The notes beneath the pieces are model-generated. The model was given only the letters and a program-made list of their open reading frames with translations, did no database searches and had not been told where the DNA came from. From Cyanobium sp. ATX 6F1 (GTDB taxonomy: Bacteria > Cyanobacteriota > Cyanobacteriia > PCC-6307 > Cyanobiaceae): DNA of 64,000 bases. The stretch is taken from the NCBI RefSeq assembly GCF_024346315.1, contig NZ_JAGQCS010000008.1:62001-126000 (forward strand). The letters run 5' to 3'. Below, piece by piece: positions 1 to 64,000 of this stretch. The stretch's first letter is position 1, and every line of letters begins with the position of its first letter. The position numbers were made by a program, and so were the translations under genes.

Positions 1-1
1 C

Positions 2-712
2 GATCCGCTCACCGGACCGCGCACACCCCTGGCCAAGGACTGGGTGGGCCTAAGGCCCTTGCCCACGGGCACCCCGATCCTGGTGATGGCGGGCCACGCC
101 GATTCCCAGGGCCTCGGCGGTGCCGGTACGCCGGGGGCGGCGGTGGCCCTCGCTCGCTGGGCGCCCATGGACCCCTCGATGACCGACGAGCTCTACTGGA
201 ACCTGCAGACGGCCCAGGCCGTGGTGGTCCTCGGCCAACGACGGGGCCTGAACATCCGCTACTACGACCCGCCCTTGCGCAGCATCGCCAGTGGCGACGA
301 CCCGCGCACCACCTGGAGCGTGGGTCGTGAGTTCGTGGCCGCCGGAGGTTACGCCATGGAAATCCACTTCGATGCCTACGGACCCGATGGCTACGGCTCC
401 GGCCTAATCCCACCGCTCCAGGCCCAGCCCAGCCGCCTGGATGAAAGCCTGGCCCTGGCTTTTGGCGCCTACCCCTTCTATTACCGGAATGGCCTCGGGG
501 GCCCTAAACGGGGCATCGCCATCCTGGAGATTGGCAAGCTGGAAGGCACCCTGGAGGCCTCCCTGCGCAGCCCCGCCCACCGGCAGGCAGCCCTGGCCGC
601 CATCGCCGAGCGGGTGGTGAGCGCCCTGGAGCAGGGCCTCAGCCAACCGCCTGGTGCGGCCGACAGCGCTCGTCAAGACTGGGGTCGTCCAGCCAGTTCT
701 GGGGCCGAGTGA
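2..712 (+). CDS. N-acetylmuramoyl-L-alanine amidase-like protein (5' end outside window)
   Basis: The reading frame is open from the window edge, so the true start lies upstream and only about 236 C-terminal residues are visible. The visible part has an AGHADSQG stretch near its start, an EIHFDAYG segment and an ILEIGKLEG segment. Their spacing resembles the His, Glu and His metal ligands and the catalytic Glu of the Amidase_3 fold, which cleaves the MurNAc-L-Ala bond of peptidoglycan. This is a fold-level inference, not a firm family assignment. The C-terminus overlaps the 3' end of the convergent hemF by 74 nt. Confidence 0.5.
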
Positions 713-1685
713 ACAGGTCGGTGAGCAGGGCCTCGCGGCTGCCCGGCTCGGGGACGTAGCCATACTCCCAGCGCACCAGCGGCGGCAACGACATCAGGAT
801 CGACTCGGTGCGGCCGTTGGTCTGCAGCCCGAAGATCGTGCCCCGGTCGAACACCAGGTTGAACTCCACGTAGCGACCGCGCCGGTAGAGCTGGAACTGG
901 CGCTCGCGATCGCCGTAGGCCAGATCGTTACGCCGCTCCACGATCGGCACGTAGCTGGGCAGAAAGGCGTTGCCGCAGGCCCCTGCAAGAGCAAACAGCT
1001 GCTCCCAGCTGCGGGGCCGGTCGCCTTCGGCCGCTCCAGCCGCCGCCGCCAGACCCTCGGGGTCCTGGCCCTTGTAGAGCCGACCGGCGGGGTCCTGGTA
1101 GTCGTAGAAGATGCCGCCCACGCCCCGGGTTTCGCCCCGGTGCTTGAGGAAGAAGTATTCGTCGCACCAGGGCTTGAACACCCGGTAATAGGCCGGATCG
1201 ACGCTGTCGCAGGCGCCCTTGAGGGTGCGGTGGAAGTGGCGCGCATCCTCCAGGAAAGGGTAAAAGGGAGTGAGGTCAGCCCCGCCGCCGAACCACCACA
1301 CCGGCCCCGCCTCGAAGTAGCGGTAGTTCAGGTGCACGGTGGGCACGTAGGGGTTGCGGGGGTGCAACACCATCGAAGTGCCGGTGGCGAACCAACGCTG
1401 CCCTTGAGCCTCGGGCCGGTGGCTGAGGATGGAGGCAGGCAGGTTGTCCCCCTCCACCTCGGAAAAGTTCACGCCACCCTGCTCGAAGATCCGGCCCTCG
1501 CGCATCACCCGCGAGCGCCCGCCGCCCCCCTCGTCGCGGATCCAGCTCTCCTCCTGAAAACGTCCCTCGCCATCGAGGGTCTCCAGGCCCGCGCAGATGC
1601 TCTCCTGGAGACCCATCAGCAGGGCCTTGGCCCGCTGGCGCGAATCGGCGGGGGGCGCTTCCGGGGCCGGGGCTCCGGCCGTCAC
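639..1685 (-). CDS. hemF: Oxygen-dependent coproporphyrinogen III oxidase
   Basis: HemF converts coproporphyrinogen III to protoporphyrinogen IX with O2, supplying heme and chlorophyll synthesis. The family signature is clear: [58 protein letters not shown] and [10 protein letters not shown]. The frame stays open to an ATG at 1802, which would give 387 residues. The added N-terminus is low-complexity and the family is usually near 340-350 residues, so the GTG at 1685 (348 residues) is preferred; the start is uncertain. The C-terminus runs about 20 residues beyond the usual family end and overlaps the convergent amidase-like gene. It is divergent from mrp. Confidence 0.93.
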
Positions 1686-1842
1686 ACCCTGTGCTGCCAC
1701 TGCTGAATCCGCCACTGCAAGCCGCGCCCGTACGGCGCTGGAAACGTGTTCACCTTTCCAGCCTCCCACCCCAGGCCACAAGCCTTCGAGAGGGACTGTC
1801 ATCGGCTGGGGGCTGCTTCGCCCCGGGGCGCGGCGTCACTCC

Positions 1843-1848
1843 TAGGAT
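1843..1848 (+). promoter_or_regulatory. Possible -10 element (TAGGAT) for mrp
   Basis: TAGGAT lies 23 nt before the mrp ATG. The same TAGGRT hexamer recurs before cobO, rplC, rpmJ, rplM and recA in this window, which makes it a plausible sigma-70 -10. No convincing -35 is seen. Confidence 0.3.
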
Positions 1849-1871
1849 CCAGGCCCTCTCTGCCCCAGTGC

Positions 1872-2945
1872 ATGGCCACCGCTGAACAGGCCCTCAGCGC
1901 CCTGGCGCCCCTGAAGGACGCCGGCAGTGGACGCAGCCTGCTGGAGCTGGCCTGGATTGATCAGGTGCGCGCCGAGGGCCAGCGCATGGTCTTCCGCCTT
2001 GCCCTGCCGGGCTACGCCAACGCCCAGCGGGAGCGCATCGCCAGCGAAGCCCGCGCGGCCCTGCTGGAGCTCGAGGGTGTCAACGATGTGCAGATCGAAC
2101 TCGCCCAGGCGCCGGCGGCCCCGATCGGCCAGGCGGGTCATGGTCAGGGGGGAGCAGAGCGCCAGGCGATCCCTGGCGTGAAGCAGGTGATCGCCGTCAG
2201 CAGCGGCAAGGGTGGGGTGGGCAAAAGCACCGTGGCCGTCAACCTGGCCTGCGCCCTGGCCAGCTCGGGCCTGCGGGTGGGCCTCCTGGATGCCGACATC
2301 TACGGCCCGAATGCACCCACCATGCTGGGGGTGGCCGATCGCACCCCCGAGGTACGTGGCAGCGGTGATCAACAGATGTTGACGCCGGTCGAAGCCTGCG
2401 GCATCGCCATGGTCTCGATGGGGTTGTTGATCCAGGAGAACCAACCGGTGATCTGGCGGGGGCCGATGCTCAACGGGATCATCCGCCAGTTCCTCTATCA
2501 AGTCGATTGGGGTGAACGGGATGTGCTGGTGGTCGACCTGCCGCCGGGCACCGGTGACGCCCAGCTCTCCCTCGCCCAGGCCGTCCCGATGGCAGGGGTC
2601 TTGATTGTGACCACCCCCCAGAAGGTGTCGCTCCAGGATGCCCGCCGCGGGCTGGCGATGTTTCTGCAGCTGGGGGTGCCGGTGCTGGGGGTCGTCGAAA
2701 ACATGACCGCCTTCATCCCTCCCGACCGCCCCGAGATCAGCTACGCGCTGTTCGGTTCCGGCGGTGGTGCCCTGCTGGCCGAGGAGGCCGGAGTGCCGCT
2801 GCTGGCTCAGATCCCCATGGAGTTGGCGGTGGTGGATGGCGGCGATGGCGGTCGGCCCGTGGTGCTGGCCCAGCCCGACTCCGCCAGTGCCCGGGCCTTC
2901 CTCGAGCTGGCCCTGGGCCTGCCGATCCCGACGCCGGCCGGATGA
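1872..2945 (+). CDS. mrp: Mrp/NBP35-family P-loop ATPase (iron-sulfur cluster carrier)
   Basis: A 357-residue protein with an N-terminal MIP18/DUF59 domain (about residues 1-90) and a ParA/MinD-like ATPase domain with the deviant Walker A SSGKGGVGKST. Family members bind and transfer Fe-S clusters. The ATG at 1872 gives the usual MATAEQAL-type start; an in-frame ATG at 1746 would add an unlikely leader crossing the putative promoter. The C-terminal CxxC found in many Mrp proteins, after the ENM motif, is absent: the sequence there reads ENMTAFIPPDRPEISYALFG. The stop overlaps the rodA start as ATGA, suggesting translational coupling. Confidence 0.92.
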   Translation: MATAEQALSALAPLKDAGSGRSLLELAWIDQVRAEGQRMVFRLALPGYANAQRERIASEARAALLELEGVNDVQIELAQAPAAPIGQAGHGQGGAERQAIPGVKQVIAVSSGKGGVGKSTVAVNLACALASSGLRVGLLDADIYGPNAPTMLGVADRTPEVRGSGDQQMLTPVEACGIAMVSMGLLIQENQPVIWRGPMLNGIIRQFLYQVDWGERDVLVVDLPPGTGDAQLSLAQAVPMAGVLIVTTPQKVSLQDARRGLAMFLQLGVPVLGVVENMTAFIPPDRPEISYALFGSGGGALLAEEAGVPLLAQIPMELAVVDGGDGGRPVVLAQPDSASARAFLELALGLPIPTPAG

Positions 2946-4222
2946 CCATCCTCAGGATCGGGCGCCGGCGCAGCGTGTTCTCCGCCAGCAAACCCGCCCG
3001 CCGCCACGTGCTGGAGGGGGTGGACCTGATCCTCTGGGGCGTCCCCCTGGCGATGACCCTGGTGGCCGGGGTGCTGATCGCCAGCACCCAGCGCCAGGCC
3101 GACTACGCCGACTGGTACCAGCACTGGATCACCGCCGCCATCGGCATCGCCCTGGCCCTGCTGCTGCGCCGCCTGCCCCTGGAGCGCCTGGAGCGCTGGC
3201 TGAAACCGCTCTATGCCCTGACCGTGGTGAGCCTGCTGGGGGTGCGCTTCGTGGGCACCTCCGCCCTGGGGGCCCAGCGCTGGATCAACATCGCCGGGGT
3301 GCACGTGCAGCCCTCGGAGTTCGCCAAGCTGGCGGCGATCCTGCTGCTGGCTGGGGTGCTGGCTCGCTACCCGATCGAGCGGCCCGTCGACCTGAACCGG
3401 CCCGCCGCCCTGATCGCCCTGCCCTGGCTGCTGGTGTTCATCCAGCCCGATCTGGGCACCTCGCTGGTGTTCGGAGCCGTGCTGCTGCCGATGCTCTTCT
3501 GGGCCGGCATGCCCCTGGCCTGGGTAGTGCTGCTGCTCTCACCTCTGGTGGCGGCGATCCTGGCCGGCGTTCTGCCCCTCGCCCTGGCGGCCTGGGTGCC
3601 GCTGATGGGGTTGCTGGCCTGGCGCTCCCTGCCCTGGAAGCGGCTGGGGGTGGTGATCACCCTGGCCGTGCAGGGCCTGTTCGCCCTGCTCACCCCCTAC
3701 CTCTGGATGCATGGCCTGAAGGACTATCAGAGGGATCGGCTGGTGCTGTTCCTCGATCCCTCCAAGGATCCCCTCGGTGGCGGCTACCACCTGCTGCAAA
3801 GCAAGATCGGCATCGGCTCGGGGGGCTTGTTCGGCACCGGCCTGATGCAGGGGCACCTCACCAAGTTGCGCTTCATCCCGGAGCAGCACACCGACTTCAT
3901 CTTCAGCGCCCTTGGGGAAGAAACAGGCTTCGTCGGCTCGATCCTGCTGGTGATCGGCTACGCCCTGCTCTGCTGGAAGTTGCTGCAGATCGCCGGCCGG
4001 GCGCGCACCGATTTCGAATCGTTGGTGGTGGTCGGCATCGGCGCCATGTTGATGTTTCAGGTGGTGGTGAACATCTCGATGACCATCGGCCTGGGGCCCG
4101 TCACGGGCATCCCCTTGCCCTGGATGAGTTATGGCCGCTTCGCGATGCTTGTGAACTTCATCTCCCTGGGGCTGTGTGCCTCGGTCCAACACCGCAGCCA
4201 GGCGGTCCAGGGGCGCTGGTGA
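2942..4222 (+). CDS. rodA: RodA/FtsW-family (SEDS) peptidoglycan polymerase
   Basis: A 426-residue polytopic membrane protein of the SEDS family, the glycosyltransferase that polymerises lipid II during elongation. Visible family features are GAQRWI...QPSEFAKL, FIQPDLGTSLVF and the EQHTDFIFSALGEETG loop, whose Asp (about residue 318) matches the catalytic Asp of RodA. FtsW is the alternative, but the absence of long terminal tails and the HTDFIF loop favour RodA. It overlaps mrp by 4 nt and the following kinase-like gene by 4 nt (GTGA), so the three are probably co-transcribed. Confidence 0.9.
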   Translation: MTILRIGRRRSVFSASKPARRHVLEGVDLILWGVPLAMTLVAGVLIASTQRQADYADWYQHWITAAIGIALALLLRRLPLERLERWLKPLYALTVVSLLGVRFVGTSALGAQRWINIAGVHVQPSEFAKLAAILLLAGVLARYPIERPVDLNRPAALIALPWLLVFIQPDLGTSLVFGAVLLPMLFWAGMPLAWVVLLLSPLVAAILAGVLPLALAAWVPLMGLLAWRSLPWKRLGVVITLAVQGLFALLTPYLWMHGLKDYQRDRLVLFLDPSKDPLGGGYHLLQSKIGIGSGGLFGTGLMQGHLTKLRFIPEQHTDFIFSALGEETGFVGSILLVIGYALLCWKLLQIAGRARTDFESLVVVGIGAMLMFQVVVNISMTIGLGPVTGIPLPWMSYGRFAMLVNFISLGLCASVQHRSQAVQGRW

Positions 4223-5598
4223 GCGACACCAGCCTGGAGGCCCTGCGCCGATTGCTGGCCGCAGGGGTGCCCCCGGGCCGCTGCGACGAGGATGCCGCGC
4301 GCCGCCAGTGGTGGGCGGCCCTGGCCACCCTCCAGGAGGAGCTGTTGCTGCCCCGCCCAGCGATGGAAGGCGTCTGGATCGCCTCCCCCCTACCGGCCCT
4401 CCACGAGCCCGAGCTGTTGCGCCAGATGCGGGGCTGGGTCTGGGCCCCTGAGGAACTTGGCACCCTGCTGGGCCACCGAGCGCCGTTGCTGCCGGGGGCC
4501 ACCCCGGGGCCGGGGGCACCGCTGGCGGCCGGCGAGAGCTGCGAACGGTTGACCCTCGAGGGGCAGGACGGCACCGATCCGTTGCTGCTGGTGATCACCC
4601 CAAGGTTGCAGGTCGCTCTGGCCCTGCACGGCCCCCCCGATGGCCGCCAGCTGGTGGTGCGATTCGATCCGGCCACCCTTTCAGCCACCCTCACCCTGCT
4701 GGACCAGCGGCTCCGGCGCACCAACCCGGCGGCGGGCCAGAGACTGCGCAAGGCCATCGGTGCCCTTGGTGAACTGCACGGGGATGGGAACTTCGCCTCG
4801 ACCTTCTGGCCGAGGCTGGCGGAGCGGCTGGCGTCCATGGCCCCGAGCGTCACCCTGCAGCCCATGGTCCATGGGGGCATGGGCGAGACGAACAGGGCCA
4901 GCAGCGAACTGGCCCTGCTGGAGGCCCTCACCCATGAGGTGCGCACCCCCCTGGCCACGATCCGCACGCTGATCCGCTCCCTTCTGCACCGCAGCGATCT
5001 GCCCGCCCTGGTGCGCCAGCGCCTGCACGCCATCGACGGGGAATGCAGCGAACAGATCGACCGCTTCGGACTGATTTTCCATGCGGCTGAGCTGCAACGG
5101 CTCCCCCGCAGCGAGCAGCCCCTGGCCCGCACCGACCTGGCCCAGCTGCTGATCCGTCTGGAGGAGCTCTGGCAGCAGCAGCTGCGGCGCCGCGGCCTGC
5201 AGCTCGAGCTGGACATCGCCCCTGGCCTGCCGCCGGTGCTAAGCGATCCAAGCCGGCTGGAGACCATGCTCGGGGGCCTGATCGACCGCTTCAGCCGGCG
5301 CCTTCCGGGGGGCGCGACCGTGCAGATCAGTCTCCAGCCGGCAGGCTCGCGCCTCAAGCTGCGGCTCCATGGGGTGGGTCGATCTGAGCTGCCCCAGGCG
5401 GCGGTCTCCGGCGACGATGGATCGAGCAGTGAAGCGATCGGGCCGGTGCTGAGCTGGAACCCGGAAACGGGCAGCCTGCAGCTCAGCCGCCAGGCCACCC
5501 AGCGGCTGTTCCACAGCCTCGGCGGCCGCCTGACCGAACGGGGCGACCGGGGGCTGACGGTGTTCTTCCCGGTGGCTGGCGCCGGCCCCTCCCGCTGA
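4219..5598 (+). CDS. Histidine-kinase-like protein with degenerate ATPase domain
   Basis: 459 residues from a GTG at 4219 that overlaps the rodA stop (GTGA). A unique N-terminal region of about 230 residues precedes a clear H-box, LTHEVRTPLATIRT, with His near residue 239. The following catalytic region is poor: the N-box position reads LETMLGGLIDRFSRR with no Asn, and no DxGxG loop is present. A C-terminal LGGRLTERGDRGLTVFF still resembles the G2 region. It could be a phospho-acceptor or pseudokinase phosphorylated by a partner. No response regulator is adjacent. The frame stays open far upstream inside mrp and rodA, but that part is shadow sequence. Confidence 0.8.
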   Translation: MSDTSLEALRRLLAAGVPPGRCDEDAARRQWWAALATLQEELLLPRPAMEGVWIASPLPALHEPELLRQMRGWVWAPEELGTLLGHRAPLLPGATPGPGAPLAAGESCERLTLEGQDGTDPLLLVITPRLQVALALHGPPDGRQLVVRFDPATLSATLTLLDQRLRRTNPAAGQRLRKAIGALGELHGDGNFASTFWPRLAERLASMAPSVTLQPMVHGGMGETNRASSELALLEALTHEVRTPLATIRTLIRSLLHRSDLPALVRQRLHAIDGECSEQIDRFGLIFHAAELQRLPRSEQPLARTDLAQLLIRLEELWQQQLRRRGLQLELDIAPGLPPVLSDPSRLETMLGGLIDRFSRRLPGGATVQISLQPAGSRLKLRLHGVGRSELPQAAVSGDDGSSSEAIGPVLSWNPETGSLQLSRQATQRLFHSLGGRLTERGDRGLTVFFPVAGAGPSR

Positions 5599-5707
5599 GG
5601 TTTGTTGACGGGTGTGAAGACAGCCCGGCTCGCCTGGGGAGGTGCCAAAACCCAGTGCTAGCTTCCAGCCGAAACGGCCTGCCGACACCCCCACCAAAGG
5701 AACAGCC

Positions 5708-6139
5708 ATGACAGCAACGGCGCTGAGCGGTCAACTTCCGAAGTACATCGGCAGCACGGGCGGCTTGCTGAACTCGGCTGAGACCGAGGAGAAGTACGCC
5801 ATCACCTGGACCAGCTCCAAAGCCCAGGCGTTTGAACTCCCCACCGGCGGTGCCGCCGAGATGAACGAAGGGGAGAACATCATGTATTTCGCGCGCAAGG
5901 AGCAGTGCCTGGCCCTCGGCACCCAATTGCGCACCAAGTTCAAGCCCCGCATCGAGGATTACAAGATCTACCGGATCTTCCCAGGAGGCGACACCGAGTA
6001 CCTCCACCCCAAAGACGGAGTCTTCCCCGAAAAAGTCAACGAAGGTCGTTCGATCGTGGGCCACAACCCCCGTCGCATCGGCGACAACCCCAATCCGGCC
6101 AACCTCAAGTTCTCTGGTCGCAACACCTTCGACACCTGA
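5708..6139 (+). CDS. psaD: Photosystem I subunit II (ferredoxin-docking stromal subunit)
   Basis: PsaD is a cytoplasmic-side extrinsic subunit of photosystem I that helps hold PsaC and docks ferredoxin. The 143-residue product matches the family throughout, including [60 protein letters not shown] and a C-terminus with [14 protein letters not shown]. An AGGA precedes the ATG at good spacing. It stands as a single gene, followed by a strong terminator. Confidence 0.98.
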
Positions 6140-6164
6140 TCCTTCGGGTCACCACCTAGAAAGG

Positions 6165-6191
6165 CGGGGTGCGTGGCGCCCCGTTTTTTTT
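6165..6191 (+). terminator. Rho-independent terminator after psaD
   Basis: An 8-bp stem (CGGGGTGC with GCGCCCCG, one G-T pair), a GTG loop and a run of eight T. It lies 25 nt after the psaD stop and just before the trpE start. Confidence 0.9.
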
Positions 6192-6208
6192 GCCCGCCCG
6201 ACACCGAG

Positions 6209-7774
6209 ATGCCCTTCCCTGATCGCACGGCCTTTCTGGAACAGGCGGCGGCAGGGCTCAATTTTCTGCCGGTCTGGAGCTGCTGGCCCGCCGATCTGGA
6301 AACCCCCCTCACCACCTGGCTGAAGGTGGGTGCCAGCGCCAGCCATGGCGTGCTCCTGGAGTCGGTGGAAGGGGGCGAGCAGGTGGGCCGCTGGAGCTAC
6401 GTGGTCAGTGATCCGCTCTGGACCCTGACGGTGCGAGGCGAGCTGGCTGAGCAACGCTGGCGCGATGGGCGGCTGATCGAGCAGCGGGGCAACCCGTTCA
6501 ACCTGCTGCGCGAATGCCTGGCGCCCTACGCCAGCGCCCCGGTGAGTGGGATGCCGCCCCTGGGTCACCTGTTCGGCTTCTGGGGCTATGAGCTGATCCA
6601 GTGGATCGAGCCCAGCGTGCCCATCCACCCCAGCGATCCCGGTGGCCCGCCCGATGGCTGCTGGATGCTGGCGGACAGCCTGCTGGTGTTTGACCAGGTC
6701 AAGCGCCAGATCACGGCGGTGGTCTACGGCGACCTCAGCGAAGGCGCCGATCCGGGCGAGGCCCATGACGCCGCCCTTGCCCGGCTGGCTTCCCTGGAGC
6801 GGCAGATGCACCAGCCCCTGCCCCCCGGGATCGCCCCCCTGGCCTGGAACCCCACACCGGCACGCGAGCTCCCCAACCAAAGCAACCGCACGCCCGAGGA
6901 TTTCAAGGCGGCGGTGGCCAGCGCCCGGGAGCACATCGCCGCCGGCGACGTCTTCCAGTTGGTGCTCAGCCAGCGGCTGGAGACCCGGATCGACCGGGAT
7001 CCCTTCGACCTCTACCGCAGCCTGCGGATGGTGAACCCATCCCCCTACATGGCCTTCTTCAATTTCGGAGGCTGGTACCTGATCGGCTCCAGCCCGGAGG
7101 TGATGGTCAAGGCTGAGCCGGGAGAAGGCGGCGTCAAGGCCTCCCTGCGTCCCATCGCCGGCACCCGCCCCCGGGGCGACAGCGACGCCCAGGATCTGGC
7201 CTATGAACAAGACCTGCTGGCCGATCCCAAGGAACGGGCCGAGCACGTGATGCTGGTGGACCTGGGGCGCAACGACCTGGGGCGGGTCTGCAGGGCCGGC
7301 AGCGTCAAGGTGGTGGAGCTGATGGTGATTGAGCGCTACTCGCACGTGATGCACATCGTCAGCGCCGTGGAGGGCGTACTGGAGAACGGACGCGACATCT
7401 GGGATCTGCTGATGGCGGCCTTCCCGGCCGGAACCGTGAGCGGAGCCCCCAAGATCAGGGCCATGCAACTCATCCATGAACTGGAACCCGATGCCCGCGG
7501 GCCCTACTCCGGCGTCTACGGCGCCGTCGACCTGGGTGGGGCCCTCAACACCGCCATCACCATCCGCACCATGGTGGTGCAGCCGGCCAGCGAGGGCGGC
7601 TGGAGCGTGAAGGTGCAGGCCGGTGCAGGCATCGTGGCCGACTCCCAGCCGGAAGCCGAGTACCAGGAAACGCTCAACAAGGCCCGGGGCCTGCTCAAGG
7701 CCCTGGCCTGCCTCGAGTCCGATGCGCCAGCGCCCAAGGCGGCCGTCTCAACCCAGGCAGAGTCAGGACGATGA
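6209..7774 (+). CDS. trpE: Anthranilate synthase component I
   Basis: TrpE makes anthranilate from chorismate with ammonia or the TrpG glutaminase, the first step of tryptophan synthesis. The 521-residue protein has the N-terminal LLES motif (GVLLESVEGG), typical of tryptophan-feedback-sensitive enzymes. The chorismate-binding domain follows with FQLVLSQR, PIAGTRPRG, AEHVMLVDLGRNDLGRV and GTVSGAPKIRAMQLI. The ATG at 6209 is chosen because an earlier in-frame ATG lies inside the psaD terminator. The stop overlaps the next start as ATGA. Confidence 0.96.
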   Translation: MPFPDRTAFLEQAAAGLNFLPVWSCWPADLETPLTTWLKVGASASHGVLLESVEGGEQVGRWSYVVSDPLWTLTVRGELAEQRWRDGRLIEQRGNPFNLLRECLAPYASAPVSGMPPLGHLFGFWGYELIQWIEPSVPIHPSDPGGPPDGCWMLADSLLVFDQVKRQITAVVYGDLSEGADPGEAHDAALARLASLERQMHQPLPPGIAPLAWNPTPARELPNQSNRTPEDFKAAVASAREHIAAGDVFQLVLSQRLETRIDRDPFDLYRSLRMVNPSPYMAFFNFGGWYLIGSSPEVMVKAEPGEGGVKASLRPIAGTRPRGDSDAQDLAYEQDLLADPKERAEHVMLVDLGRNDLGRVCRAGSVKVVELMVIERYSHVMHIVSAVEGVLENGRDIWDLLMAAFPAGTVSGAPKIRAMQLIHELEPDARGPYSGVYGAVDLGGALNTAITIRTMVVQPASEGGWSVKVQAGAGIVADSQPEAEYQETLNKARGLLKALACLESDAPAPKAAVSTQAESGR

Positions 7775-8928
7775 GCGTCGCTCCGCTGCTCAAGGGCTTC
7801 GAGGTGGAGCTCTTCACCGGCCAGAGCGATGGCACGGTCGTGGGAGTGGCTGAGGCGGCGGCCGCCAGCCTGGAGGGTTTCGTGACCGAGCCGGATCACC
7901 GCAACCTCGAATACACGACCCCCCCCGATGCCGACTACGGCCACCAGCTCGCCCTGCTGCTGGCCCCACGCCGCGCCCTGCGCGCCTGGCTTGCCGGCCG
8001 CGGCCTCACCCTGCTGCCGGGCAGCACCTTGAGCCTCGGGGACAGCCGCCGCTTCGAGCGCTCCGACCCGGCCAACGACTACCACGGCTACATCGAGGCC
8101 AGCTACGGCACCCGGGTGGTGACCGCCAGTGTCCACATCAATTTCGGGATCACGGCCATGGAGGAGCTGTTCGCCGCCTGCCGGTTGATCCGCTGCGAGG
8201 CGGCCCTGCTGCTGGCCCTCAGCGCCAGTTCGCCCTTCCTCGATGGGCAGGCCACCGGAGCCCATTCCCAGCGTTGGCTGCAGTTCCCGCTCACGCCCCC
8301 GCAGGTGCCCCTGTTCCTCTCCCACCAGCACTACATCGACTGGATGCTCCAGGAGCTGGCGGCGGGATCGATGCAGAACGTGCGCCACCTCTGGACCTCC
8401 GTGCGCCCCAACGGCGATGACCGGCCCTACGGCCTCAACCGCCTGGAGCTGCGCATCTGCGACCTGATCAGCGACCCTGAAGCGCTGCTGGCAATCACCG
8501 CCTTCGCGGAGCTGCGGCTCATGCAACTGCTGGCGGATCCCGCCGCCCACGACCCACTGCGGGCCAGCTGCCTCGATCCAGCGGCCCTGGCCGCCCTGGC
8601 CGACCAGAACGACCGGGCCGCGGCCCGCTCCAGCCTGGAGGCTGAACTGTTGGATTGGCGCACGGGGGAGCCGGTGATGGCGCGTTCGTGGATCCAGCGG
8701 GAACTCGAAGCGCTCGCCCCCTTAGCCCAGGCGACGGGCCTCACCGCCGTGCTCGCACCGCTGGCGGAGATCCTCAGCCACGGCAACCAGGCCATGCGCT
8801 GGTTGGAGAGACAGCGCCAGGGAGAAAGCATCGCCAGCATCCTCAGCGCCGCGATCGCCGAGATGGCCGCCGGGGAAAATGCCCTGGACGCACGCTTGGC
8901 GACAGTCGCCGCGCATCCTTTGGGATGA
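7771..8928 (+). CDS. gshA: Glutamate-cysteine ligase, cyanobacterial type
   Basis: 385 residues of the cyanobacterial-type glutamate-cysteine ligase family, which makes gamma-glutamylcysteine for glutathione. Recognisable segments are [45 protein letters not shown] and [14 protein letters not shown]. It overlaps trpE by 4 nt, so the two are translationally coupled although they belong to different pathways. Its 3' end is followed closely by ppc. Confidence 0.92.
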
Positions 8929-8959
8929 TCATGGTGCCTTGCCCACCGTGTCCGCCCCC

Positions 8960-11941
8960 ATGCGGCAGCCCGTGACCCTCCCTGAAGCGAGCACCGCCAG
9001 CGTGGCCCAGTCCCCTGCCCCCCAGGTCAGCCGGCTCCTGGGGGAGAGGCTCGAGCTGGTGGAAGACCTGTGGCAGACCGTGCTGCGCAGCGAGTGTCCA
9101 CCCACCCACGCCGAACGCCTGCTGCGCCTCAAGCGCCTCAGTGACACCAGTGAGCAAGAACTGGAGGGGGAAGCGGCGGCGGCGATCGTCGGCCTGATCA
9201 GCGCCATGGACCTCTCCGAGGCGATCTCGGCGGCCCGGGCCTTCTCCCTCTATTTCCAACTGGTCAACATCCTCGAGCAGCACATCGAGGAGGACAGCTA
9301 CCTGGCGAGCCTCAAGGCCATCCACCAGGAGGTCGACAGCGACCCGTTCATTCCGGCCCTGGCCAACCAGACCGATCCCGCCACCTTCCGGGAGTTGTTC
9401 GGTCGGCTGCGGGGGCTCAACCTGCCCCCCGCCACGCTGGAATCCCTGCTGCGGGAGCTAGACATCCGCCTGGTGTTCACCGCCCATCCCACCGAAATCG
9501 TGCGCCACACGGTGCGCCACAAGCAGCGGCGGGTGGCGGGGCTGATCCAGCAATTGCAGCACAGCAATCTGCATGAACTGGACGACCAGGGCAGCCTGCG
9601 CCTGCAGCTGGAGGAAGAGATCCGGCTGTGGTGGCGCACCGACGAACTGCACCAGTTCAAGCCCTCGGTGCTTGATGAGGTCGACTACGCCCTCCATTAC
9701 TTCCAGCAGGTGCTGTTTCACGCCCTGCCCCAGCTGCGCCAGCGGCTCCACAGCGCCCTGCAGCTGAGCTACCCCGATGTGATCCCCCCCCGGGACGCCT
9801 TCTGCACCTTCGGTTCCTGGGTGGGGGCGGACCGGGATGGCAATCCCTCAGTCACCCCCGAGATCACCTGGCGCACCGCCTGTTACCAGCGGCGGCTGAT
9901 GCTGGATCGCTACGTCCATGCCGTCAACGACCTGCGCGACCAGCTCAGCATCTCGATGCAGTGGAGTCAGGTGAGCGCACCGCTGCTGGAGTCCCTGGAG
10001 ATGGACCGGCTGCGCTTTCCGGAGATCTACGAGGCACGGGCTGCCCGCTACCGACTCGAGCCCTACAGGCTCAAACTCAGTTACATCCTCGAGCGCCTGC
10101 GTCTCACCCAGGAGCGCAACCAGCAACTGTCCGAAGCAGGCTGGGAATCCCCCTTCGACCCCGCGGGCCAGCCCCCCCTCGGCGGCCTCAGCCCCCAGGC
10201 CCCCCAGGAGCTGCACTACGGCGGTGTCGATGAGTTCCGCACCGACCTGGAGCTGATCCGCGACAGCCTCGATGCCACCGGGTTGAGCTGCAAACCGATC
10301 CTGACCCTGCTCAGTCAGGTGCACATCTTCGGCTTCACCCTCGCCAGCCTCGACATCCGCCAGGAGAGCACCCGCCACTGCGAAGCCCTCGACGAACTCA
10401 CCCGCTACCTGCTGCTGCCCAAGCCCTACGGGGAACTGGAGGAAGAGGAACGGATCGGCTGGCTGCTGCAGGAACTCCAGACCCGCCGGCCCCTGGCCCC
10501 GGCCTCGGCCCGCTGGTCGGCCGCCAGCGGCGAGACCTTCGCGGTCTTCCGCATGCTCAAGCGCCTGCAGCAGGAGTTCGGGCCCCGCATCTGCGGCACC
10601 TACGTGATCTCGATGAATCACACGGTGTCCGACATCCTGGAGGTGCTGCTGCTGGCCAAAGAAGCCGGACTGGTGGACCCCAAGCTCGTCTCCTCCGATC
10701 TGCTGGTGGTGCCCCTGTTCGAAACCGTGGAGGATCTGCAGCGGGCACCGGCGGTGATGGAGCGACTCTTCGCCGAGCCCTTCTACCGCCAGCTGCTGGC
10801 CAGCAGCAGCCCCGCCGAGCTGCCCCTGCAGGAAGTGATGCTCGGCTACTCCGACAGCAACAAGGACTCGGGCTTCCTCTCCAGCAACTGGGAAATCCAC
10901 CGGGCCCAGATCGCCCTCCAGCGCCTGGCCACTGACCACGGTGTGGCCCTGCGCATCTTCCACGGCCGCGGTGGCTCCGTCGGCCGGGGCGGCGGTCCCG
11001 CCTACCAGGCGATCCTGGCCCAACCCAGCGGCACCCTCAACGGCCGCATCAAGATCACCGAACAGGGGGAGGTGCTGGCCTCCAAGTACTCCCTGCCGGA
11101 GCTGGCCCTCTACAACCTGGAAACGGTCACCACGGCGGTGCTGCAGAACAGCCTGGTGAGCACCCACCTCGATGACACCCCCAGCTGGAACGAACTGATG
11201 GGCCGCCTGGCGGCCCGCTCCCGCACCCACTACCGCGCCCTGGTGCACGACAACCCCGACCTGGTGGAGTTCTTCCAGCAGGTCACGCCGATCGAGGAGA
11301 TCAGCAAGCTGCAGATCTCCAGCCGGCCGGCCCGGCGCAAGAGCGGCGCCAAGGACCTCTCCAGCCTGAGGGCGATCCCCTGGGTGTTCGGCTGGACCCA
11401 GAGTCGTTTCCTGCTGCCCAGCTGGTACGGCGTCGGGGCGGCCCTGCAGGAGGAAGTGGAGCGGGACGGGGAGCAGGAGGAACTGCTGCGGCTGCTTTAC
11501 CAGCGCTGGCCCTTCTTCCGGATGCTGATCTCCAAGGTGGAAATGACCCTCTCCAAAGTCGATCTGGATCTGGCCCACCACTACGTGCAGGCCCTCGGGC
11601 GCCCCAGCCACCGGGAGTCGTTCGAGCAGATCTTCGAAGCGATCGCAGCTGAATACGTGCTCACCAGGGATCTGGTGCTCACCATCACCGGCCACCGGCG
11701 GCTGCTGGATGGCGATCCCGCCCTGCAACTGTCCGTCGATCTGCGCAACCGCACGATCATTCCCCTGGGATTCCTGCAGGTGGCCCTGCTGCGGCGCCTG
11801 CGGGACCAGAACCGCCAGCCGCCGATGAGTGAAGGAGCCAGCCCCTCGGCCGACGGCCGCACCTACAGCCGCAGTGAGCTGCTGCGTGGTGCCCTCCTGA
11901 CCATCAACGGAATTGCCGCCGGCTTGCGCAACACCGGCTGA
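8960..11941 (+). CDS. ppc: Phosphoenolpyruvate carboxylase
   Basis: PEP carboxylase makes oxaloacetate from PEP and bicarbonate, the anaplerotic carbon fixation step. The 993-residue product has all the catalytic signatures: [54 protein letters not shown], and a C-terminal ending in NTG. The ATG at 8960 is chosen; a GTG at 8948 in the same frame would add four residues, and the longer frame from 8879 overlaps gshA and is not needed. Confidence 0.97.
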
Positions 11942-11948
11942 GGAGCCC

Positions 11949-12425
11949 TTGATTTCCTTTCGCAGCTCCGTCACCCAACCCCGCCTTCCGGAGGGCTACC
12001 GACTGGAGACCACACCCGCCCCGACCGCCCAGGAGCTGGATGCCCTGCTGGTGAGTTGCGGCGACCGATCCCGCCAGAGTGAGCTGATCGAGCGGGTGCT
12101 CTCGCGCAGCATCTGGCACCTGCTGGTGCGTGACCCCCAAGGGCAGCTGGTGGGGTTCGTGCGCGCCACCAGCGATCTGGCCCTCAATGCCAACCTCTGG
12201 GACCTGTCCGCCGCCCCGGCTGATCCTGCCCGTGCCACGGTGCTGGAGGTTCTGGTGCACGGGGCCCTGAGTCGACTGCGCCGGGAGATGGCGGGCTGCA
12301 GCATTTCGCTCTCGGCGCCACCGGAGGCTTTAGAGGCGTTGCGGCGCCATGGCTTCGTGGTGGACCCCGGCGGCATCCGAGCCATGGGGCTCACGCTCAC
12401 CGATCCGGTGGAGAGCGTGGACTGA
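11949..12425 (+). CDS. GNAT-family acetyltransferase-like protein
   Basis: 158 residues from a TTG at 11949. An AGGAG at 11941-11945, which begins inside the ppc stop codon, sits just before it, and no ATG or GTG lies near. The middle contains WHLLVRDPQGQLVGFVRATSD, like the beta-strand pair of GNAT acetyltransferases, and the C-terminal half has the LEVLVHGALSRLRREM helix where acetyl-CoA binds. The acceptor substrate is unknown. It is probably translationally coupled to ppc. Confidence 0.75.
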   Translation: MISFRSSVTQPRLPEGYRLETTPAPTAQELDALLVSCGDRSRQSELIERVLSRSIWHLLVRDPQGQLVGFVRATSDLALNANLWDLSAAPADPARATVLEVLVHGALSRLRREMAGCSISLSAPPEALEALRRHGFVVDPGGIRAMGLTLTDPVESVD

Positions 12426-12430
12426 ACACA

Positions 12431-12504
12431 CGAGCATGGAGGGACTCGAACCCCCGACCCTCAGAATCGGAATCTGATGCTCTATCCAACTGAGCTACAT
12501 GCCC
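12431..12504 (-). tRNA. tRNA-Arg (anticodon CCG)
   Basis: On the minus strand the acceptor halves GGGCATG and CATGCTC pair (one G-T), with discriminator G. The D-arm is GCTC..GAGC, the anticodon stem is TCAGA/TCTGA, and the loop TTCCGAT holds anticodon CCG. The T-arm is GGGGGTTCGAGTCCC-like. CCA is not encoded. Confidence 0.95.
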
Positions 12505-12589
12505 TCGCCGTGGCCTGGGGCCATGGCTACCGACCGGAAGCAGACCCCCGGGCGATGGGTTTACCTTAACCGCACGCCGCCCCGGACCC

Positions 12590-13708
12590 ATTCGGCTGCA
12601 TCGCCTGGAGCTGCTGCAGTTCCGCAACTACACCTCCCTCAGCCTGGAGCTGAACTCCCCACGGTTGCTGGTGATCGGTGACAACGGCGAAGGCAAGTCG
12701 AATCTGCTGGAGGCGGTGGAGCTGCTGGGGAGCCTGCGCTCCCATCGCTGCAGCCGCGACCAGGATCTGATTCAGCAGGATCAGGGCCAGAGCCGACTGG
12801 GCGGCTGGTGCGCCGATGGCGAGCACCTGGAGCTGGAGTTGCGCCGGGTGGGGGGCCGCCAGGCCAGGCGCAACGGCAAGACCCTGGAGCGCCACCTGGA
12901 TCTGCTGGGCCCCCTGCGCTGTGTGGGCTTCAGCGCCCTCGACCTGGAACTGGTGCGCGGGGAGCCCGCCCTGAGGCGCCAGTGGCTGGATCGGGTGGTG
13001 CTGCAACTCGAGCCGATCTACACCGACCTGCTGGCCCGCTACGGGCGCCTGTTGCGCCAGCGCAGCCAGCTGTTGCGCCGGGGCCTGGACCGCTCCCACC
13101 GCTCCGAGTTACTGGATGCCTTCGATCAGCAGATGGCCCTGGTGGGCACCCGGCTGCACCGCCGCCGTCGCCGGGCCCTGGCACGGTTGCAGCCCCTGGC
13201 GGCCGCCTGGCAGGAACGGCTCAGCGGCGGCCGCGAACGGCTCGAACTCCGCTACCAGCCCGGCAGCCTGCTGGAGGGAGAGGAGGCCGAGGCCCCCTGG
13301 CGCGAGGCCCTCGAAGCCCAGCTGCTGGCCCAGCGGGAGGAGGAACTGCGACTGGGCCACTGCGCCGTCGGCCCGCACCGCGATGAGGTGGAGCTGCGCC
13401 TGGCGGACCAGCCGGCGCGGCGCTATGGCTCGGCAGGCCAGCAGCGCACCCTGGTGCTCGCCCTCAAGCTGGCCGAGCTCGAGCTGGTGCATCAGCTCTG
13501 CGGCGCTCCGCCCCTGCTGCTGCTCGACGACGTGCTGGCCGAACTGGACCCCGGCCGCCAGCAACTGCTGCTGGAGGCGGTCGGTGAGGGCCATCAATGC
13601 CTGGTGAGCGCCACCCATCTGGGGGCGTTCAGCGCTGGCTGGCGCAACCGTTCCCAACTGGTTCAGGTGCGAGCCGGAGCGATCGCGACCGAGACGACTC
13701 CCCCCTGA
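12590..13708 (+). CDS. recF: DNA replication and repair protein RecF
   Basis: RecF is an SMC-like ATPase that loads RecA at gapped DNA with RecO and RecR. The protein carries [14 protein letters not shown], Walker [10 protein letters not shown], a signature-like [19 protein letters not shown] and Walker [15 protein letters not shown]. The conserved N-terminal strand and FRNY motif lie upstream of the first TTG (12665), and no ATG, GTG or TTG precedes them in frame. The ATT at 12590 fits the usual family start (372 residues). A TTG start at 12665 would keep Walker A but lose FRNY. The start is therefore provisional. Confidence 0.92.
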
Positions 13709-13744
13709 GCGCTGGCCTGGCGCACCAGGCCGGACCACAAAGGC

Positions 13745-13762
13745 AACCCTGCGCGGGTTTTT
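13745..13762 (+). terminator. Weak terminator after recF
   Basis: AACCC and GGGTT form a 5-bp stem with a TGCGC loop, running into TTTTT. It lies 37 nt past the recF stop, between recF and speD. Confidence 0.45.
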
Positions 13763-13796
13763 ACGGCCCTGGGCGTTATGGTGATGAGCTGTTCAC

Positions 13797-14282
13797 ATGG
13801 ATCTGATGACCCAGACCCTGCCCAGCCTCCACCCCAACCCGGGATGGAATGGAGCTCCAAGCCCCCTTTCCGAAAGCCCCCAAACCTCCAGTGCCACCGA
13901 TGCGGTGGGCAAACACTGCATCCTCGAGCTCTACAACTGCAACAGCGAGAAGCTCGACGACGAAGCCTTCCTCAGGACCGCCATCACGACAGCAGCCAAG
14001 CGTGCGGGCGCCACACTCCTGAATCTGATCACCCACCGGTTCGAACCGCAGGGGGTGACGGGGCTGGCCCTCCTGGCCGAATCCCATATCTCCATCCACA
14101 CCTGGCCCGAGTCGGGTTACGCGGCCGTCGATGTGTTCACCTGCGGTGACCACACCATGCCCGAGCGGGCCTGCCATGTGCTCAGCGCCGAGCTGGGGGC
14201 CGCCCATCACAAGCTCACCAGCTTCCGGCGGGAAACGCCCCAGTCCTTAGCCGAGGCTGAACGGACCCCTCTCGCCGCCTGA
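13797..14282 (+). CDS. speD: S-adenosylmethionine decarboxylase proenzyme
   Basis: A pyruvoyl enzyme that decarboxylates SAM to supply aminopropyl groups for spermidine. The short bacterial-type 161-residue chain contains the self-cleavage motif [14 protein letters not shown]; cleavage between Glu95 and Ser96 would create the pyruvoyl group. [11 protein letters not shown] and [11 protein letters not shown] are also family features. About 30 residues precede the conserved core, so an internal start (ATG at 13806) is possible. No spermidine synthase gene is adjacent. Confidence 0.93.
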
Positions 14283-14286
14283 GGCC

Positions 14287-15186
14287 TCAGAGAGCGGATC
14301 TGTCGCGGTTGAGCTTGCCACTCACCAGGCCCTCAAGATCCAGGCTCACCGCTGAGAAACCGAGGCCTGCAAAGGCCTCGACCAACTCTTCGCGCCACCC
14401 TGCCGGATCCCCCAACCGCTCCAGCAGCCCATCGAGCTGGTGCCGGGGGACTTCGATCCGGGCGGTTTCCCCCTGGCTGCGCACCCGCAGCTCGGCAATG
14501 CCCTGGCCCCGCAGCCAGTCCTCGGCAGCGGCCACCCGCCGCAGCCGCGGGGCGTTGATCGGCTCGCCGTAGGGGAAGCGGGAGGCAAGGCAGGGCTGGG
14601 CGGGTTTGTCCCACCAGGGGAAGCCAAGCGCCCGGGAAATCTGGCGCACCGCCTGCTTGTCAAGACCGCATTCCACCAGGGGCGAACGCACCCCCTGCTC
14701 GCGGGCGGCGCGGAGGCCCGGGCGGTGATCGCCGAGGTCGTCGAGGTTCACCCCATCGACCACCAGGGCCGCCGCTGCCTCAGGCTGCGCAGCCAGGGCT
14801 GCCGCCAGGGGTGCCAAGAGGCCGTGGAGCTCCCGCTTGCAGGCGTAGCAGCGATCCTCCGGGTTAGCGGTGTAGGCCGGATCGTCGAGTTCGGCGGTGG
14901 AAATCTCCCGGTGGTGCAGGCCCATCCAGCGGGCCTGCAGGCGGGCCTCCTCGCGCAGGTGCGGCGCCAGGGCCGATGACACACCGGTCACCGCCAGGGC
15001 CCGGTCCCCCAACTGTTCCGCCGCCAGGGCCGCCACCAGGGCGCTGTCCACACCGCCGGAATAGGCCACCACCAGCTGGTTCTGGGCCGCGAGCCACAGG
15101 CGCAGATCCTGCAGCGCCAGCCCAAGCTGCTCCGGCAGGGTTTCGCCGAGGCGATGGGGGGCAAGAGCGGACTGGATCGGGGCCAA
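14287..15186 (-). CDS. larE: ATP-dependent sacrificial sulfur transferase LarE family protein
   Basis: About 299 residues, with an adenylating PP-loop VAYSGGVDSALVAAL near residue 43. The region around PEDRCYACKRELH and PCLASRFPYGEPI carries the conserved Cys that donates sulfur in LarE of lactate racemase cofactor synthesis. The best start is a TTG at 15186, because no ATG or GTG lies close. The frame continues open to 16053, but that part is antisense to the adenosyltransferase gene. No larB or larC is visible here, so the physiological target is uncertain. Confidence 0.85.
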   Translation of the reverse strand: MAPIQSALAPHRLGETLPEQLGLALQDLRLWLAAQNQLVVAYSGGVDSALVAALAAEQLGDRALAVTGVSSALAPHLREEARLQARWMGLHHREISTAELDDPAYTANPEDRCYACKRELHGLLAPLAAALAAQPEAAAALVVDGVNLDDLGDHRPGLRAAREQGVRSPLVECGLDKQAVRQISRALGFPWWDKPAQPCLASRFPYGEPINAPRLRRVAAAEDWLRGQGIAELRVRSQGETARIEVPRHQLDGLLERLGDPAGWREELVEAFAGLGFSAVSLDLEGLVSGKLNRDRSAL

Positions 15187-15204
15187 CGGGCGGTGGGCGG
15201 TCGT

Positions 15205-15210
15205 TAGGAT
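15205..15210 (+). promoter_or_regulatory. Possible -10 element (TAGGAT) for cobO
   Basis: TAGGAT lies 21 nt before the ATG, in the 45-nt gap between the divergent larE and cobO starts. It matches the recurring -10-like hexamer in this window. No clear -35 is visible. Confidence 0.3.
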
Positions 15211-15231
15211 CCAACGGTAAGGGGCCCGGCG

Positions 15232-16398
15232 ATGACACCGCCCAGCAGCGCTGAGCGCACCGCAGGCACGGGCCGGGGCATCGGTATTCGCACCGCCGCC
15301 GGCAGCAACGAGCGCAGCCGCGGCCAACTGCATGTCTATGACGGCGACGGCAAGGGCAAAAGTCAGGCGGCCCTTGGCGTTGTGCTGCGCACCATCGGCC
15401 TGGGTATCTGCGAGCAGAAACGCACCCGGGTGCTGTTGCTGCGCTTCCTCAAGGGTCCCGGCCGCGCCTACGACGAGGACTCCGCGATCGAAGCGCTGCA
15501 GCAGGGATTCCCCCATCTGATCGACCAGGTGCGCACCGGACGGGGCGACTTCTTCACCGCCGCCGAGGCCACCCGCTTCGATCGCCAGGAGGCCCAACGG
15601 GGTTGGGACATCGCCAAGGGCGCCATCGCCAGTGCCCTCTACTCCGTGGTGGTGCTCGACGAGCTTTCGCCTGTGCTTGATCTGGGGCTGCTCGACATCG
15701 ACGATGTGGTGCGCACCCTGGCCACCAAGCCCGACGACATGGAGGTGATCGTCACGGGCCGCGGCGCCCCCCAGAAGCTGGTGCAGCTGGCGGACCTGCA
15801 CTCGGAGATGCGCGCCCACCGCCGCGCTGACGGTGATGCCATCGGCTTGGAGGGGATCGAGATCTACACCGGCGAAGGCAAGGGCAAATCCACCAGTGCC
15901 CTGGGCAAGGCCCTGCAGGCCATCGGCCGCGGCATCAGCCAGGACAAGAGTCACCGGGTGCTGATCCTGCAGTGGCTCAAGGGCGGCAGCGGCTACACCG
16001 AGGACGCGGCCATCGCCGCCCTGCGCGAGAGCTACCCGCATCTGGTCGATCACCTGCGCTCCGGTCGTGATGCCATCGTCTGGCGAGGCCAGCAGCAGCC
16101 GATCGACTACGTGGAGGCCGAGCGGGCCTGGGAGATTGCCCGTGCCGCCATCTCCAGCGGGCTCTACAAAACCGTGATTCTCGATGAGATCAACCCCACG
16201 GTGGACCTGGAGTTACTGCCCGTGGAGCCGATCGTGCAGACCCTGCTGCGCAAGCCCGCCGAAACCGAGGTGATCCTCACCGGCCGCTGCAAGAACCCCC
16301 CCGCCTATTTCGATCTGGCCAGCGTGCACTCGGAAATGGTGTGCCACAAGCACTACGCCGAGCGGGGCGTCGATCTCAAACGCGGCGTCGACTACTGA
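15232..16398 (+). CDS. cobO: Tandem-domain corrinoid adenosyltransferase (CobO/CobA type)
   Basis: 388 residues made of two homologous CobA-type P-loop units. Unit 1 has Walker A GDGKGKS (about residues 38-44), VVVLDELSPVLDLGLLDIDDV and VIVTGRGAP. Unit 2 has GEGKGKS (about 214-220), VILDEINPTVDLELLPVEPI and VILTGRCKNP. The single-domain enzyme transfers 5'-deoxyadenosyl from ATP to cob(I)alamin. Both units keep the P-loop, so each could bind ATP, or the chain may act as a covalent dimer. The first about 30 residues are a non-conserved leader. Confidence 0.88.
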   Translation: MTPPSSAERTAGTGRGIGIRTAAGSNERSRGQLHVYDGDGKGKSQAALGVVLRTIGLGICEQKRTRVLLLRFLKGPGRAYDEDSAIEALQQGFPHLIDQVRTGRGDFFTAAEATRFDRQEAQRGWDIAKGAIASALYSVVVLDELSPVLDLGLLDIDDVVRTLATKPDDMEVIVTGRGAPQKLVQLADLHSEMRAHRRADGDAIGLEGIEIYTGEGKGKSTSALGKALQAIGRGISQDKSHRVLILQWLKGGSGYTEDAAIAALRESYPHLVDHLRSGRDAIVWRGQQQPIDYVEAERAWEIARAAISSGLYKTVILDEINPTVDLELLPVEPIVQTLLRKPAETEVILTGRCKNPPAYFDLASVHSEMVCHKHYAERGVDLKRGVDY

Positions 16399-16417
16399 TC
16401 CCGCCGTTTGGGCGGAT

Positions 16418-17590
16418 TCAGTAGCGCGAAACCGTTGGGTCCACTTCCTGGCTCCAGGCGTCGATGCCGCCACTCACATTCACACCGTTGATGCCGTGGC
16501 GCCCCAGCGCGATCAGGGCCTTGGCGGAGCGGCCACCCATCTTGCAGTGCACATAGAGCCGTTTGCCCGCCGTCAGCTCCCGCACCTGCTCGATCGCCTG
16601 GCCCCCCTCAATCTGATCGAGGGGAATCAGCACGGCGCCATCGATCGCGGCAATCGCCACCTCCGGGGGGTTGCGCACATCCAGCAGCAACAGCTCGCTG
16701 CGGTCTCCATCCAGCAGCTGCTTGAGCTCGATCACACTGATCGCCTCCAGGGTGCCCGCCTCCTCCTGGCCCGGCGCCGTGCCGCCGACGCCACAGAACT
16801 CCTGGTAGTCAATCAGTTTGTCGATCACCGGACGCTCGGGGCTGGGCCGCAGCTTGAGCTCGCGGAACTTCATCTGCAGGGCATCGAAGAGCAGCAACCG
16901 GCCGCTGAGGCTGGTGCCGATGCCGGTGAGGATCTTGATCGCTTCGGTGGCCTGGATCAGGCCGATGATCCCCGGCAGCACACCCACCACACCACCCTCG
17001 GCGCAGGAGGGCACCAGGCCCGGCGGCGGCGGCTCGGGGAACAGGTCGCGGTAATTGGGGCTTTCGGCATCGAGGTTGAAGACCGTGGCCTGGCCTTCGA
17101 AACGGAAGATCGAGCCGTAGACGTTGGGTTTCCCCAGCAACACGCAGGCGTCGTTGACCAGATAACGGGTGGGGAAGTTGTCGGTGCCGTCGCAGACGAT
17201 GTCGTAGGGGCGGATGATCTCCAGGGCGTTCTCGCTGGTGAGCGCCGTTTCGTAGAGATCCACCTGGCAGTGGGGGTTGATCTCGTGGATGCGGTGCTTG
17301 GCCGATTCGATCTTGGGCTTGCCCACCCAACTGGTGCCGTGGATCACCTGACGTTGCAGGTTGCTGGTGTCGACCACGTCGAAATCGACGATGCCAAGGC
17401 GGCCCACGCCAGCGGCGGCCAGATAGAGCAGCAACGGTGACCCCAGGCCACCGGTGCCCACGCACAGCACCGAAGCGGCCTTGAGCCGCTTCTGGCCCTC
17501 CATCCCCACCTCGGGAAGGATCAGATGGCGCGAGAAGCGGGCCACCTCGTCGGGGCTCAGCTGGATGCCAGTGGTGTCAGGGGGAAGCAT
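16418..17590 (-). CDS. moeB: MoeB/ThiF-type adenylyltransferase with C-terminal rhodanese domain
   Basis: 390 residues. The E1-like domain has the nucleotide-binding VGTGGLGSPLLLYLAAAGVG (about 44-63), DVVDTSNLQRQ and CDGTDNFPTRYLVND, followed by PSCAEGGVVGVLPG. It should adenylate the C-terminal glycine of a MoaD- or ThiS-like sulfur carrier. A rhodanese domain follows at about residues 285-390 with active-site loop VHCKMGGRS (Cys about 349), able to carry persulfide. It lies 44 nt downstream of the JAMM peptidase gene on the same strand. Confidence 0.92.
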   Translation of the reverse strand: MLPPDTTGIQLSPDEVARFSRHLILPEVGMEGQKRLKAASVLCVGTGGLGSPLLLYLAAAGVGRLGIVDFDVVDTSNLQRQVIHGTSWVGKPKIESAKHRIHEINPHCQVDLYETALTSENALEIIRPYDIVCDGTDNFPTRYLVNDACVLLGKPNVYGSIFRFEGQATVFNLDAESPNYRDLFPEPPPPGLVPSCAEGGVVGVLPGIIGLIQATEAIKILTGIGTSLSGRLLLFDALQMKFRELKLRPSPERPVIDKLIDYQEFCGVGGTAPGQEEAGTLEAISVIELKQLLDGDRSELLLLDVRNPPEVAIAAIDGAVLIPLDQIEGGQAIEQVRELTAGKRLYVHCKMGGRSAKALIALGRHGINGVNVSGGIDAWSQEVDPTVSRY

Positions 17591-17634
17591 GGGCAGGGAG
17601 CCGCCGTTGGGGGGCCGTGATCGGTCCGTGCTCC

Positions 17635-18192
17635 CTACTCTCCCAAATCCCCGACCCCGCCCAAATCCCCGACCCCGCCCATCTGCGCATCAGCCTCCGC
17701 AGCGCCATCCAAGCTGAGCCGTCGGGGCTCGTCAGGGGGCTCGGGCAACCACCAGGCCCCCAGCCCACCGCTGGGGCCGGGCCAAGGTGAGCGAATCAGC
17801 ATCAGCGTCGGTGGGAGCACCCAAGCGCGATCGATGGCCGATGGGATCGCTCCGCCATCGGGGTGACTGTGGGCGCTGCCGATCACCTCGATTTCCCGGA
17901 GGCGCGCCCATTTCTGCGCCAGCAACTGCTCCCGGGGGTCGATGGCAAAGCGGTTGCGGCGGCTGGGTGCTGCGGCCGCGTCATCGTCCGTCGGCCCGGG
18001 CCCGGCCCCGGGCCAACCCTCGACCCAGACGTTGAGGCAGGGCCAGATGGCCTCAATGGCCAGGGAGGAACCCTGCTGCCGCCCCAGCAGCAGAGCGCAG
18101 CCTTCTTCGGGTGCCGCGGCCAGGAGCACGGCCTCAAGCACCGCAGACCAATGTCTGCCAAGCCACAAGCGCTCTGGCACGGCAAGGCTCAC
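17635..18192 (-). CDS. JAMM/MPN-domain metallopeptidase (Mov34/PAD-1 family)
   Basis: 185 residues with a complete zinc-binding JAMM motif: Glu in APEEGCALLLGR (about 29-30), then HSHPDGGAIPSAID with His108, His110, Ser118 and Asp121. Such enzymes cleave isopeptide or peptide bonds after ubiquitin-like proteins; bacterial members can process sulfur-carrier proteins. The gene precedes moeB on the same strand, which suggests carrier maturation or recycling (inference). A central insert rich in Gly, Pro and Asp and a C-terminal duplicated GVGDLG tail are unusual. Confidence 0.88.
   Translation of the reverse strand: MSLAVPERLWLGRHWSAVLEAVLLAAAPEEGCALLLGRQQGSSLAIEAIWPCLNVWVEGWPGAGPGPTDDDAAAAPSRRNRFAIDPREQLLAQKWARLREIEVIGSAHSHPDGGAIPSAIDRAWVLPPTLMLIRSPWPGPSGGLGAWWLPEPPDEPRRLSLDGAAEADAQMGGVGDLGGVGDLGE
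17642..17677. repeat. Perfect 18-bp tandem duplication at the 3' end of the JAMM gene
   Basis: Two identical copies of CCCAAATCCCCGACCCCG, in frame, encode the duplicated GVGDLG tail just before the stop codon of the minus-strand JAMM gene. Confidence 0.95.
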
Positions 18193-18235
18193 CCCGATAC
18201 CTTAGGGCGCACGACCCAGTTGCCCAATCAGATTC

Positions 18236-18616
18236 ATGAGCGACGAGACAACTGACGTGAAGGAGCCTTCCGTGTTTTCCGCCAGCTCTTCCACCACCGA
18301 GGAAGCCGGTGCCGGCTTCACGGAGCGCTACAGCGAAATCCTCGGCAAGGTGAACACCGCCCTCGACCAGGTGGACTGGACCCAGATGGGCCGCGTCGGC
18401 AAGGCCGCCGGCATCCTGCTGGCGGTGATTGTCGCCCAGGTGCTGATCAAAGGGGTGCTCGACACCATCAACCTGCTTCCAGTGGTGCCGGGCCTGCTCG
18501 AACTGCTGGGCCTGGTGGTGGTGGGCCAATGGAGTTGGCAGAACCTCACCACCAGTGACAAGCGCAGCGCCGTGGTGAGCCGCCTGCAGGGTCTCCGCAG
18601 CGAGTACCTGGGCTGA
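18236..18616 (+). CDS. CURT1/CAAD-domain thylakoid membrane protein
   Basis: 126 residues: an acidic Ser/Thr-rich N-terminus, an amphipathic region (GFTERYSEILGKVNTALDQVDW), two adjacent hydrophobic helices (AAGILLAVIVAQVLIKGVLDTI and a PVVPGLLELLGLVVVGQWSW hairpin) and a C-terminal amphipathic helix with LTTSDKRSAVVSRLQGL. This layout is that of the CAAD domain and the CURT1 proteins that bend thylakoid membranes. It is divergent from the JAMM gene with 43 nt between the starts. Confidence 0.85.
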   Translation: MSDETTDVKEPSVFSASSSTTEEAGAGFTERYSEILGKVNTALDQVDWTQMGRVGKAAGILLAVIVAQVLIKGVLDTINLLPVVPGLLELLGLVVVGQWSWQNLTTSDKRSAVVSRLQGLRSEYLG

Positions 18617-18625
18617 GCGCAGGGC

Positions 18626-19531
18626 TCAGCCCCACGCCGTCGAATCCCCCATCAACGCGAAGATCCGCCGCTGGGCCTGGCTGCGGTAGCCACCGCCAAA
18701 GAGGTTGGCGTGGTTGAGCAGGTGGTACAGGTTGTACAGGCCTGATCGCTCCCCATGACCGTCGGGCAAGGGCCATTCGGCCTCATAACCCGCGAAGAAG
18801 CTGCTCGGAAAGCCCCCGAACAGCTGGGCCATGGCCAGATCCACCTCCCGATCGGCGCGGTGAACGGCGGGATCGAACAGGGCTCCCCGACCGGTCGTCA
18901 GCGCACCGGCGTTGCCACTCCAGAGATCGCCATGCACCAGGCAGGGCTCAACCGGGTGCCGCGCCAGCCAACGGGGCACCCGCTCCAGCAGCTCCCGGGC
19001 CCCCTCGAAACGCTGGCCCTGGCGCTCCGCCCAGGCCAACTGCACCCCCAGACGACGATCGGCGAAAAAGGAGCCCCAATCGGCCAGCCAGCCATTGCGC
19101 TGGGGCCCTGAACCGATGAAGTTGTCGCTGGCCCAGCCAAAACCCTCTGAACCGCTCTCCAGGCTGCGGCGGTGCAACCGGGCCAGGCCCGCGCCCAGGG
19201 AGCCCCAGGATCCGGCCTGCCCGCCCCCGCCCAGGGGCAGCCAGGTCATCACCAGCAGGGCCTGGTCCTCCCATTCGCCGCAGAGCAGGGGCTCGGGAAT
19301 CACCAACCCTTCATCGGCCACCGCGGTCAAGGCCGCCAGTCCCTGCTGCTCAGCCAAGAGCACCGGCAGCTGATCGGGGCGGTTGGTCTTGGCGAACAGG
19401 CGGCGGCCATCGCCCATCTGCAGGCTCCAGGCGCTGTGGATGCAGCCGCCCCCCACCGGCTGCCACGACATCACTTCCGAGCCCAGCAATGCGGCGATCG
19501 CGGCCACGGGCGGCCTGTGGGCTGGCGGCAT
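18626..19531 (-). CDS. Fructosamine kinase family protein
   Basis: 301 residues of the APH-like small-molecule kinase fold. Evidence is GGCIHSAWSL near the N-terminus, LFAKTN with the ATP-binding Lys, and the catalytic VHGDLWSGNAGA followed by GALFDPAVHRADREVDLAMAQLFGGF. Relatives phosphorylate protein-bound ketosamines, starting repair of glycated proteins. The ATG at 19531 is chosen; the frame continues far upstream but is then antisense to the desaturase gene. Its start is 63 nt from the divergent desaturase start. Confidence 0.88.
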   Translation of the reverse strand: MPPAHRPPVAAIAALLGSEVMSWQPVGGGCIHSAWSLQMGDGRRLFAKTNRPDQLPVLLAEQQGLAALTAVADEGLVIPEPLLCGEWEDQALLVMTWLPLGGGGQAGSWGSLGAGLARLHRRSLESGSEGFGWASDNFIGSGPQRNGWLADWGSFFADRRLGVQLAWAERQGQRFEGARELLERVPRWLARHPVEPCLVHGDLWSGNAGALTTGRGALFDPAVHRADREVDLAMAQLFGGFPSSFFAGYEAEWPLPDGHGERSGLYNLYHLLNHANLFGGGYRSQAQRRIFALMGDSTAWG

Positions 19532-19594
19532 CGCTGCTGGCTCCGCGCTGACCAACCCAGGCTGCCAGCATGCAAAGGCCCTGTCCTGCCGTGC

Positions 19595-21133
19595 TTGACG
19601 CCTGAGGCCGGTCTCACCGCTGACGCCTGCGACGCTGTGGTGGTGGGGGGCGGGATCGCCGGCCTGACAGCGGCGGCCCTGCTGGCCGAGGCGGGTTTGA
19701 CTGTGGAGCTGCTGGAGGCCCACCACCAGAGCGGTGGCTGCGCCGGCACCTTCCGCCGCGGCCCCTACACCTTTGATGTGGGCGCCACCCAGGTGGCCGG
19801 CCTGGAGCCGGGGGGGATCCATGAGCGGCTTTTTCGGCACCTGGGGGTGGAGCCGCCAGCAGCCAGCCCCCTGGACCCTGGGTGCAGCGTGCTGCTGGCG
19901 GGGGAAACCACACCGATCCAGCTCTGGCGAGACCCCCAGCGCTGGGCCCAGGAGAGGCAACGGCAGTTTCCCGGCAGCGAGCGCTTCTGGCGGCTCTGCG
20001 GCGCCCTGCACCAGTCGAACTGGGCCTTCAACCAGCGCGATCCGATCCTGCCGCCCCGCAGCCCATGGGATCTGGCCACGGCGCTGGGCGCCCTGGGGCC
20101 GGCCCAGCTGGCCAGCGGTCTGCTGAGCGGCGCCACCGTGTTCGACCTGCTGCGGCTCACGGGCTGCGGCGGCGATCAGCGCCTGCGGCGTTTTCTGGAT
20201 CTGCAGTTGCGGCTCTATTCCCAGGAACCAGCGGAGCGCACCGCCGCCCTCTATGGCGCCACGGTGCTGGCCATGGCCCAGGAGCCCCTTGGTCTCTGGC
20301 ACCTGCAAGGTTCCATGCAGAGCCTCAGCACGGCGCTTGAGCGGGGCCTGGCCCAGGCGGGCGGGGGCTTGAAGCTCGGCCACAGAGTGAAGCGGCTGAG
20401 CCCCCCAGTCCCTGGCCTGGCCCCGGAACTCTGGGTGGTGGAAGGCCACGCCCGCGGGGGCGCCCCGTTCCAGATCGCCGCCCACGACGTGATCTGCACG
20501 GCGCCGGTCCAGGCCCTGCCGGAGCTGCTGGGGGAGGCCCTGCCCCAGCAGCTCCGGCGGCGGCTGGCCGGATTCGACGATCCCTCCGGCGCCCTGGTCT
20601 TCTACGGGGCGATCGATCGCGATCTTCTGCCCGCTGAACACCCCTTGCACCTGCAGCTCGATTGGGGTGATCCCGGCCCCCTGTTCGTGTCGATCAGCGC
20701 GGAGGGGGATGGCCGCGCCCCCGCGGGCCAGGCCACCGTGATCGCCAGCGTGTTCAGCCCCGCCCGCCCCTGGTGCGCGCTGGAGGAGCCTGCCTACCAG
20801 GAGCGCAAGCGGGCCGCTCAGCAGGGCATCGAGGCAGGCCTGATCCAGCTCCTCCATCTGCCCCCCGAACCGTTCAGGCACGGGGAGCTGGCCACGCCCC
20901 GGGGCTTCCTGCATTGGACGGGCCGGCCCTTCGGATTCGTGGGCGGGCTCGGCCAGGCCCCCAGCCGTTTCGGCCCCTTCGGCCTGGCCAGTCGCAGCCC
21001 CCTGGCGGGTCTGTGGCTCTGCGGCGATTCGATTTTTCCCGGAGAGGGCACCGCCGGGGTGAGCCAATCGGCGCTGATGGCCTGCCGCCAGCTGCTGGCC
21101 AGCCGCGGCCGATCGCTCACGCTGGCCCGTTGA
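19595..21133 (+). CDS. crtD: FAD-dependent carotenoid desaturase/isomerase family protein (CrtD-like)
   Basis: About 512 residues. The N-terminal dinucleotide-binding motif VVVGGGIAGLTAAALLAEAG is followed by HHQSGGCAGTFRRGPYTFDVGATQVAGL, and the C-terminus has GLWLCGDSIFPGEGTAGVSQSALMACR, the FAD-contact segment of the phytoene desaturase/CRTISO family. CrtD (C-3',4' desaturase of myxoxanthophyll synthesis) seems the best fit, but a CRTISO-like isomerase cannot be excluded from sequence alone. The start is probably the TTG at 19595, because no ATG precedes the FAD motif in frame. Confidence 0.8.
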   Translation: MTPEAGLTADACDAVVVGGGIAGLTAAALLAEAGLTVELLEAHHQSGGCAGTFRRGPYTFDVGATQVAGLEPGGIHERLFRHLGVEPPAASPLDPGCSVLLAGETTPIQLWRDPQRWAQERQRQFPGSERFWRLCGALHQSNWAFNQRDPILPPRSPWDLATALGALGPAQLASGLLSGATVFDLLRLTGCGGDQRLRRFLDLQLRLYSQEPAERTAALYGATVLAMAQEPLGLWHLQGSMQSLSTALERGLAQAGGGLKLGHRVKRLSPPVPGLAPELWVVEGHARGGAPFQIAAHDVICTAPVQALPELLGEALPQQLRRRLAGFDDPSGALVFYGAIDRDLLPAEHPLHLQLDWGDPGPLFVSISAEGDGRAPAGQATVIASVFSPARPWCALEEPAYQERKRAAQQGIEAGLIQLLHLPPEPFRHGELATPRGFLHWTGRPFGFVGGLGQAPSRFGPFGLASRSPLAGLWLCGDSIFPGEGTAGVSQSALMACRQLLASRGRSLTLAR

Positions 21134-21146
21134 AGGCTCCCGGGAG

Positions 21147-22007
21147 TCAGAGGAAGGGGGGGCGAAGCTCCCGGGCCCGGGTGAGAGCGGCCTCGAGCTG
21201 GTCGAAGTGCCCCTGCTCCACCAGCGCCTGCAGGGCCGCCAGCTGCTGGCCGTAGGCCGCCAGCGCTTCGCCCAGGGCTTGCCGGTTGTGGGTGGCCATC
21301 AGGGTGCCCAGTTCGGGGTTGCCGCCACCCACCCTGGTGGTGTCGGCAAAACCGCTGGAGGCCAGGGCCCGCACCAGTTCAGCCAGCTCCGGATCCGGGG
21401 CGGCGCGATCAGCGACCAGCAGCAGGGCGGCACTCACCAGCACCGGTAGATGGGAAATCAGCGCCACCGCCCGGTCGTGGGCGATGGCGGAGCACGTGAG
21501 CCAGCGGGCCCCCACCGCCTCCGCCAGGGCCCTCACCTGTTCGAGGGCCTCGGGGTCGGTGGCCTCGGTTGGGGTCGCCACCCAGGGGCGGCCCTGGAAC
21601 AACGCCGGTTGACCCGCCTCCACACCGGCTTCGGCCGTGCCCGCCATCGGATGGCTCGCGACAAAGCGGGGGCAGCGGGGTTGCCACTGGGCCAGCACCG
21701 GAGCCTTGACCGAGCCCACATCCGTGAGCACCGCCTGCCGAGGCAGGGCGTCCAGCAGCGCCTGGGGGGGGTCCAACAGCCGATCAAGGGGAAGGGCCAA
21801 CACCACCAGGCCGCACCCCTCGAGCACCTGGGGGTCTGTAGCGATGCGGTCGGCCAGACCCCGCTGCCAGGCCCGCTCGGCGGTGGCCTGGCGGTGCACC
21901 AGGGCATGGACCGTGGCGCCGCGCGCGCGCAGGTCCAGCGCCAGGGAGCCCCCGATCAACCCCAGGCCCACGATTCCCACGGGCCGATCCCGCCACAACA
22001 CTGTCAT
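21147..22007 (-). CDS. tyrA: Prephenate/arogenate dehydrogenase
   Basis: 286 residues with the NAD(P)-binding motif VGIVGLGLIGGSLALDL at the N-terminus, then TDVGSVKAPVL, FVASHPMAGTAEAGVEA and ISHLPVLVSAAL. TyrA oxidatively decarboxylates prephenate or arogenate on the way to tyrosine; cyanobacterial enzymes usually prefer arogenate and NADP, which is not decided here. The ATG at 22007 places the glycine-rich motif about 10 residues in. It is convergent with the desaturase gene (13-nt gap) and divergent from the helicase-like gene (42 nt). Confidence 0.94.
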   Translation of the reverse strand: MTVLWRDRPVGIVGLGLIGGSLALDLRARGATVHALVHRQATAERAWQRGLADRIATDPQVLEGCGLVVLALPLDRLLDPPQALLDALPRQAVLTDVGSVKAPVLAQWQPRCPRFVASHPMAGTAEAGVEAGQPALFQGRPWVATPTEATDPEALEQVRALAEAVGARWLTCSAIAHDRAVALISHLPVLVSAALLLVADRAAPDPELAELVRALASSGFADTTRVGGGNPELGTLMATHNRQALGEALAAYGQQLAALQALVEQGHFDQLEAALTRARELRPPFL

Positions 22008-22049
22008 CGCCGGTACGGCCTGCTCGGGCCAGCTTCCTACGATTCGGCC

Positions 22050-23510
22050 ATGTTGGAAGCCCGCGCCCACCACCAACTCAAAGCGCTGCTGCGGCAGGAA
22101 GGTGCCGCGCGTTGGCCCCATCACCTGACCCTCAGCCGTCTGGTGGCCCGCAGCCTGCGGCGCGCGGACCAGACCCAGGTGCGCCTGAGCGCCCTCAGCG
22201 ACCCCAGCTGGCTGGTGGGGTTGCTGGTGCCCCTGGCCCTGAGCGAGGCCCCCGTGGCCCTTGTGCTCAGCGATGAACTGCGCCAGCGGTTGCTGCAACA
22301 GGAGCTGCCCCGCCTGAAGGCGGTGGGATTGAACCTGCCCTGCTGGGAAGGGGAGAGCGCCCCACAGGGTGCCCGGCTCTGGCTGCTGAGTCCGGCCGAA
22401 CTGGCGATGGCCTGGCAGCAGAACCTTCTCGGTGAGCGTCAACTGGTGATCGTGGAGGCGGACGAGCTGGAGCGGGCCCTGCGGCAGTCCCTGGGGATCG
22501 TGGTGGAGACCCGCCACTGGGAGTTGCTGCGGCGCAGCCTGCCGGCGGCCGAAGCCAGCCTGCTGGCCCTGCACGAGCGCCTGAGCCGGCGGATCTTCAG
22601 CCATCCCTCCAACCCTTCCCTGCAGATCGCCCTCAGCCCGGAGGAGGAGGCGCCCCTGGGGCAGCTACTGCAACTGCTCAGCCCCCTACCACCCCCTTGG
22701 CCCAGCTGGCTGGAAAGCCAAGGGCCCGGCTGGACCAGCTGGGCGACGGTGGATCCCCAGCTGCTGCAGTGGACACTGCACCGCCAGCCCCTTGAACCGT
22801 TTGAGGTGATGGCGGGGCTGCTGCGCAAGCGCGGGGCCCTGATGATCGGGTCGGAGCTTGGGGGGCCCGGTGGCACCCCCTGGTCGGCGCCGGCCCAGGC
22901 GGCCCTGGGTTTTGCTCCGCAGGTGACGGTGCACCTGGGCGATCCCCCGCTGCAGGATCCCCTTCCCATCCATGCGCCCCAGCGACAGGCCCTGCCCAAC
23001 AGCCCCGACTACGGCGAGCACCTGCTGGAGCACTGCCGCCGGCTGGTGCTGGGCCAGGAGGGGCTCACGGTGGTGTTGATCGATGACGGGCCGTTGCGGC
23101 TCGATCTGAGCAGTGCCCTGGCCGCTGAATTCGGCAGCCGCGTGGTGCACCAGACCACGGCTCCAGAGAGCAACGGTGTGCTGTGCTGCGGCTGGGATTG
23201 GTGGCTGGAGCACCAGCAACGCCTGCCGGTACCCGGCCAGGTCGTGGTCGCGCTGCTGCCGATCGCCAGCCTGGAAGACCCCCTCACTGCCGCGCGGGTC
23301 AGGGCGCTGCGCCTGCGGGGCCGCGACTGGTTCCGTGAGCTGCTGCTGCCCGAAGCCGTCAGTCGACTGCAGCGGGGCGTGGCCGGGCTGCGCCGTGGGG
23401 GCGGCAGGCTGGCTTTGCTGGATGGCCGGGTGCGGCGGCGCACCTGGGGCCGCCAGGTGCTGGAGGCTCTGGAGCCCTGGGTGGACCTGCCACGGCTGTT
23501 GCCTCGCTGA
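22050..23510 (+). CDS. DinG/XPD-like helicase relative lacking a P-loop
   Basis: 486 residues. The C-terminal part has the DinG/XPD motif V-VI pattern: LLPIASLEDPLTAARVRALRLRGRDWFRELLLPEAVSRLQRGVAGLRRGGGRLALLDGRV in order, where active enzymes have a QGxGRxIR arginine-finger segment. No GxGKT Walker A and no DEAH box are seen in the N-terminal half, so ATPase activity is doubtful. It may be an inactive paralogue kept for DNA binding or protein contact. Its last codons lie in an 18-bp tandem repeat. Confidence 0.7.
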   Translation: MLEARAHHQLKALLRQEGAARWPHHLTLSRLVARSLRRADQTQVRLSALSDPSWLVGLLVPLALSEAPVALVLSDELRQRLLQQELPRLKAVGLNLPCWEGESAPQGARLWLLSPAELAMAWQQNLLGERQLVIVEADELERALRQSLGIVVETRHWELLRRSLPAAEASLLALHERLSRRIFSHPSNPSLQIALSPEEEAPLGQLLQLLSPLPPPWPSWLESQGPGWTSWATVDPQLLQWTLHRQPLEPFEVMAGLLRKRGALMIGSELGGPGGTPWSAPAQAALGFAPQVTVHLGDPPLQDPLPIHAPQRQALPNSPDYGEHLLEHCRRLVLGQEGLTVVLIDDGPLRLDLSSALAAEFGSRVVHQTTAPESNGVLCCGWDWWLEHQQRLPVPGQVVVALLPIASLEDPLTAARVRALRLRGRDWFRELLLPEAVSRLQRGVAGLRRGGGRLALLDGRVRRRTWGRQVLEALEPWVDLPRLLPR

Positions 23511-23550
23511 TCGTTGTTGCCGCGCTGATCGGTGTTGCCGCGCTGATGGC
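23497..23550. repeat. Three 18-bp tandem repeats spanning the helicase-like stop codon
   Basis: Copies at 23497-23514, 23515-23532 and 23533-23550 follow the pattern TGTTGCCGCGCTGATCGG, with one or two mismatches. Each unit is six codons long and carries TGA in the same frame, giving three in-frame stops 18 nt apart. Confidence 0.9.
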
Positions 23551-23644
23551 CTCAAGGCAACCAACCGCCCTGGAACTTCGCTGCAGAGGCGTTCCAGCCC
23601 GTGGCGACCCTTAGCCTGGCCGCGATCCGACAGGGCATGGATGC

Positions 23645-23890
23645 ATGGGTGAGGCCAAACGTCGGGCGGAGCAGGGGCTACCAGCCCGGGAGCGCAAGCA
23701 AGCCGCCGCCCCCAAGGACAACTCACCGAGGCTGGTGAGCTGGTTGCCGTTCAGCCAACGGCAAGCAAGCCGCTTCGTGGAGGTGTCCACCAAGGGGGCC
23801 TGGTATGGAATCGCTGCCCTGGCCATTTTCTGGGTGACCGTGCGCTTCATCGGCCCGGCCGCAGGCTGGTGGAGCCTGGCCGACGGCTGA
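23645..23890 (+). CDS. DUF2839 family small membrane protein
   Basis: 81 residues starting MGEAKRRAEQGLPARERK, the typical N-terminus of the cyanobacterial DUF2839 family, then FVEVSTKGAWYGIAALAIFWVTVRFIGPAAGWW with one membrane segment (about residues 51-71). The function is unknown. The charged N-terminus is likely cytoplasmic. It stands alone between the helicase-like gene and the DUF1815 gene. Confidence 0.85.
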   Translation: MGEAKRRAEQGLPARERKQAAAPKDNSPRLVSWLPFSQRQASRFVEVSTKGAWYGIAALAIFWVTVRFIGPAAGWWSLADG

Positions 23891-24005
23891 CGGGATTCAG
23901 CCGACGACGGCCCCGCGGCAGGACAGGGTCCAAAGACAATGAGTATTTCTACGCGCACCAATCGGAAGAAATCATTAACGTCTGTTCACTGCCCCTGTTC
24001 TACCG

Positions 24006-24374
24006 ATGTTTCCCCGACTTGCTGAGCACTATCGCTCCGTCGTTCAGGATCTGGTGATGAGCCTCCAGGCCTTGGCTGTCAGCCTCCAGGGCCAGGGCTT
24101 TTCGGCCACCTGCTACGTCTGCGGAGATGGCGCCCAGGGCCAGGGTGCCTCCTTCGTGGCCGCCCTGGGCGAGGGGCACATGGTGCGCTTCCTGGTCTCC
24201 GACTTCGGCATCAGCTGGGTGGAATCCCGCAACGGCCATGAGTTGGTGAAGCTGGAGGGTGCCGACGCCATTGAGGAATTGCAGCGCCTGGCCACCTTCC
24301 TCCAGCCCGAATCCACCGCCAGCAGCGCGGCCTCGCTTCAGGCCCCGGGCGCCACTGCCGCAACGGGCAGCTGA
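24006..24374 (+). CDS. DUF1815 family protein
   Basis: 122 residues; MFPRLAEHYRSVVQDLVMSLQALA, ATCYVCGDG, GASFVAALG and HMVRFLVSDFGISWVES match the conserved cyanobacterial DUF1815 family. The function is unknown. No signal peptide or membrane segment is seen, so it is probably soluble. The C-terminal Ala/Ser/Thr-rich tail is not conserved. The AT-rich stretch at about 23935-23985 just upstream probably holds the promoter. Confidence 0.85.
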   Translation: MFPRLAEHYRSVVQDLVMSLQALAVSLQGQGFSATCYVCGDGAQGQGASFVAALGEGHMVRFLVSDFGISWVESRNGHELVKLEGADAIEELQRLATFLQPESTASSAASLQAPGATAATGS

Positions 24375-24846
24375 ACCAACGTTCATCGTTCATCTTTTCC
24401 ACAACCCGAATCCCTAGCAGCGTCAACTCGCCTGCACGAACATCGGCTTGGCTGCCTTTTGGCTGGGCTGGGGCACCTGTCAGCACCTTCCCCAATCAGC
24501 CGCAGGCAGGGCGTAACGGCCGCTTGAGCCGCTGGGGCCGAAGCTGGCGAGCGGCATCGACACCGCACCTCCCATCAACGCAGCCCTACGGCCCCCAGGC
24601 CTTAGTCAAGGGAAATCCCTACGGTTCAGGCGGCAGAGCTTGGAAGGATTCCTTCCTGGCTCGAGCCAATCGATCAGCCCCAGCTGATCGTCACCTCCGG
24701 GATGACACCCAGACCATCTCCACGCCAGCTCAGGCCCTCCCTGAGCGCGTCCCGTCCAGGCCAGGGCCCGATAGCAACGGCCGCAGCCTAGCCCACACAC
24801 AACTCCAAGGGCCGTGGAAGGCCCTCATACTTGCCTGCTGTGGCGC
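24375..24846. other. 472-nt gap with clustered hairpins; no supported gene
   Basis: Between the convergent DUF1815 and recA genes. No convincing protein is encoded. Perfect inverted repeats occur at 24609-24620 (AGGGA/TCCCT), 24642-24656 (GGAAGGA/TCCTTCC), 24671-24690 (CGATCAGC/GCTGATCG) and 24808-24825 (AGGGCC/GGCCCT). The last could help end transcription but lacks a T-run. An unannotated small RNA is possible but unproven. Confidence 0.4.
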
Positions 24847-26016
24847 TTAACCGGCCTGGGCCAGCAGCTCCTCATCATCCTCCGGCACGGGCATGGCGGC
24901 CAGCTTGGCGGCGGCCGCCGCCAAGGGCTTCATCGAGTTGGCGGTGACGTCCGCCCCTTCGGTGAGCTTGCGGCGCAACAGGGCTTCGATCACCTCCTTC
25001 TGCTCGGGGTTCTGCTCCAGCCAGCCGATGGTGTTGTCGCGGCCTTGGCCGATGTTGTCGCCCTCGTAGCTGTACCAGGCACCCTTGCGCACCACCACGC
25101 CAGTTTCCTCGGCCAGATCGAGCAGGCAGCCCAGGATGCTGATGCCGCGGCCGAACAGGATGTCGAACTCGGCGATGCGGAAGGGGGGCGCCACCTTGTT
25201 CTTGGCCACCTTCACCTTGGCGCGGATGCCGTATTCCTCGGTGCCACGTTTGAGGGTCTGGATGCGGCGGATGTCGAGGCGCACCGAGGCGTAGAACTTG
25301 AGGGCGTTGCCGCCGGTGGTGGTCTCAGGGTTGCCGTAGGTGACGCCGATCTTCTGGCGCAGCTGGTTGAGGAAGATCACGGTGCAACCGGATTTGCCGA
25401 TATTGCCGGTGATCTTGCGCATCGCCTGGCTCATCAGCCGGGCCTGGCCGCCCACCGACAGATCCCCCATCTCCCCTTCGATCTCCGCCCGGGGGGTGAG
25501 GGCTGCCACCGAGTCGACCACGACGATGTCGACGGCGGCGGAGCGCACCAGCTGGTCGACAATCTCCAGAGCCATTTCACCGGTGTCCGGCTGGGACACC
25601 AACAGGTTCTCAATGTCGACGCCCAGGGCGGCGGCATAGACCGGATCCAGGGCGTGCTCCGCATCCACGAAGGCGGCTACACCGCCGCGCTTCTGCACTT
25701 CGGCGATGGCGTGGAGGGTGAGGGTGGTCTTGCCGGAGCTTTCCGGGCCATAGACCTCCACCACCCGGCCCTTGGGATAGCCACCACCCAGGGCCAGATC
25801 GAGGGTGAGGGCACCGGTGGAGAAGGTTTCCACCCGCATGCGGGAGGCATCCCCCAGACGCATGATCGAGCCCTTGCCGAAATTGCGCTCGATCTGGTTG
25901 AGCACCAGACCCAGTGCCTTGTCGCGCTCGCCGGCTCGGGCCTCGGCGGCCTTGGCCTCAGGCCCTCTGGCGTCTCCGGCCCGGGCGGAGGTGGTCTTGG
26001 GGAAATCAGCAGGCAT
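24847..26016 (-). CDS. recA: RecA recombinase
   Basis: RecA forms the nucleoprotein filament for strand exchange and triggers LexA self-cleavage in SOS-competent bacteria. The 389-residue protein shows Walker [10 protein letters not shown], Walker [13 protein letters not shown], loop L1 EIEGEMGD, loop L2 with [19 protein letters not shown] and a C-terminal acidic tail (EDDEEL). The ATG at 26016 gives MPADFPKTT; the frame is open 18 codons further upstream. A perfect LexA box lies about 130 nt upstream of this start. Confidence 0.97.
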
Positions 26017-26145
26017 GGTCTGGGTGGTCAGCGATGGAACGGGCCGCGGAGCAGGCCCCAGGCGGGGCAAGTTGGCAGGCCCCCCAGCGGGGCTGTGGCG
26101 GCTTCACGGAAGCCAGTGCCACCGTTCCCGCCTGCCGTATCGGCT

Positions 26146-26159
26146 AGTACAGGCGTACC
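26146..26159 (-). promoter_or_regulatory. LexA (SOS) box upstream of recA
   Basis: On the minus strand GGTACGCCTGTACT fits the published cyanobacterial LexA consensus RGTACNNNDGTWCB at every fixed position. It overlaps the putative recA -10 TAGGGT (26157-26162), where bound LexA would block transcription. Confidence 0.75.
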
Positions 26160-26162
26160 CTA
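26157..26162 (-). promoter_or_regulatory. Possible recA -10 element (TAGGGT)
   Basis: TAGGGT on the minus strand overlaps the LexA box by 3 nt, so the transcript start would fall inside the box. The same hexamer precedes rplC, rpmJ and rplM here. Confidence 0.4.
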
Positions 26163-26167
26163 GCGGA

Positions 26168-26947
26168 TCAGGGCCAGGCCGCCAAGGGGGCCGCCAGTCG
26201 CTCCGGCTCCAGCAGTGCGATCCCCTCCGGCAGGTCCTGCCGATCACCCGGCCCCAGGTACCCCCAGGACACCAGGAAGCAGCGCACCCGCTCCAGGCCA
26301 GGGGTGGCCCGCACCGCCTCAAGCGTGGGCCGGCGATCCTCGATGAACCAGAGCGGACGCCCGCTGGCGGAGAGGCGCAGCAGCACCTCCGGCTTGCTGC
26401 CGTGCTCATGGCCGAACACCTGCAGCGGTTCCATCCCGAAGCCCTCCAGCAGCTCCCGGGCGAAGGCCGCCCCCTTGGTGGTGAGCACGAGCCAGTCGGC
26501 ACCTTCCGCCGCCAGGGCGCCCAGCCGCTCCGCCAGGCCAGGGAACGGCCGGTGCAGGGCCAGCCAGGCGCCGCGATCAGCGGCGATGGCCGAGCGGCGC
26601 ACCCGCTCCAGGGCCGCCTGCAAGCGCTCGGGCTCCCAGCCCCGGCGCGCCAGCGCCCCGCTCAACCAGCGGTCGTAGGAGCCAAGGGCCAGCTCCAGAT
26701 CGAAACCGGGACAAGCCAACTCAGCGGCCACCAGCACCATCTCCCAGCCCTTGTGGATCAGGGGCCGCAGGCGAACGAAGGCGGGTGGCGCCTGCTCGCT
26801 CACCGCCAGCTCGGGATCCAATTCGCAGGCCGCCCGGCAGGCACTCCACCAGTACTCGCTCATTCCGTCCACCAGAACCCCGTCGAAATCGAAGACCAGC
26901 AGTGGGCCGCTCCGGGGGTGAGCTGGGGTCACGGGAGGACCACGCAC
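26168..26947 (-). CDS. HAD-superfamily hydrolase
   Basis: 259 residues with the four HAD motifs: FDFDGVLVDG (nucleophile and acid Asp), LTTKG, the Lys in GSKPEVLL, and FIEDRRPTLEAV. A helical cap of about 110 residues sits between motifs I and II, as in subfamily I phosphatases. The substrate cannot be read from the sequence. The gene lies just upstream of the recA promoter region and downstream of tRNA-Gln, all on the minus strand. Confidence 0.88.
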   Translation of the reverse strand: MRGPPVTPAHPRSGPLLVFDFDGVLVDGMSEYWWSACRAACELDPELAVSEQAPPAFVRLRPLIHKGWEMVLVAAELACPGFDLELALGSYDRWLSGALARRGWEPERLQAALERVRRSAIAADRGAWLALHRPFPGLAERLGALAAEGADWLVLTTKGAAFARELLEGFGMEPLQVFGHEHGSKPEVLLRLSASGRPLWFIEDRRPTLEAVRATPGLERVRCFLVSWGYLGPGDRQDLPEGIALLEPERLAAPLAAWP

Positions 26948-26960
26948 AGGGGGTTGAAAA

Positions 26961-27032
26961 CTGGGCCGCTAGGATTCGAACCTAGGAATGGCGGGACCAA
27001 AACCCGCTGCCTTACCACTTGGCGACGGCCCA
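26961..27032 (-). tRNA. tRNA-Gln (anticodon TTG)
   Basis: On the minus strand TGGGCCG pairs with CGGCCCA (discriminator G). The anticodon stem GCGGG/CCCGC encloses TTTTGGT with anticodon TTG, and the T-arm CCTAGGTTCGAATCCTAG is canonical. CCA is not encoded. Confidence 0.95.
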
Positions 27033-27149
27033 TCGCACCAGCGCAATGCTGAGCGCCTAGCTAGTTACCCACAGCGGGTCGCCCTCCGTCAATCTCCGTT
27101 CAGGCCGCCTGCTGATGGCCGGCTTCGGCCCATCAGGGCGCTCCCGGAC

Positions 27150-28877
27150 TCAGGCCGGGAACACCCGCAACCGCCGCGTGGGGCCGCTGCCGAATTCCGC
27201 CCAGCGCAGGCGGTAGCGGCCCACCAGTTCGGCCTGCTGGCTGCGCACCCGATCGTTGCGAGGCAGCAGCTCCACCGGCCGGCCCTGGGGCAACACCACC
27301 TGCTCCACCGCCAGCCGGCATTCCTCCATCGCTCCGTGGCTGTCATCGAACTGGGCCGCCGGGGCGCTCTGAAGCACCTGGCTGGGGTGGTGGCGCAGGA
27401 GGCGCTCGAAGGCCCGCTGGATCTGGTGCAGGCTGTCGGACTTGATCACCAGGATCGGAACGCCGTGGAGCTGGGCCAGCCGTCGCACCTCGGGATCCCG
27501 CCCCAGCTGCTGACGGATGCTCAGCACCGCGTCCGCGTGCTCCACCGCCTCTGCCCGGACCACCGAATAGAGCTGGCCGCGCATCGCCTGGTCCACCAGG
27601 TGTTCGCTCAGGCCGCAGCAGAACAACCGCAGGGGCCCAGCGCTCCCGCGCTCGGGATCTCGCACGGCTGATTCGTAGGCCAGGGGAGCGGACTCGAACG
27701 GAGCCGGCATGGGCACCGGCACCAGGGCAGGGCGGGGTCGGGGCCCTGGCGGACTGGTCGGGCGCGATCGCGCCGGGCGAGGGGGTGGATCGAGCCCGGG
27801 AGTCCCGCCGAGATCCACCAGCCGCAGCCGCCCATCGGGGGCCAGTTCGCGCACCTGGGGCCGAGGGGGCTGTCCCCGCAACAGGAGATCCACGGTGCGG
27901 GCCACCTCCCGGTGCACCAGCCAGTGGCTGCGGGCATGCATCTCCACCGCCAGGGGGAAGGTGGGCTCGGCGCAGCGCTCCAGCACGGATTTCTGCGAAC
28001 CCCGACGACGGGCCTCCTCATCCCCGAGGGTGACCGATTGGATGCCGCCCACCAGATCGCTCAAGGTGGGGTTCTTGATCAGGTTGGCCAGCTCGTTGCC
28101 GTGGGCCGTGGCCACCAGCATCACGCCCCGTTCGGCGATCGTGCGGGCGGCCTGGGCCTCGAGTTCGGTGCCGATCTCATCGATCACGATCACCTCAGGC
28201 ATGTGGTTCTCCACCGCCTCGATCATCACCTGGTGCTGCAGCTCCGGCCGCGCCACCTGCATGCGCCTGGCCCGCCCGATCGCGGGATGCGGAATGTCGC
28301 CATCGCCGGCGATCTCATTGCTGGTGTCGATGACCACCACCCGCCGCTCCAGCTCATCGGCCAGCACCCGGGCGATCTCCCGCAGGGCCGTGGTCTTGCC
28401 CACCCCGGGGCGCCCCATCAGCAGCAGTGACTGCCCTGTGTCCAGCAGATCCCTGACCATGGCCACGGTGCCGTAGACCGCCCGACCCACCCGGCAGGTG
28501 AGACCCACCACCTCACCGCCCCGGTTGCGGATGGCGCTGATGCGGTGCAGGGTGCGCTCGATCCCGGCCCGGTTGTCGCCGCCGAAGCGGCCGAGCCGCT
28601 CCACCACAGCCGCCAGATCCCCGCGCTCGATCGGGCGCTCCCCCAGGGTCAGCGCCCGGCCGGGATAACGGGCTTCGGGCACGCGGCCCAGATCGAGCAC
28701 CACCTCCAGCAACTGCTCCCGACGGGCCGGCTCCGCCAGGGCCAGCTGCAGCCCCTCGGGCAGCACCTCCAGCAGACGATCCAGATCGTCGGTGATCCGC
28801 TGGGGCGCGATCAGGGGGCTGGGATCTGGAATCGGGGCGTTCAAGGGCCCAGCCTCGGGGTCAGGGATTCGCTCCAT
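27150..28877 (-). CDS. SpoIIIAA/Ycf45-type AAA ATPase
   Basis: 575 residues. A central P-loop ATPase domain has [31 protein letters not shown] and [17 protein letters not shown], resembling SpoIIIAA and the plastid/cyanobacterial Ycf45 family. A Pro/Arg-rich linker (about residues 370-415) leads to a C-terminal region ([25 protein letters not shown], then a basic segment) that may bind nucleic acid, as in R3H-bearing homologues. The precise role is unknown. The ATG at 28877 overlaps the ldpA stop region by 17 nt, suggesting co-translation. Confidence 0.88.
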
Positions 28878-29898
28878 CCTGGGTCCGCCAGGGATCGAGC
28901 AGCGAGCGAGCCATGGCCAGGGCTTCCGCCACCAGCTCCCGATCGGCCAGCAGTCCCGTTCCCCGTTCCTGGGCGCGCTGCAACAGCGGTTGGAGCAGGC
29001 GGCGGGCCACCCCCCCGAAGGCCACGCCGGCCACCGCGGGGCGCAACCCCTGGCGCCGCACCTGAGCCAGGCTGGTGGCGTTGGTGCCACCGGCCAGCTG
29101 AAGCGGACCGGGGGGGGCGATCGCCCGCAGTTCCCGCAACAGCCTGACGGCGGCATGGGCGCTGCCGGCCCCCAGATCGCCGCTCATCGGCCGCCCATCC
29201 AGCTGCCAGAGGGGACGGAAGCCAAGGGCACGCAGCGCCATGAACCGGCCCCAGAGTTCATCAGCGAGGGCCCCGGGCGCCCCCGGCCCCACCAGATCCT
29301 CCAGGCCACAGCTCACCGCCAGCCGCTTGAACACAAGGCCGGAGGCCTTGACCTGGGCCAGACGATCAGTGAAGGCCCGCCCCCGACCGGGGCGGGTGTG
29401 GATCTCCACGGCCTCCGGCCGCAGCTCCGCCAGCAAGGGCGCCACCGCTTCGGGAGCCAACTGGTGGTTTCGTTCCTCGATCAGGCCAAGGGGACAAACC
29501 GGCAGGCAACGGCCACAGCCATAGCAGCGCTGCTGCAGCACAGCGCCACGCTCACCGATGGCCAGGGCCGGGCAAACCCGCTGGCAGGGCCTTGGGCACT
29601 CCGGCGGGCAGCGCTCCGGATCGAACCAGGCCTTGCGGAAATGGGGATCGGCCCCATCGCTGAGGCTCACCATCAACCAGGGCTGCATGGCGCCCCGCTC
29701 AGCCGCCCAGGCCATCCCCCGTCGGGCGGCCGCCGCCACGGCCCCATCGGCGGCCACATCGATGCAATCGACCCCCGCCAGCGCATAGATGCCGCAGAGG
29801 TCCTCGATCGCGGGCAGGTCCTGGTTGCTGGCTCCGCAGATCAATTTGACCCAGTGACCGGCCGCCAGCGCCTGCTCAGGCAGCAACGAGTTGCTCAA
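28861..29898 (-). CDS. ldpA: Light-dependent period protein LdpA (iron-sulfur clock input)
   Basis: LdpA is an Fe-S protein that feeds redox state into the cyanobacterial clock in Synechococcus elongatus. This 345-residue protein shows [20 protein letters not shown] near its start and two ferredoxin-like Cys clusters: [14 protein letters not shown] and [12 protein letters not shown]. The likely start is the TTG at 29898, which overlaps the ndhN stop by 23 nt. A longer frame runs to 29925 and its start is not ruled out. Confidence 0.9.
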
Positions 29899-30337
29899 GG
29901 GGCTGCCAGCGCAGGCTGCGGGCACCCCCCATTTCCACCACCATGTGCAGGCCAGGCACCGTGCGGGTCAGCTGGATCAGGGAACGCAGTTCAGCGTTGG
30001 AGAGCACCTGACCTTCCAGAAGCCAGAGCACGATCGGGGCCTCACCTTCCAGCAGGGCACCGAGCTGGGGCATCACCCTCTGCACCTCGCCCACCGCGGC
30101 CCCCTTGCCAACGCTGTGGTGACCGAGATGGGGGGGACGGATGCCGTGCAGTTCCAGGAGGTAGGCCTGGGGATCACCGAGCCCCCGGGCCGAGGTGATC
30201 TGGGCCCGGTAGCCCGCCGCCCGCAGCCGACGCAACAGGCGCGTTTCGGCACCGCCTTCGAGGGGTGCATGGACCGCCAGGGCTCCAAAACGCTCCAACT
30301 CCTGGCGAAATCCGCGGCCTGAAAGCAACAGGGGCAT
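29876..30337 (-). CDS. ndhN: NAD(P)H-quinone oxidoreductase subunit N
   Basis: 153 residues beginning [29 protein letters not shown], with [38 protein letters not shown], which is diagnostic for NdhN of the cyanobacterial NDH-1 complex. NdhN is a peripheral subunit of the oxygenic-photosynthesis-specific domain, used for cyclic electron flow, respiration and CO2 uptake. The ATG at 30337 is chosen over an upstream in-frame ATG at 30445, which lacks family similarity. It leads the ndhN-ldpA-Ycf45 run. Confidence 0.95.
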
Positions 30338-30420
30338 CGGGGCAGACCTCGAGATGGCGTCAGTTTGACAGTTAAGACCCTGAACCTGGCGGGTGGTCGA
30401 TGAGGGATGGTTCAGGCCCA

Positions 30421-30426
30421 TAGGGT
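30421..30426 (+). promoter_or_regulatory. Possible -10 element for the ribosomal operon
   Basis: TAGGGT in the sequence CCCATAGGGTATG, upstream of rplC. No good -35 is seen; the assignment rests on recurrence of the hexamer in this window. Confidence 0.3.
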
Positions 30427-30490
30427 ATGTTGTTTGCTTGTGCAACCGTTCTGTGCCCGTCCGCTAGCCGGGCCTCCAGCGCGCTGCACC

Positions 30491-30512
30491 AGGTCGTCAT
30501 TGGTGACGACCT
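30491..30512 (+). promoter_or_regulatory. Perfect 9-bp hairpin in the rplC leader
   Basis: AGGTCGTCA and TGACGACCT pair fully around a TTGG tetraloop, about 280 nt before rplC. There is no T-run, so it is not a simple terminator; an L3/L4-type autoregulatory leader is possible. Confidence 0.45.
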
Positions 30513-30792
30513 TCCCTGGCCAAGTACGTTCTCTCCCCTTGGATTCATCCGAGCGGAGTCCGTCGGGAAACTGTCGAATGCGCCCAATGGCACGGCCGAT
30601 CTTTGATCGGTGAGCGCCCAAGGGTCCGGTTCCTCAAGTCCCAGCCTGCTGTTTCGCCTCCCGCTAGCCAACCGGATTCCTCCTTCACGGGATGGCCCCG
30701 GTTCCGTCTGCGTTCGATCGAATCAGCCCACATCCTTCGCCGTCCCTTCGGACCTGGCGATCGGTGGTTCCGCTGGCGTTTTTCATCCTCCT

Positions 30793-31449
30793 ATGTCCAT
30801 CGGCATCCTCGGGAAGAAATTGGGCATGTCCCAATTCTTCGACGATGCAGGCAGATCCATCCCGGTCACCGTGATCGAGGCGGGTCCCTGCCGCATCACC
30901 CAACTCAAGAGCACCGGCACCGACGGCTACGTCGCCGTGCAGGTCGGCTTTGGCGACATCCGCGAAAAGCTGGTGAACCAGCCTGCCAGGGGCCACCTGG
31001 CCAAATCCGGCAGCGAGCCCCTGCGCCATCTGCGCGAATACCGCGTCGACAGCGTCGATGGCCTGGAGCTGGGCTCCTCCATCACCGTCGCCGCGTTTGA
31101 AGCCGGCCAGAAGATCGATGTCAGCGGCGACACCATGGGCCGCGGCTTCACCGGTCTGCAGAAGCGCCACGGCTTCAGCCGTGGCCCCATGAGCCACGGT
31201 TCAAAGAACCACCGCGAGCCTGGTTCGATCGGCGCCGGCACCACGCCCGGCCGGGTCTACCCCGGCAAGCGCATGGCGGGCCGCTACGGCGGCAAGCAGA
31301 TCACCACCCGAGGTCTGACGATCCTGAAGGTGGACACCGAGCGCAACCTGCTGGTGGTCAAAGGCTCGGTGCCCGGCAAGCCCGGCAGCCTGCTGAACAT
31401 CTCCCCCGCCAAGCGGGTGGGTACCAAGCCTGCCAACGGAGGGAAGTGA
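30793..31449 (+). CDS. rplC: 50S ribosomal protein L3
   Basis: 218 residues; [21 protein letters not shown] and [32 protein letters not shown] are the L3 core and the loop that reaches the peptidyl transferase centre. The ATG at 30793 is supported by the conserved N-terminus; the frame is open upstream to 30610 without similarity. It is the first gene of the super-operon; rpsJ, which precedes rplC in E. coli, is not here. Confidence 0.98.
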
Positions 31450-32084
31450 TGGCTGACATTCAGATTCGCGACTGGCAGGGCAAGGAGGCCGGCAAGGCCA
31501 GCCTTGAGCTCCGGGTCGCCAAGGAATCGAGCGCCAACGCTCTGGTGCACCGCGCCGTCGTTCGCCAGCTGGCCCATGCCCGCCAGGGCACGGCCAGCAC
31601 CCTCACCCGCTCCGAAGTGCGTGGTGGTGGCCGCAAGCCCTACAAGCAGAAAGGCACGGGCCGGGCCCGCCAGGGTTCGATCCGCACCCCCCTGCGCCCC
31701 GGTGGTGGCGTGACCTTCGGGCCCAAGCCCCGCACCTACACCAAGGCGATGAACCGCAAGGAGCGTCGCCTCGCCCTGCGCACCGCCCTGGTGAGCCGCC
31801 TCGAGAATCTCGTGGTGGTCAAAGGCTTCGCCGCAGACCTCGAAACCCCCAAAACCAAGGAGATCACCGCTGCCCTGCAGCGTCTCGGCATCGCCGAGGG
31901 CTCCAAGGTGTTGCTGGTGCTCGATGGCGCCAGCGAGGTGGTGCGCCGTTCGGTGCGCAACCTCGAAACCGTCAAGTTGATCGCCGCCGATCAGCTCAAC
32001 GTGTTCGATCTGCTCCACGCCAACACCTTGGTGGTGAGCGAAGAAGCCCTCGCAAAGATTCAGGAGGTCTACGGCGATGACTGA
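31449..32084 (+). CDS. rplD: 50S ribosomal protein L4
   Basis: 211 residues; [24 protein letters not shown] and the [11 protein letters not shown] loop are the L4 exit-tunnel loop. The start ATG overlaps the rplC stop by one base (TGATG); a GTG one codon earlier is possible. In E. coli L4 represses its own operon. Confidence 0.97.
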
Positions 32085-32379
32085 GCGTTTCGCAGGTCGG
32101 CTCGCGGATGTCATCCGCCGGCCGCTGATCACCGAGAAGGCCACCCGCGCCCTCGAGCAGAACCAGTACACCTTCGAGGTGGATCACCGGGCCGCCAAAC
32201 CCGACATCAAGGCCGCCGTCGAACAGCTGTTCGACGTGCGTGTCATCGGCATCAGCACCATGAACCCTCCCCGGCGCGCGCGCCGGGTGGGCCGTTTCGC
32301 CGGCAAGCGTGCCCAGGTGAAAAAGGCGGTGGTGCGCCTGGCCGAAGGCAACGCCATCCAGCTTTTCCCTGAGTCCTGA
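32077..32379 (+). CDS. rplW: 50S ribosomal protein L23
   Basis: 100 residues; [25 protein letters not shown] and [17 protein letters not shown] identify L23, which lies at the tunnel exit and docks trigger factor and SRP. The start overlaps the rplD stop by 8 nt. Confidence 0.97.
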
Positions 32380-32394
32380 GGGGTCTGAACCGTT

Positions 32395-33258
32395 ATGGCA
32401 ATCCGTAAGTACCGCCCCTACACCCCCGGCACCCGCACCCGGGTGGCGAGCGACTTCAGTGAAGTCACCGAGCGCAAGCCCGAGCGCAGCCTTGTTGAGG
32501 CCAAGCACCGGCGCAAGGGCCGCAACAACCGCGGCGTGATCACCTGCCGCCACCGCGGCGGCGGCCACAAGCGCCTATACCGCATGGTCGACTTCCGCCG
32601 TGACAAGCACGGCGTGGCCGCCAAAGTGGCGGCTATTCACTACGACCCGCACCGCAACGCGCGCCTGGCGCTGCTCTTCTACGTCGATGGCGAGAAGCGG
32701 TACATCCTGGCCCCCGCAGGGGTTGAGCTTGGCCAGCAGGTGATTTCCGGGCCCGAGGCCCCGATCGAAACCGGCAACGCCCTGCCCCTCTCGGCGATCC
32801 CCCTGGGCTCCAGCGTCCACAACGTCGAGCTCTATGCCGGCCGCGGTGGACAGATGGTGCGCACCGCCGGAGCCAGTGCCCAGGTGATGGCCAAAGAAGG
32901 CGACTATGTCGCCCTCAAGCTGCCCTCCACCGAAGTGCGTCTGGTGCGCCGGGAGTGCTACGCCACCCTCGGCGAAGTCGGCAACGCCGAAGTGCGCAAC
33001 ACCAGCCTCGGCAAGGCCGGCCGCAAGCGCTGGCTCGGCCGTCGCCCCCAGGTGCGCGGCAGCGTCATGAACCCCTGCGACCACCCCCACGGTGGTGGCG
33101 AGGGTCGGGCACCGATCGGCCGCTCCGGTCCGGTCACCCCCTGGGGCAAACCCGCCCTGGGCCTCAAGACCCGCAAACGCAACAAACCCAGCAACCGGTT
33201 CGTGCTCCGGAAGCGTCGCCGCACCTCCAAGCGGAGCCGTGGCGGACGGGATTCCTGA
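32395..33258 (+). CDS. rplB: 50S ribosomal protein L2
   Basis: 287 residues; [21 protein letters not shown] and the near-universal [17 protein letters not shown], which includes the His implicated near the peptidyl transferase centre. Normal bacterial length and a basic C-terminal tail. Confidence 0.98.
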
Positions 33259-33293
33259 TGCTCACCACCGTTTTGTTGTCTGCTTAAACCGCC

Positions 33294-33569
33294 ATGGGAC
33301 GTTCACTCAAAAAAGGTCCGTTTGTGGCCGACAGCCTGCTCCGCAAGGTCGAGGCCCAGAACACCGCCGGTGACAAGGGTGTGATCAAGACCTGGTCACG
33401 CGCTTCCACCATCCTGCCGATGATGATCGGCCACACCATTGCCGTTCACAACGGCAAAGCCCATGTTCCCGTCTACGTGACGGAGCAGATGGTGGGTCAC
33501 AAGCTTGGGGAGTTCGCCCCCACGCGCACCTTCCGGGGCCACATCAAGGACAAGAAAGGTGCCCGTTAA
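33294..33569 (+). CDS. rpsS: 30S ribosomal protein S19
   Basis: 91 residues; [18 protein letters not shown] and the [33 protein letters not shown] core identify S19, in the 30S head near S13. The 35-nt gap to rplB is typical of the operon. Confidence 0.97.
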
Positions 33570-33579
33570 GGATCGACTT

Positions 33580-33939
33580 ATGGCCAATTCCACCCCCACC
33601 ACCCAAGCCCTTGCCCACGGCCGCTACATCCGCGGATCCGTATCCAAGGTGCGTCGTGTGCTCGATCAGATCCGTGGCCGGTCCTACCGGGAAGCGCTGA
33701 TCCTGCTTGAGTTCATGCCCTACCGCTCCACGGGCCCCATCACCAAGGTGTTGCGGTCCGCCGTGGCGAATGCGGAGCACAACCTGGGGCTCGACCCCGC
33801 CAGCCTGGTGGTGAGCCAGGCCACGGCGGACATGGGCCCCTCCCTGAAGCGGTTCCGGCCGCGCGCCCAGGGCCGTGCCTACGCGATCAAGAAACAAACC
33901 TGCCACATCAGCATTGCTGTGGCAGCCACCACCGCCTGA
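33580..33939 (+). CDS. rplV: 50S ribosomal protein L22
   Basis: 119 residues; [40 protein letters not shown] and the C-terminal beta-loop with [20 protein letters not shown], which lines the exit tunnel. The ATG at 33580 is the conserved start; the open frame from 33505 overlaps rpsS. Confidence 0.97.
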
Positions 33940-33958
33940 CCCCCGAGGACACCGCCCG

Positions 33959-34687
33959 ATGGGACACAAGATCCATCCAACCGGCCTGCGCCTGGGGATC
34001 ACCCAGGACCACCGCTCCCGTTGGTACGCCCCCAGCAAGACCTATCCGATCCTTCTTCAGGAGGACGACCGGATTCGCACCTTCATCCACAAGAAGTACG
34101 CCAGCGCCGGCATCAGCGATGTGCTGATCGCCCGTAAGGCCGACCAACTCGAGGTCGAACTCAAGACGGCACGCCCCGGCGTACTGGTGGGCCGCCAGGG
34201 CAGCGGCATCGAAGACCTGCGCGCCGGCATCCAGAAAACCATCGGCGATACCCACCGTCAGGTGCGCATCAACGTGGTGGAAGTGGAGCGGGTCGACGCC
34301 GACGCCTACCTGCTGGCCGAATACATCGCCCAGCAGCTGGAGAAGCGCGTGGCCTTCCGCCGTGTGCTGCGCATGACCGTTCAGCGCGCCCAGCGGGCTG
34401 GGGTCCTGGGGCTGAAGATCCAGGTGAGCGGCCGCCTCAACGGGGCTGAGATCGCCCGTACGGAATGGACTCGCGAAGGCCGTGTGCCCCTGCACACCCT
34501 CCGCGCCGACATCGACTACGCCACCAAGGTGGCCACCACCACCTACGGGGTGCTGGGCATCAAGGTTTGGGTCTTCAAAGGTGAAATCCTCCCCGGGCAG
34601 CAGGAACAACTGCCCGTGGGTGCCGGTCCCAAGCGCAGGGCCAGCCGGCGGCCCCAACAGTTCGAAGACCGCTCCAACGAGGAGTGA
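33959..34687 (+). CDS. rpsC: 30S ribosomal protein S3
   Basis: 242 residues; [24 protein letters not shown], the KH-domain motif [15 protein letters not shown] and [13 protein letters not shown] identify S3, at the mRNA entry tunnel. The ATG at 33959 matches the family start. Confidence 0.97.
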
Positions 34688-34703
34688 TCAGGAGACCTGA
34701 ACC

Positions 34704-35165
34704 ATGCTGAGTCCAAAACGCGTCAAATTCCGCAAACAGCAACGGGGCCGCATGTGCGGCGTCGCCACCCGAGGCAACACCGTTGCCTTCGGTCAGTTTG
34801 CCCTTCAAGCCCAGGAGTGCGGGTGGATCACCTCCCGCCAGATCGAGGCCAGCCGGCGTGCCATGAGCCGCAGCGTCAAACGGGGCGGAAAGATCTGGAT
34901 CCGGATCTTCCCCGACAAGCCCGTGACCATGCGCGCTGCCGAAACCCGCATGGGTTCCGGTAAGGGCAACCCGGAGTTCTGGGTGGCCGTGATCAAACCG
35001 GGGCGCATTCTCTTTGAGATGGGCGGTCCCGAGATCACCGAAACGATTGCCCGGGAGGCCATGCGCCTGGCGCAGTACAAACTGCCGATCAAGACCAAGT
35101 TTCTGACCCTGGCCGACCAGGAGGCGGAAACCACCTCGGTCCCCGTTCAACCCGTGGAGGCCTGA
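34704..35165 (+). CDS. rplP: 50S ribosomal protein L16
   Basis: 153 residues; [17 protein letters not shown] and [31 protein letters not shown] identify L16, near the A-site tRNA. A C-terminal acidic extension (about 12 residues) exceeds the E. coli length. Confidence 0.97.
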
Positions 35166-35168
35166 CCC

Positions 35169-35381
35169 ATGGCACGCCCCGACATCGCCGACCTGCGCAA
35201 ACTCAGCGACGGCGAACTCAACGAGCAGATCGACGGCACCCGCCGCGAACTGTTCGACCTGCGCTTCCAGCAGGCCACCCGCCGACTGGAGCAACCCCAC
35301 CGTTTCAAGCTGGCCCGCATCAAGCTGGCCCAGCTTCAGACGGTGCAGGCGGAGCGCAAGCGCTCCACCGTCTCCACCTGA
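35169..35381 (+). CDS. rpmC: 50S ribosomal protein L29
   Basis: 70 residues; [52 protein letters not shown] in sequence gives the two-helix L29 fold at the tunnel exit. It starts 3 nt after rplP. Confidence 0.95.
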
Positions 35382-35397
35382 TACCCCCCTCGATCCC

Positions 35398-35649
35398 ATG
35401 GCACTCAAGGAAAGGGTCGGCACCGTCGTCAGCGACAAGATGGACAAAACGGTGGTGGTGGCGGTGGAAAACCGCTTCCCCCACCCCATCTACCAAAAGA
35501 CCGTCAGCCGCACCACCCGCTACAAGGCCCACGATGAAGCCAACGCCTGCCGCGTCGGCGATCGGGTTCGGATCACCGAAACCCGACCGCTCAGCCGCAC
35601 CAAGCGCTGGACCGTGGCCGAAGTTCTTACCCCCAACGGCGCCAGCTGA
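35398..35649 (+). CDS. rpsQ: 30S ribosomal protein S17
   Basis: 83 residues; [21 protein letters not shown] and [19 protein letters not shown] are the OB-fold signature of S17, an early 16S rRNA binder. Confidence 0.97.
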
Positions 35650-35661
35650 GGAGTTCTCAAA

Positions 35662-36027
35662 ATGATTCAGCAGGAAACCTACCTAAACGTCGCTGACAAC
35701 AGTGGCGCCAAGCGCATTCAGTGCATCCGGGTGCTCGGCACCAACCGTCGCTACGCCCACGTGGGCGATGTGATTGTGGCCGCCGTCAAAGACGCCATGC
35801 CCAACATGGGCGTCAAGAAATCGGATGTAGTGAAAGCAGTGGTGGTGCGCACCAGGGCCACCCTCCGTCGTGACACGGGCAATTCGATCCGCTTCGACGA
35901 CAACGCCGCGGTGATCCTCGGCAACGACAACAACCCCAAGGGCACCCGCGTCTTCGGTCCCGTCGCCCGCGAACTGCGGGAGCGGAACTTCACCAAGATC
36001 GTGTCCCTCGCTCCGGAGGTGATCTGA
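35662..36027 (+). CDS. rplN: 50S ribosomal protein L14
   Basis: 121 residues; [26 protein letters not shown] and [24 protein letters not shown] identify L14, which forms an intersubunit bridge. Confidence 0.98.
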
Positions 36028-36028
36028 G

Positions 36029-36385
36029 ATGGCTACCGCCACCGTCAAAGCCAAGCCCACCCAGCGCATCAAGTTGCGCATCCGCAAAGGCGACACCGTC
36101 CAGGTGATCGCCGGCAAGGACAAGGGCAAGACCGGTGAGGTGCTCCGCACCCTGCCTAACGAAAACCGCGTGATTGTGCAGGGCATCAACCTGCGCACCC
36201 GTCACGTCAAGCCCACCCAGGAGGGCGAAAGCGGCCGCATCGTCACCGAGGAGGCCTCCGTGCATGCCTCGAATGTGATGCTGTACTCCACCAACAAAAA
36301 GGTGGCCAGCCGGGTGGAGATCGTCGTCGACAAGGACGGCTCCAAGAAACGCCGCCTCAAAAAGACCGGCGAACTGATCGACTGA
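36029..36385 (+). CDS. rplX: 50S ribosomal protein L24
   Basis: 118 residues; the KOW motif in [21 protein letters not shown] identifies L24, an assembly initiator on 23S rRNA. It lies 1 nt past rplN. An 88-nt C-rich spacer then precedes rplE. Confidence 0.96.
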
Positions 36386-36473
36386 ACGCCAGACCCCCCA
36401 CCCTCCCTCTTTCCCCTCCCGCGTCCCTGTCCGCCTTCTGACCACGCCCAGAAGCGCACCCCTTCCCCCCGTC

Positions 36474-37013
36474 ATGTCACTGAAACAGCGCTACCGGGAG
36501 ACGATCCAGCCCAAGTTGCTCAAGGATCTCGATCTCTCCAACGTCCACGAAGTCCCCAAGGTGCTGAAAGTCACCGTCAACCGGGGCCTCGGTGAAGCCG
36601 CCCAGAATGCCAAGGCCCTCGAGGCCTCCATTGCCGAACTGGCCACCATCACCGGCCAGAAGGTGGTGGTGACCCGGGCGAAGAAGGCGATCGCCGCCTT
36701 CAAAATCCGCCAGGGCATGCCGATCGGCGTGGCCGTCACCCTCCGGGGTGAGCGGATGTACGCCTTCCTGGAGCGCCTGATCCACCTGGCGTTGCCGCGC
36801 ATCCGCGACTTCCGTGGCGTCAGCCCCAAGAGTTTCGACGGCCGGGGGAACTACACCCTGGGGGTTCGGGAACAGATCATCTTCCCTGAAATCTCCTACG
36901 ACAAGATCGACGCCATCCGCGGCATGGACATCACCATCGTGACCAGTGCCCGTAACGACGAAGAGGGCCGGGCCCTCCTCCGCGAGATGGGAATGCCGTT
37001 CCGCAGCAACTGA
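36474..37013 (+). CDS. rplE: 50S ribosomal protein L5
   Basis: 179 residues; [26 protein letters not shown]-like segment and [25 protein letters not shown] identify L5, which binds 5S rRNA and contacts S13. Confidence 0.97.
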
Positions 37014-37032
37014 GCCCTCTTCGGACCCGACC

Positions 37033-37434
37033 ATGGCCAACCACGACCCAATTTCAGACCTGCTCACCCGCATCCGCAATGCGAGTGAGAAGAAGCACGA
37101 GAACACCAAGGTTCCCGCTTCGCGCATGGCGCTCAGCATCGCCAAGGTGCTGCAGCAGGAAGGCTTCATCGCCGAGATCAGCGAAGAGGGCGAAGGGGTG
37201 CAAAGCCACCTCGTCCTCCAGCTGAAGTACAGCGGTAAGCACCGGCAGCCCACCATCCGCCGCGTGCAGCGGGTGAGCAAGCCCGGCCTGCGCATCTACA
37301 AGAACACCCGCCAGCTCCCCAAGGTGCTGGGCGGACTCGGAGTGGCCATCATCTCCACCTCAAAAGGTGTGATGAGCGACCGTGACGCCCGCAAGCAGGG
37401 TGTCGGCGGCGAAGTGCTCTGCTACGTCTATTGA
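37033..37434 (+). CDS. rpsH: 30S ribosomal protein S8
   Basis: 133 residues; [27 protein letters not shown] and the C-terminal [22 protein letters not shown] identify S8. There is no rpsN between rplE and rpsH, as expected for cyanobacteria where it lies elsewhere. Confidence 0.97.
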
Positions 37435-37450
37435 CCTGGGAGATTGATTC

Positions 37451-37990
37451 ATGTCACGCATAGGTAAAGCCCCGATCCCCGTCCCCGCCAAGGTGACCGT
37501 CAGCCTCAATGGCTTGGCCGTCACCGTGAAGGGGCCCAAAGGTGAGTTGTCCCGCACCCTCCCCGATGGGGTGTTGATCAGCCAGGAGGATTCCTCCGTG
37601 GTGGTGGCTCCCGCCAACACGAGTCGCCGCTCCCGGGAGCGCCACGGCCTCAGCCGCACCCTCGTCGCCAACATGGTCGAGGGGGTCAGCCAGGGGTTCA
37701 CACGCAAACTGGAAATCATCGGGGTGGGCTACCGGGCCCAGCTCAAGGGCCGCAACCTTGTGGTCCTGGCGGGCTACAGCCACCCGGTGGAGATGGTCCC
37801 CCCCGATGGGATCACCTTCGCCGTGGAGAACAACACCCAGGTGTTCGTCTCCGGAGCCGACAAGGAGCTGGTGGGCAACGAAGCCGCCAAAGTGCGCGCC
37901 ATTCGTCCTCCCGAGCCCTACAAGGGCAAGGGCATCAAGTACGAGGGCGAGCGGATCCTCCGCAAAGCCGGCAAGACCGGTAAGAAATGA
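37451..37990 (+). CDS. rplF: 50S ribosomal protein L6
   Basis: 179 residues; [21 protein letters not shown] and the C-terminal [28 protein letters not shown] identify L6, near the sarcin-ricin loop. Confidence 0.97.
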
Positions 37991-38022
37991 GGTCGATCTG
38001 ACCGCCCCCACCCCGTACCGCC

Positions 38023-38388
38023 ATGTCCTCCCTTTCCCGCAAACAGCAGACCCAGAAACGGCACCGCCGCCTGCGTCGCCATCTCACAGGCACGGCCCAA
38101 CGTCCGCGTCTGGCCGTGTTCCGCTCGAACAACCACATCTACGCCCAGGTCATCGACGACGACGCCCAGAACACCCTGGCCGCCGCCTCGACCCTCGACA
38201 AGGATCTGCGCATCGCCCTCACCACCAGCAACACCACCGATGCCTCCGTGGCCGTTGGTGAGTTGGTGGCCAAGCGTGCCCTCGCCCAGGGCATCCAGCA
38301 GGTGGTCTTCGATCGCGGTGGCAACCTGTACCACGGCCGGGTGAAGGCCCTGGCTGACGCCGCCCGGGAAGCGGGCCTTCAGTTCTGA
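38023..38388 (+). CDS. rplR: 50S ribosomal protein L18
   Basis: 121 residues; [31 protein letters not shown] and [26 protein letters not shown] identify L18, which helps anchor 5S rRNA. Confidence 0.97.
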
Positions 38389-38402
38389 TCCCTGCTCTCA
38401 CC

Positions 38403-39065
38403 ATGACCGAAACCAACAACCAGATTCAGTCCAACGACATCCCGGCGGCGGCCGACGTTCCTGCGGCGGCCGAAGGCCAGCATGAACAGCGGCGCGGTGG
38501 CGGCGGTGGCCGCAACGAGGGCAGGGGCGGTGACCGCAAGGGCGGTGGCCGGGGCCGCGACAACCGACGCGGTCAGGAACGCGACTCCGAATGGCAGGAG
38601 CGTGTGGTTCAGATCCGCCGGGTCTCCAAGACCGTCAAGGGCGGCAAGAAGATGAGCTTCCGGGCCATCGTCGTGGTCGGCAACGAGCGCGGTCAGGTGG
38701 GCGTGGGCGTCGGCAAGGCCGGTGACGTCATCGGCGCCGTTCGCAAGGGCGTGGCCGACGGCAAGAAGCATCTGGTGAAGGTGCCCCTCACCCGTCACAG
38801 CTCGATCCCCACCCTCAGCCGCGGGGGTGACGGTGCCGCCAGCGTGTTGATCCGTCCCGCTGCCCCGGGCACCGGGGTGATCGCCGGCGGCTCGATCCGC
38901 ACGGTGCTGGAGCTGGCGGGGATCAAGAACATCCTGGCCAAGCGCCTGGGCAGCAAGACCCCCCTCAACAACGCCCGCGCCGCCATGGACGCCCTCCAGG
39001 CGCTTCGCACCCACAAGGAGACCGCCAAGGAGCGCGGCATCTCCCTCGAGCAGATCTACTCCTGA
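38403..39065 (+). CDS. rpsE: 30S ribosomal protein S5 with long Gly/Arg-rich N-terminus
   Basis: 220 residues. The S5 core (about residues 60-215) has [49 protein letters not shown] and [26 protein letters not shown]. The first 60 or so residues form an Ala-rich then Gly/Arg/Asp-rich disordered extension absent from E. coli S5. Confidence 0.97.
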
Positions 39066-39072
39066 GTCCGCC

Positions 39073-39528
39073 ATGACCAACCTCCGTCTCGATACCCTCA
39101 AGCCCCAGGTCGGGGCCCGTCGCCGCAAGACACGCAAAGGTCGCGGCATCGCCGCCGGCCAGGGCGCCAGCTGCGGCTTCGGCATGCGCGGCCAGAAATC
39201 CCGCTCCGGCAGCCCCACCCGGCCGGGCTTCGAGGGGGGCCAGATGCCCCTCTACCGCCGTCTGCCCAAGCTCAAGCACTTCCCCCTGGTGAACCAGAAG
39301 CAGTTCACGGTGCTGAACGTCTCCAAGCTGTCGGAGCTCAAGGCCGGCACCACGGTGAACCTGGATCTGCTGGTCAAAGAAGGGCTGGTCACCAGTCCCA
39401 AGCATCCCCTGAAGATCCTCGGCAACGGCGACCTCAAGGTGAAGCTCACCGTCCAGGCGGCGGCCTTCACCGCCAGCGCCCGCGAGAAGATCGAAGCCTC
39501 GGGCGGCAGCTGCGAGATCATCGACTGA
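39073..39528 (+). CDS. rplO: 50S ribosomal protein L15
   Basis: 151 residues; [30 protein letters not shown] and [21 protein letters not shown] identify L15. No rpmD (L30) gene lies between rpsE and rplO, as is usual in cyanobacteria. Confidence 0.97.
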
Positions 39529-39618
39529 CCCGTCCCTCGGGCACCCCGGTGATCCCTTCCGCATCCAGCCCCTAGGCCAGGCCGTCCGTCCTCGTCATCC
39601 CCTCGACTGCGACAAGCC

Positions 39619-40938
39619 ATGCTCATCAGCCGGGGGAGAAACCCCAGTGCCGGGGAAATCCTCACCCAGATGGTCCAGGCCAAAGGCCTCCGCGACCGGG
39701 TGCTGATCACGCTCGGATTGCTGTTGATGGTCCGTCTGGGCATCTACGTGCCCATGCCCGGCATCGATCGGGTGGCCTTTCAGGAATTCATCTCCAGGGG
39801 CGGCCAGTTGATCGGCTTCCTCGACATCTTCACCGGCGGCGGTCTCTCCACCCTGGGGGTCTTCGCCCTGGGGATCCTGCCGTTCATCAATGCCTCGATC
39901 ATCATCCAGCTGCTCACGGCGGCCATCCCCAGCCTTGAGGAGCTGCAGAAGAACGAAGGCGAGGCCGGACGCCGCAAGCTCGCCCAGATCACCCGCTACG
40001 TGGCCCTGGGCTGGGGCATCCTGCAGAGCACGGTGTTCGCGCTCATCCTCAAGCAGTACGCCCTGCCGGGACTGAGCGAACCGGTGTTCGTGATTCAGAC
40101 CGCCCTGGCCCTGGTGACCGGCTCGATGGTGGTGATGTGGGTGAGTGAGGTGATCACCGAACGGGGCATCGGCCAGGGAGCCTCCCTGGTGATCTTCGTC
40201 AACATCGTGGCCACCCTGCCCAAGGCCCTCGGCTCCACGATCGAACTGGCCCAGAGCGGCGACCGCAGCACCGTGGGCGGCATCGTGATGCTGGTACTGG
40301 TGTTCCTGATCACGATCGTCGGGATCATCTTCGTGCAGGAGGGCTACCGGCGCATCCCGATCATCAGCGCCAAGCGCCAGGTGGGACAGACCAGCAGCCT
40401 GGCGGCCCGCCAGAGCTACCTGCCCCTGAAGCTCAACGCCGGTGGCGTGATGCCGATCATCTTCGCTTCGGCGGTGATCTTCCTCCCCCTGACCATTGCC
40501 AACGTGACCCGCTCCCCCTGGCTGATCCAGGCGGCGAGTTACCTCAACCCCAACAGCAGCACCCCCTGGCTCTACGCCCTGGTGTTCTTCGCCCTGATCT
40601 GCGGTTTCTCCTTTTTCTACGCCACGCTCACCGTCAACCCCCTCGACATCGCCACCAACCTCAAGCGCAGTGGTGTGGCCGTGCCCGGGGTGCGGCCGGG
40701 TTCGGCCACGGCCCTCTATCTCTCAGGGGTTCAGAATCGGCTCACACTCCTGGGGGCACTGTTCCTGGGGTCGGTGGCGATCATCCCCTCGGCCGTGGAG
40801 GGGGCCACCCAGGTGCGCACTTTCCAGGGCCTCGGTGCCACCTCGCTGCTGATCCTGGTGGGTGTGGCGATCGACACGGCCAAACAGGTCCAGACCTACG
40901 TGATTTCCCAGCGCTACGAAGGCATGGTGCGCCAATGA
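39619..40938 (+). CDS. secY: Preprotein translocase subunit SecY
   Basis: 439 residues, ten predicted membrane segments, the main channel subunit of SecYEG serving plasma and thylakoid membranes. Motifs: RLGIYVPMPGIDR, TLGVFALGILPFINASIIIQLL, GQGASLVIFVNI and GGVMPIIFASAVIFLP. The stop overlaps the adk start (ATGA). A 90-nt spacer separates it from rplO. Confidence 0.97.
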   Translation: MLISRGRNPSAGEILTQMVQAKGLRDRVLITLGLLLMVRLGIYVPMPGIDRVAFQEFISRGGQLIGFLDIFTGGGLSTLGVFALGILPFINASIIIQLLTAAIPSLEELQKNEGEAGRRKLAQITRYVALGWGILQSTVFALILKQYALPGLSEPVFVIQTALALVTGSMVVMWVSEVITERGIGQGASLVIFVNIVATLPKALGSTIELAQSGDRSTVGGIVMLVLVFLITIVGIIFVQEGYRRIPIISAKRQVGQTSSLAARQSYLPLKLNAGGVMPIIFASAVIFLPLTIANVTRSPWLIQAASYLNPNSSTPWLYALVFFALICGFSFFYATLTVNPLDIATNLKRSGVAVPGVRPGSATALYLSGVQNRLTLLGALFLGSVAIIPSAVEGATQVRTFQGLGATSLLILVGVAIDTAKQVQTYVISQRYEGMVRQ

Positions 40939-41483
40939 CCCAACGCATTCTGTTTCTCGGCCCCCCCGGGGCCGGCAAGGGCACCCAGGCCCAACTCCTC
41001 TGCGCCTCCCGCGGGCTGCTGCATCTCTCCACCGGCGACCTGCTGCGAGGAGAGGTCAAAGCCGGCACGGCCCTGGGCCAGGAGGCCGAGGCCGTGATGG
41101 CCCGCGGCGAACTGGTCAGCGACCAGCTGGTGCTGGCGATCGTGCGTGGCCGCCTGAGCGGCCACCAAGGCGGCTGGCTGTTGGATGGCTTCCCCCGCAA
41201 CCTGACCCAGGCCGAAGCGCTGGAAACCCTGCTCACCGAACTGGCTCAGCCGATCGAACGGGTGGTGCTGATGGAGCTCGACGACGACCTGCTGCTGCAA
41301 CGGCTGCTGGGGCGTGGTCGCGCTGACGACAACGAAGCCGTGATCCGTCATCGCCTCTCGGTCTACGCCGAGCAGACGGCACCCCTGATCGAGCACTACA
41401 ACCAGCAAGGTTTGCTGGTTGCCGTGGAATCCAGCGGCACGGTGGAGGCGATTGCCGAGCGCATCAGCGCCGCCCTGGATTGA
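40935..41483 (+). CDS. adk: Adenylate kinase (short form)
   Basis: 182 residues; P-loop [13 protein letters not shown], the AMP-binding [10 protein letters not shown] and [18 protein letters not shown]. It catalyses ATP + AMP to 2 ADP. The LID is the short form ([18 protein letters not shown]) without Zn cysteines. Coupled to secY by a 4-nt overlap. Confidence 0.97.
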
Positions 41484-41492
41484 CCCGTGTGG

Positions 41493-41498
41493 TAGGGT
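41493..41498 (+). promoter_or_regulatory. Possible internal -10 element before rpmJ
   Basis: TAGGGT in GTGTGGTAGGGTCGC, 31 nt before the rpmJ ATG and after the adk stop. It could be an internal promoter for rpmJ-rpsM-rpsK-rpoA. Confidence 0.35.
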
Positions 41499-41529
41499 CG
41501 CTGTTTGGAAATTCGGAGAGTCCACCACC

Positions 41530-41643
41530 ATGAAGGTGCGTGCCTCAGTCAAGAAAATGTGCGACAAGTGCCGGGTGATTCGTCGCCACGGCCGGGTGAT
41601 GGTCATCTGCACCAACCCCAAGCACAAACAGCGTCAGGGCTGA
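41530..41643 (+). CDS. rpmJ: 50S ribosomal protein L36
   Basis: 37 residues, [21 protein letters not shown] then [13 protein letters not shown]. The C-x2-C and C-x4-H zinc ribbon residues are all present (C+ form). It follows a putative internal promoter. Confidence 0.97.
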
Positions 41644-41747
41644 CCAGGCCCCGACCCACCGCCCCCCCTGGGCGGCGGATTCACCCCCTGGGGTGCGTCC
41701 AACGGCCTGATCCCAGGCCACCCCTTGCTCAACTGATCGTTTCTTTC

Positions 41748-42113
41748 GTGGCTCGGATTGCCGGCGTCGACATCCCTCGTGACAAGAGGGTCGAGATTGC
41801 TCTCACCTACATCTATGGCGTCGGGCTGACCCGGGCCCAGAAGATCCTGGCCAAGACCGGGGTCAACCCCGACATCCGCGTCAAAGACCTTGACGACGCC
41901 GATGTCCAGAAGCTGCGGGTCGCCGCCGAGGGCTTCACCCTCGAGGGTGACCTGCGCCGTCAGGAGGGCATGGCTCTCAAGCGGCTCCAGGACATCGGCT
42001 GCCTCCGTGGTCGTCGGCACCGCATGGGCCTTCCGGTCCGTGGTCAGCGCACCCGCACCAACGCCCGCACCCGCCGTGGCGCCCGCAAGACCGTGGCCGG
42101 CAAGAAGAAGTAA
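41748..42113 (+). CDS. rpsM: 30S ribosomal protein S13
   Basis: 121 residues from a GTG start giving the family N-terminus [26 protein letters not shown]; the C-terminus [24 protein letters not shown] is standard. No ATG lies nearby. The 104-nt C-rich spacer after rpmJ has no gene. Confidence 0.97.
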
Positions 42114-42176
42114 GCCGTCCTCCGAACCCCCATCGGGGCATTCCTCCTCCCCCTTCCCTTTCCCAGGCCCCCCTCC

Positions 42177-42569
42177 ATGGCGAAGCCAGCCAAAAAATCC
42201 GGCGCGAAGAAGACGAAGCGCAACGTGCCCAATGGTGTGGCCCACATCCAGAGCACCTTCAACAACACCATCGTCTCGATCACCGACACCTCGGGCGAAG
42301 TGATCTCCTGGTCCTCGGCAGGGGCCAGTGGCTTCAAGGGCGCCCGCAAAGGCACCCCCTTCGCTGCCCAGACGGCCGCGGAAGCGGCAGCCCGGCGGGC
42401 CCTTGAGCAGGGCATGCGCCAGATCGAAGTGCTCGTTCGCGGCCCCGGCTCAGGGCGTGAAACCGCCATCCGCGCTCTGCAGGTGGCCGGCCTGGAGATC
42501 ACCCTGATCCGCGACGTCACACCTCTGCCCCACAACGGTTGCAGGCGAGCCAAGCGCCGTCGCGTCTGA
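42177..42569 (+). CDS. rpsK: 30S ribosomal protein S11
   Basis: 130 residues; [40 protein letters not shown] and [15 protein letters not shown] identify S11, in the 30S platform at the E site. Confidence 0.97.
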
Positions 42570-42625
42570 TCGTCCACATCCGGCCCGTCGAGGCCCGCTT
42601 CCCCCACCCTCTCGAGCTTCGCACC

Positions 42626-43567
42626 GTGCTGCAGTACCAGATCGATCGGACCGAACACCAGATCGCCGACGACCGTTCCCAGACCGGCGTGTTCGTGATC
42701 GGCCCCCTCGACCGGGGCCATGCGATCACCCTCGGCAATGCTTTGCGCCGTGCCCTGATGGGCGGCCTTGAGGGCAGCGCCATCACCGCCGTCCGCATCG
42801 CTGGCGTCAACCACGAATACGCCACCGTGCCCGGTGTCCGGGAAGACGTGCTCGACATCCTGCTCAACTGCAAGGAAATCGCCGTCAACAGCCGCAGCCG
42901 TGACCTGGAGATCGGTCGTCTGGTGGCCACCGGTCCGGCCACCGTCACGGCCAACGACCTGCAGTTCTCCCCCCAGGTCCAGGTGATCGATGGCCAGCGC
43001 GTGATCGCCACCGTCGCCGAGGGCCACAGCCTTGAGCTGGAGGTTCACGTCGAGCGCGGTGTCGGCTACCGCCCGGTGGACCGTCACCACGAAGACGTCA
43101 GTGCCATCGACCTGCTCCAGATCGACGCGGTGTTCATGCCCGTGCGTCGTGTCAACTACACGGTCGATGAAACGGCCGTGGGCGAAGGCGGATCCGCCCG
43201 CGAGCGCCTGCGCCTGGAGATCCACACCGATGGCTCGGTCACCCCTGACGACGCCATGGCCCAGGCGGCCAACGAACTGATCGGCCTGTTCCAGCCCCTG
43301 GCCACCCTCAGCCTGGTGGATGAGCCCGGCGGCCTCGAACCCGAGCCCTCGGCCGAAGCCCAGATTCCCCTGGAGGAGCTGAACCTGTCCGTTCGCGCCT
43401 ACAACTGCCTCAAGCGGGCCCAGGTGAACTCTGTTTCCGATCTGATGGGCTTCAGCTACGAGGATCTGCTGGAGATCAAGAACTTCGGCTCCAAGTCGGC
43501 CGATGAGGTGATCGAAGCGCTTGAGCGCATCGGCATCTCCCTGCCCCAGAGCCGCACCAGCGCCTGA
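42626..43567 (+). CDS. rpoA: RNA polymerase alpha subunit
   Basis: 313 residues from a GTG at 42626 giving [12 protein letters not shown], the family start. The N-terminal dimerisation domain ([37 protein letters not shown]) is joined by a Pro/Glu-rich linker to a C-terminal domain ([42 protein letters not shown]), which contacts activators and UP elements. The open frame from 42539 overlaps rpsK. Confidence 0.98.
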
Positions 43568-43605
43568 TCGGCGGCCCAACGTTTCCCTTCCCCAGCCTCA
43601 GAACC

Positions 43606-43956
43606 ATGCGACACCAGTGCCGAGTCCCCCTGCTGGGACGCCCCGCCGACCAACGCAAGGCGTTGCTCCGTGGTCTGACCACCCAACTGATCCGCGAAGG
43701 CCGGGTGACCACCACCAAGGCCCGTGCTAAGGCGTTGCGCAATGAGACCGAGCGCATGATCACCCTGGCCAAGGAAGGCAGCCTCTCGGCCCGCCGCCGC
43801 GCCATCGGCTACATCTTCGACAAGCAACTGGTGCACGCCCTGTTCGACAAGGCCCAGGAGCGCTACGGCGAGCGCAACGGCGGCTACACCCGCATCATCC
43901 GCACCGTGCCCCGCCGCGGCGACAACGCCGAAATGGCGATCATCGAGCTGGTCTGA
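43606..43956 (+). CDS. rplQ: 50S ribosomal protein L17
   Basis: 116 residues; [45 protein letters not shown] and [14 protein letters not shown] identify L17. Its TGA overlaps a CTG that appears to start truA. Confidence 0.97.
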
Positions 43957-44891
43957 GCACCCAGGACGTCAGCCCTCAGCCAGCGGCCGAGGCTCCGGCC
44001 CTGCGCAGGATCGCCCTCTGCCTTCAGTACGACGGAGCCCCCTACTGCGGTTGGCAGCGCCAACCCATCGGACTTGGTGTCCAGCAGGTGCTCGAAGAGG
44101 CGATGTCCCGCTTGGATCCAGAAGGTCCGGCGCGTGTGTTCGCCGCTGGTCGCACCGACGCGGGCGTCCATGCCGCCGCCCAGGTGGTCCATTTCGACTG
44201 CGCCGGACCAATCCCCGCCCAGCGCTGGCCTGCTGCCCTCAACGGTCGTCTGCCGGCCAGCATCCGAGTCCAGGCGGCGGCGGCCGTGGGCTCCGACTGG
44301 CATGCGTGCTTCAGCGCCGAGCACCGGCGCTACCGCTACACGATCCACAACTCCCGCAGGGCCAATCTGTTTATGGCGCCCTTCAGCTGGCACCGCTACC
44401 AGGTGAGGCTGGATGAGCAGGCCATGCTCGCCTGCCTGCGGGGCCTGCTCGGCCACCACGACTTCGCCGCCTTCCAGCGAGCAGGCAGCAGCCGCCCCCA
44501 CACCCGCACCACGGTTCAGGAGGTGAGCCTGGAGCGCCAGGGTGATCTGATCGTGACCGAAATCCAGGCCAGCGGCTTCCTCTACGGCATGGTTCGCCTG
44601 CTGATGGGCCAACTGGTGGCGGTGGGTGAAGGAAGGCTCCCCGCCCGTGAGTTCGAGCGCCGCTGGCGCCAGCGGGCCCGCGGCGAGGTCAAAGAAGCGG
44701 CTCCACCCCAGGGCCTCTGCCTGCTGCGGGTGGGCTACCCCGAGCCCGTATTCCCAAAAGCTGCGTGGTATGATTGCCAACCGCGGTATCTGCTGGAAAT
44801 CCCTGATCCACCGGAGCTTTTGCCCCGTCTGCCGGAGCCTCTGAGCCGGCAGAACCATGGACCAGAGCCGGGGAGCGATCCCCACTCCTGA
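43953..44891 (+). CDS. truA: tRNA pseudouridine(38-40) synthase
   Basis: TruA isomerises uridines 38-40 in the anticodon arm. The sequence shows the N-terminal strand [21 protein letters not shown], the catalytic GRTDAGVHA (Asp) and the RYRYTIHN segment. No ATG, GTG or TTG lies upstream of the conserved N-terminus; a CTG at 43953 overlaps the rplQ stop as CTGA and is the best start (312 residues). The GTG at 44088 would cut off the conserved N-terminal strand. The C-terminus carries a non-conserved 45-residue tail. Confidence 0.92.
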
Positions 44892-44957
44892 GTGCCTTCG
44901 ATCCCCCATCTCTCTTCCTGGAGTGTGCCTTGATTCAGGGCCGCCCCGACGGAGGGG

Positions 44958-44963
44958 TAGGGT
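44958..44963 (+). promoter_or_regulatory. Possible -10 element before rplM
   Basis: TAGGGT in GGAGGGGTAGGGTCAAC, about 107 nt before the rplM ATG, in the 178-nt truA-rplM spacer. It may drive rplM-rpsI-rpmE separately. Confidence 0.3.
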
Positions 44964-45069
44964 CAACAGAGTCGCGTTTGCGGTCCCTGGTCCCCAGGCG
45001 CCCTGCCGTCACTCCCTGTCCAGCCCCATCCACCGGGATGGTGCGCTACCGATCCGGCCAACCGGTGCG

Positions 45070-45522
45070 ATGAACAAGACCCTCGTTCCCCAGATTGATT
45101 CCCTCGAGCGCCAGTGGTTTCTGGTGGACGCAGCGGATCAGACCCTCGGCCGCCTGGCCAGTGAAGTGGCCCAGGTGCTGCGGGGTAAGAACAACCCCAA
45201 CTTCACCCCCCACCTCGATACCGGTGACTTCGTCGTCATCATCAACGCCGACAAGATCCGGGTCAGTGGCAACAAGGCCAACCAGAAGATCTACCGCCGC
45301 CATTCCGGCCGTCCGGGCGGCATGAAGACCGAGAGCTTCGAAGCCCTCCATGCCCGGCTGCCCGAGCGGGTGGTCGAAAAGGCGATCAAGGGCATGCTTC
45401 CCCACAACGCCCTCGGTCGTCAGCTGTTCCGCAAGCTAAAGGTCTACAAGGGCACTGATCATCCCCACGCTGCCCAGCAACCCAAGCTGCTCGCGCTCGA
45501 TCCCGCCACCTCCGCCTCATGA
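45070..45522 (+). CDS. rplM: 50S ribosomal protein L13
   Basis: 150 residues; [50 protein letters not shown] and [21 protein letters not shown] identify L13. The ATG at 45070 is the conserved start; the open frame from 44857 overlaps truA. Its stop overlaps rpsI (ATGA). Confidence 0.97.
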
Positions 45523-45926
45523 GCACTCCCTCCAACCGCGTTGTCTACTGGGGCACCGGCCGTCGCAAGACCGCCGTCGCCCGTGTTCGGGTGGTGCCCG
45601 GCACCGGAGCGATCACCATCAACGGACGCCCCGGCGACAACTATCTCAACTACAACCCCAGCTACCTGACGGCCGTCAAGGCACCCCTCCAGACCCTGGG
45701 GCTCTCCAACGACTACGACCTGCTGGTGAACGTGCGCGGCGGCGGCCTCACCGGCCAGGCCGATGCCATCAAGCAGGGCGCCGCACGTGCCCTCTGCGAT
45801 CTGTCCCCCGACAACCGCAAACCCCTCAAGACCGAAGGACACCTCAGCCGTGATCCCCGCGCCAAGGAACGGCGCAAGTACGGCCTCAAGAAAGCCCGCA
45901 AGGCTCCTCAGTTCTCCAAGCGCTGA
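45519..45926 (+). CDS. rpsI: 30S ribosomal protein S9
   Basis: 135 residues; [21 protein letters not shown] and the C-terminal tail ending QFSKR that reaches the P-site tRNA identify S9. Coupled to rplM. Confidence 0.97.
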
Positions 45927-45934
45927 TCCGCACC

Positions 45935-46219
45935 ATGGCCAAGCCCGACATCCATCCCACCTGGTATCCCGATGCCAAGGTGATCTGCAATGGAGAGGTG
46001 ATCATGACCACCGGCTCCACCTCCCCCGAACTGCACGTCGACGTGTGGAGCGGCAATCACCCCTTCTACACCGGCACCCAGAAAATCCTCGACACCGAGG
46101 GGCGCGTCGATCGCTTCATGCGCAAATACGGCATGGGCGGCGTTGCTACCGCCGAAGTGACTGATGCCGGTGAGCAAGTCAGCGCAGCAGCCAGCGAAGA
46201 CGTTTCCGTGGCCTCCTGA
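45935..46219 (+). CDS. rpmE: 50S ribosomal protein L31 (C- form)
   Basis: 94 residues; KPDIHPTWYPDAKVICNGEVIMTTGSTSPELHVDVWSGNHPFYTG and TEGRVDRFMRKYGM identify bacterial L31. Only one Cys is present, so it is the non-zinc form. A short Ala/Ser-rich C-terminal extension follows. Confidence 0.96.
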   Translation: MAKPDIHPTWYPDAKVICNGEVIMTTGSTSPELHVDVWSGNHPFYTGTQKILDTEGRVDRFMRKYGMGGVATAEVTDAGEQVSAAASEDVSVAS

Positions 46220-46243
46220 GCCAGCGGTTCCCTCGATGGCCTG

Positions 46244-46273
46244 AGCCGGGTGCTGAAAGGCGTCCGGCTTTTT
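46244..46273 (+). terminator. Probable terminator after rpmE
   Basis: AGCCGG (46244-46249) pairs with CCGGCT (46264-46269) around a 14-nt loop and runs into TTTTT. It may end most ribosomal-operon transcripts before prfA. Confidence 0.55.
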
Positions 46274-46301
46274 GCCGTTCGCAGCGGCTGCACTGATCGC
46301 C

Positions 46302-47399
46302 ATGGATGCCACCTTTCTCAGCGAGCGCCTGGAGACGGCCTGCCGCACCTTCGCCAGCCTGGAGCGGCAACTGGCGGATCCCGATGTGGCCGCCAACCCA
46401 GGGCAGCTCGAGCGCATCGCCCGGGAACGGGCACGGCTTGAGCCACTGGTCACCGACTACGAGCGGCTCAACGGGCTGCTGGGCGAACAGGGCGAAGCGC
46501 GCCAGCTGCTCCGCAACCACCGCGGTGACCCCGAGATGGAGCAACTCGCCCAGGAAGAGTTGACCGTCCTGGCAACCACCATCGCCGATCTGGAACAGCG
46601 GCTCACCCTGGCGCTGCTGCCCAGGGACCCCCGCGATGAGCGCAGCGTGATGCTGGAGATCCGGGCCGGGGCCGGCGGAGACGAGGCCGGGATCTGGGCC
46701 GGCGATCTGGCCCGCATGTACGAGCGCTACGCCCAGTCACTGGGCTGGCAGGTGGAACCGCTCAGCGCCTCGGAAGCTGACATGGGCGGCTTCAAGGAAC
46801 TGATCCTCTCGATCCGTGGCGAGGGGGTGTTCAGCCAATTGAAGTTCGAGGCCGGCGTGCACCGGGTGCAGCGGGTGCCGGCCACCGAATCCCAGGGACG
46901 GGTGCACACCTCGACGGCCACGGTGGCGGTGATGCCTGAGGCCGATCCCGTGGAGGTGCAGATCGACCCCACCGAGATCCAGATCAGCACGGCCCGTTCG
47001 GGCGGGGCCGGTGGTCAGAACGTGAACAAGGTGGAAACAGCCGTGGACCTGCTGCACAAGCCCACCGGCATCCGGGTGTTCTGCACCCAGGAGCGCTCCC
47101 AACTGCAGAACCGCGAGCGCGCGATGGCGATCCTGCGGGCCAAGCTGCTGGAGCGCCAGCTGGCGGCGGCGGCGGAGAAGGAAAGTTCCGCCCGCCGGGC
47201 CCAGGTGGGCAGTGGCGATCGCAGCGAGAAAATCCGCACCTACAACTACAAGGACAACCGCACCACCGACCACCGCCTGGGGCGCAACTTCGCGCTCGAA
47301 CCTGTGCTCCAGGGGCAACTGGGGGAGCTGATCGGCAGCTGCATCGCCGCGGACCAGCGCCGGCAACTGGAGGAGCTGGCCCAGAACGCCGCGGGATGA
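46302..47399 (+). CDS. prfA: Peptide chain release factor 1
   Basis: 365 residues. RF1 reads UAA and UAG and triggers peptide release: the GGQ loop is in [16 protein letters not shown] and the PxT recognition tripeptide in [15 protein letters not shown]. The ATG at 46302 gives [11 protein letters not shown]; an ATG at 46272 is less likely because it lies in the terminator tail. It is convergent with the HNH gene, with a 20-nt gap. Confidence 0.97.
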
Positions 47400-47419
47400 G
47401 GCGAATGGCCCTGGTTCGA

Positions 47420-47920
47420 TCAGGCCCCGATCACGTACTTGGCCCACTCCTGGTGGGCGCCGGCGCGAATCTGGCGGGTGGCTTCGAAGTAAAGGCTGCT
47501 GATCGGGCGCCTGGGTTCCCTCGCCAAGGGCATGCCCGCTTCCCTGGGGGTGCGGTTGCCCTTGTGGACATTGCAGCGCAGACAGGCGGTGGTGACGTTC
47601 TCCCAGGTGTCGCCGCCGCCGCGGCTGCGGGGGAACACATGGTCGATGGAAAGCTGCTCCCCCTGATAGCCGCAGTACTGGCAGGAGTGGCCGTCCCGAT
47701 GGAAGACGTTGCGCCGGGTGAGCGGCAATTGCTTGAAGGGCACGCGAACGAACTGCCGCAGCCGGATCACGGTGGGGAGGTGATGGTCGGCGCGAATCAG
47801 CCGCCCGGGATCGTGCTCCAGACCCTCAGCCTTGCCCTTGAGCAGCATCACCATGGCGCGACGCCAGGTGGTGATGTTTAGGGGCTCGTAGGAGGCGTTC
47901 AGAACGAGAACGTGGCGCAT
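47420..47920 (-). CDS. HNH endonuclease family protein
   Basis: 166 residues. MRHVLVLNASYEPLNITTWRRAMVMLLKGKAE is the N-terminus shared by a widespread bacterial HNH family. The nuclease core has a CQYCG zinc knuckle, SIDHVFPRSRGG, TWENVTTACLRCNVHKGNRTP with the second CxxC. An ATG at 47944 would add eight residues. The role is unknown; its wide conservation in cyanobacteria makes a housekeeping role more likely than a selfish one. Confidence 0.9.
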   Translation of the reverse strand: MRHVLVLNASYEPLNITTWRRAMVMLLKGKAEGLEHDPGRLIRADHHLPTVIRLRQFVRVPFKQLPLTRRNVFHRDGHSCQYCGYQGEQLSIDHVFPRSRGGGDTWENVTTACLRCNVHKGNRTPREAGMPLAREPRRPISSLYFEATRQIRAGAHQEWAKYVIGA

Positions 47921-48030
47921 GCCAGTTCCACTGTTAGGCGGCATGCTAATGGGACATCGCTCAGGATCTGGTGTCGAGCGACGCCATCGGCGCCGTCGCC
48001 TTCCATCGACCCCTGAACGGCCCTGTCCCC

Positions 48031-50529
48031 ATGGCGTTGCCTGACCCCCCCGCGCTGGCGACCCTGCTGGAGGGTGACCTGCGCGGCGCCTGGGACACCG
48101 ATCAGGCCAGGGGACGCCTGCGGGCGGCTGCGATTGATTCGAGGCGGGTGCGACCGGGGGATGTGTTCTTCGCCCTGACGGGCCTCCAGAACGATGGCCA
48201 TGCCTTCGTGGAGGCTGCCCTGGCGGCGGGTGCCGGCCTGGCGGTGGTCCGGCGCGGCTGGCGGCCCGCGTCCTGTCCGCTGCCACGCCTGGAGGTGGAC
48301 TCACCCCTGGCGGCCCTGCAGGCGCTGGCGGCCTGGCACAGGCGCCGGGCCCTGGGGCGGGTGGTGGCGATCACAGGCAGCAATGGCAAGACCGTGGTCA
48401 AGGAGGCGCTCACCGCCCTGCTGGCGACGCGCTACTCCGTGGCCGCCAGTCCGGGCAGCTGGAACAGTCAGGTGGGGGTGCCCCTGGCGGTGCTGAACGC
48501 ACCCATGGGCACGGAGATCGGCGTGTTCGAGGCGGGGGTCTCCGCCCCCGGTGAGATGGCGGCCCTGGCGACGATCCTGCAACCCGATCTGGGCGTGCTC
48601 GTGAACGTGGGCCTCGCCCACATCGCCGCCTTCGGCACGCGGGCGACCACGGCCCGTGAAAAACTGCGGCTGTTCGCCTCGGTGCCGGCCCAAGGTTGGG
48701 TGATCACCCCGGACGACCCGCTGGTGGAGGCCCAACCGTTGCCCTGCGAGCGGCTGAGGGTGGGGGATCAGGCACCCCGGCTGGTGGAGCAGCGCCCCAT
48801 CCCCAACGGCACCCTGCTGACGGTGGCCTTCGAAGCAAGCTCCGTGAGCTTCCCCGTGCTCACCCGCTCCGCCCCCCTGATCGCCGACCTGATGATCGCG
48901 ATCACCGCCGCCGTCCGCCTGGGGGTCACCCCCGAAGCGGTGGCGGCCACCCTCCACGACTACTCCTTCGGTCCCACGCGCATGGAGACCTGGCGCACGC
49001 CCGATGGGGTCACGATCATCAACGATGCCGCCAGCTCTGATCCGCTCTCGGTCCAGGCGGCGCTCGACACGGTGGGCTCCTCCCCCGGTGGCCCGGGCAA
49101 GCGCATCTTCGTGTTCGGCGGCATGGGCGAACTGGGGGAACTCGATCTACGGGAGCACCGGATCATCGGGCGGGTGGCGGCGGAACGCGGTTTCACCCAT
49201 CTGGTGCTGCTGCCCCACCCCTCCCAGGCGCACACGGCGGCGGCCTGGCGCGAGGTCAAACCCGAGGCCCCTGTGCTGGAGGTGAACCTCAGCGACTTGC
49301 GCGACACCGTGCGCCAGCTGGCGGAACCCGGCGACACCCTCTTGGTCAAAGGCCCCCGCAATGAAGGGTTGGCGGCGGCGGCGCGCGCGCTCTGGGAGTC
49401 GATGGCGCCCAGGCGTTTCCTGGTGGACCTGGGGGCGATCGCCGAAAACATCGCCCGCTTCCGTTCCCTCTGCGGGCCCAGGGTCGCGATCCTGGCGGTG
49501 CTCAAGGCCTGGGCCTACGGCACCGAACTCGCGCGGGTGGCCGTAACCCTGCAGGAGAGCGGCGTCGATTGGATCGGCGTCTCGGCCGCCGATGAGGGGG
49601 CCGTAGTGCGACGCGCAGGGGTGCAGCTGCCGGTTCTGGTGATGTTGATGAACGGTGAGGAGGTGGACAAGGTGGTGCGTTACCGGCTCACACCGGTCGT
49701 CTATTCGCTTGCCTTTGCCCGCACCTTGATCGAGGGCCTGCGGGCTCTGGGGGCCAGCTGCGATGTGCATTTGGAGATCGACACCGGCATGGGCCGCCTG
49801 GGGGTGCCCCCCGCCGAGGCCCTGGCGGCCGCCCGCTTGCTGCGGGGCTCGGGGGTGACCCGCCTGGGCGGTCTGATGACCCATTTCTCCTGCGCCGATG
49901 ACCCCGCCGAAGATGGCCACAGCCAAGCTCAGCTGGAACGATTCGAGCAGGCCGTGGCGGCGATCCGCTACGAGGGCGACCCAACCGAGCCACTGATCGT
50001 CCATGCGGCTGCCACGGCGGCGGCGGTGCGTTTCCCTGCGGCCCGCTTCGACATGGTGCGGCTGGGCCTGGGGCTCTTCGGCATCCACCCTTCGGCCGCC
50101 GTCGCCGCGGCGCTCGACCTGCAGCTCGCGGTGGCCTTCGTCAGCCGCCTGGCCCAGGTGTCGCTGTGGACGCGCGGGCAGCGGGTGGGGTACGGCGGCA
50201 CCTACGTGGTGGAGGCTGAGGAGTTGCGGGTGGGCATTGTCGAGGCCGGCTACAACGACGGGGTGCCCTGGCGCCTGGCCGGGGCCGGCGTGGTGATGGT
50301 GCAAGGACACCGGGTGCGGATCATCGGGCGCATCTCGATGGATTCGATGGCCGTCGACCTCTCGGCTGTGCCCGAGGCGGCCGTGGGCGATGAGGTGCTG
50401 ATCTTCGGTGCCAGCGAAGGGCAGGAACTGCGGCCCGAGGAGGTGGCCCAGAGTGCCGGCACAATCCCCTACGAGTTGCTGGTCAACGTCGACAGCCGCC
50501 GGGTGCAGCGGGTGTTCCGGGGCGACTAA
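48031..50529 (+). CDS. Bifunctional MurF - alanine racemase fusion
   Basis: 832 residues. Residues 1-455 are MurF, the ATP ligase that adds D-Ala-D-Ala to UDP-MurNAc-tripeptide: DSRRVRPGDVFFAL, P-loop ITGSNGKTVVKE (116-121), GSWNSQVGVPL, FEAGVSAPGEM and NDAASSDPLSVQAAL. From about residue 460 the chain is alanine racemase: LAVLKAWAYGTEL with the PLP Lys about 492, EIDTGMGRLG, the second catalytic Tyr in RVGYGGTYVV (about 721), VEAGYNDGVP and GRISMDSMAVDL. The motifs resemble the MurF-Alr fusions of Bacteroidetes. A GTG at 47971 would add 20 residues. Confidence 0.9.
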   Translation: MALPDPPALATLLEGDLRGAWDTDQARGRLRAAAIDSRRVRPGDVFFALTGLQNDGHAFVEAALAAGAGLAVVRRGWRPASCPLPRLEVDSPLAALQALAAWHRRRALGRVVAITGSNGKTVVKEALTALLATRYSVAASPGSWNSQVGVPLAVLNAPMGTEIGVFEAGVSAPGEMAALATILQPDLGVLVNVGLAHIAAFGTRATTAREKLRLFASVPAQGWVITPDDPLVEAQPLPCERLRVGDQAPRLVEQRPIPNGTLLTVAFEASSVSFPVLTRSAPLIADLMIAITAAVRLGVTPEAVAATLHDYSFGPTRMETWRTPDGVTIINDAASSDPLSVQAALDTVGSSPGGPGKRIFVFGGMGELGELDLREHRIIGRVAAERGFTHLVLLPHPSQAHTAAAWREVKPEAPVLEVNLSDLRDTVRQLAEPGDTLLVKGPRNEGLAAAARALWESMAPRRFLVDLGAIAENIARFRSLCGPRVAILAVLKAWAYGTELARVAVTLQESGVDWIGVSAADEGAVVRRAGVQLPVLVMLMNGEEVDKVVRYRLTPVVYSLAFARTLIEGLRALGASCDVHLEIDTGMGRLGVPPAEALAAARLLRGSGVTRLGGLMTHFSCADDPAEDGHSQAQLERFEQAVAAIRYEGDPTEPLIVHAAATAAAVRFPAARFDMVRLGLGLFGIHPSAAVAAALDLQLAVAFVSRLAQVSLWTRGQRVGYGGTYVVEAEELRVGIVEAGYNDGVPWRLAGAGVVMVQGHRVRIIGRISMDSMAVDLSAVPEAAVGDEVLIFGASEGQELRPEEVAQSAGTIPYELLVNVDSRRVQRVFRGD

Positions 50530-50569
50530 GGGGCCTCGCAGCAGCACTGATAAGCTTTCTGGGCCCCCT

Positions 50570-50658
50570 GGAGAGGTGGCTGAGTGGTTGAAAGCGGCTC
50601 CCTGCTAAGGAGTTACAGGAGGCAACTTCTGTCGAGGGTTCGAATCCCTCCCTCTCCG
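50570..50658 (+). tRNA. tRNA-Ser (anticodon GCT)
   Basis: Acceptor GGAGAGG/CCTCTCC with discriminator G, a long variable arm typical of class II tRNA, anticodon loop CTGCTAA and T-arm GAGGGTTCGAATCCCTC. CCA is not encoded. Confidence 0.95.
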
Positions 50659-50671
50659 TTTCCAAACCCGT

Positions 50672-51601
50672 TCAAGTGGCCGTGACCTGCCCCAGGGCAC
50701 GGGCGATCGAGGGCAGCAGCGCCCCGTCGGCGGCTCGATCCGCCCCCTCACTGAACACCACCAGCAGAAAGGGCGCCTGGCCCTCGGCCTCCACGTAGGC
50801 GGCGTCATGGCGGGCCTGGCTCATCCAGCCGGCCTTGCTCCACAGCCGGGAGCCCTGCTCCAGGGCCTCCCCCAGGAAGCCATCCACCTGGTTCTCCGGA
50901 TCGGCGCGCCGAGCAACGGGATCGAGCGAGCGGGACAGGAGCGCGCGCATGCGAACGCAGGCGGGCGGAGACACCAACGCACCGGCGATCACCCCATGCA
51001 GCAGGCGCGCCGTGGCGTCGGTGCTCAGGCGGTTGCGGTTCTCCAGGTCCTCCCCATAGAACTGGCGCTCGCGGCCGAAGGGCCCATCACCCCAGGTCTT
51101 CTGGCAGGCATTGCAAGCCTCGAACTCCGGCCAGCCCAGCTCCGCGAGCCAACCGTTCACCAGTTGGCGCTGGGCCGACCAGGCCGCCAACCGCGGGGCG
51201 AGCAGATCGGGGCCGCTGGTGGTGCCGCTGAGCAAATCCACCAACAAACCCGTGGCGTCGTTGCTGGAGTCACGGATCATGTCGGCCATGGCCCGGCGCA
51301 GCTCCGGCCCCTCCTCCAGCCATTGCTGCTGCAACCAGGCCTCCACCGCCACCATGTAGACCAGCTTCACCACGCTGGCGGGATAGCGCTGGCGCGATCC
51401 GCCCCAGCTGGCCCCCAGCACCGGCAGGCCCCAGAAGGCCGCCGGCTCCAGGGCCGCGCCTCGATCGATCAAGCTTCCCTCGTAGCGCAGCCAGGTGATC
51501 GACAGCTGATCTCCCAGCCCCGGACGGCCCTCCAGCTCGAGCCGTTCGATCAACGCCTCCAGGATCGAGACCATCCCCTCGTCGGGGCGGTAGAACGCCA
51601 T
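50672..51601 (-). CDS. Serine hydrolase of the class A beta-lactamase / PBP fold
   Basis: 309 residues. RYPASVVKLVYMVAVEAWL gives the SxxK nucleophile motif, RDSSNDATGLLVDLL resembles the SDN loop, and WSKAGWMSQARHDAAYV occupies the KTG position as KAG. The ELxxxE omega-loop of true beta-lactamases is not seen, so a peptidoglycan or unknown hydrolase is as likely as antibiotic resistance. The ATG at 51601 leaves 17 nt to the divergent NlpC/P60 gene. No signal peptide is obvious. Confidence 0.8.
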   Translation of the reverse strand: MAFYRPDEGMVSILEALIERLELEGRPGLGDQLSITWLRYEGSLIDRGAALEPAAFWGLPVLGASWGGSRQRYPASVVKLVYMVAVEAWLQQQWLEEGPELRRAMADMIRDSSNDATGLLVDLLSGTTSGPDLLAPRLAAWSAQRQLVNGWLAELGWPEFEACNACQKTWGDGPFGRERQFYGEDLENRNRLSTDATARLLHGVIAGALVSPPACVRMRALLSRSLDPVARRADPENQVDGFLGEALEQGSRLWSKAGWMSQARHDAAYVEAEGQAPFLLVVFSEGADRAADGALLPSIARALGQVTAT

Positions 51602-51618
51602 CGAAGCGGCCAGAAGCA

Positions 51619-52386
51619 ATGGTGAGATTAGGCACCTTGGACCGGGGGGATCTGCCTCCCGGCACCCCGGCCGCCCTTGAGCTGCTGATTCCTGGCAGCC
51701 ACTGGCAGTTGCAGGGGGATCTGAACGGCTACAGCCGGCCCACGGGCCCTGGCCTGGCGACCCAGGCCGAAGCAGGGCGAGGCCTGCGGGTGCTCACCGG
51801 CCCCGAGCCCCACAGCGGTCGGCTGCGGGTGCGGCTGCTGGAGGACGGCTACCCCTGCTGGGTGGACCCCGCCGATCTGCTCGGCCGCGCCATGGCCCGG
51901 GGACCGTGGCAACCGCGGCTGCTGGAGTCAAGGGCGATCGAGGCTGCCATCGCAGCCGTGCTGCGCTGGGCAGATCAGGCCAGCAGGATCACGAACCAGT
52001 ACCTCTGGGGAGGCAGCCTCGGTCCCGACTACGACTGCTCCGGTTTCATCCAATCGGCCTTCGCCCGAGCGGGGGTGTGGATTCCCCGCGATGCCTACCA
52101 GCAGGAGCGGTTCTGCCAGCCGGTGGCCGTGAGGATCAGCGAGTTCCGCCTGCTCAGAGCGGGGGATCTGATCTTCTTCGGCTCACCCAGGCGCTGCACC
52201 CACGTGGGTCTGCACCTGGGCGGTGGCCGCTATCTGCACAGTTCCGGCCGCGACCACGGGCGCGATGGGCTGGGCATCGACGGCCTCAGCCCCGCCGACA
52301 CCCATCCAGTGGCGAGCCACTACCGCCCACAGCTGCGCGGTGCCGGCCGCGTGGTGCGTTGCCATGACGGAACAACGCTTGCCTAA
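51619..52386 (+). CDS. NlpC/P60 cell-wall peptidase
   Basis: 255 residues. An SH3b-like N-terminal region (about 25-90, with YSRP, GLRVLTGPEPHSGRLRVRLLEDGYPCWV) precedes the catalytic domain: YLWGGSLGPDYDCSGFIQSAF with the nucleophile Cys, then RCTHVGLHLGGGRYLHSSG with His. This resembles the cyanobacterial gamma-D-Glu-diamino-acid endopeptidases that recycle murein peptides. No clear signal peptide is seen. It is divergent from the serine hydrolase with a very short gap, so one of the two starts may lie further inside. Confidence 0.88.
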   Translation: MVRLGTLDRGDLPPGTPAALELLIPGSHWQLQGDLNGYSRPTGPGLATQAEAGRGLRVLTGPEPHSGRLRVRLLEDGYPCWVDPADLLGRAMARGPWQPRLLESRAIEAAIAAVLRWADQASRITNQYLWGGSLGPDYDCSGFIQSAFARAGVWIPRDAYQQERFCQPVAVRISEFRLLRAGDLIFFGSPRRCTHVGLHLGGGRYLHSSGRDHGRDGLGIDGLSPADTHPVASHYRPQLRGAGRVVRCHDGTTLA

Positions 52387-52419
52387 GTTGCACACCTCCT
52401 CAGCCCTGAACCTCGACCC

Positions 52420-53391
52420 ATGAGCGTGCCCCAGGGCCCTGAGGTCTCCATCGTGGTGCCCCTCTTCAATGAAGCGGAGAGTTTGCCGCTCCTGGTTGAG
52501 AAGTTGCTGGCCAGCCTGCGGCCCCAGGGCCGGTCTTTCGAGCTGGTGTTCGTCGACGATGGCTCAGTGGATGCCACCGCCAGCGTGCTCGCGCAGCTAG
52601 CGGAAGCGACGCCCGAACTGGTGGCCGTGCTGCTGCGGCGCAACTACGGGCAGACCGCCGCGATGGCCGCTGGCTTCGACGCCAGCAGCGGAGCGCTGAT
52701 CGTCACCCTCGACGGGGACCTGCAGAACGATCCAGCCGACATCCCCCTGCTGCTGGAACGCCTGGGGGAGGGGTTCGATCTGGTCAGCGGCTGGCGCCAC
52801 CAACGCCAGGACGGAGCCCTGAGCCGCCTGCTTCCCTCCAAGATCGCCAACCGGCTGATCGCCCGGGTCACCGGCGTGAAGCTCCATGATTACGGCTGCT
52901 CCCTCAAGGCCTACCGGCGCGAAGTGATCGCCGACATGAACCTCTACGGGGAACTGCACCGTTTTCTGCCGGCCCTGGCCTTCATCGAGGGGGCGCGCAT
53001 CACCGAGGTCAAGGTGCAGCATCACGCCCGCCGCTTCGGGCAGAGCAAGTACGGGCTGGATCGCACCTTCCGGGTGCTGATGGATCTGCTCACGGTGACC
53101 TTCATGAAGCGCTTCCTGACCCGGCCGATGCATGTGTTCGGTCTGGGGGGACTGGTGGGAATCGGCGCCGGCCTGCTGATCGCCCTGCAGCTGAGCTACG
53201 CCAAGGTCGTGCTGAACCAGGACATCGGCAACCGGCCGCTGCTCATGGTCGCCGTGCTGGCGATCCTCGCGGGGGTGCAGCTGTTCTGCTTCGGACTGCT
53301 GGCCGAACTGCAGATGCGCACGTATCACGAGAGTCAGGGCCGGCCGATCTACCGGGTGCGGGCCACGTTGCGGGGAAGCCTGAGTAGCTGA
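52420..53391 (+). CDS. GT2 family glycosyltransferase (DPM1/GtrB-like)
   Basis: 323 residues. Cytoplasmic GT-A domain: [62 protein letters not shown] with the DxD metal motif, and [14 protein letters not shown]. Two C-terminal membrane helices (about 232-260 and 268-292) anchor it. Relatives attach sugars to polyprenyl phosphate; the sugar is unknown. It starts 33 nt after the NlpC/P60 stop and may share its transcript. Confidence 0.9.
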
Positions 53392-53640
53392 GGGTCAGCC
53401 ACGGCGAACTCCGCTCCCCCAGGCCCGCGCGACGTCAGGGCGGCAGGGAGCAGGCCCGCTCGGCAGGGTTGTCCGTGGTGGCCAGCAGAGGCGGACGAGC
53501 TCGAGTCAGGAGTCAAAGACCGATCAGAGCCGTCCCAGCGGCAAGACGGATTGAACTTTTATGTCGCGGCCCGATGCTGGCTGGAGTGGCTTGGGAAGCG
53601 CTCCGTACAGTACCGACGGTAGATGTGTTGGCCCACGCTG

Positions 53641-53757
53641 ATGACTGGAGATTTCGTCGTTGCCTGGTTGCCGTCGGTGTTGGTTCCCTTTGTGGGGATT
53701 CTGGGCGCGGCGGTGGCGATGGCCCTGCTGTTCAACGTGATCGAAGCGAGCGACTGA
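53641..53757 (+). CDS. psaI: Photosystem I subunit VIII
   Basis: 38 residues: [20 protein letters not shown] then [18 protein letters not shown]. This is the single-helix PsaI, which helps fix PsaL and stabilise the PSI trimer. The gene is short, lies 47 nt before psaL and is in the usual psaI-psaL order. Confidence 0.95.
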
Positions 53758-53804
53758 CGTTCCCGATCGCCCTTCCGTTCGCGCTCAACCCTTCCTCCTC
53801 CACC

Positions 53805-54284
53805 ATGACCGTGACCCCCGTGGCCGACCCCTGCGTCGGCAATCTGGCCACCCCCGTCAACAGCAACTACTTCACCAAGGCCTTCCTCAACGCCTTGCCG
53901 GCCTACCGTCCGTCCCTTTCACCCAACCGACGGGGGCTTGAAGTGGGCATGGCCCACGGGTTCTTCCTCTACGGACCCTTCGCCCTGACCGGCCCCCTGC
54001 GCTCCACCGAATACGCCAGCACAGCCGGCCTTCTCGCCTCCATCGGCCTGGTGACCATCCTCACGGTCTGTCTTTCGATCTACGGGACCGCCGGCAACGG
54101 CCCCAACGTGCAACCTCCCGATGCCACGATCGACAATCCACCCGCCGACCTGTTCACCAAGGCCGGGTGGGCCGAGTTCGCCAGTGGCTTCTGGCTGGGT
54201 GGTTGCGGTGGAGCCGCCTTCGCCTGGTTGCTGGCCGGCACCTCCATCATCTCGCCACTGGTGAAGATCGCCAGTGGTGGCTGA
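53805..54284 (+). CDS. psaL: Photosystem I reaction center subunit XI
   Basis: 159 residues with [43 protein letters not shown] and a second membrane segment near [19 protein letters not shown]. PsaL forms the core of the PSI trimer interface. The ATG at 53805 is the conserved start; a longer frame from 53469 covers psaI. A strong terminator follows 58 nt downstream. Confidence 0.98.
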
Positions 54285-54342
54285 AGCCCTGGGTTGATCG
54301 GCCCACGTCGCTCGAGAGAGGCTCACACCTTCCCATCAACAG

Positions 54343-54367
54343 GCCCCGGCGAAAGCTGGGGCTTTTT
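54343..54367 (+). terminator. Terminator after psaL (same sequence as the psaB terminator)
   Basis: GCCCCGGC and GCTGGGGC form an 8-bp stem (one G-T) with a GAAA loop, then TTTTT. The identical sequence ends psaB on the other strand at 56646-56673. Confidence 0.92.
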
Positions 54368-54501
54368 CATGGGCGCACGAAATCTGGCCTGGTCGCATGA
54401 CTTCGGCAAGGCCAGTTGACCAGGAACATCCTCCTTTGTACGCATGGGGCACAGCGGTCAGCACAACGCGGAGGAGAGATCAGCGACAGCCTGGGTGAGA
54501 T

Positions 54502-55293
54502 TTAAATATTGCGCTCAAAGAGAGCCCTGAAAATTGACTCCGTCTGAATCAAGCCCGAAGTAAATGGATTAGAGAATAAATCAAGGAAAAGAGCCGGCAA
54601 AGGCAAGGCGATCAACAGAGAGCCACCATTAAGCCTGTGGCGCCACCCGCCTCGGGCGGTCGCAAACAGGAGAACAGCAATCGCAAAGTAGAGCACAAGA
54701 ACTGCAACCCAAAGAATCGACTGGAAGTTCGGCTTGGCCTGGGATAGGCGCTTTTCCCGGGCATCAATGATGTTGTAGAGAATCTCCGCAGACTTCTGCT
54801 GGTAGAGCGTCTCCGAGGGTGACTCATCAGCCATCTTGGGTAAATTGGCATCCTTGGAGGAGAAAAACAGCTGCAACTCATCAAGGGCCAAACTGGTCTG
54901 GGGGCTGCGCTGACCGGAGCGCATGGTCTTGGATTCACTTTCGGCAATCGAATCGGCGTAGTCGTAGACCAGTCGGCGCGCCTCCACCCGCTGCTCCTCA
55001 GGTAGCACCGAAACGAGGGCCCCGAGCCTGTTCAAGGTGACCGCTTCGGCAGTGGCGGTGGAATTCAACTCCAACACATGAATGAAGGCATTGGAGAGCA
55101 GAAACGCCGTCACCAATCCGTAGATGCTGGCCAGAGGTCCCAACATGATCGGATCGAACTGGTCACTCAGCAGCTTGCGGCGCCGCAAATAAGACACAAG
55201 CTTGAGCGCCAGGAACATCAGCAACAGGGCGACTCCGTAGATGCGGATCACTCCGATCAAGAAGGGGAGCAGTTGATTGATGAACGCAAACAT
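54502..55293 (-). CDS. Putative bestrophin-like/DUF4239-type membrane protein
   Basis: 263 residues with four hydrophobic segments: two N-terminal (IGVIRIYGVALLLMFLALKLV; LGPLASIYGLVTAFLLSNAF) and two C-terminal (SILWVAVLVLYFAIAVLLFA; GGSLLIALPLPALFLDLF). A soluble middle domain of about 100 residues separates them. The layout matches DUF4239 proteins, related to bestrophin channels. The gene is more AT-rich than its neighbours and lies between two inverted terminators, so it may be recently acquired. The role is unknown. Confidence 0.65.
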   Translation of the reverse strand: MFAFINQLLPFLIGVIRIYGVALLLMFLALKLVSYLRRRKLLSDQFDPIMLGPLASIYGLVTAFLLSNAFIHVLELNSTATAEAVTLNRLGALVSVLPEEQRVEARRLVYDYADSIAESESKTMRSGQRSPQTSLALDELQLFFSSKDANLPKMADESPSETLYQQKSAEILYNIIDAREKRLSQAKPNFQSILWVAVLVLYFAIAVLLFATARGGWRHRLNGGSLLIALPLPALFLDLFSNPFTSGLIQTESIFRALFERNI

Positions 55294-55333
55294 GATTCAA
55301 ATGGGCAAATGATTGCAATGGCTAGATTCAGGA

Positions 55334-56551
55334 TCAGTGAATAAAATTAGCGCCACCTCCCATCATGAACGTGAGTTGAACAAAGTCGCTGCCGTTGTGA
55401 TTGGCAGGTGAGAAGGACAGTTTAAAACCCCCAAAATCAACGTTGCTCATCGATTCCAGGCCCCGCCGCAAGGAGGCCCGAGTGGGATTAGGCCCTGCCC
55501 GACGTAGCGCTTCCACCGTGGTCTTAGCCGCAAGAAAGCCTTCAAGGCTGTAAAAGCTGAAGCGAAGGCGTGGATCCGAGCGGCGCAGAATGCTCTGATA
55601 CTCGTGAACGATTGGCTTGGTGGCATCCCAGGGGAATGGCACAACCTGGGTGATGCCGATGTTGCGACCGAGGGGTCCCAAGGCCTTGGCCAGGGGAAGA
55701 CTACCGACGAACGATACGCTCATCAGCTGGGCCTCAGACCCCAGTGACTTGATGTTGCGCACAAAACTGGCCACCGTTCCATAGGTGGAGATCATCACCA
55801 CAGCATCGGGCTTGGCATCATGAATCTGCCGTGCCGCCACTGCGGTCTCCAAGCTGTTGCGTTGCACAGTCGCCGTCTTCACCAGCTTCATCCGGCGCCG
55901 AGCAAGGGCAAGCTCAACCCCACGCAGCCCATCGCGGCCATAACCATCGTTCTGATAGAACACCGCCACATCACGGAATCCATAACGGGCCAGGTAAGCA
56001 ACAAGCCGCTCGGCCTCCTGGTAGTAACTGGCTCGTATGTTGAAGATCAACGGATCGGTGGGGTTCCGAATCAGCTGGGCGCCACTGACGGGCGCCACCA
56101 GGGGAACGCCCTGGCTCCGCATCTCTGGCAAAGCGGCTTGAATACCGGGAACACCGATCAAGCCAAACAGGGCGTAGACCTTTTGCGATCGAATCAGATC
56201 GCGCACATTGCGAGCGGTTTTGACCGGGTCGTATTGATCATCAAGCACTTGGACCGCAATCCTGCGACCGTAGACGCCGCCTTGGGAGTTGACCAGATCG
56301 AAGTAGGCCAAGGAGCCCGCCACGAAGGCTTGCCCCAGCTGTCCAGATGGACCCGTCAAGGGGACCGACTGTCCCAGCAGGATGGTTCGTTGGTTGATGC
56401 CGGCCTCGGAAGCACGAAGCCAGATGGCGGGAACGATCAACGTGAGCGCACCTCCCGCTGTCACCAGGAGAACCAGCAGTCTGCGGCGCACCAGCCCAAA
56501 GGAAGAGCAACGAATGGCCGCCAACCCTGCACGACTACGGAAGCCAGGCAT
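55334..56551 (-). CDS. ABC-type periplasmic binding protein, LivJ/type 1 family (orphan)
   Basis: 405 residues. After an N-terminal basic stretch and a hydrophobic segment (about 25-47, signal anchor), the mature part has ILLGQSVPLTGPSGQLGQAF, GGVYGRRIAVQVLDDQYDP, YALFGLIGVPG and NDGYGRDGLRG, which are typical of branched-chain amino acid/urea-type receptors. No ABC permease or ATPase genes are adjacent. It shares strand and composition with the downstream membrane protein gene (40-nt gap), suggesting a two-gene unit. Confidence 0.85.
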   Translation of the reverse strand: MPGFRSRAGLAAIRCSSFGLVRRRLLVLLVTAGGALTLIVPAIWLRASEAGINQRTILLGQSVPLTGPSGQLGQAFVAGSLAYFDLVNSQGGVYGRRIAVQVLDDQYDPVKTARNVRDLIRSQKVYALFGLIGVPGIQAALPEMRSQGVPLVAPVSGAQLIRNPTDPLIFNIRASYYQEAERLVAYLARYGFRDVAVFYQNDGYGRDGLRGVELALARRRMKLVKTATVQRNSLETAVAARQIHDAKPDAVVMISTYGTVASFVRNIKSLGSEAQLMSVSFVGSLPLAKALGPLGRNIGITQVVPFPWDATKPIVHEYQSILRRSDPRLRFSFYSLEGFLAAKTTVEALRRAGPNPTRASLRRGLESMSNVDFGGFKLSFSPANHNGSDFVQLTFMMGGGANFIH

Positions 56552-56645
56552 TCACGCGATTTCGCCCCATGGGTGAATCCTAAAGGCAGGTTCCATCCAC
56601 GATCAGCCGGCTGGAAGACTCACGTCCAACCTGCAACCTTGAGCC

Positions 56646-56673
56646 AAAAAAAAGCCCCAGCTTTCGCCGGGGC
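56646..56673 (-). terminator. Terminator after psaB (inverted copy of the psaL terminator)
   Basis: On the minus strand GCCCCGGC, loop GAAA, GCTGGGGC, then eight T. Stem and loop are identical to the psaL terminator at 54343. Confidence 0.92.
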
Positions 56674-56708
56674 ATGGGAGGTGAGGTGCGTCCCTCGAGG
56701 AAATGGGT

Positions 56709-58928
56709 CTAGCCGAACTTGCCTGATGTGGAGGCGATCAGGAAGGCCGCATAGGTGAGGACGTAACCCACCGAGAAGTGAGCCAGACCGACCACACGGG
56801 CTTGAACAATCGAGAGGGCCACAGGCTTGTCACGCCAGCCAACCAGGTTGGCCAACGGGGTGCGCTGATGAGCCCAGACGATGGTCTCGATCAGCTCTTG
56901 CCAGTAACCACGCCAGGAGATCAGGAACATGAAGCCCGTCGCCCAGACCAGGTGACCGAAGAGGAACATCCAGGCCCAGACGGCCAGGTTGTTCGAACCA
57001 TACGGGTTGTACCCGTTGATCAGCTGGGAGCTGTTGAGCCACAGGTAGTCGCGGAACCAGCCCATCAGATAGGTGCTGGATTCGTTGAACTGAGCCACGT
57101 TGCCTTGCCAGATGGCGAGGTGCTTCCAGTGCCAGTAGAAGGTGACCCAACCCACGGTGTTCAGAGCCCAGAAAACCGACAGGTAGAAGGAATCCCAGGC
57201 CGAGATATCACAGGTACCGCCACGGCCAGGACCGTCGCAGGGGAAGGAGTAGCCGAAGTCCTTTTTATCGGGCATCAGCTTCGAACCCCGGGCATCCAGG
57301 GCACCCTTCACCAGGATCAAGGTGGTGGTGTGCAGTCCGAGCGCGATCGCGTGGTGGACCAGGAAGTCGCCAGGGCCGATGGGCAGGAACACGTCCGTGT
57401 TGCCGTTGATGGCATCCAACCAGAAGTGATCACCAGGAATGTTGGCCGAGGCCAGGCTGGCGGCACTGTTGGGGTTGGCGAGCAGCACATCAAAGCCGTA
57501 GAGCGCTTTACCGCTGGCGGCCTGGATGAACTGGGCAAACACGGGCTCCACCAGGATCTGCTTCTCGGGGGTACCAAAGGCAACGACCACATCGTTGTGG
57601 ACGTAAAGACCGAGGGTGTGGAAACCGAGGAACAGCGAAACCCAGCTCAGGTGACTAATGATCGCTTCCTTGTGATCAAGCATCCGGGCCAGAACGTTGT
57701 TCTTGTTGGCTTCGGGGTCGTAATCACGGATGAAGAAGATCGCACCGTGGGCGAAGGCACCAACCATCAGGAAGATGGCGATGTACTGGTGGTGGGTGTA
57801 AAGCGCAGCCGATGTTGTGTAGTCCTTCGCGATGAAGGCGTAGGACGGCATCGCATACATGTGCTGGGCCACCAAGCTCGTCACCACACCCAGAGAGGCC
57901 AGGGCCAGTCCGAGTTGGAAGTGGAGCGAGTTGTTGATGGTGTCGTAGAGACCCTTGTGACCAGCACCGAGCGCACCACCAAAAGGAGTGCCCTTGGGCG
58001 GGTTGTGGGCTTCGAGGATCTCGCGGATCGAATGGCCAATACCGAAGTTGGTCCGGTACATGTGGCCAGCGATCACGAAGATGCAGCCGATCGCCAGGTG
58101 GTGATGGGCGATATCAGTGAGCCAGAGGGCTTCACTCTGGGGATGGAAACCACCGAGGAAGGTGAGAATCGCGGTTCCGGATCCAGTGGAGGAGCCGAAG
58201 ACCTGATTGAGACCGTCGGGGTTCGCTGCATAAACCCCCCAGTTACCGGTGAAGAAAGGAGCCAGGCCGGCGGGATGGGGCAACACCGTGAGGAAGTTGT
58301 CCCAACCGACGTGCTGACCGCGCGCTTCAGGGATCGCCACGTGGACCAGGTGACCGGTCCAGGCGATGGAGCTGAAACCGAACAGAACAGCCAAATGGTG
58401 GTTGAGCCGTGATTCAGCGTTCTTGAACCAGGCCAGGGAAGGCCGGAACTTGGGCTGAAGGTGGAGCCAGCCGGCGAACAGGGCCCAAGCCGAGAGGATC
58501 ATCATGAAGATGGATCCTTGGTACAACTCGGTGTTGGTGCGCATCCCGATCGTGTACCACCAGTGGTACAGACCAGAGAAGGCGATGTTCACCGGGGAGG
58601 AGGCACCGGCCTGGGTGAAGGCCGTGATGGCCCCCTGGCCGAAGTGAGGATCCCAGATCGCGTGAGCGATGGGACGCACGTGCAGCGGATCGGCGACCCA
58701 CTGCTCGAAGTTGCCCTGCCAGGCGATGTGGAACAGGTTCCCAGAAACCCAGAGACCGATGATCGCGAGATGGCCGAAATGGGTGGAGAAAAGCTTTTGG
58801 TAAAGCTTTTCTTCCGTGATCCCGTCATGGCTCTCGAAATCGTGAGCCGTGGCAATCCCGTACCAAATACGGCGGGTTGTGGGGTCCTGTGCCAGACCCT
58901 GGCTGAACGAAGGAAATTTCGTTGCCAT
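56709..58928 (-). CDS. psaB: Photosystem I P700 apoprotein A2
   Basis: 739 residues, eleven membrane helices. PsaB pairs with PsaA to bind P700 and the electron-transfer chain. [36 protein letters not shown] is the family N-terminus and [10 protein letters not shown] supplies the Fx iron-sulfur cysteines. It follows psaA by 20 nt on the same strand and ends at a strong terminator. Confidence 0.99.
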
Positions 58929-58948
58929 TGGGAAAAGTCAGGTGGAGG

Positions 58949-61252
58949 TCAGCCGACCGCGACGATGCGGGCCAGGAAGAAAGCCCAGGTGGTTGCGATA
59001 CCGCCGAGGAGATAGTGGGCAACGCCAACGGCGCGACCCTGGGTGATGCTCAGCGCCCGCGGTTGGATGGCGGGTGCCACCTTCAGCTTGTTGTGAGCCC
59101 AGACGATGGACTCGATCAGCTCTTGCCAGTAGCCGCGGCCACTGAACAGGAACATGAGGCTGAAGGCCCAGATGAAGTGCGCTCCAAGGAACATCAGTCC
59201 GTAGGCACTCGAGGAGGAGCCATAGCTGTTGATCACCTGTGCGGCCTGAGCCCACAGGAAATCACGCAGCCAACCATTGATGGTGATGGCGCTCTGGGCG
59301 AAGTTGCCATTGGTGATGTGCGAGACGGAGCCATCTGCATTCACCGTTCCCCACACATCGCTCTGCATCTTCCAGCTGAAGTGGAAGATCACGATCGAGA
59401 TGGAGTTGTACATCCAGAACAGGCCGAGGAACACGTGGTCCCAAGCCGAAACCTGGCAGGTACCGCCACGGCCGGGGCCGTCGCAGGGGAAGCGGAAGCC
59501 CAGGCTGGCCTTGTCGGGCACAAGCCTGGAGCTGCGGCTGTAGAGGACACCCTTCAGCAGGATCAACACCGTGACGTGGATCGTGAAGGCATGGATGTGG
59601 TGAACCATGAAGTCGGCCGTTCCCAGGGGGATCGGACCCATGGCCACCTTGCCCCCGACGGCAACGACGGCACCGTTGAACACTTCGCTCACACCGGCCA
59701 GCGCATTGGGAGCGGTGGTGCCGGCAGCAGCGGCGTGCAGACCCTGGATCCACTGGGCGAAGATCGGCTTCAGCTCAATGGCGGAGTCACTGAACATGTC
59801 CTGGGGACGGCCCAGGGCACGCATGGTGTCGTTGTGGATGTAGAGGCCAAAGCTGTGGAAGCCCAGCCAGATGCACACCCAGTTGAGGTGACTGATCAGC
59901 GCATCCCGAGCCTTGAGCACCCGATCCAGCACATTGTCGATGTGCTTGGCGGGGTCGTAGTCGCGGATGAGCGCGATGGCTCCATGGGCTCCGGCGCCAA
60001 CGATGATGAGGCCACCGATCCACATGTGGTGGGTGAAGATCGATAGCTGGGTGGGGTAGTCGACAGCGATGTACGGATACGGAGGCATCGCATACATGTG
60101 CTGAGCGACGATGATGCTCAGCGAACCCAATAGAGCCAGGTTGATGGCCAGTTGGGCATGCCAGGAGGTGGTCAGAAACTCATAGAGACCATCGTGGCCA
60201 TTAGGGGCCGGGAACAGCAGGGGATCACCCTTCTGGCCCTCGAGGATCTCCTTGATGCTGTGACCGATGCCCCAGTTCGTGCGGTACTGATGACCGGCAA
60301 CGATGAAGAGCACCGCGATCGCCAGGTGGTGATGGGCGATGTCGGTCATCCAGAGGCTGCCCGTTACAGGATTCAACCCACCCTTGAAGGTGAGGATGTC
60401 GCTGTAGGCGGCCCAGTTTCCAGTGAAGAACGCCTGGATGCCGGCCCCGAAACCGGGGTAAAGCTGAGCGATCAGGTCCTGGTTGAGGAATTCGTGCGGG
60501 AGGGGGATGTCCGCCACCGAAGCGATGGTCTTGCCATCGAGCACCAGGGGTTTCCCGGCATCGATCGCATCCATCAGCGCGGTCGTGGGCAGAGACACAT
60601 GGATCAGGTGCCCCGTCCAGGAGAGGGATCCCAAGCCCAGAAGGCCAGCCAGGTGGTGGTTGAGCATGGACTCAACGTTCTGGAACCACTCAAGCTTTGG
60701 AGCGGCCTTGTGGTAGTGGAACACCCCGGCGTTCAGCATCAAGCCCGCCATCACCAGCGCACCGATGGCGGTGCACAGCAATTGGAACTCGTTGGTGAAG
60801 CCCCAGGCCCTCCAGACATGGAAGAGACCGGAGGTGATCTGAATGCCGTGGAAACCGCCACCCACATCCCCGTTAAGGATTTCCTGGCCAAAGATTGGCC
60901 AGACCACCTGCGCACTGGGTTTCACATGCGTGGGGTCGGCCAGCCAGCCGGAATAGTTGGAGAAGCGGGCACCGTGATAGAAGGCGCCGCTCAGCCAGAT
61001 GAAGATGACGGCCAGATGGCCGAAGTGAGCGCTGAAGATCTTGCGAGAGACCTCTTCGAGATCGCTCGTGTGGCTGTCGAAATCGTGAGCGTTGGCGTGG
61101 AGGTTCCAAACCCAGGTGGTGGTTTTGGGACCTTTAGCGAGGGTGCGATCGAAGTGTCCGGGTTTGCCGAACAACTCGAAGCTGACAGGAACGGGGTTCC
61201 GGTCAACTTGGGCCTTCGCCGTTTTCCCACGTTCTGGTGGGCTGATGGTCAT
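58949..61252 (-). CDS. psaA: Photosystem I P700 apoprotein A1
   Basis: 767 residues; [43 protein letters not shown] and [11 protein letters not shown] (Fx cluster ligands) identify PsaA, the partner of PsaB in the reaction centre. The first gene of the psaAB operon. A TATACT -10-like site and an HLR1-like site lie upstream. Confidence 0.99.
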
Positions 61253-61453
61253 CGAGACGTTCCTCGAGGGACGGAGTCGAGGTGGAGGTCCACCCCTCCG
61301 ACCGGGCCAAGAAGGCCTGGCCGGTGGGCCTTACGAACCCCCGGAAAAGCCGGGAGGTTCATGGGGCACCAGCGCATGGAGCGGGAGCAGCCCGAAGGCC
61401 GAAAACGCTTGCCACGACTGGAGCTGGGGCCCCAATGAGGGGACCGCTGGCGG

Positions 61454-61459
61454 AAGTAT
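61454..61459 (-). promoter_or_regulatory. Possible psaA -10 element (TATACT)
   Basis: On the minus strand CCCCTTATACTTCC contains TATACT, close to the TATAAT consensus. It is about 200 nt upstream of psaA. The -35 region is weak, as expected for an activator-dependent promoter. Confidence 0.45.
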
Positions 61460-61490
61460 AAGGGGCTAAACCAACGCGAATCGGCGGGCA

Positions 61491-61508
61491 GTTACAAAGG
61501 TTCAATGC
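61491..61508. promoter_or_regulatory. HLR1-like site (RpaB box) upstream of psaA
   Basis: GTTACAAAG followed by GTTCAATG. The first half matches the HLR1 half-site (G/T)TTACA(T/A)(T/A); the second is imperfect. It lies about 32 nt upstream of the putative psaA -10, the position at which RpaB activates PSI genes. Confidence 0.35.
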
Positions 61509-61693
61509 CGCCCTTCCCCAGTCTGTGACTGGGCTCTTGGTGGGGATTTGTGTTAGCGAGTCAACGACTTATTAGGGCCTATTGCTATCACCCAGGTCAA
61601 GGAGTTGCCCTTCTCAATCAATGGCCCAAGAACTTGGCCGGCTCGGGCAGCAGAATGCCCCCAACAGTCACCCTGACGCGAGGAGACATCCGC

Positions 61694-63040
61694 ATGCTGG
61701 CAGCGGCGCTTCGGGGGCTGACCGTCCTGATGCTGGTGGTGTTCACCCTCCTGCCCGCAGGCTGCCAGGGCCAGGCCCGCTCCCCCTCCCCGGGACCTGC
61801 CTTGGCCCCCAGCTACCCCAGCGGCAACCTGCAGGAAGTGGCTCCTCCTGGGGCGGTACTGCAGCTGCAGCAGCAGCTTCTAGGCCGCCAGCCCCGGTTG
61901 AACATTCTCGCGCCCGCCAACGGCAGCCTGCTGCCCGATGGACCCTGGGCCCTGAGGGTCGCCGTGGAGGACTGGCCCCTGGCGGACGCCGGTCCCCTGG
62001 GGATCGGCCCCCATCTGGTGGTGCAGCTCGATGGGGAGCCGCCGCTCCGTGTGGGAGGCGGCTCCAGTCCATTGGAGGTGCCCATGGCCCCCCTGGCCCC
62101 CGGCAGCCACCGCTTGACGGTCTATGCCGCGTTCCCCTGGGGTGAGGCCGTGAAAGCACCGGGGGCCAGCCAACAGATCAAGTTGCACCGGGTGGCCCCC
62201 AACCCCCTGGCCCTGCCGGCGGAAGGCACCCCGCAACTGGTTCCCGTTCAGGCGGTGCGCTCCAGCGCCGATCAGCCCGCCCTGGTCGACTGGTTGCTGC
62301 TGGACGCCCCGCTTCAGCATCTGCGTGATGGGGACGACCGCTGGCGGCTGAGGGTCACGGTCAATGGCGACAGCTTCCTGCTTGATCGCCAGGCTCCCCT
62401 CTGGCTGCGTGGGCTGCGCAACGGCAGCAACTCCCTGCTGCTGGAGCTGCTGGATCAGGCCGGTCAACCGCTGAACCCTCCGTTCAACTCCCTGGTGCAG
62501 GAGATGGTGCTGGCGAGCGATCCCCCCAGGGGTTGGCAGCTCGGTGCCCTCGATGACGACGACCTGCAACGGCTGCTCGGCGAGGCCGCCACCCCCAGCG
62601 CGGTGAACGCCGAACCACCCAGCCCTTCGCCCGAGACCGAGCCAGTGGTGGTGGAGGCAGTGGTGGAGGAGCCAGTGGTGGTGGAGCTGGCGGCGCCCTC
62701 GCCTGAGCCGACCGGCCTGGTCCCGAGCACAGCTATTGAAGCCCCACCTGCGGCCCCGATCCCGCAGCCTGCATCGCCCCTCTCCCCGCCGCTGGCTCCT
62801 GAGCAAGGAGTAAGCCCGATGGCCGCCTCGGCCCCGCCATCCGAGCCGCCCACTGCGCCAACGGCAACGGCCACCGATGTTGAGCCCATTGAGAGAGAGG
62901 AGTCACCTTCAGCCCAGGCGACCCCGCCGCTCGAGCCAGAAGTGACGGCAGCCCGGGATCTGGTCAACCCCGATGGATCCCTGATCAGGCCCCGAGGCGA
63001 GGGCCTGGTGGGCCGCCTGCGTGCGAAGTTCGGCCGATGA
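61694..63040 (+). CDS. Putative lipoprotein with Pro/Glu-rich C-terminal region
   Basis: 448 residues. A signal peptide with a lipobox, TLLPAGC (Cys about residue 24), predicts a lipid-anchored exported protein. Residues 25-300 contain two similar beta-rich repeats (LNILAPANGSLLPDGPWALRVAVEDWPL and DGDDRWRLRVTVNGDSF). From about 310 to 430 it is a Pro/Glu/Val/Ala-rich tract, probably extended, ending in a short basic tail. The AGGAG at 61681 fixes the ATG at 61694. Its stop overlaps cbiG by 4 nt (ATGA). The function is not recognised. Confidence 0.8.
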   Translation: MLAAALRGLTVLMLVVFTLLPAGCQGQARSPSPGPALAPSYPSGNLQEVAPPGAVLQLQQQLLGRQPRLNILAPANGSLLPDGPWALRVAVEDWPLADAGPLGIGPHLVVQLDGEPPLRVGGGSSPLEVPMAPLAPGSHRLTVYAAFPWGEAVKAPGASQQIKLHRVAPNPLALPAEGTPQLVPVQAVRSSADQPALVDWLLLDAPLQHLRDGDDRWRLRVTVNGDSFLLDRQAPLWLRGLRNGSNSLLLELLDQAGQPLNPPFNSLVQEMVLASDPPRGWQLGALDDDDLQRLLGEAATPSAVNAEPPSPSPETEPVVVEAVVEEPVVVELAAPSPEPTGLVPSTAIEAPPAAPIPQPASPLSPPLAPEQGVSPMAASAPPSEPPTAPTATATDVEPIEREESPSAQATPPLEPEVTAARDLVNPDGSLIRPRGEGLVGRLRAKFGR

Positions 63041-64000
63041 ATCACCAACCGATTCGGGGCCTGGGCCTGAGTCCCGCCGCCGACCCCGTGCTGGCGCGGC
63101 TCAGGCAGGCGGGCCTGGTGGAAGTGATCGACCAGGCCGGTGAAGCCGGCGCCAGCCTGCGCTGTCATTGGCGGGAGAGCAGCGCCTTTGTGGTGGTGGG
63201 CGCCTGCGGCGCCGTGGTGCGCCTGATCGCGCCCTTGCTGAGTGATAAGGCCCTCGATCCGGCGGTGGTGGTGGTGGATCCCCAAGGGCGCTATGCGGTG
63301 CCCGTGCTGGGTGGCCACGGCGCCGGCGCCGAAGCACTCAGCCAGCGGATCGCAGCCCTGCTGGGGGGGGAGGCGGTGCTCACCGGCGCCTGCGCCGCCA
63401 GCGGCCGGCTCCCCCTCGACAGCTTCGGAGCCGCCTGGGGCTGGAAGCGGGGCCAGGGAGACTGGAGCGGACTGATGAAGTCCATGGGCCAGGGCCAACG
63501 ACTGCGCTTGCGCCAGGAGAGCGGCTCCCGGCTCTGGAGGCAGTCGCCGGCGGCCCTGAGGCTCGATCCGATCGACATTGACCGCTCCGAGGCGGCCCCC
63601 GAGCTGGTGATCAGCCACCGCCTGGGCGAGGGCCTGCGCTGGCATCCCCCGAGCCTCTGGCTGGGGCTGGGCTGCGAACGGAACACGAGCCTCAGCCTGC
63701 TGGAGCGGGCCGTGGACCATTGCCTTCAGGCCCATGGGCTGGCAGCGGAGGCGGTGGCGGGGCTCGCCACTGCCGAGCGCAAGGCGGATGAGCCGGCGTT
63801 GCTGGCCCTGGCCGAGCGGCGGGGCTGGCCGCTGCGCTGCTTCGCGGCCAACGAGCTGGCCCGGGTGGATGTACCCAATCCTTCCGCCGTGGTCGAGCGG
63901 GAACTGGGCACCGCCAGCGTGGCGGAGGCGGCGGCACGGCTGGCAGCGGGAGCCGAGGCTCAGCTGCTGGTGGAGAAACGGATCGAGCGAAGCGAACCGG
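63037..64000 (+). CDS. cbiG: Cobalt-precorrin-5A hydrolase CbiG, probably fused to CobJ (3' end outside window)
   Basis: About 321 residues are visible. The N-terminal domain has FVVVGACGAVVRLIAPLLSDKALDPAVVVVD and VPVLGGHGAGAEALSQRIAALLGGEAVLTGACA; the C-terminal domain starts at LWLGLGCERNTSLSLLERAVDHCL and has LATAERKADEPALLALAERRGWPLRCFAANELARV. This is CbiG, which opens the lactone ring of cobalt-precorrin 5A in anaerobic cobalamin synthesis. In cyanobacteria it is commonly fused to the CobJ methyltransferase, which would lie beyond the window edge. Confidence 0.9.
   Translation, partial: MNHQPIRGLGLSPAADPVLARLRQAGLVEVIDQAGEAGASLRCHWRESSAFVVVGACGAVVRLIAPLLSDKALDPAVVVVDPQGRYAVPVLGGHGAGAEALSQRIAALLGGEAVLTGACAASGRLPLDSFGAAWGWKRGQGDWSGLMKSMGQGQRLRLRQESGSRLWRQSPAALRLDPIDIDRSEAAPELVISHRLGEGLRWHPPSLWLGLGCERNTSLSLLERAVDHCLQAHGLAAEAVAGLATAERKADEPALLALAERRGWPLRCFAANELARVDVPNPSAVVERELGTASVAEAAARLAAGAEAQLLVEKRIERSEP

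Follow-up and report, generated by a model that had tools for sequence, protein, structure and literature searches.

D-Alanine is required for normal peptidoglycan; MurF adds D-Ala-D-Ala, and Ddl acts between alanine racemase (Alr) and MurF. A single gene of Cyanobium sp. ATX 6F1 joins MurF to Alr, which raises the questions of which native gene this fusion stands in for, what its MurF half contributes and where it came from. The gene lies in a window of 64,000 nucleotides (the whole stretch of DNA that was analysed; contig NZ_JAGQCS010000008.1, positions 62,001 to 126,000), in whose coordinates all features are given below.

Architecture of the MurF-Alr fusion

The frame at 48031–50529 on the plus strand runs uninterrupted for 832 aa, with MurF first and Alr second. 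An in-frame GTG at 47971 is a possible upstream start, and the alignment of relatives begins at the ATG at 48031. The Pfam domains Mur_ligase N/M/C and Ala_racemase_N/C were all detected, bearing out the statement of the first-pass annotation that one frame holds both complete enzymes. The NCBIfam model for murF (TIGR01143) scored 289.5–291.2 bits, marginally above its cut-off of 288.6, and that for alr (TIGR00492) scored 283 bits against a cut-off of 168. The TIGR01143 match delimits the MurF half (residues 35–447; 48133–49371, plus strand), in which the P-loop TGSNGKT is kept (residues 115–121; 48373–48393, plus strand), and profiles place the Alr half at residues 465–828 (49423–50514, plus strand). 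The AlphaFold model folded both halves confidently, with a mean pLDDT of 88. It predicts no long linker between them, the junction (residues 448–462; 49372–49416, plus strand) being mostly a helix at 447–458 followed by the first Alr strand. No solved structure of a MurF-Alr fusion was found, nor any publication on such fusions in the open-access literature.

The known counterpart is the bifunctional MurF/alanine racemase of Bacteroidota (NF008897/PRK11930), which resembles the cyanobacterial fusion in domain order, signature residues and the presence of a stand-alone MurF alongside. The NF008897 match is also full-length, pairing profile positions 23–819 of 822 with fusion residues 29–829 in one frame. 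However, the score of 564 bits falls below the curated cut-off of 804, compared with 1125 bits for a Bacteroidota fusion and 701 bits for a far Myxococcota fusion (L071). The cyanobacterial fusion further differs by an identity of only about 30%, its phylum, additional losses of MurF motifs and its position as the sole alr of the host. Since the score stays below the cut-off of the MurF/Alr model, automatic annotation probably names the protein only MurF or alanine racemase and thereby hides the fusion.

Distribution among picocyanobacteria

The fusion was detected in 26 of the 400 genomes of the same family that were scanned (this genome and 25 others), belonging to 3 of 59 genera, and a scan of 386 genomes across the phylum gave no instance outside that family. 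The carriers are small lake-type cyanobacteria related to Cyanobium, and Cyanobium sp. Morenito 9A2 holds the closest named relative of the fusion among the matches listed (87%). A single intact frame was present in 24 of the 26 carriers (this genome and 23 of the 25 others, one of which is a single-contig assembly), while in the remaining two, both fragmentary drafts, it was divided over separate contigs or alignment pieces. An assembly chimera of two genes was ruled out because the 25 other family genomes share the architecture. On the rpoB tree of the family the carriers are scattered, requiring 4 changes, and a single carrier clade was not rejected (AU p = 0.09). The pattern may stem from a single gain followed by losses, or recombination may have spread the gene within the family.

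The fusion occupies the alr slot

The gene sits in a conserved block, truA-rplM-rpsI-prfA-HNH(-)-X-tRNA-Ser(gct)-PF13354(-)-NlpC/P60-GT2-psaL, which was the same in the 10 genomes compared. Position X was native alr in all 4 non-carriers and the fusion in all 6 carriers as well as in this window. The upstream part of the block ends with prfA (46272–47399, plus strand), and the fixed left neighbour of the slot is a divergent HNH endonuclease family gene (47420–47920, minus strand). Its fixed right neighbour is tRNA-Ser(gct) (50569–50659, plus strand), followed by the conserved right flank of a PF13354 beta-lactamase-family gene (50672–51619, minus strand) and an NlpC/P60 gene (51619–52386, plus strand). 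The region from 47420 to 52386 is a conserved picocyanobacterial neighbourhood with identical order in all genomes compared.

The search for stand-alone genes, which the first-pass annotation had called for in this genome and which covered all carriers, gave opposite results for the two halves. A native Alr query matched the fusion alone in 26/26 carriers, whereas native murF was kept in 25/26, the exception being an 84% complete draft. Apart from the fusion, this genome (99.98% complete) encodes a single PF01168 protein, a short one-domain product of a 285-aa frame that probably belongs to the YggS type. The shared slot, the lack of native alr and the retention of native murF indicate that the fusion is an in-place, xenologous replacement of native alr, a point that the first-pass annotation had missed. 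The stand-alone MurF in fusion genomes of Myxococcota and Bacteroidota points the same way: the fusion replaces Alr and not MurF. The native picocyanobacterial Alr (e.g., L028 in G006) shares the chromosomal slot and presumably the role, but it is a single-domain protein with 32–36% identity and forms a separate clade (100).

Function of the two halves

As the first-pass annotation had read from the sequence, both PLP residues are kept: the alignment contains the PLP lysine Lys492 (49504–49506, plus strand; E. coli Alr Lys34) and the catalytic tyrosine Tyr721 (50191–50193, plus strand; E. coli Alr Tyr255). These two residues and Arg677 (E. coli Alr R209) are invariant in the alignment, and the fold of the Alr half resembles solved alanine racemases. 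On these grounds the Alr half very likely serves as the racemase of the cell.

The MurF half is less straightforward. A stand-alone canonical MurF accompanied the fusion in all 12 Myxococcota and all 14 Bacteroidota genomes that were checked, for which reason the fused half is best read as a divergent, long-separated MurF paralogue and not the housekeeping MurF. In E. coli numbering, P-loop K120, E167, K211, R317 and D332 are kept in all fused MurF domains, and H197 in 13 of the 14 cyanobacterial fusions, Asn being found in the other one. Every sampled fusion from the three phyla carries Ser for N137 and N162, Glu for A201 and Asp for N336, at positions where most stand-alone MurF proteins show little or no variation. 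The branch of near-Myxococcota and cyanobacterial fusions additionally lacks Y333, N285 and D360. All 14 cyanobacterial fusions are altered at N134, N137, N282, N285, Y333 and N336, and R435 has become Ala in 12 of them and is Arg in all six near-Myxococcota fusions. By analogy with MurD and MurF in general, the altered C-terminal motifs presumably sit close to the amino acid or dipeptide that is being added. In Mur ligase structures, the P-loop Lys, the metal-site Glu/His, the hinge Arg and the ribose-contacting acid handle ATP, Mg and phosphate transfer (PMC6085368). Purifying selection acts on the MurF half with roughly the strength seen for native murF, the YN00 dN/dS values being 0.08–0.16 for the MurF half, 0.08 for a native murF pair and 0.05–0.09 for the Alr half.

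Most likely, the MurF half is a domain of the Mur ligase type that has changed its specificity or that regulates or scaffolds the adjoining racemase. The readings that remain are altered specificity, a scaffold or regulator, and a second MurF. MurT/GatD offers a precedent, in that a Mur-ligase fold whose chemistry has changed works there with a second enzyme, but that pair is unfused and involves another partner and another subfamily (PMC6085368).

It is possible, if somewhat doubtful, that the MurF half can no longer ligate and survives solely to scaffold or regulate the racemase. Conserved residues disappear step by step along the branch, among them Arg435 in 12/14 cyanobacterial fusions, and one fusion has Asn in place of conserved His197, all of which would fit such a loss of activity. 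Strong purifying selection argues against it, as does the retention in all fusions of the P-loop, the Glu that binds Mg, the carbamate Lys, the hinge Arg and the ribose Asp. Less likely still is a fully active second MurF whose product is passed on in complex with Alr. Such metabolic coupling agrees with the retained ATP/Mg catalytic residues, the selection on this half and the TIGR01143 score slightly above its cut-off. It is opposed by the canonical MurF that accompanies the fusion in nearly all genomes checked and by MurF-conserved positions altered in all fusions, more so in cyanobacteria. Moreover, Ddl, which is needed between Alr and MurF, is encoded by a separate gene on another contig of this genome. 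The proposal of the first-pass annotation that the fusion couples D-Ala production to ligation loses ground for the same reasons, as MurF requires the D-Ala-D-Ala made by Ddl and the fused MurF motifs are altered.

A more speculative extension of the paralogue reading, which we regard as unlikely, is that the MurF-type domain of the fusions split off from the Mur ligases long ago in all phyla that have them and acts on a substrate of its own, such as one D-amino acid or a non-canonical or recycled peptide, with the attached racemase serving it directly. The fusion would then constitute a distinct pathway of cell-wall synthesis or recycling, and its acquisition by cyanobacteria would have been either the cost of the alr swap or the motive for it.

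Origin of the fusion

Trees were built for the MurF half, the Alr half and the full-length fusions, with 14 cyanobacterial fusions in each half-tree. The cyanobacterial fusions form one clade in the Alr-half tree (98), inside a 20-row set that includes 6 fusions of the Myxococcota phylum (100), and the same set of cyanobacterial and Myxococcota-phylum fusions was recovered in the MurF-half tree (99). In the full-length tree they again form one clade (98/96), sister to the fusions of G741 and G955. The native cyanobacterial MurF and Alr lie far from the fusion halves in the respective half-trees. Among the matches listed, identities within the Myxococcota phylum are graded (72, 70, 62, 55, 48, 42 and then 35–40%), and the fusions L068, L167/L219, L168, L169 and L067 span 72–48% over their full length. 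The latter share GSxNSQ, GGM, the loss of Y333 and the presence of a stand-alone MurF with the cyanobacterial fusions, but differ in gene neighbourhood and in the Arg435 of the six near fusions. The 72% and 70% matches belong to two large-genome MAGs in the phylum of 'Deltaproteobacteria bacterium HGW-Deltaproteobacteria-22'; the phylum name Myxococcota was deduced from record titles (Deltaproteobacteria, proteobacterium, Myxococcales) and the shared-phylum grouping of the records.

A mis-binned cyanobacterial contig behind the 70% 'proteobacterium' match was considered and ruled out. The contigs of G741 and G955, the two nearest genomes, have about 72% GC, lack cyanobacterial flanks and share a gene neighbourhood that is not cyanobacterial (a radical SAM gene, an acyltransferase and a YebC-like gene, by names that we assigned from the sequence), so that neither is a mis-binned cyanobacterial contig.

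Taken together, the trees and identities support acquisition by transfer from a Myxococcota lineage or from a close but unsampled relative of that lineage. The first-pass annotation had proposed transfer from Bacteroidetes. Its separate trees, now built, uphold the transfer, as neither half groups with ordinary cyanobacterial homologues, but not that source, the cyanobacterial fusions being nested in the Myxococcota series. Direct acquisition from Bacteroidota is very improbable: the fusion is widespread there and family-wide motifs are held in common, yet the Bacteroidota fusions form a separate clade in both half-trees (99–100) with identities of 28–37%, about 30%, among the matches listed, and the cyanobacterial fusions group with those of the Myxococcota phylum in both. 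Several motifs initially ascribed to Bacteroidetes (GSxNSQ, EAGxSxxxEM and ADEG) are signatures of the whole fusion family, and the Trp of LKAWAYG occurs on the Myxococcota/cyanobacterial branch alone, Phe being the usual residue at that position in Bacteroidota. Fusion of native murF and alr within the lineage is scarcely credible, because despite the exact alr locus that the gene occupies, neither half clusters with native MurF or Alr and native murF persists elsewhere in the genome.

Several further observations concern the wider family. Four Myxococcota-phylum genomes (G913, G877, G756 and G761) encode stand-alone Alr in 387-aa frames (L215–L218) that cluster with the fusions in the Alr tree, which possibly represent the state before fusion or a subsequent split. 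In another genome of the donor phylum (L223, G948), with a GC content of only 39%, a fusion and a stand-alone Alr occur together. Plasmid carriage was considered as well, and the only plasmid fusions found were Bacteroidota ones with about 28–30% identity. These (H1–H7) are labelled by PLSDB as 'vanT in vanG cluster' glycopeptide resistance, for which their full-length MurF-Alr match suggests mis-annotation. A contig of a MAG titled Streptomyces griseus carries a Bacteroidota-type fusion (L084) and is likely a mislabelled or contaminated record. One Bacteroidota fusion (L138) is interrupted by a stop close to where its two halves meet, which leaves frames of 505 and 327 aa.

Proposed history and significance

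The account that emerges, and that we consider highly probable as a whole, is the displacement of native alr by a Myxococcota-lineage fusion in a Cyanobium-like ancestor, with the Alr half as the D-Ala source and the MurF half as a selected paralogue. The MurF-Alr gene would have passed from the Myxococcota lineage, or an unsampled close relative, into an ancestor of Cyanobium-like cyanobacteria and displaced the native racemase gene between the HNH gene and tRNA-Ser. The Alr half, acting as a PLP homodimer, would now provide the D-alanine of the cell, and the MurF half would be held by selection without having replaced the housekeeping MurF.

The transfer into picocyanobacteria would thus have hit a core cell-wall locus, at which a two-domain enzyme from another phylum took the place of the gene for D-alanine supply. 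The attached MurF domain, kept despite the host's own MurF, offers a testable case for the role of the MurF half, and the same question extends to Bacteroidota, where a separate MurF was present in all 14 fusion genomes examined.
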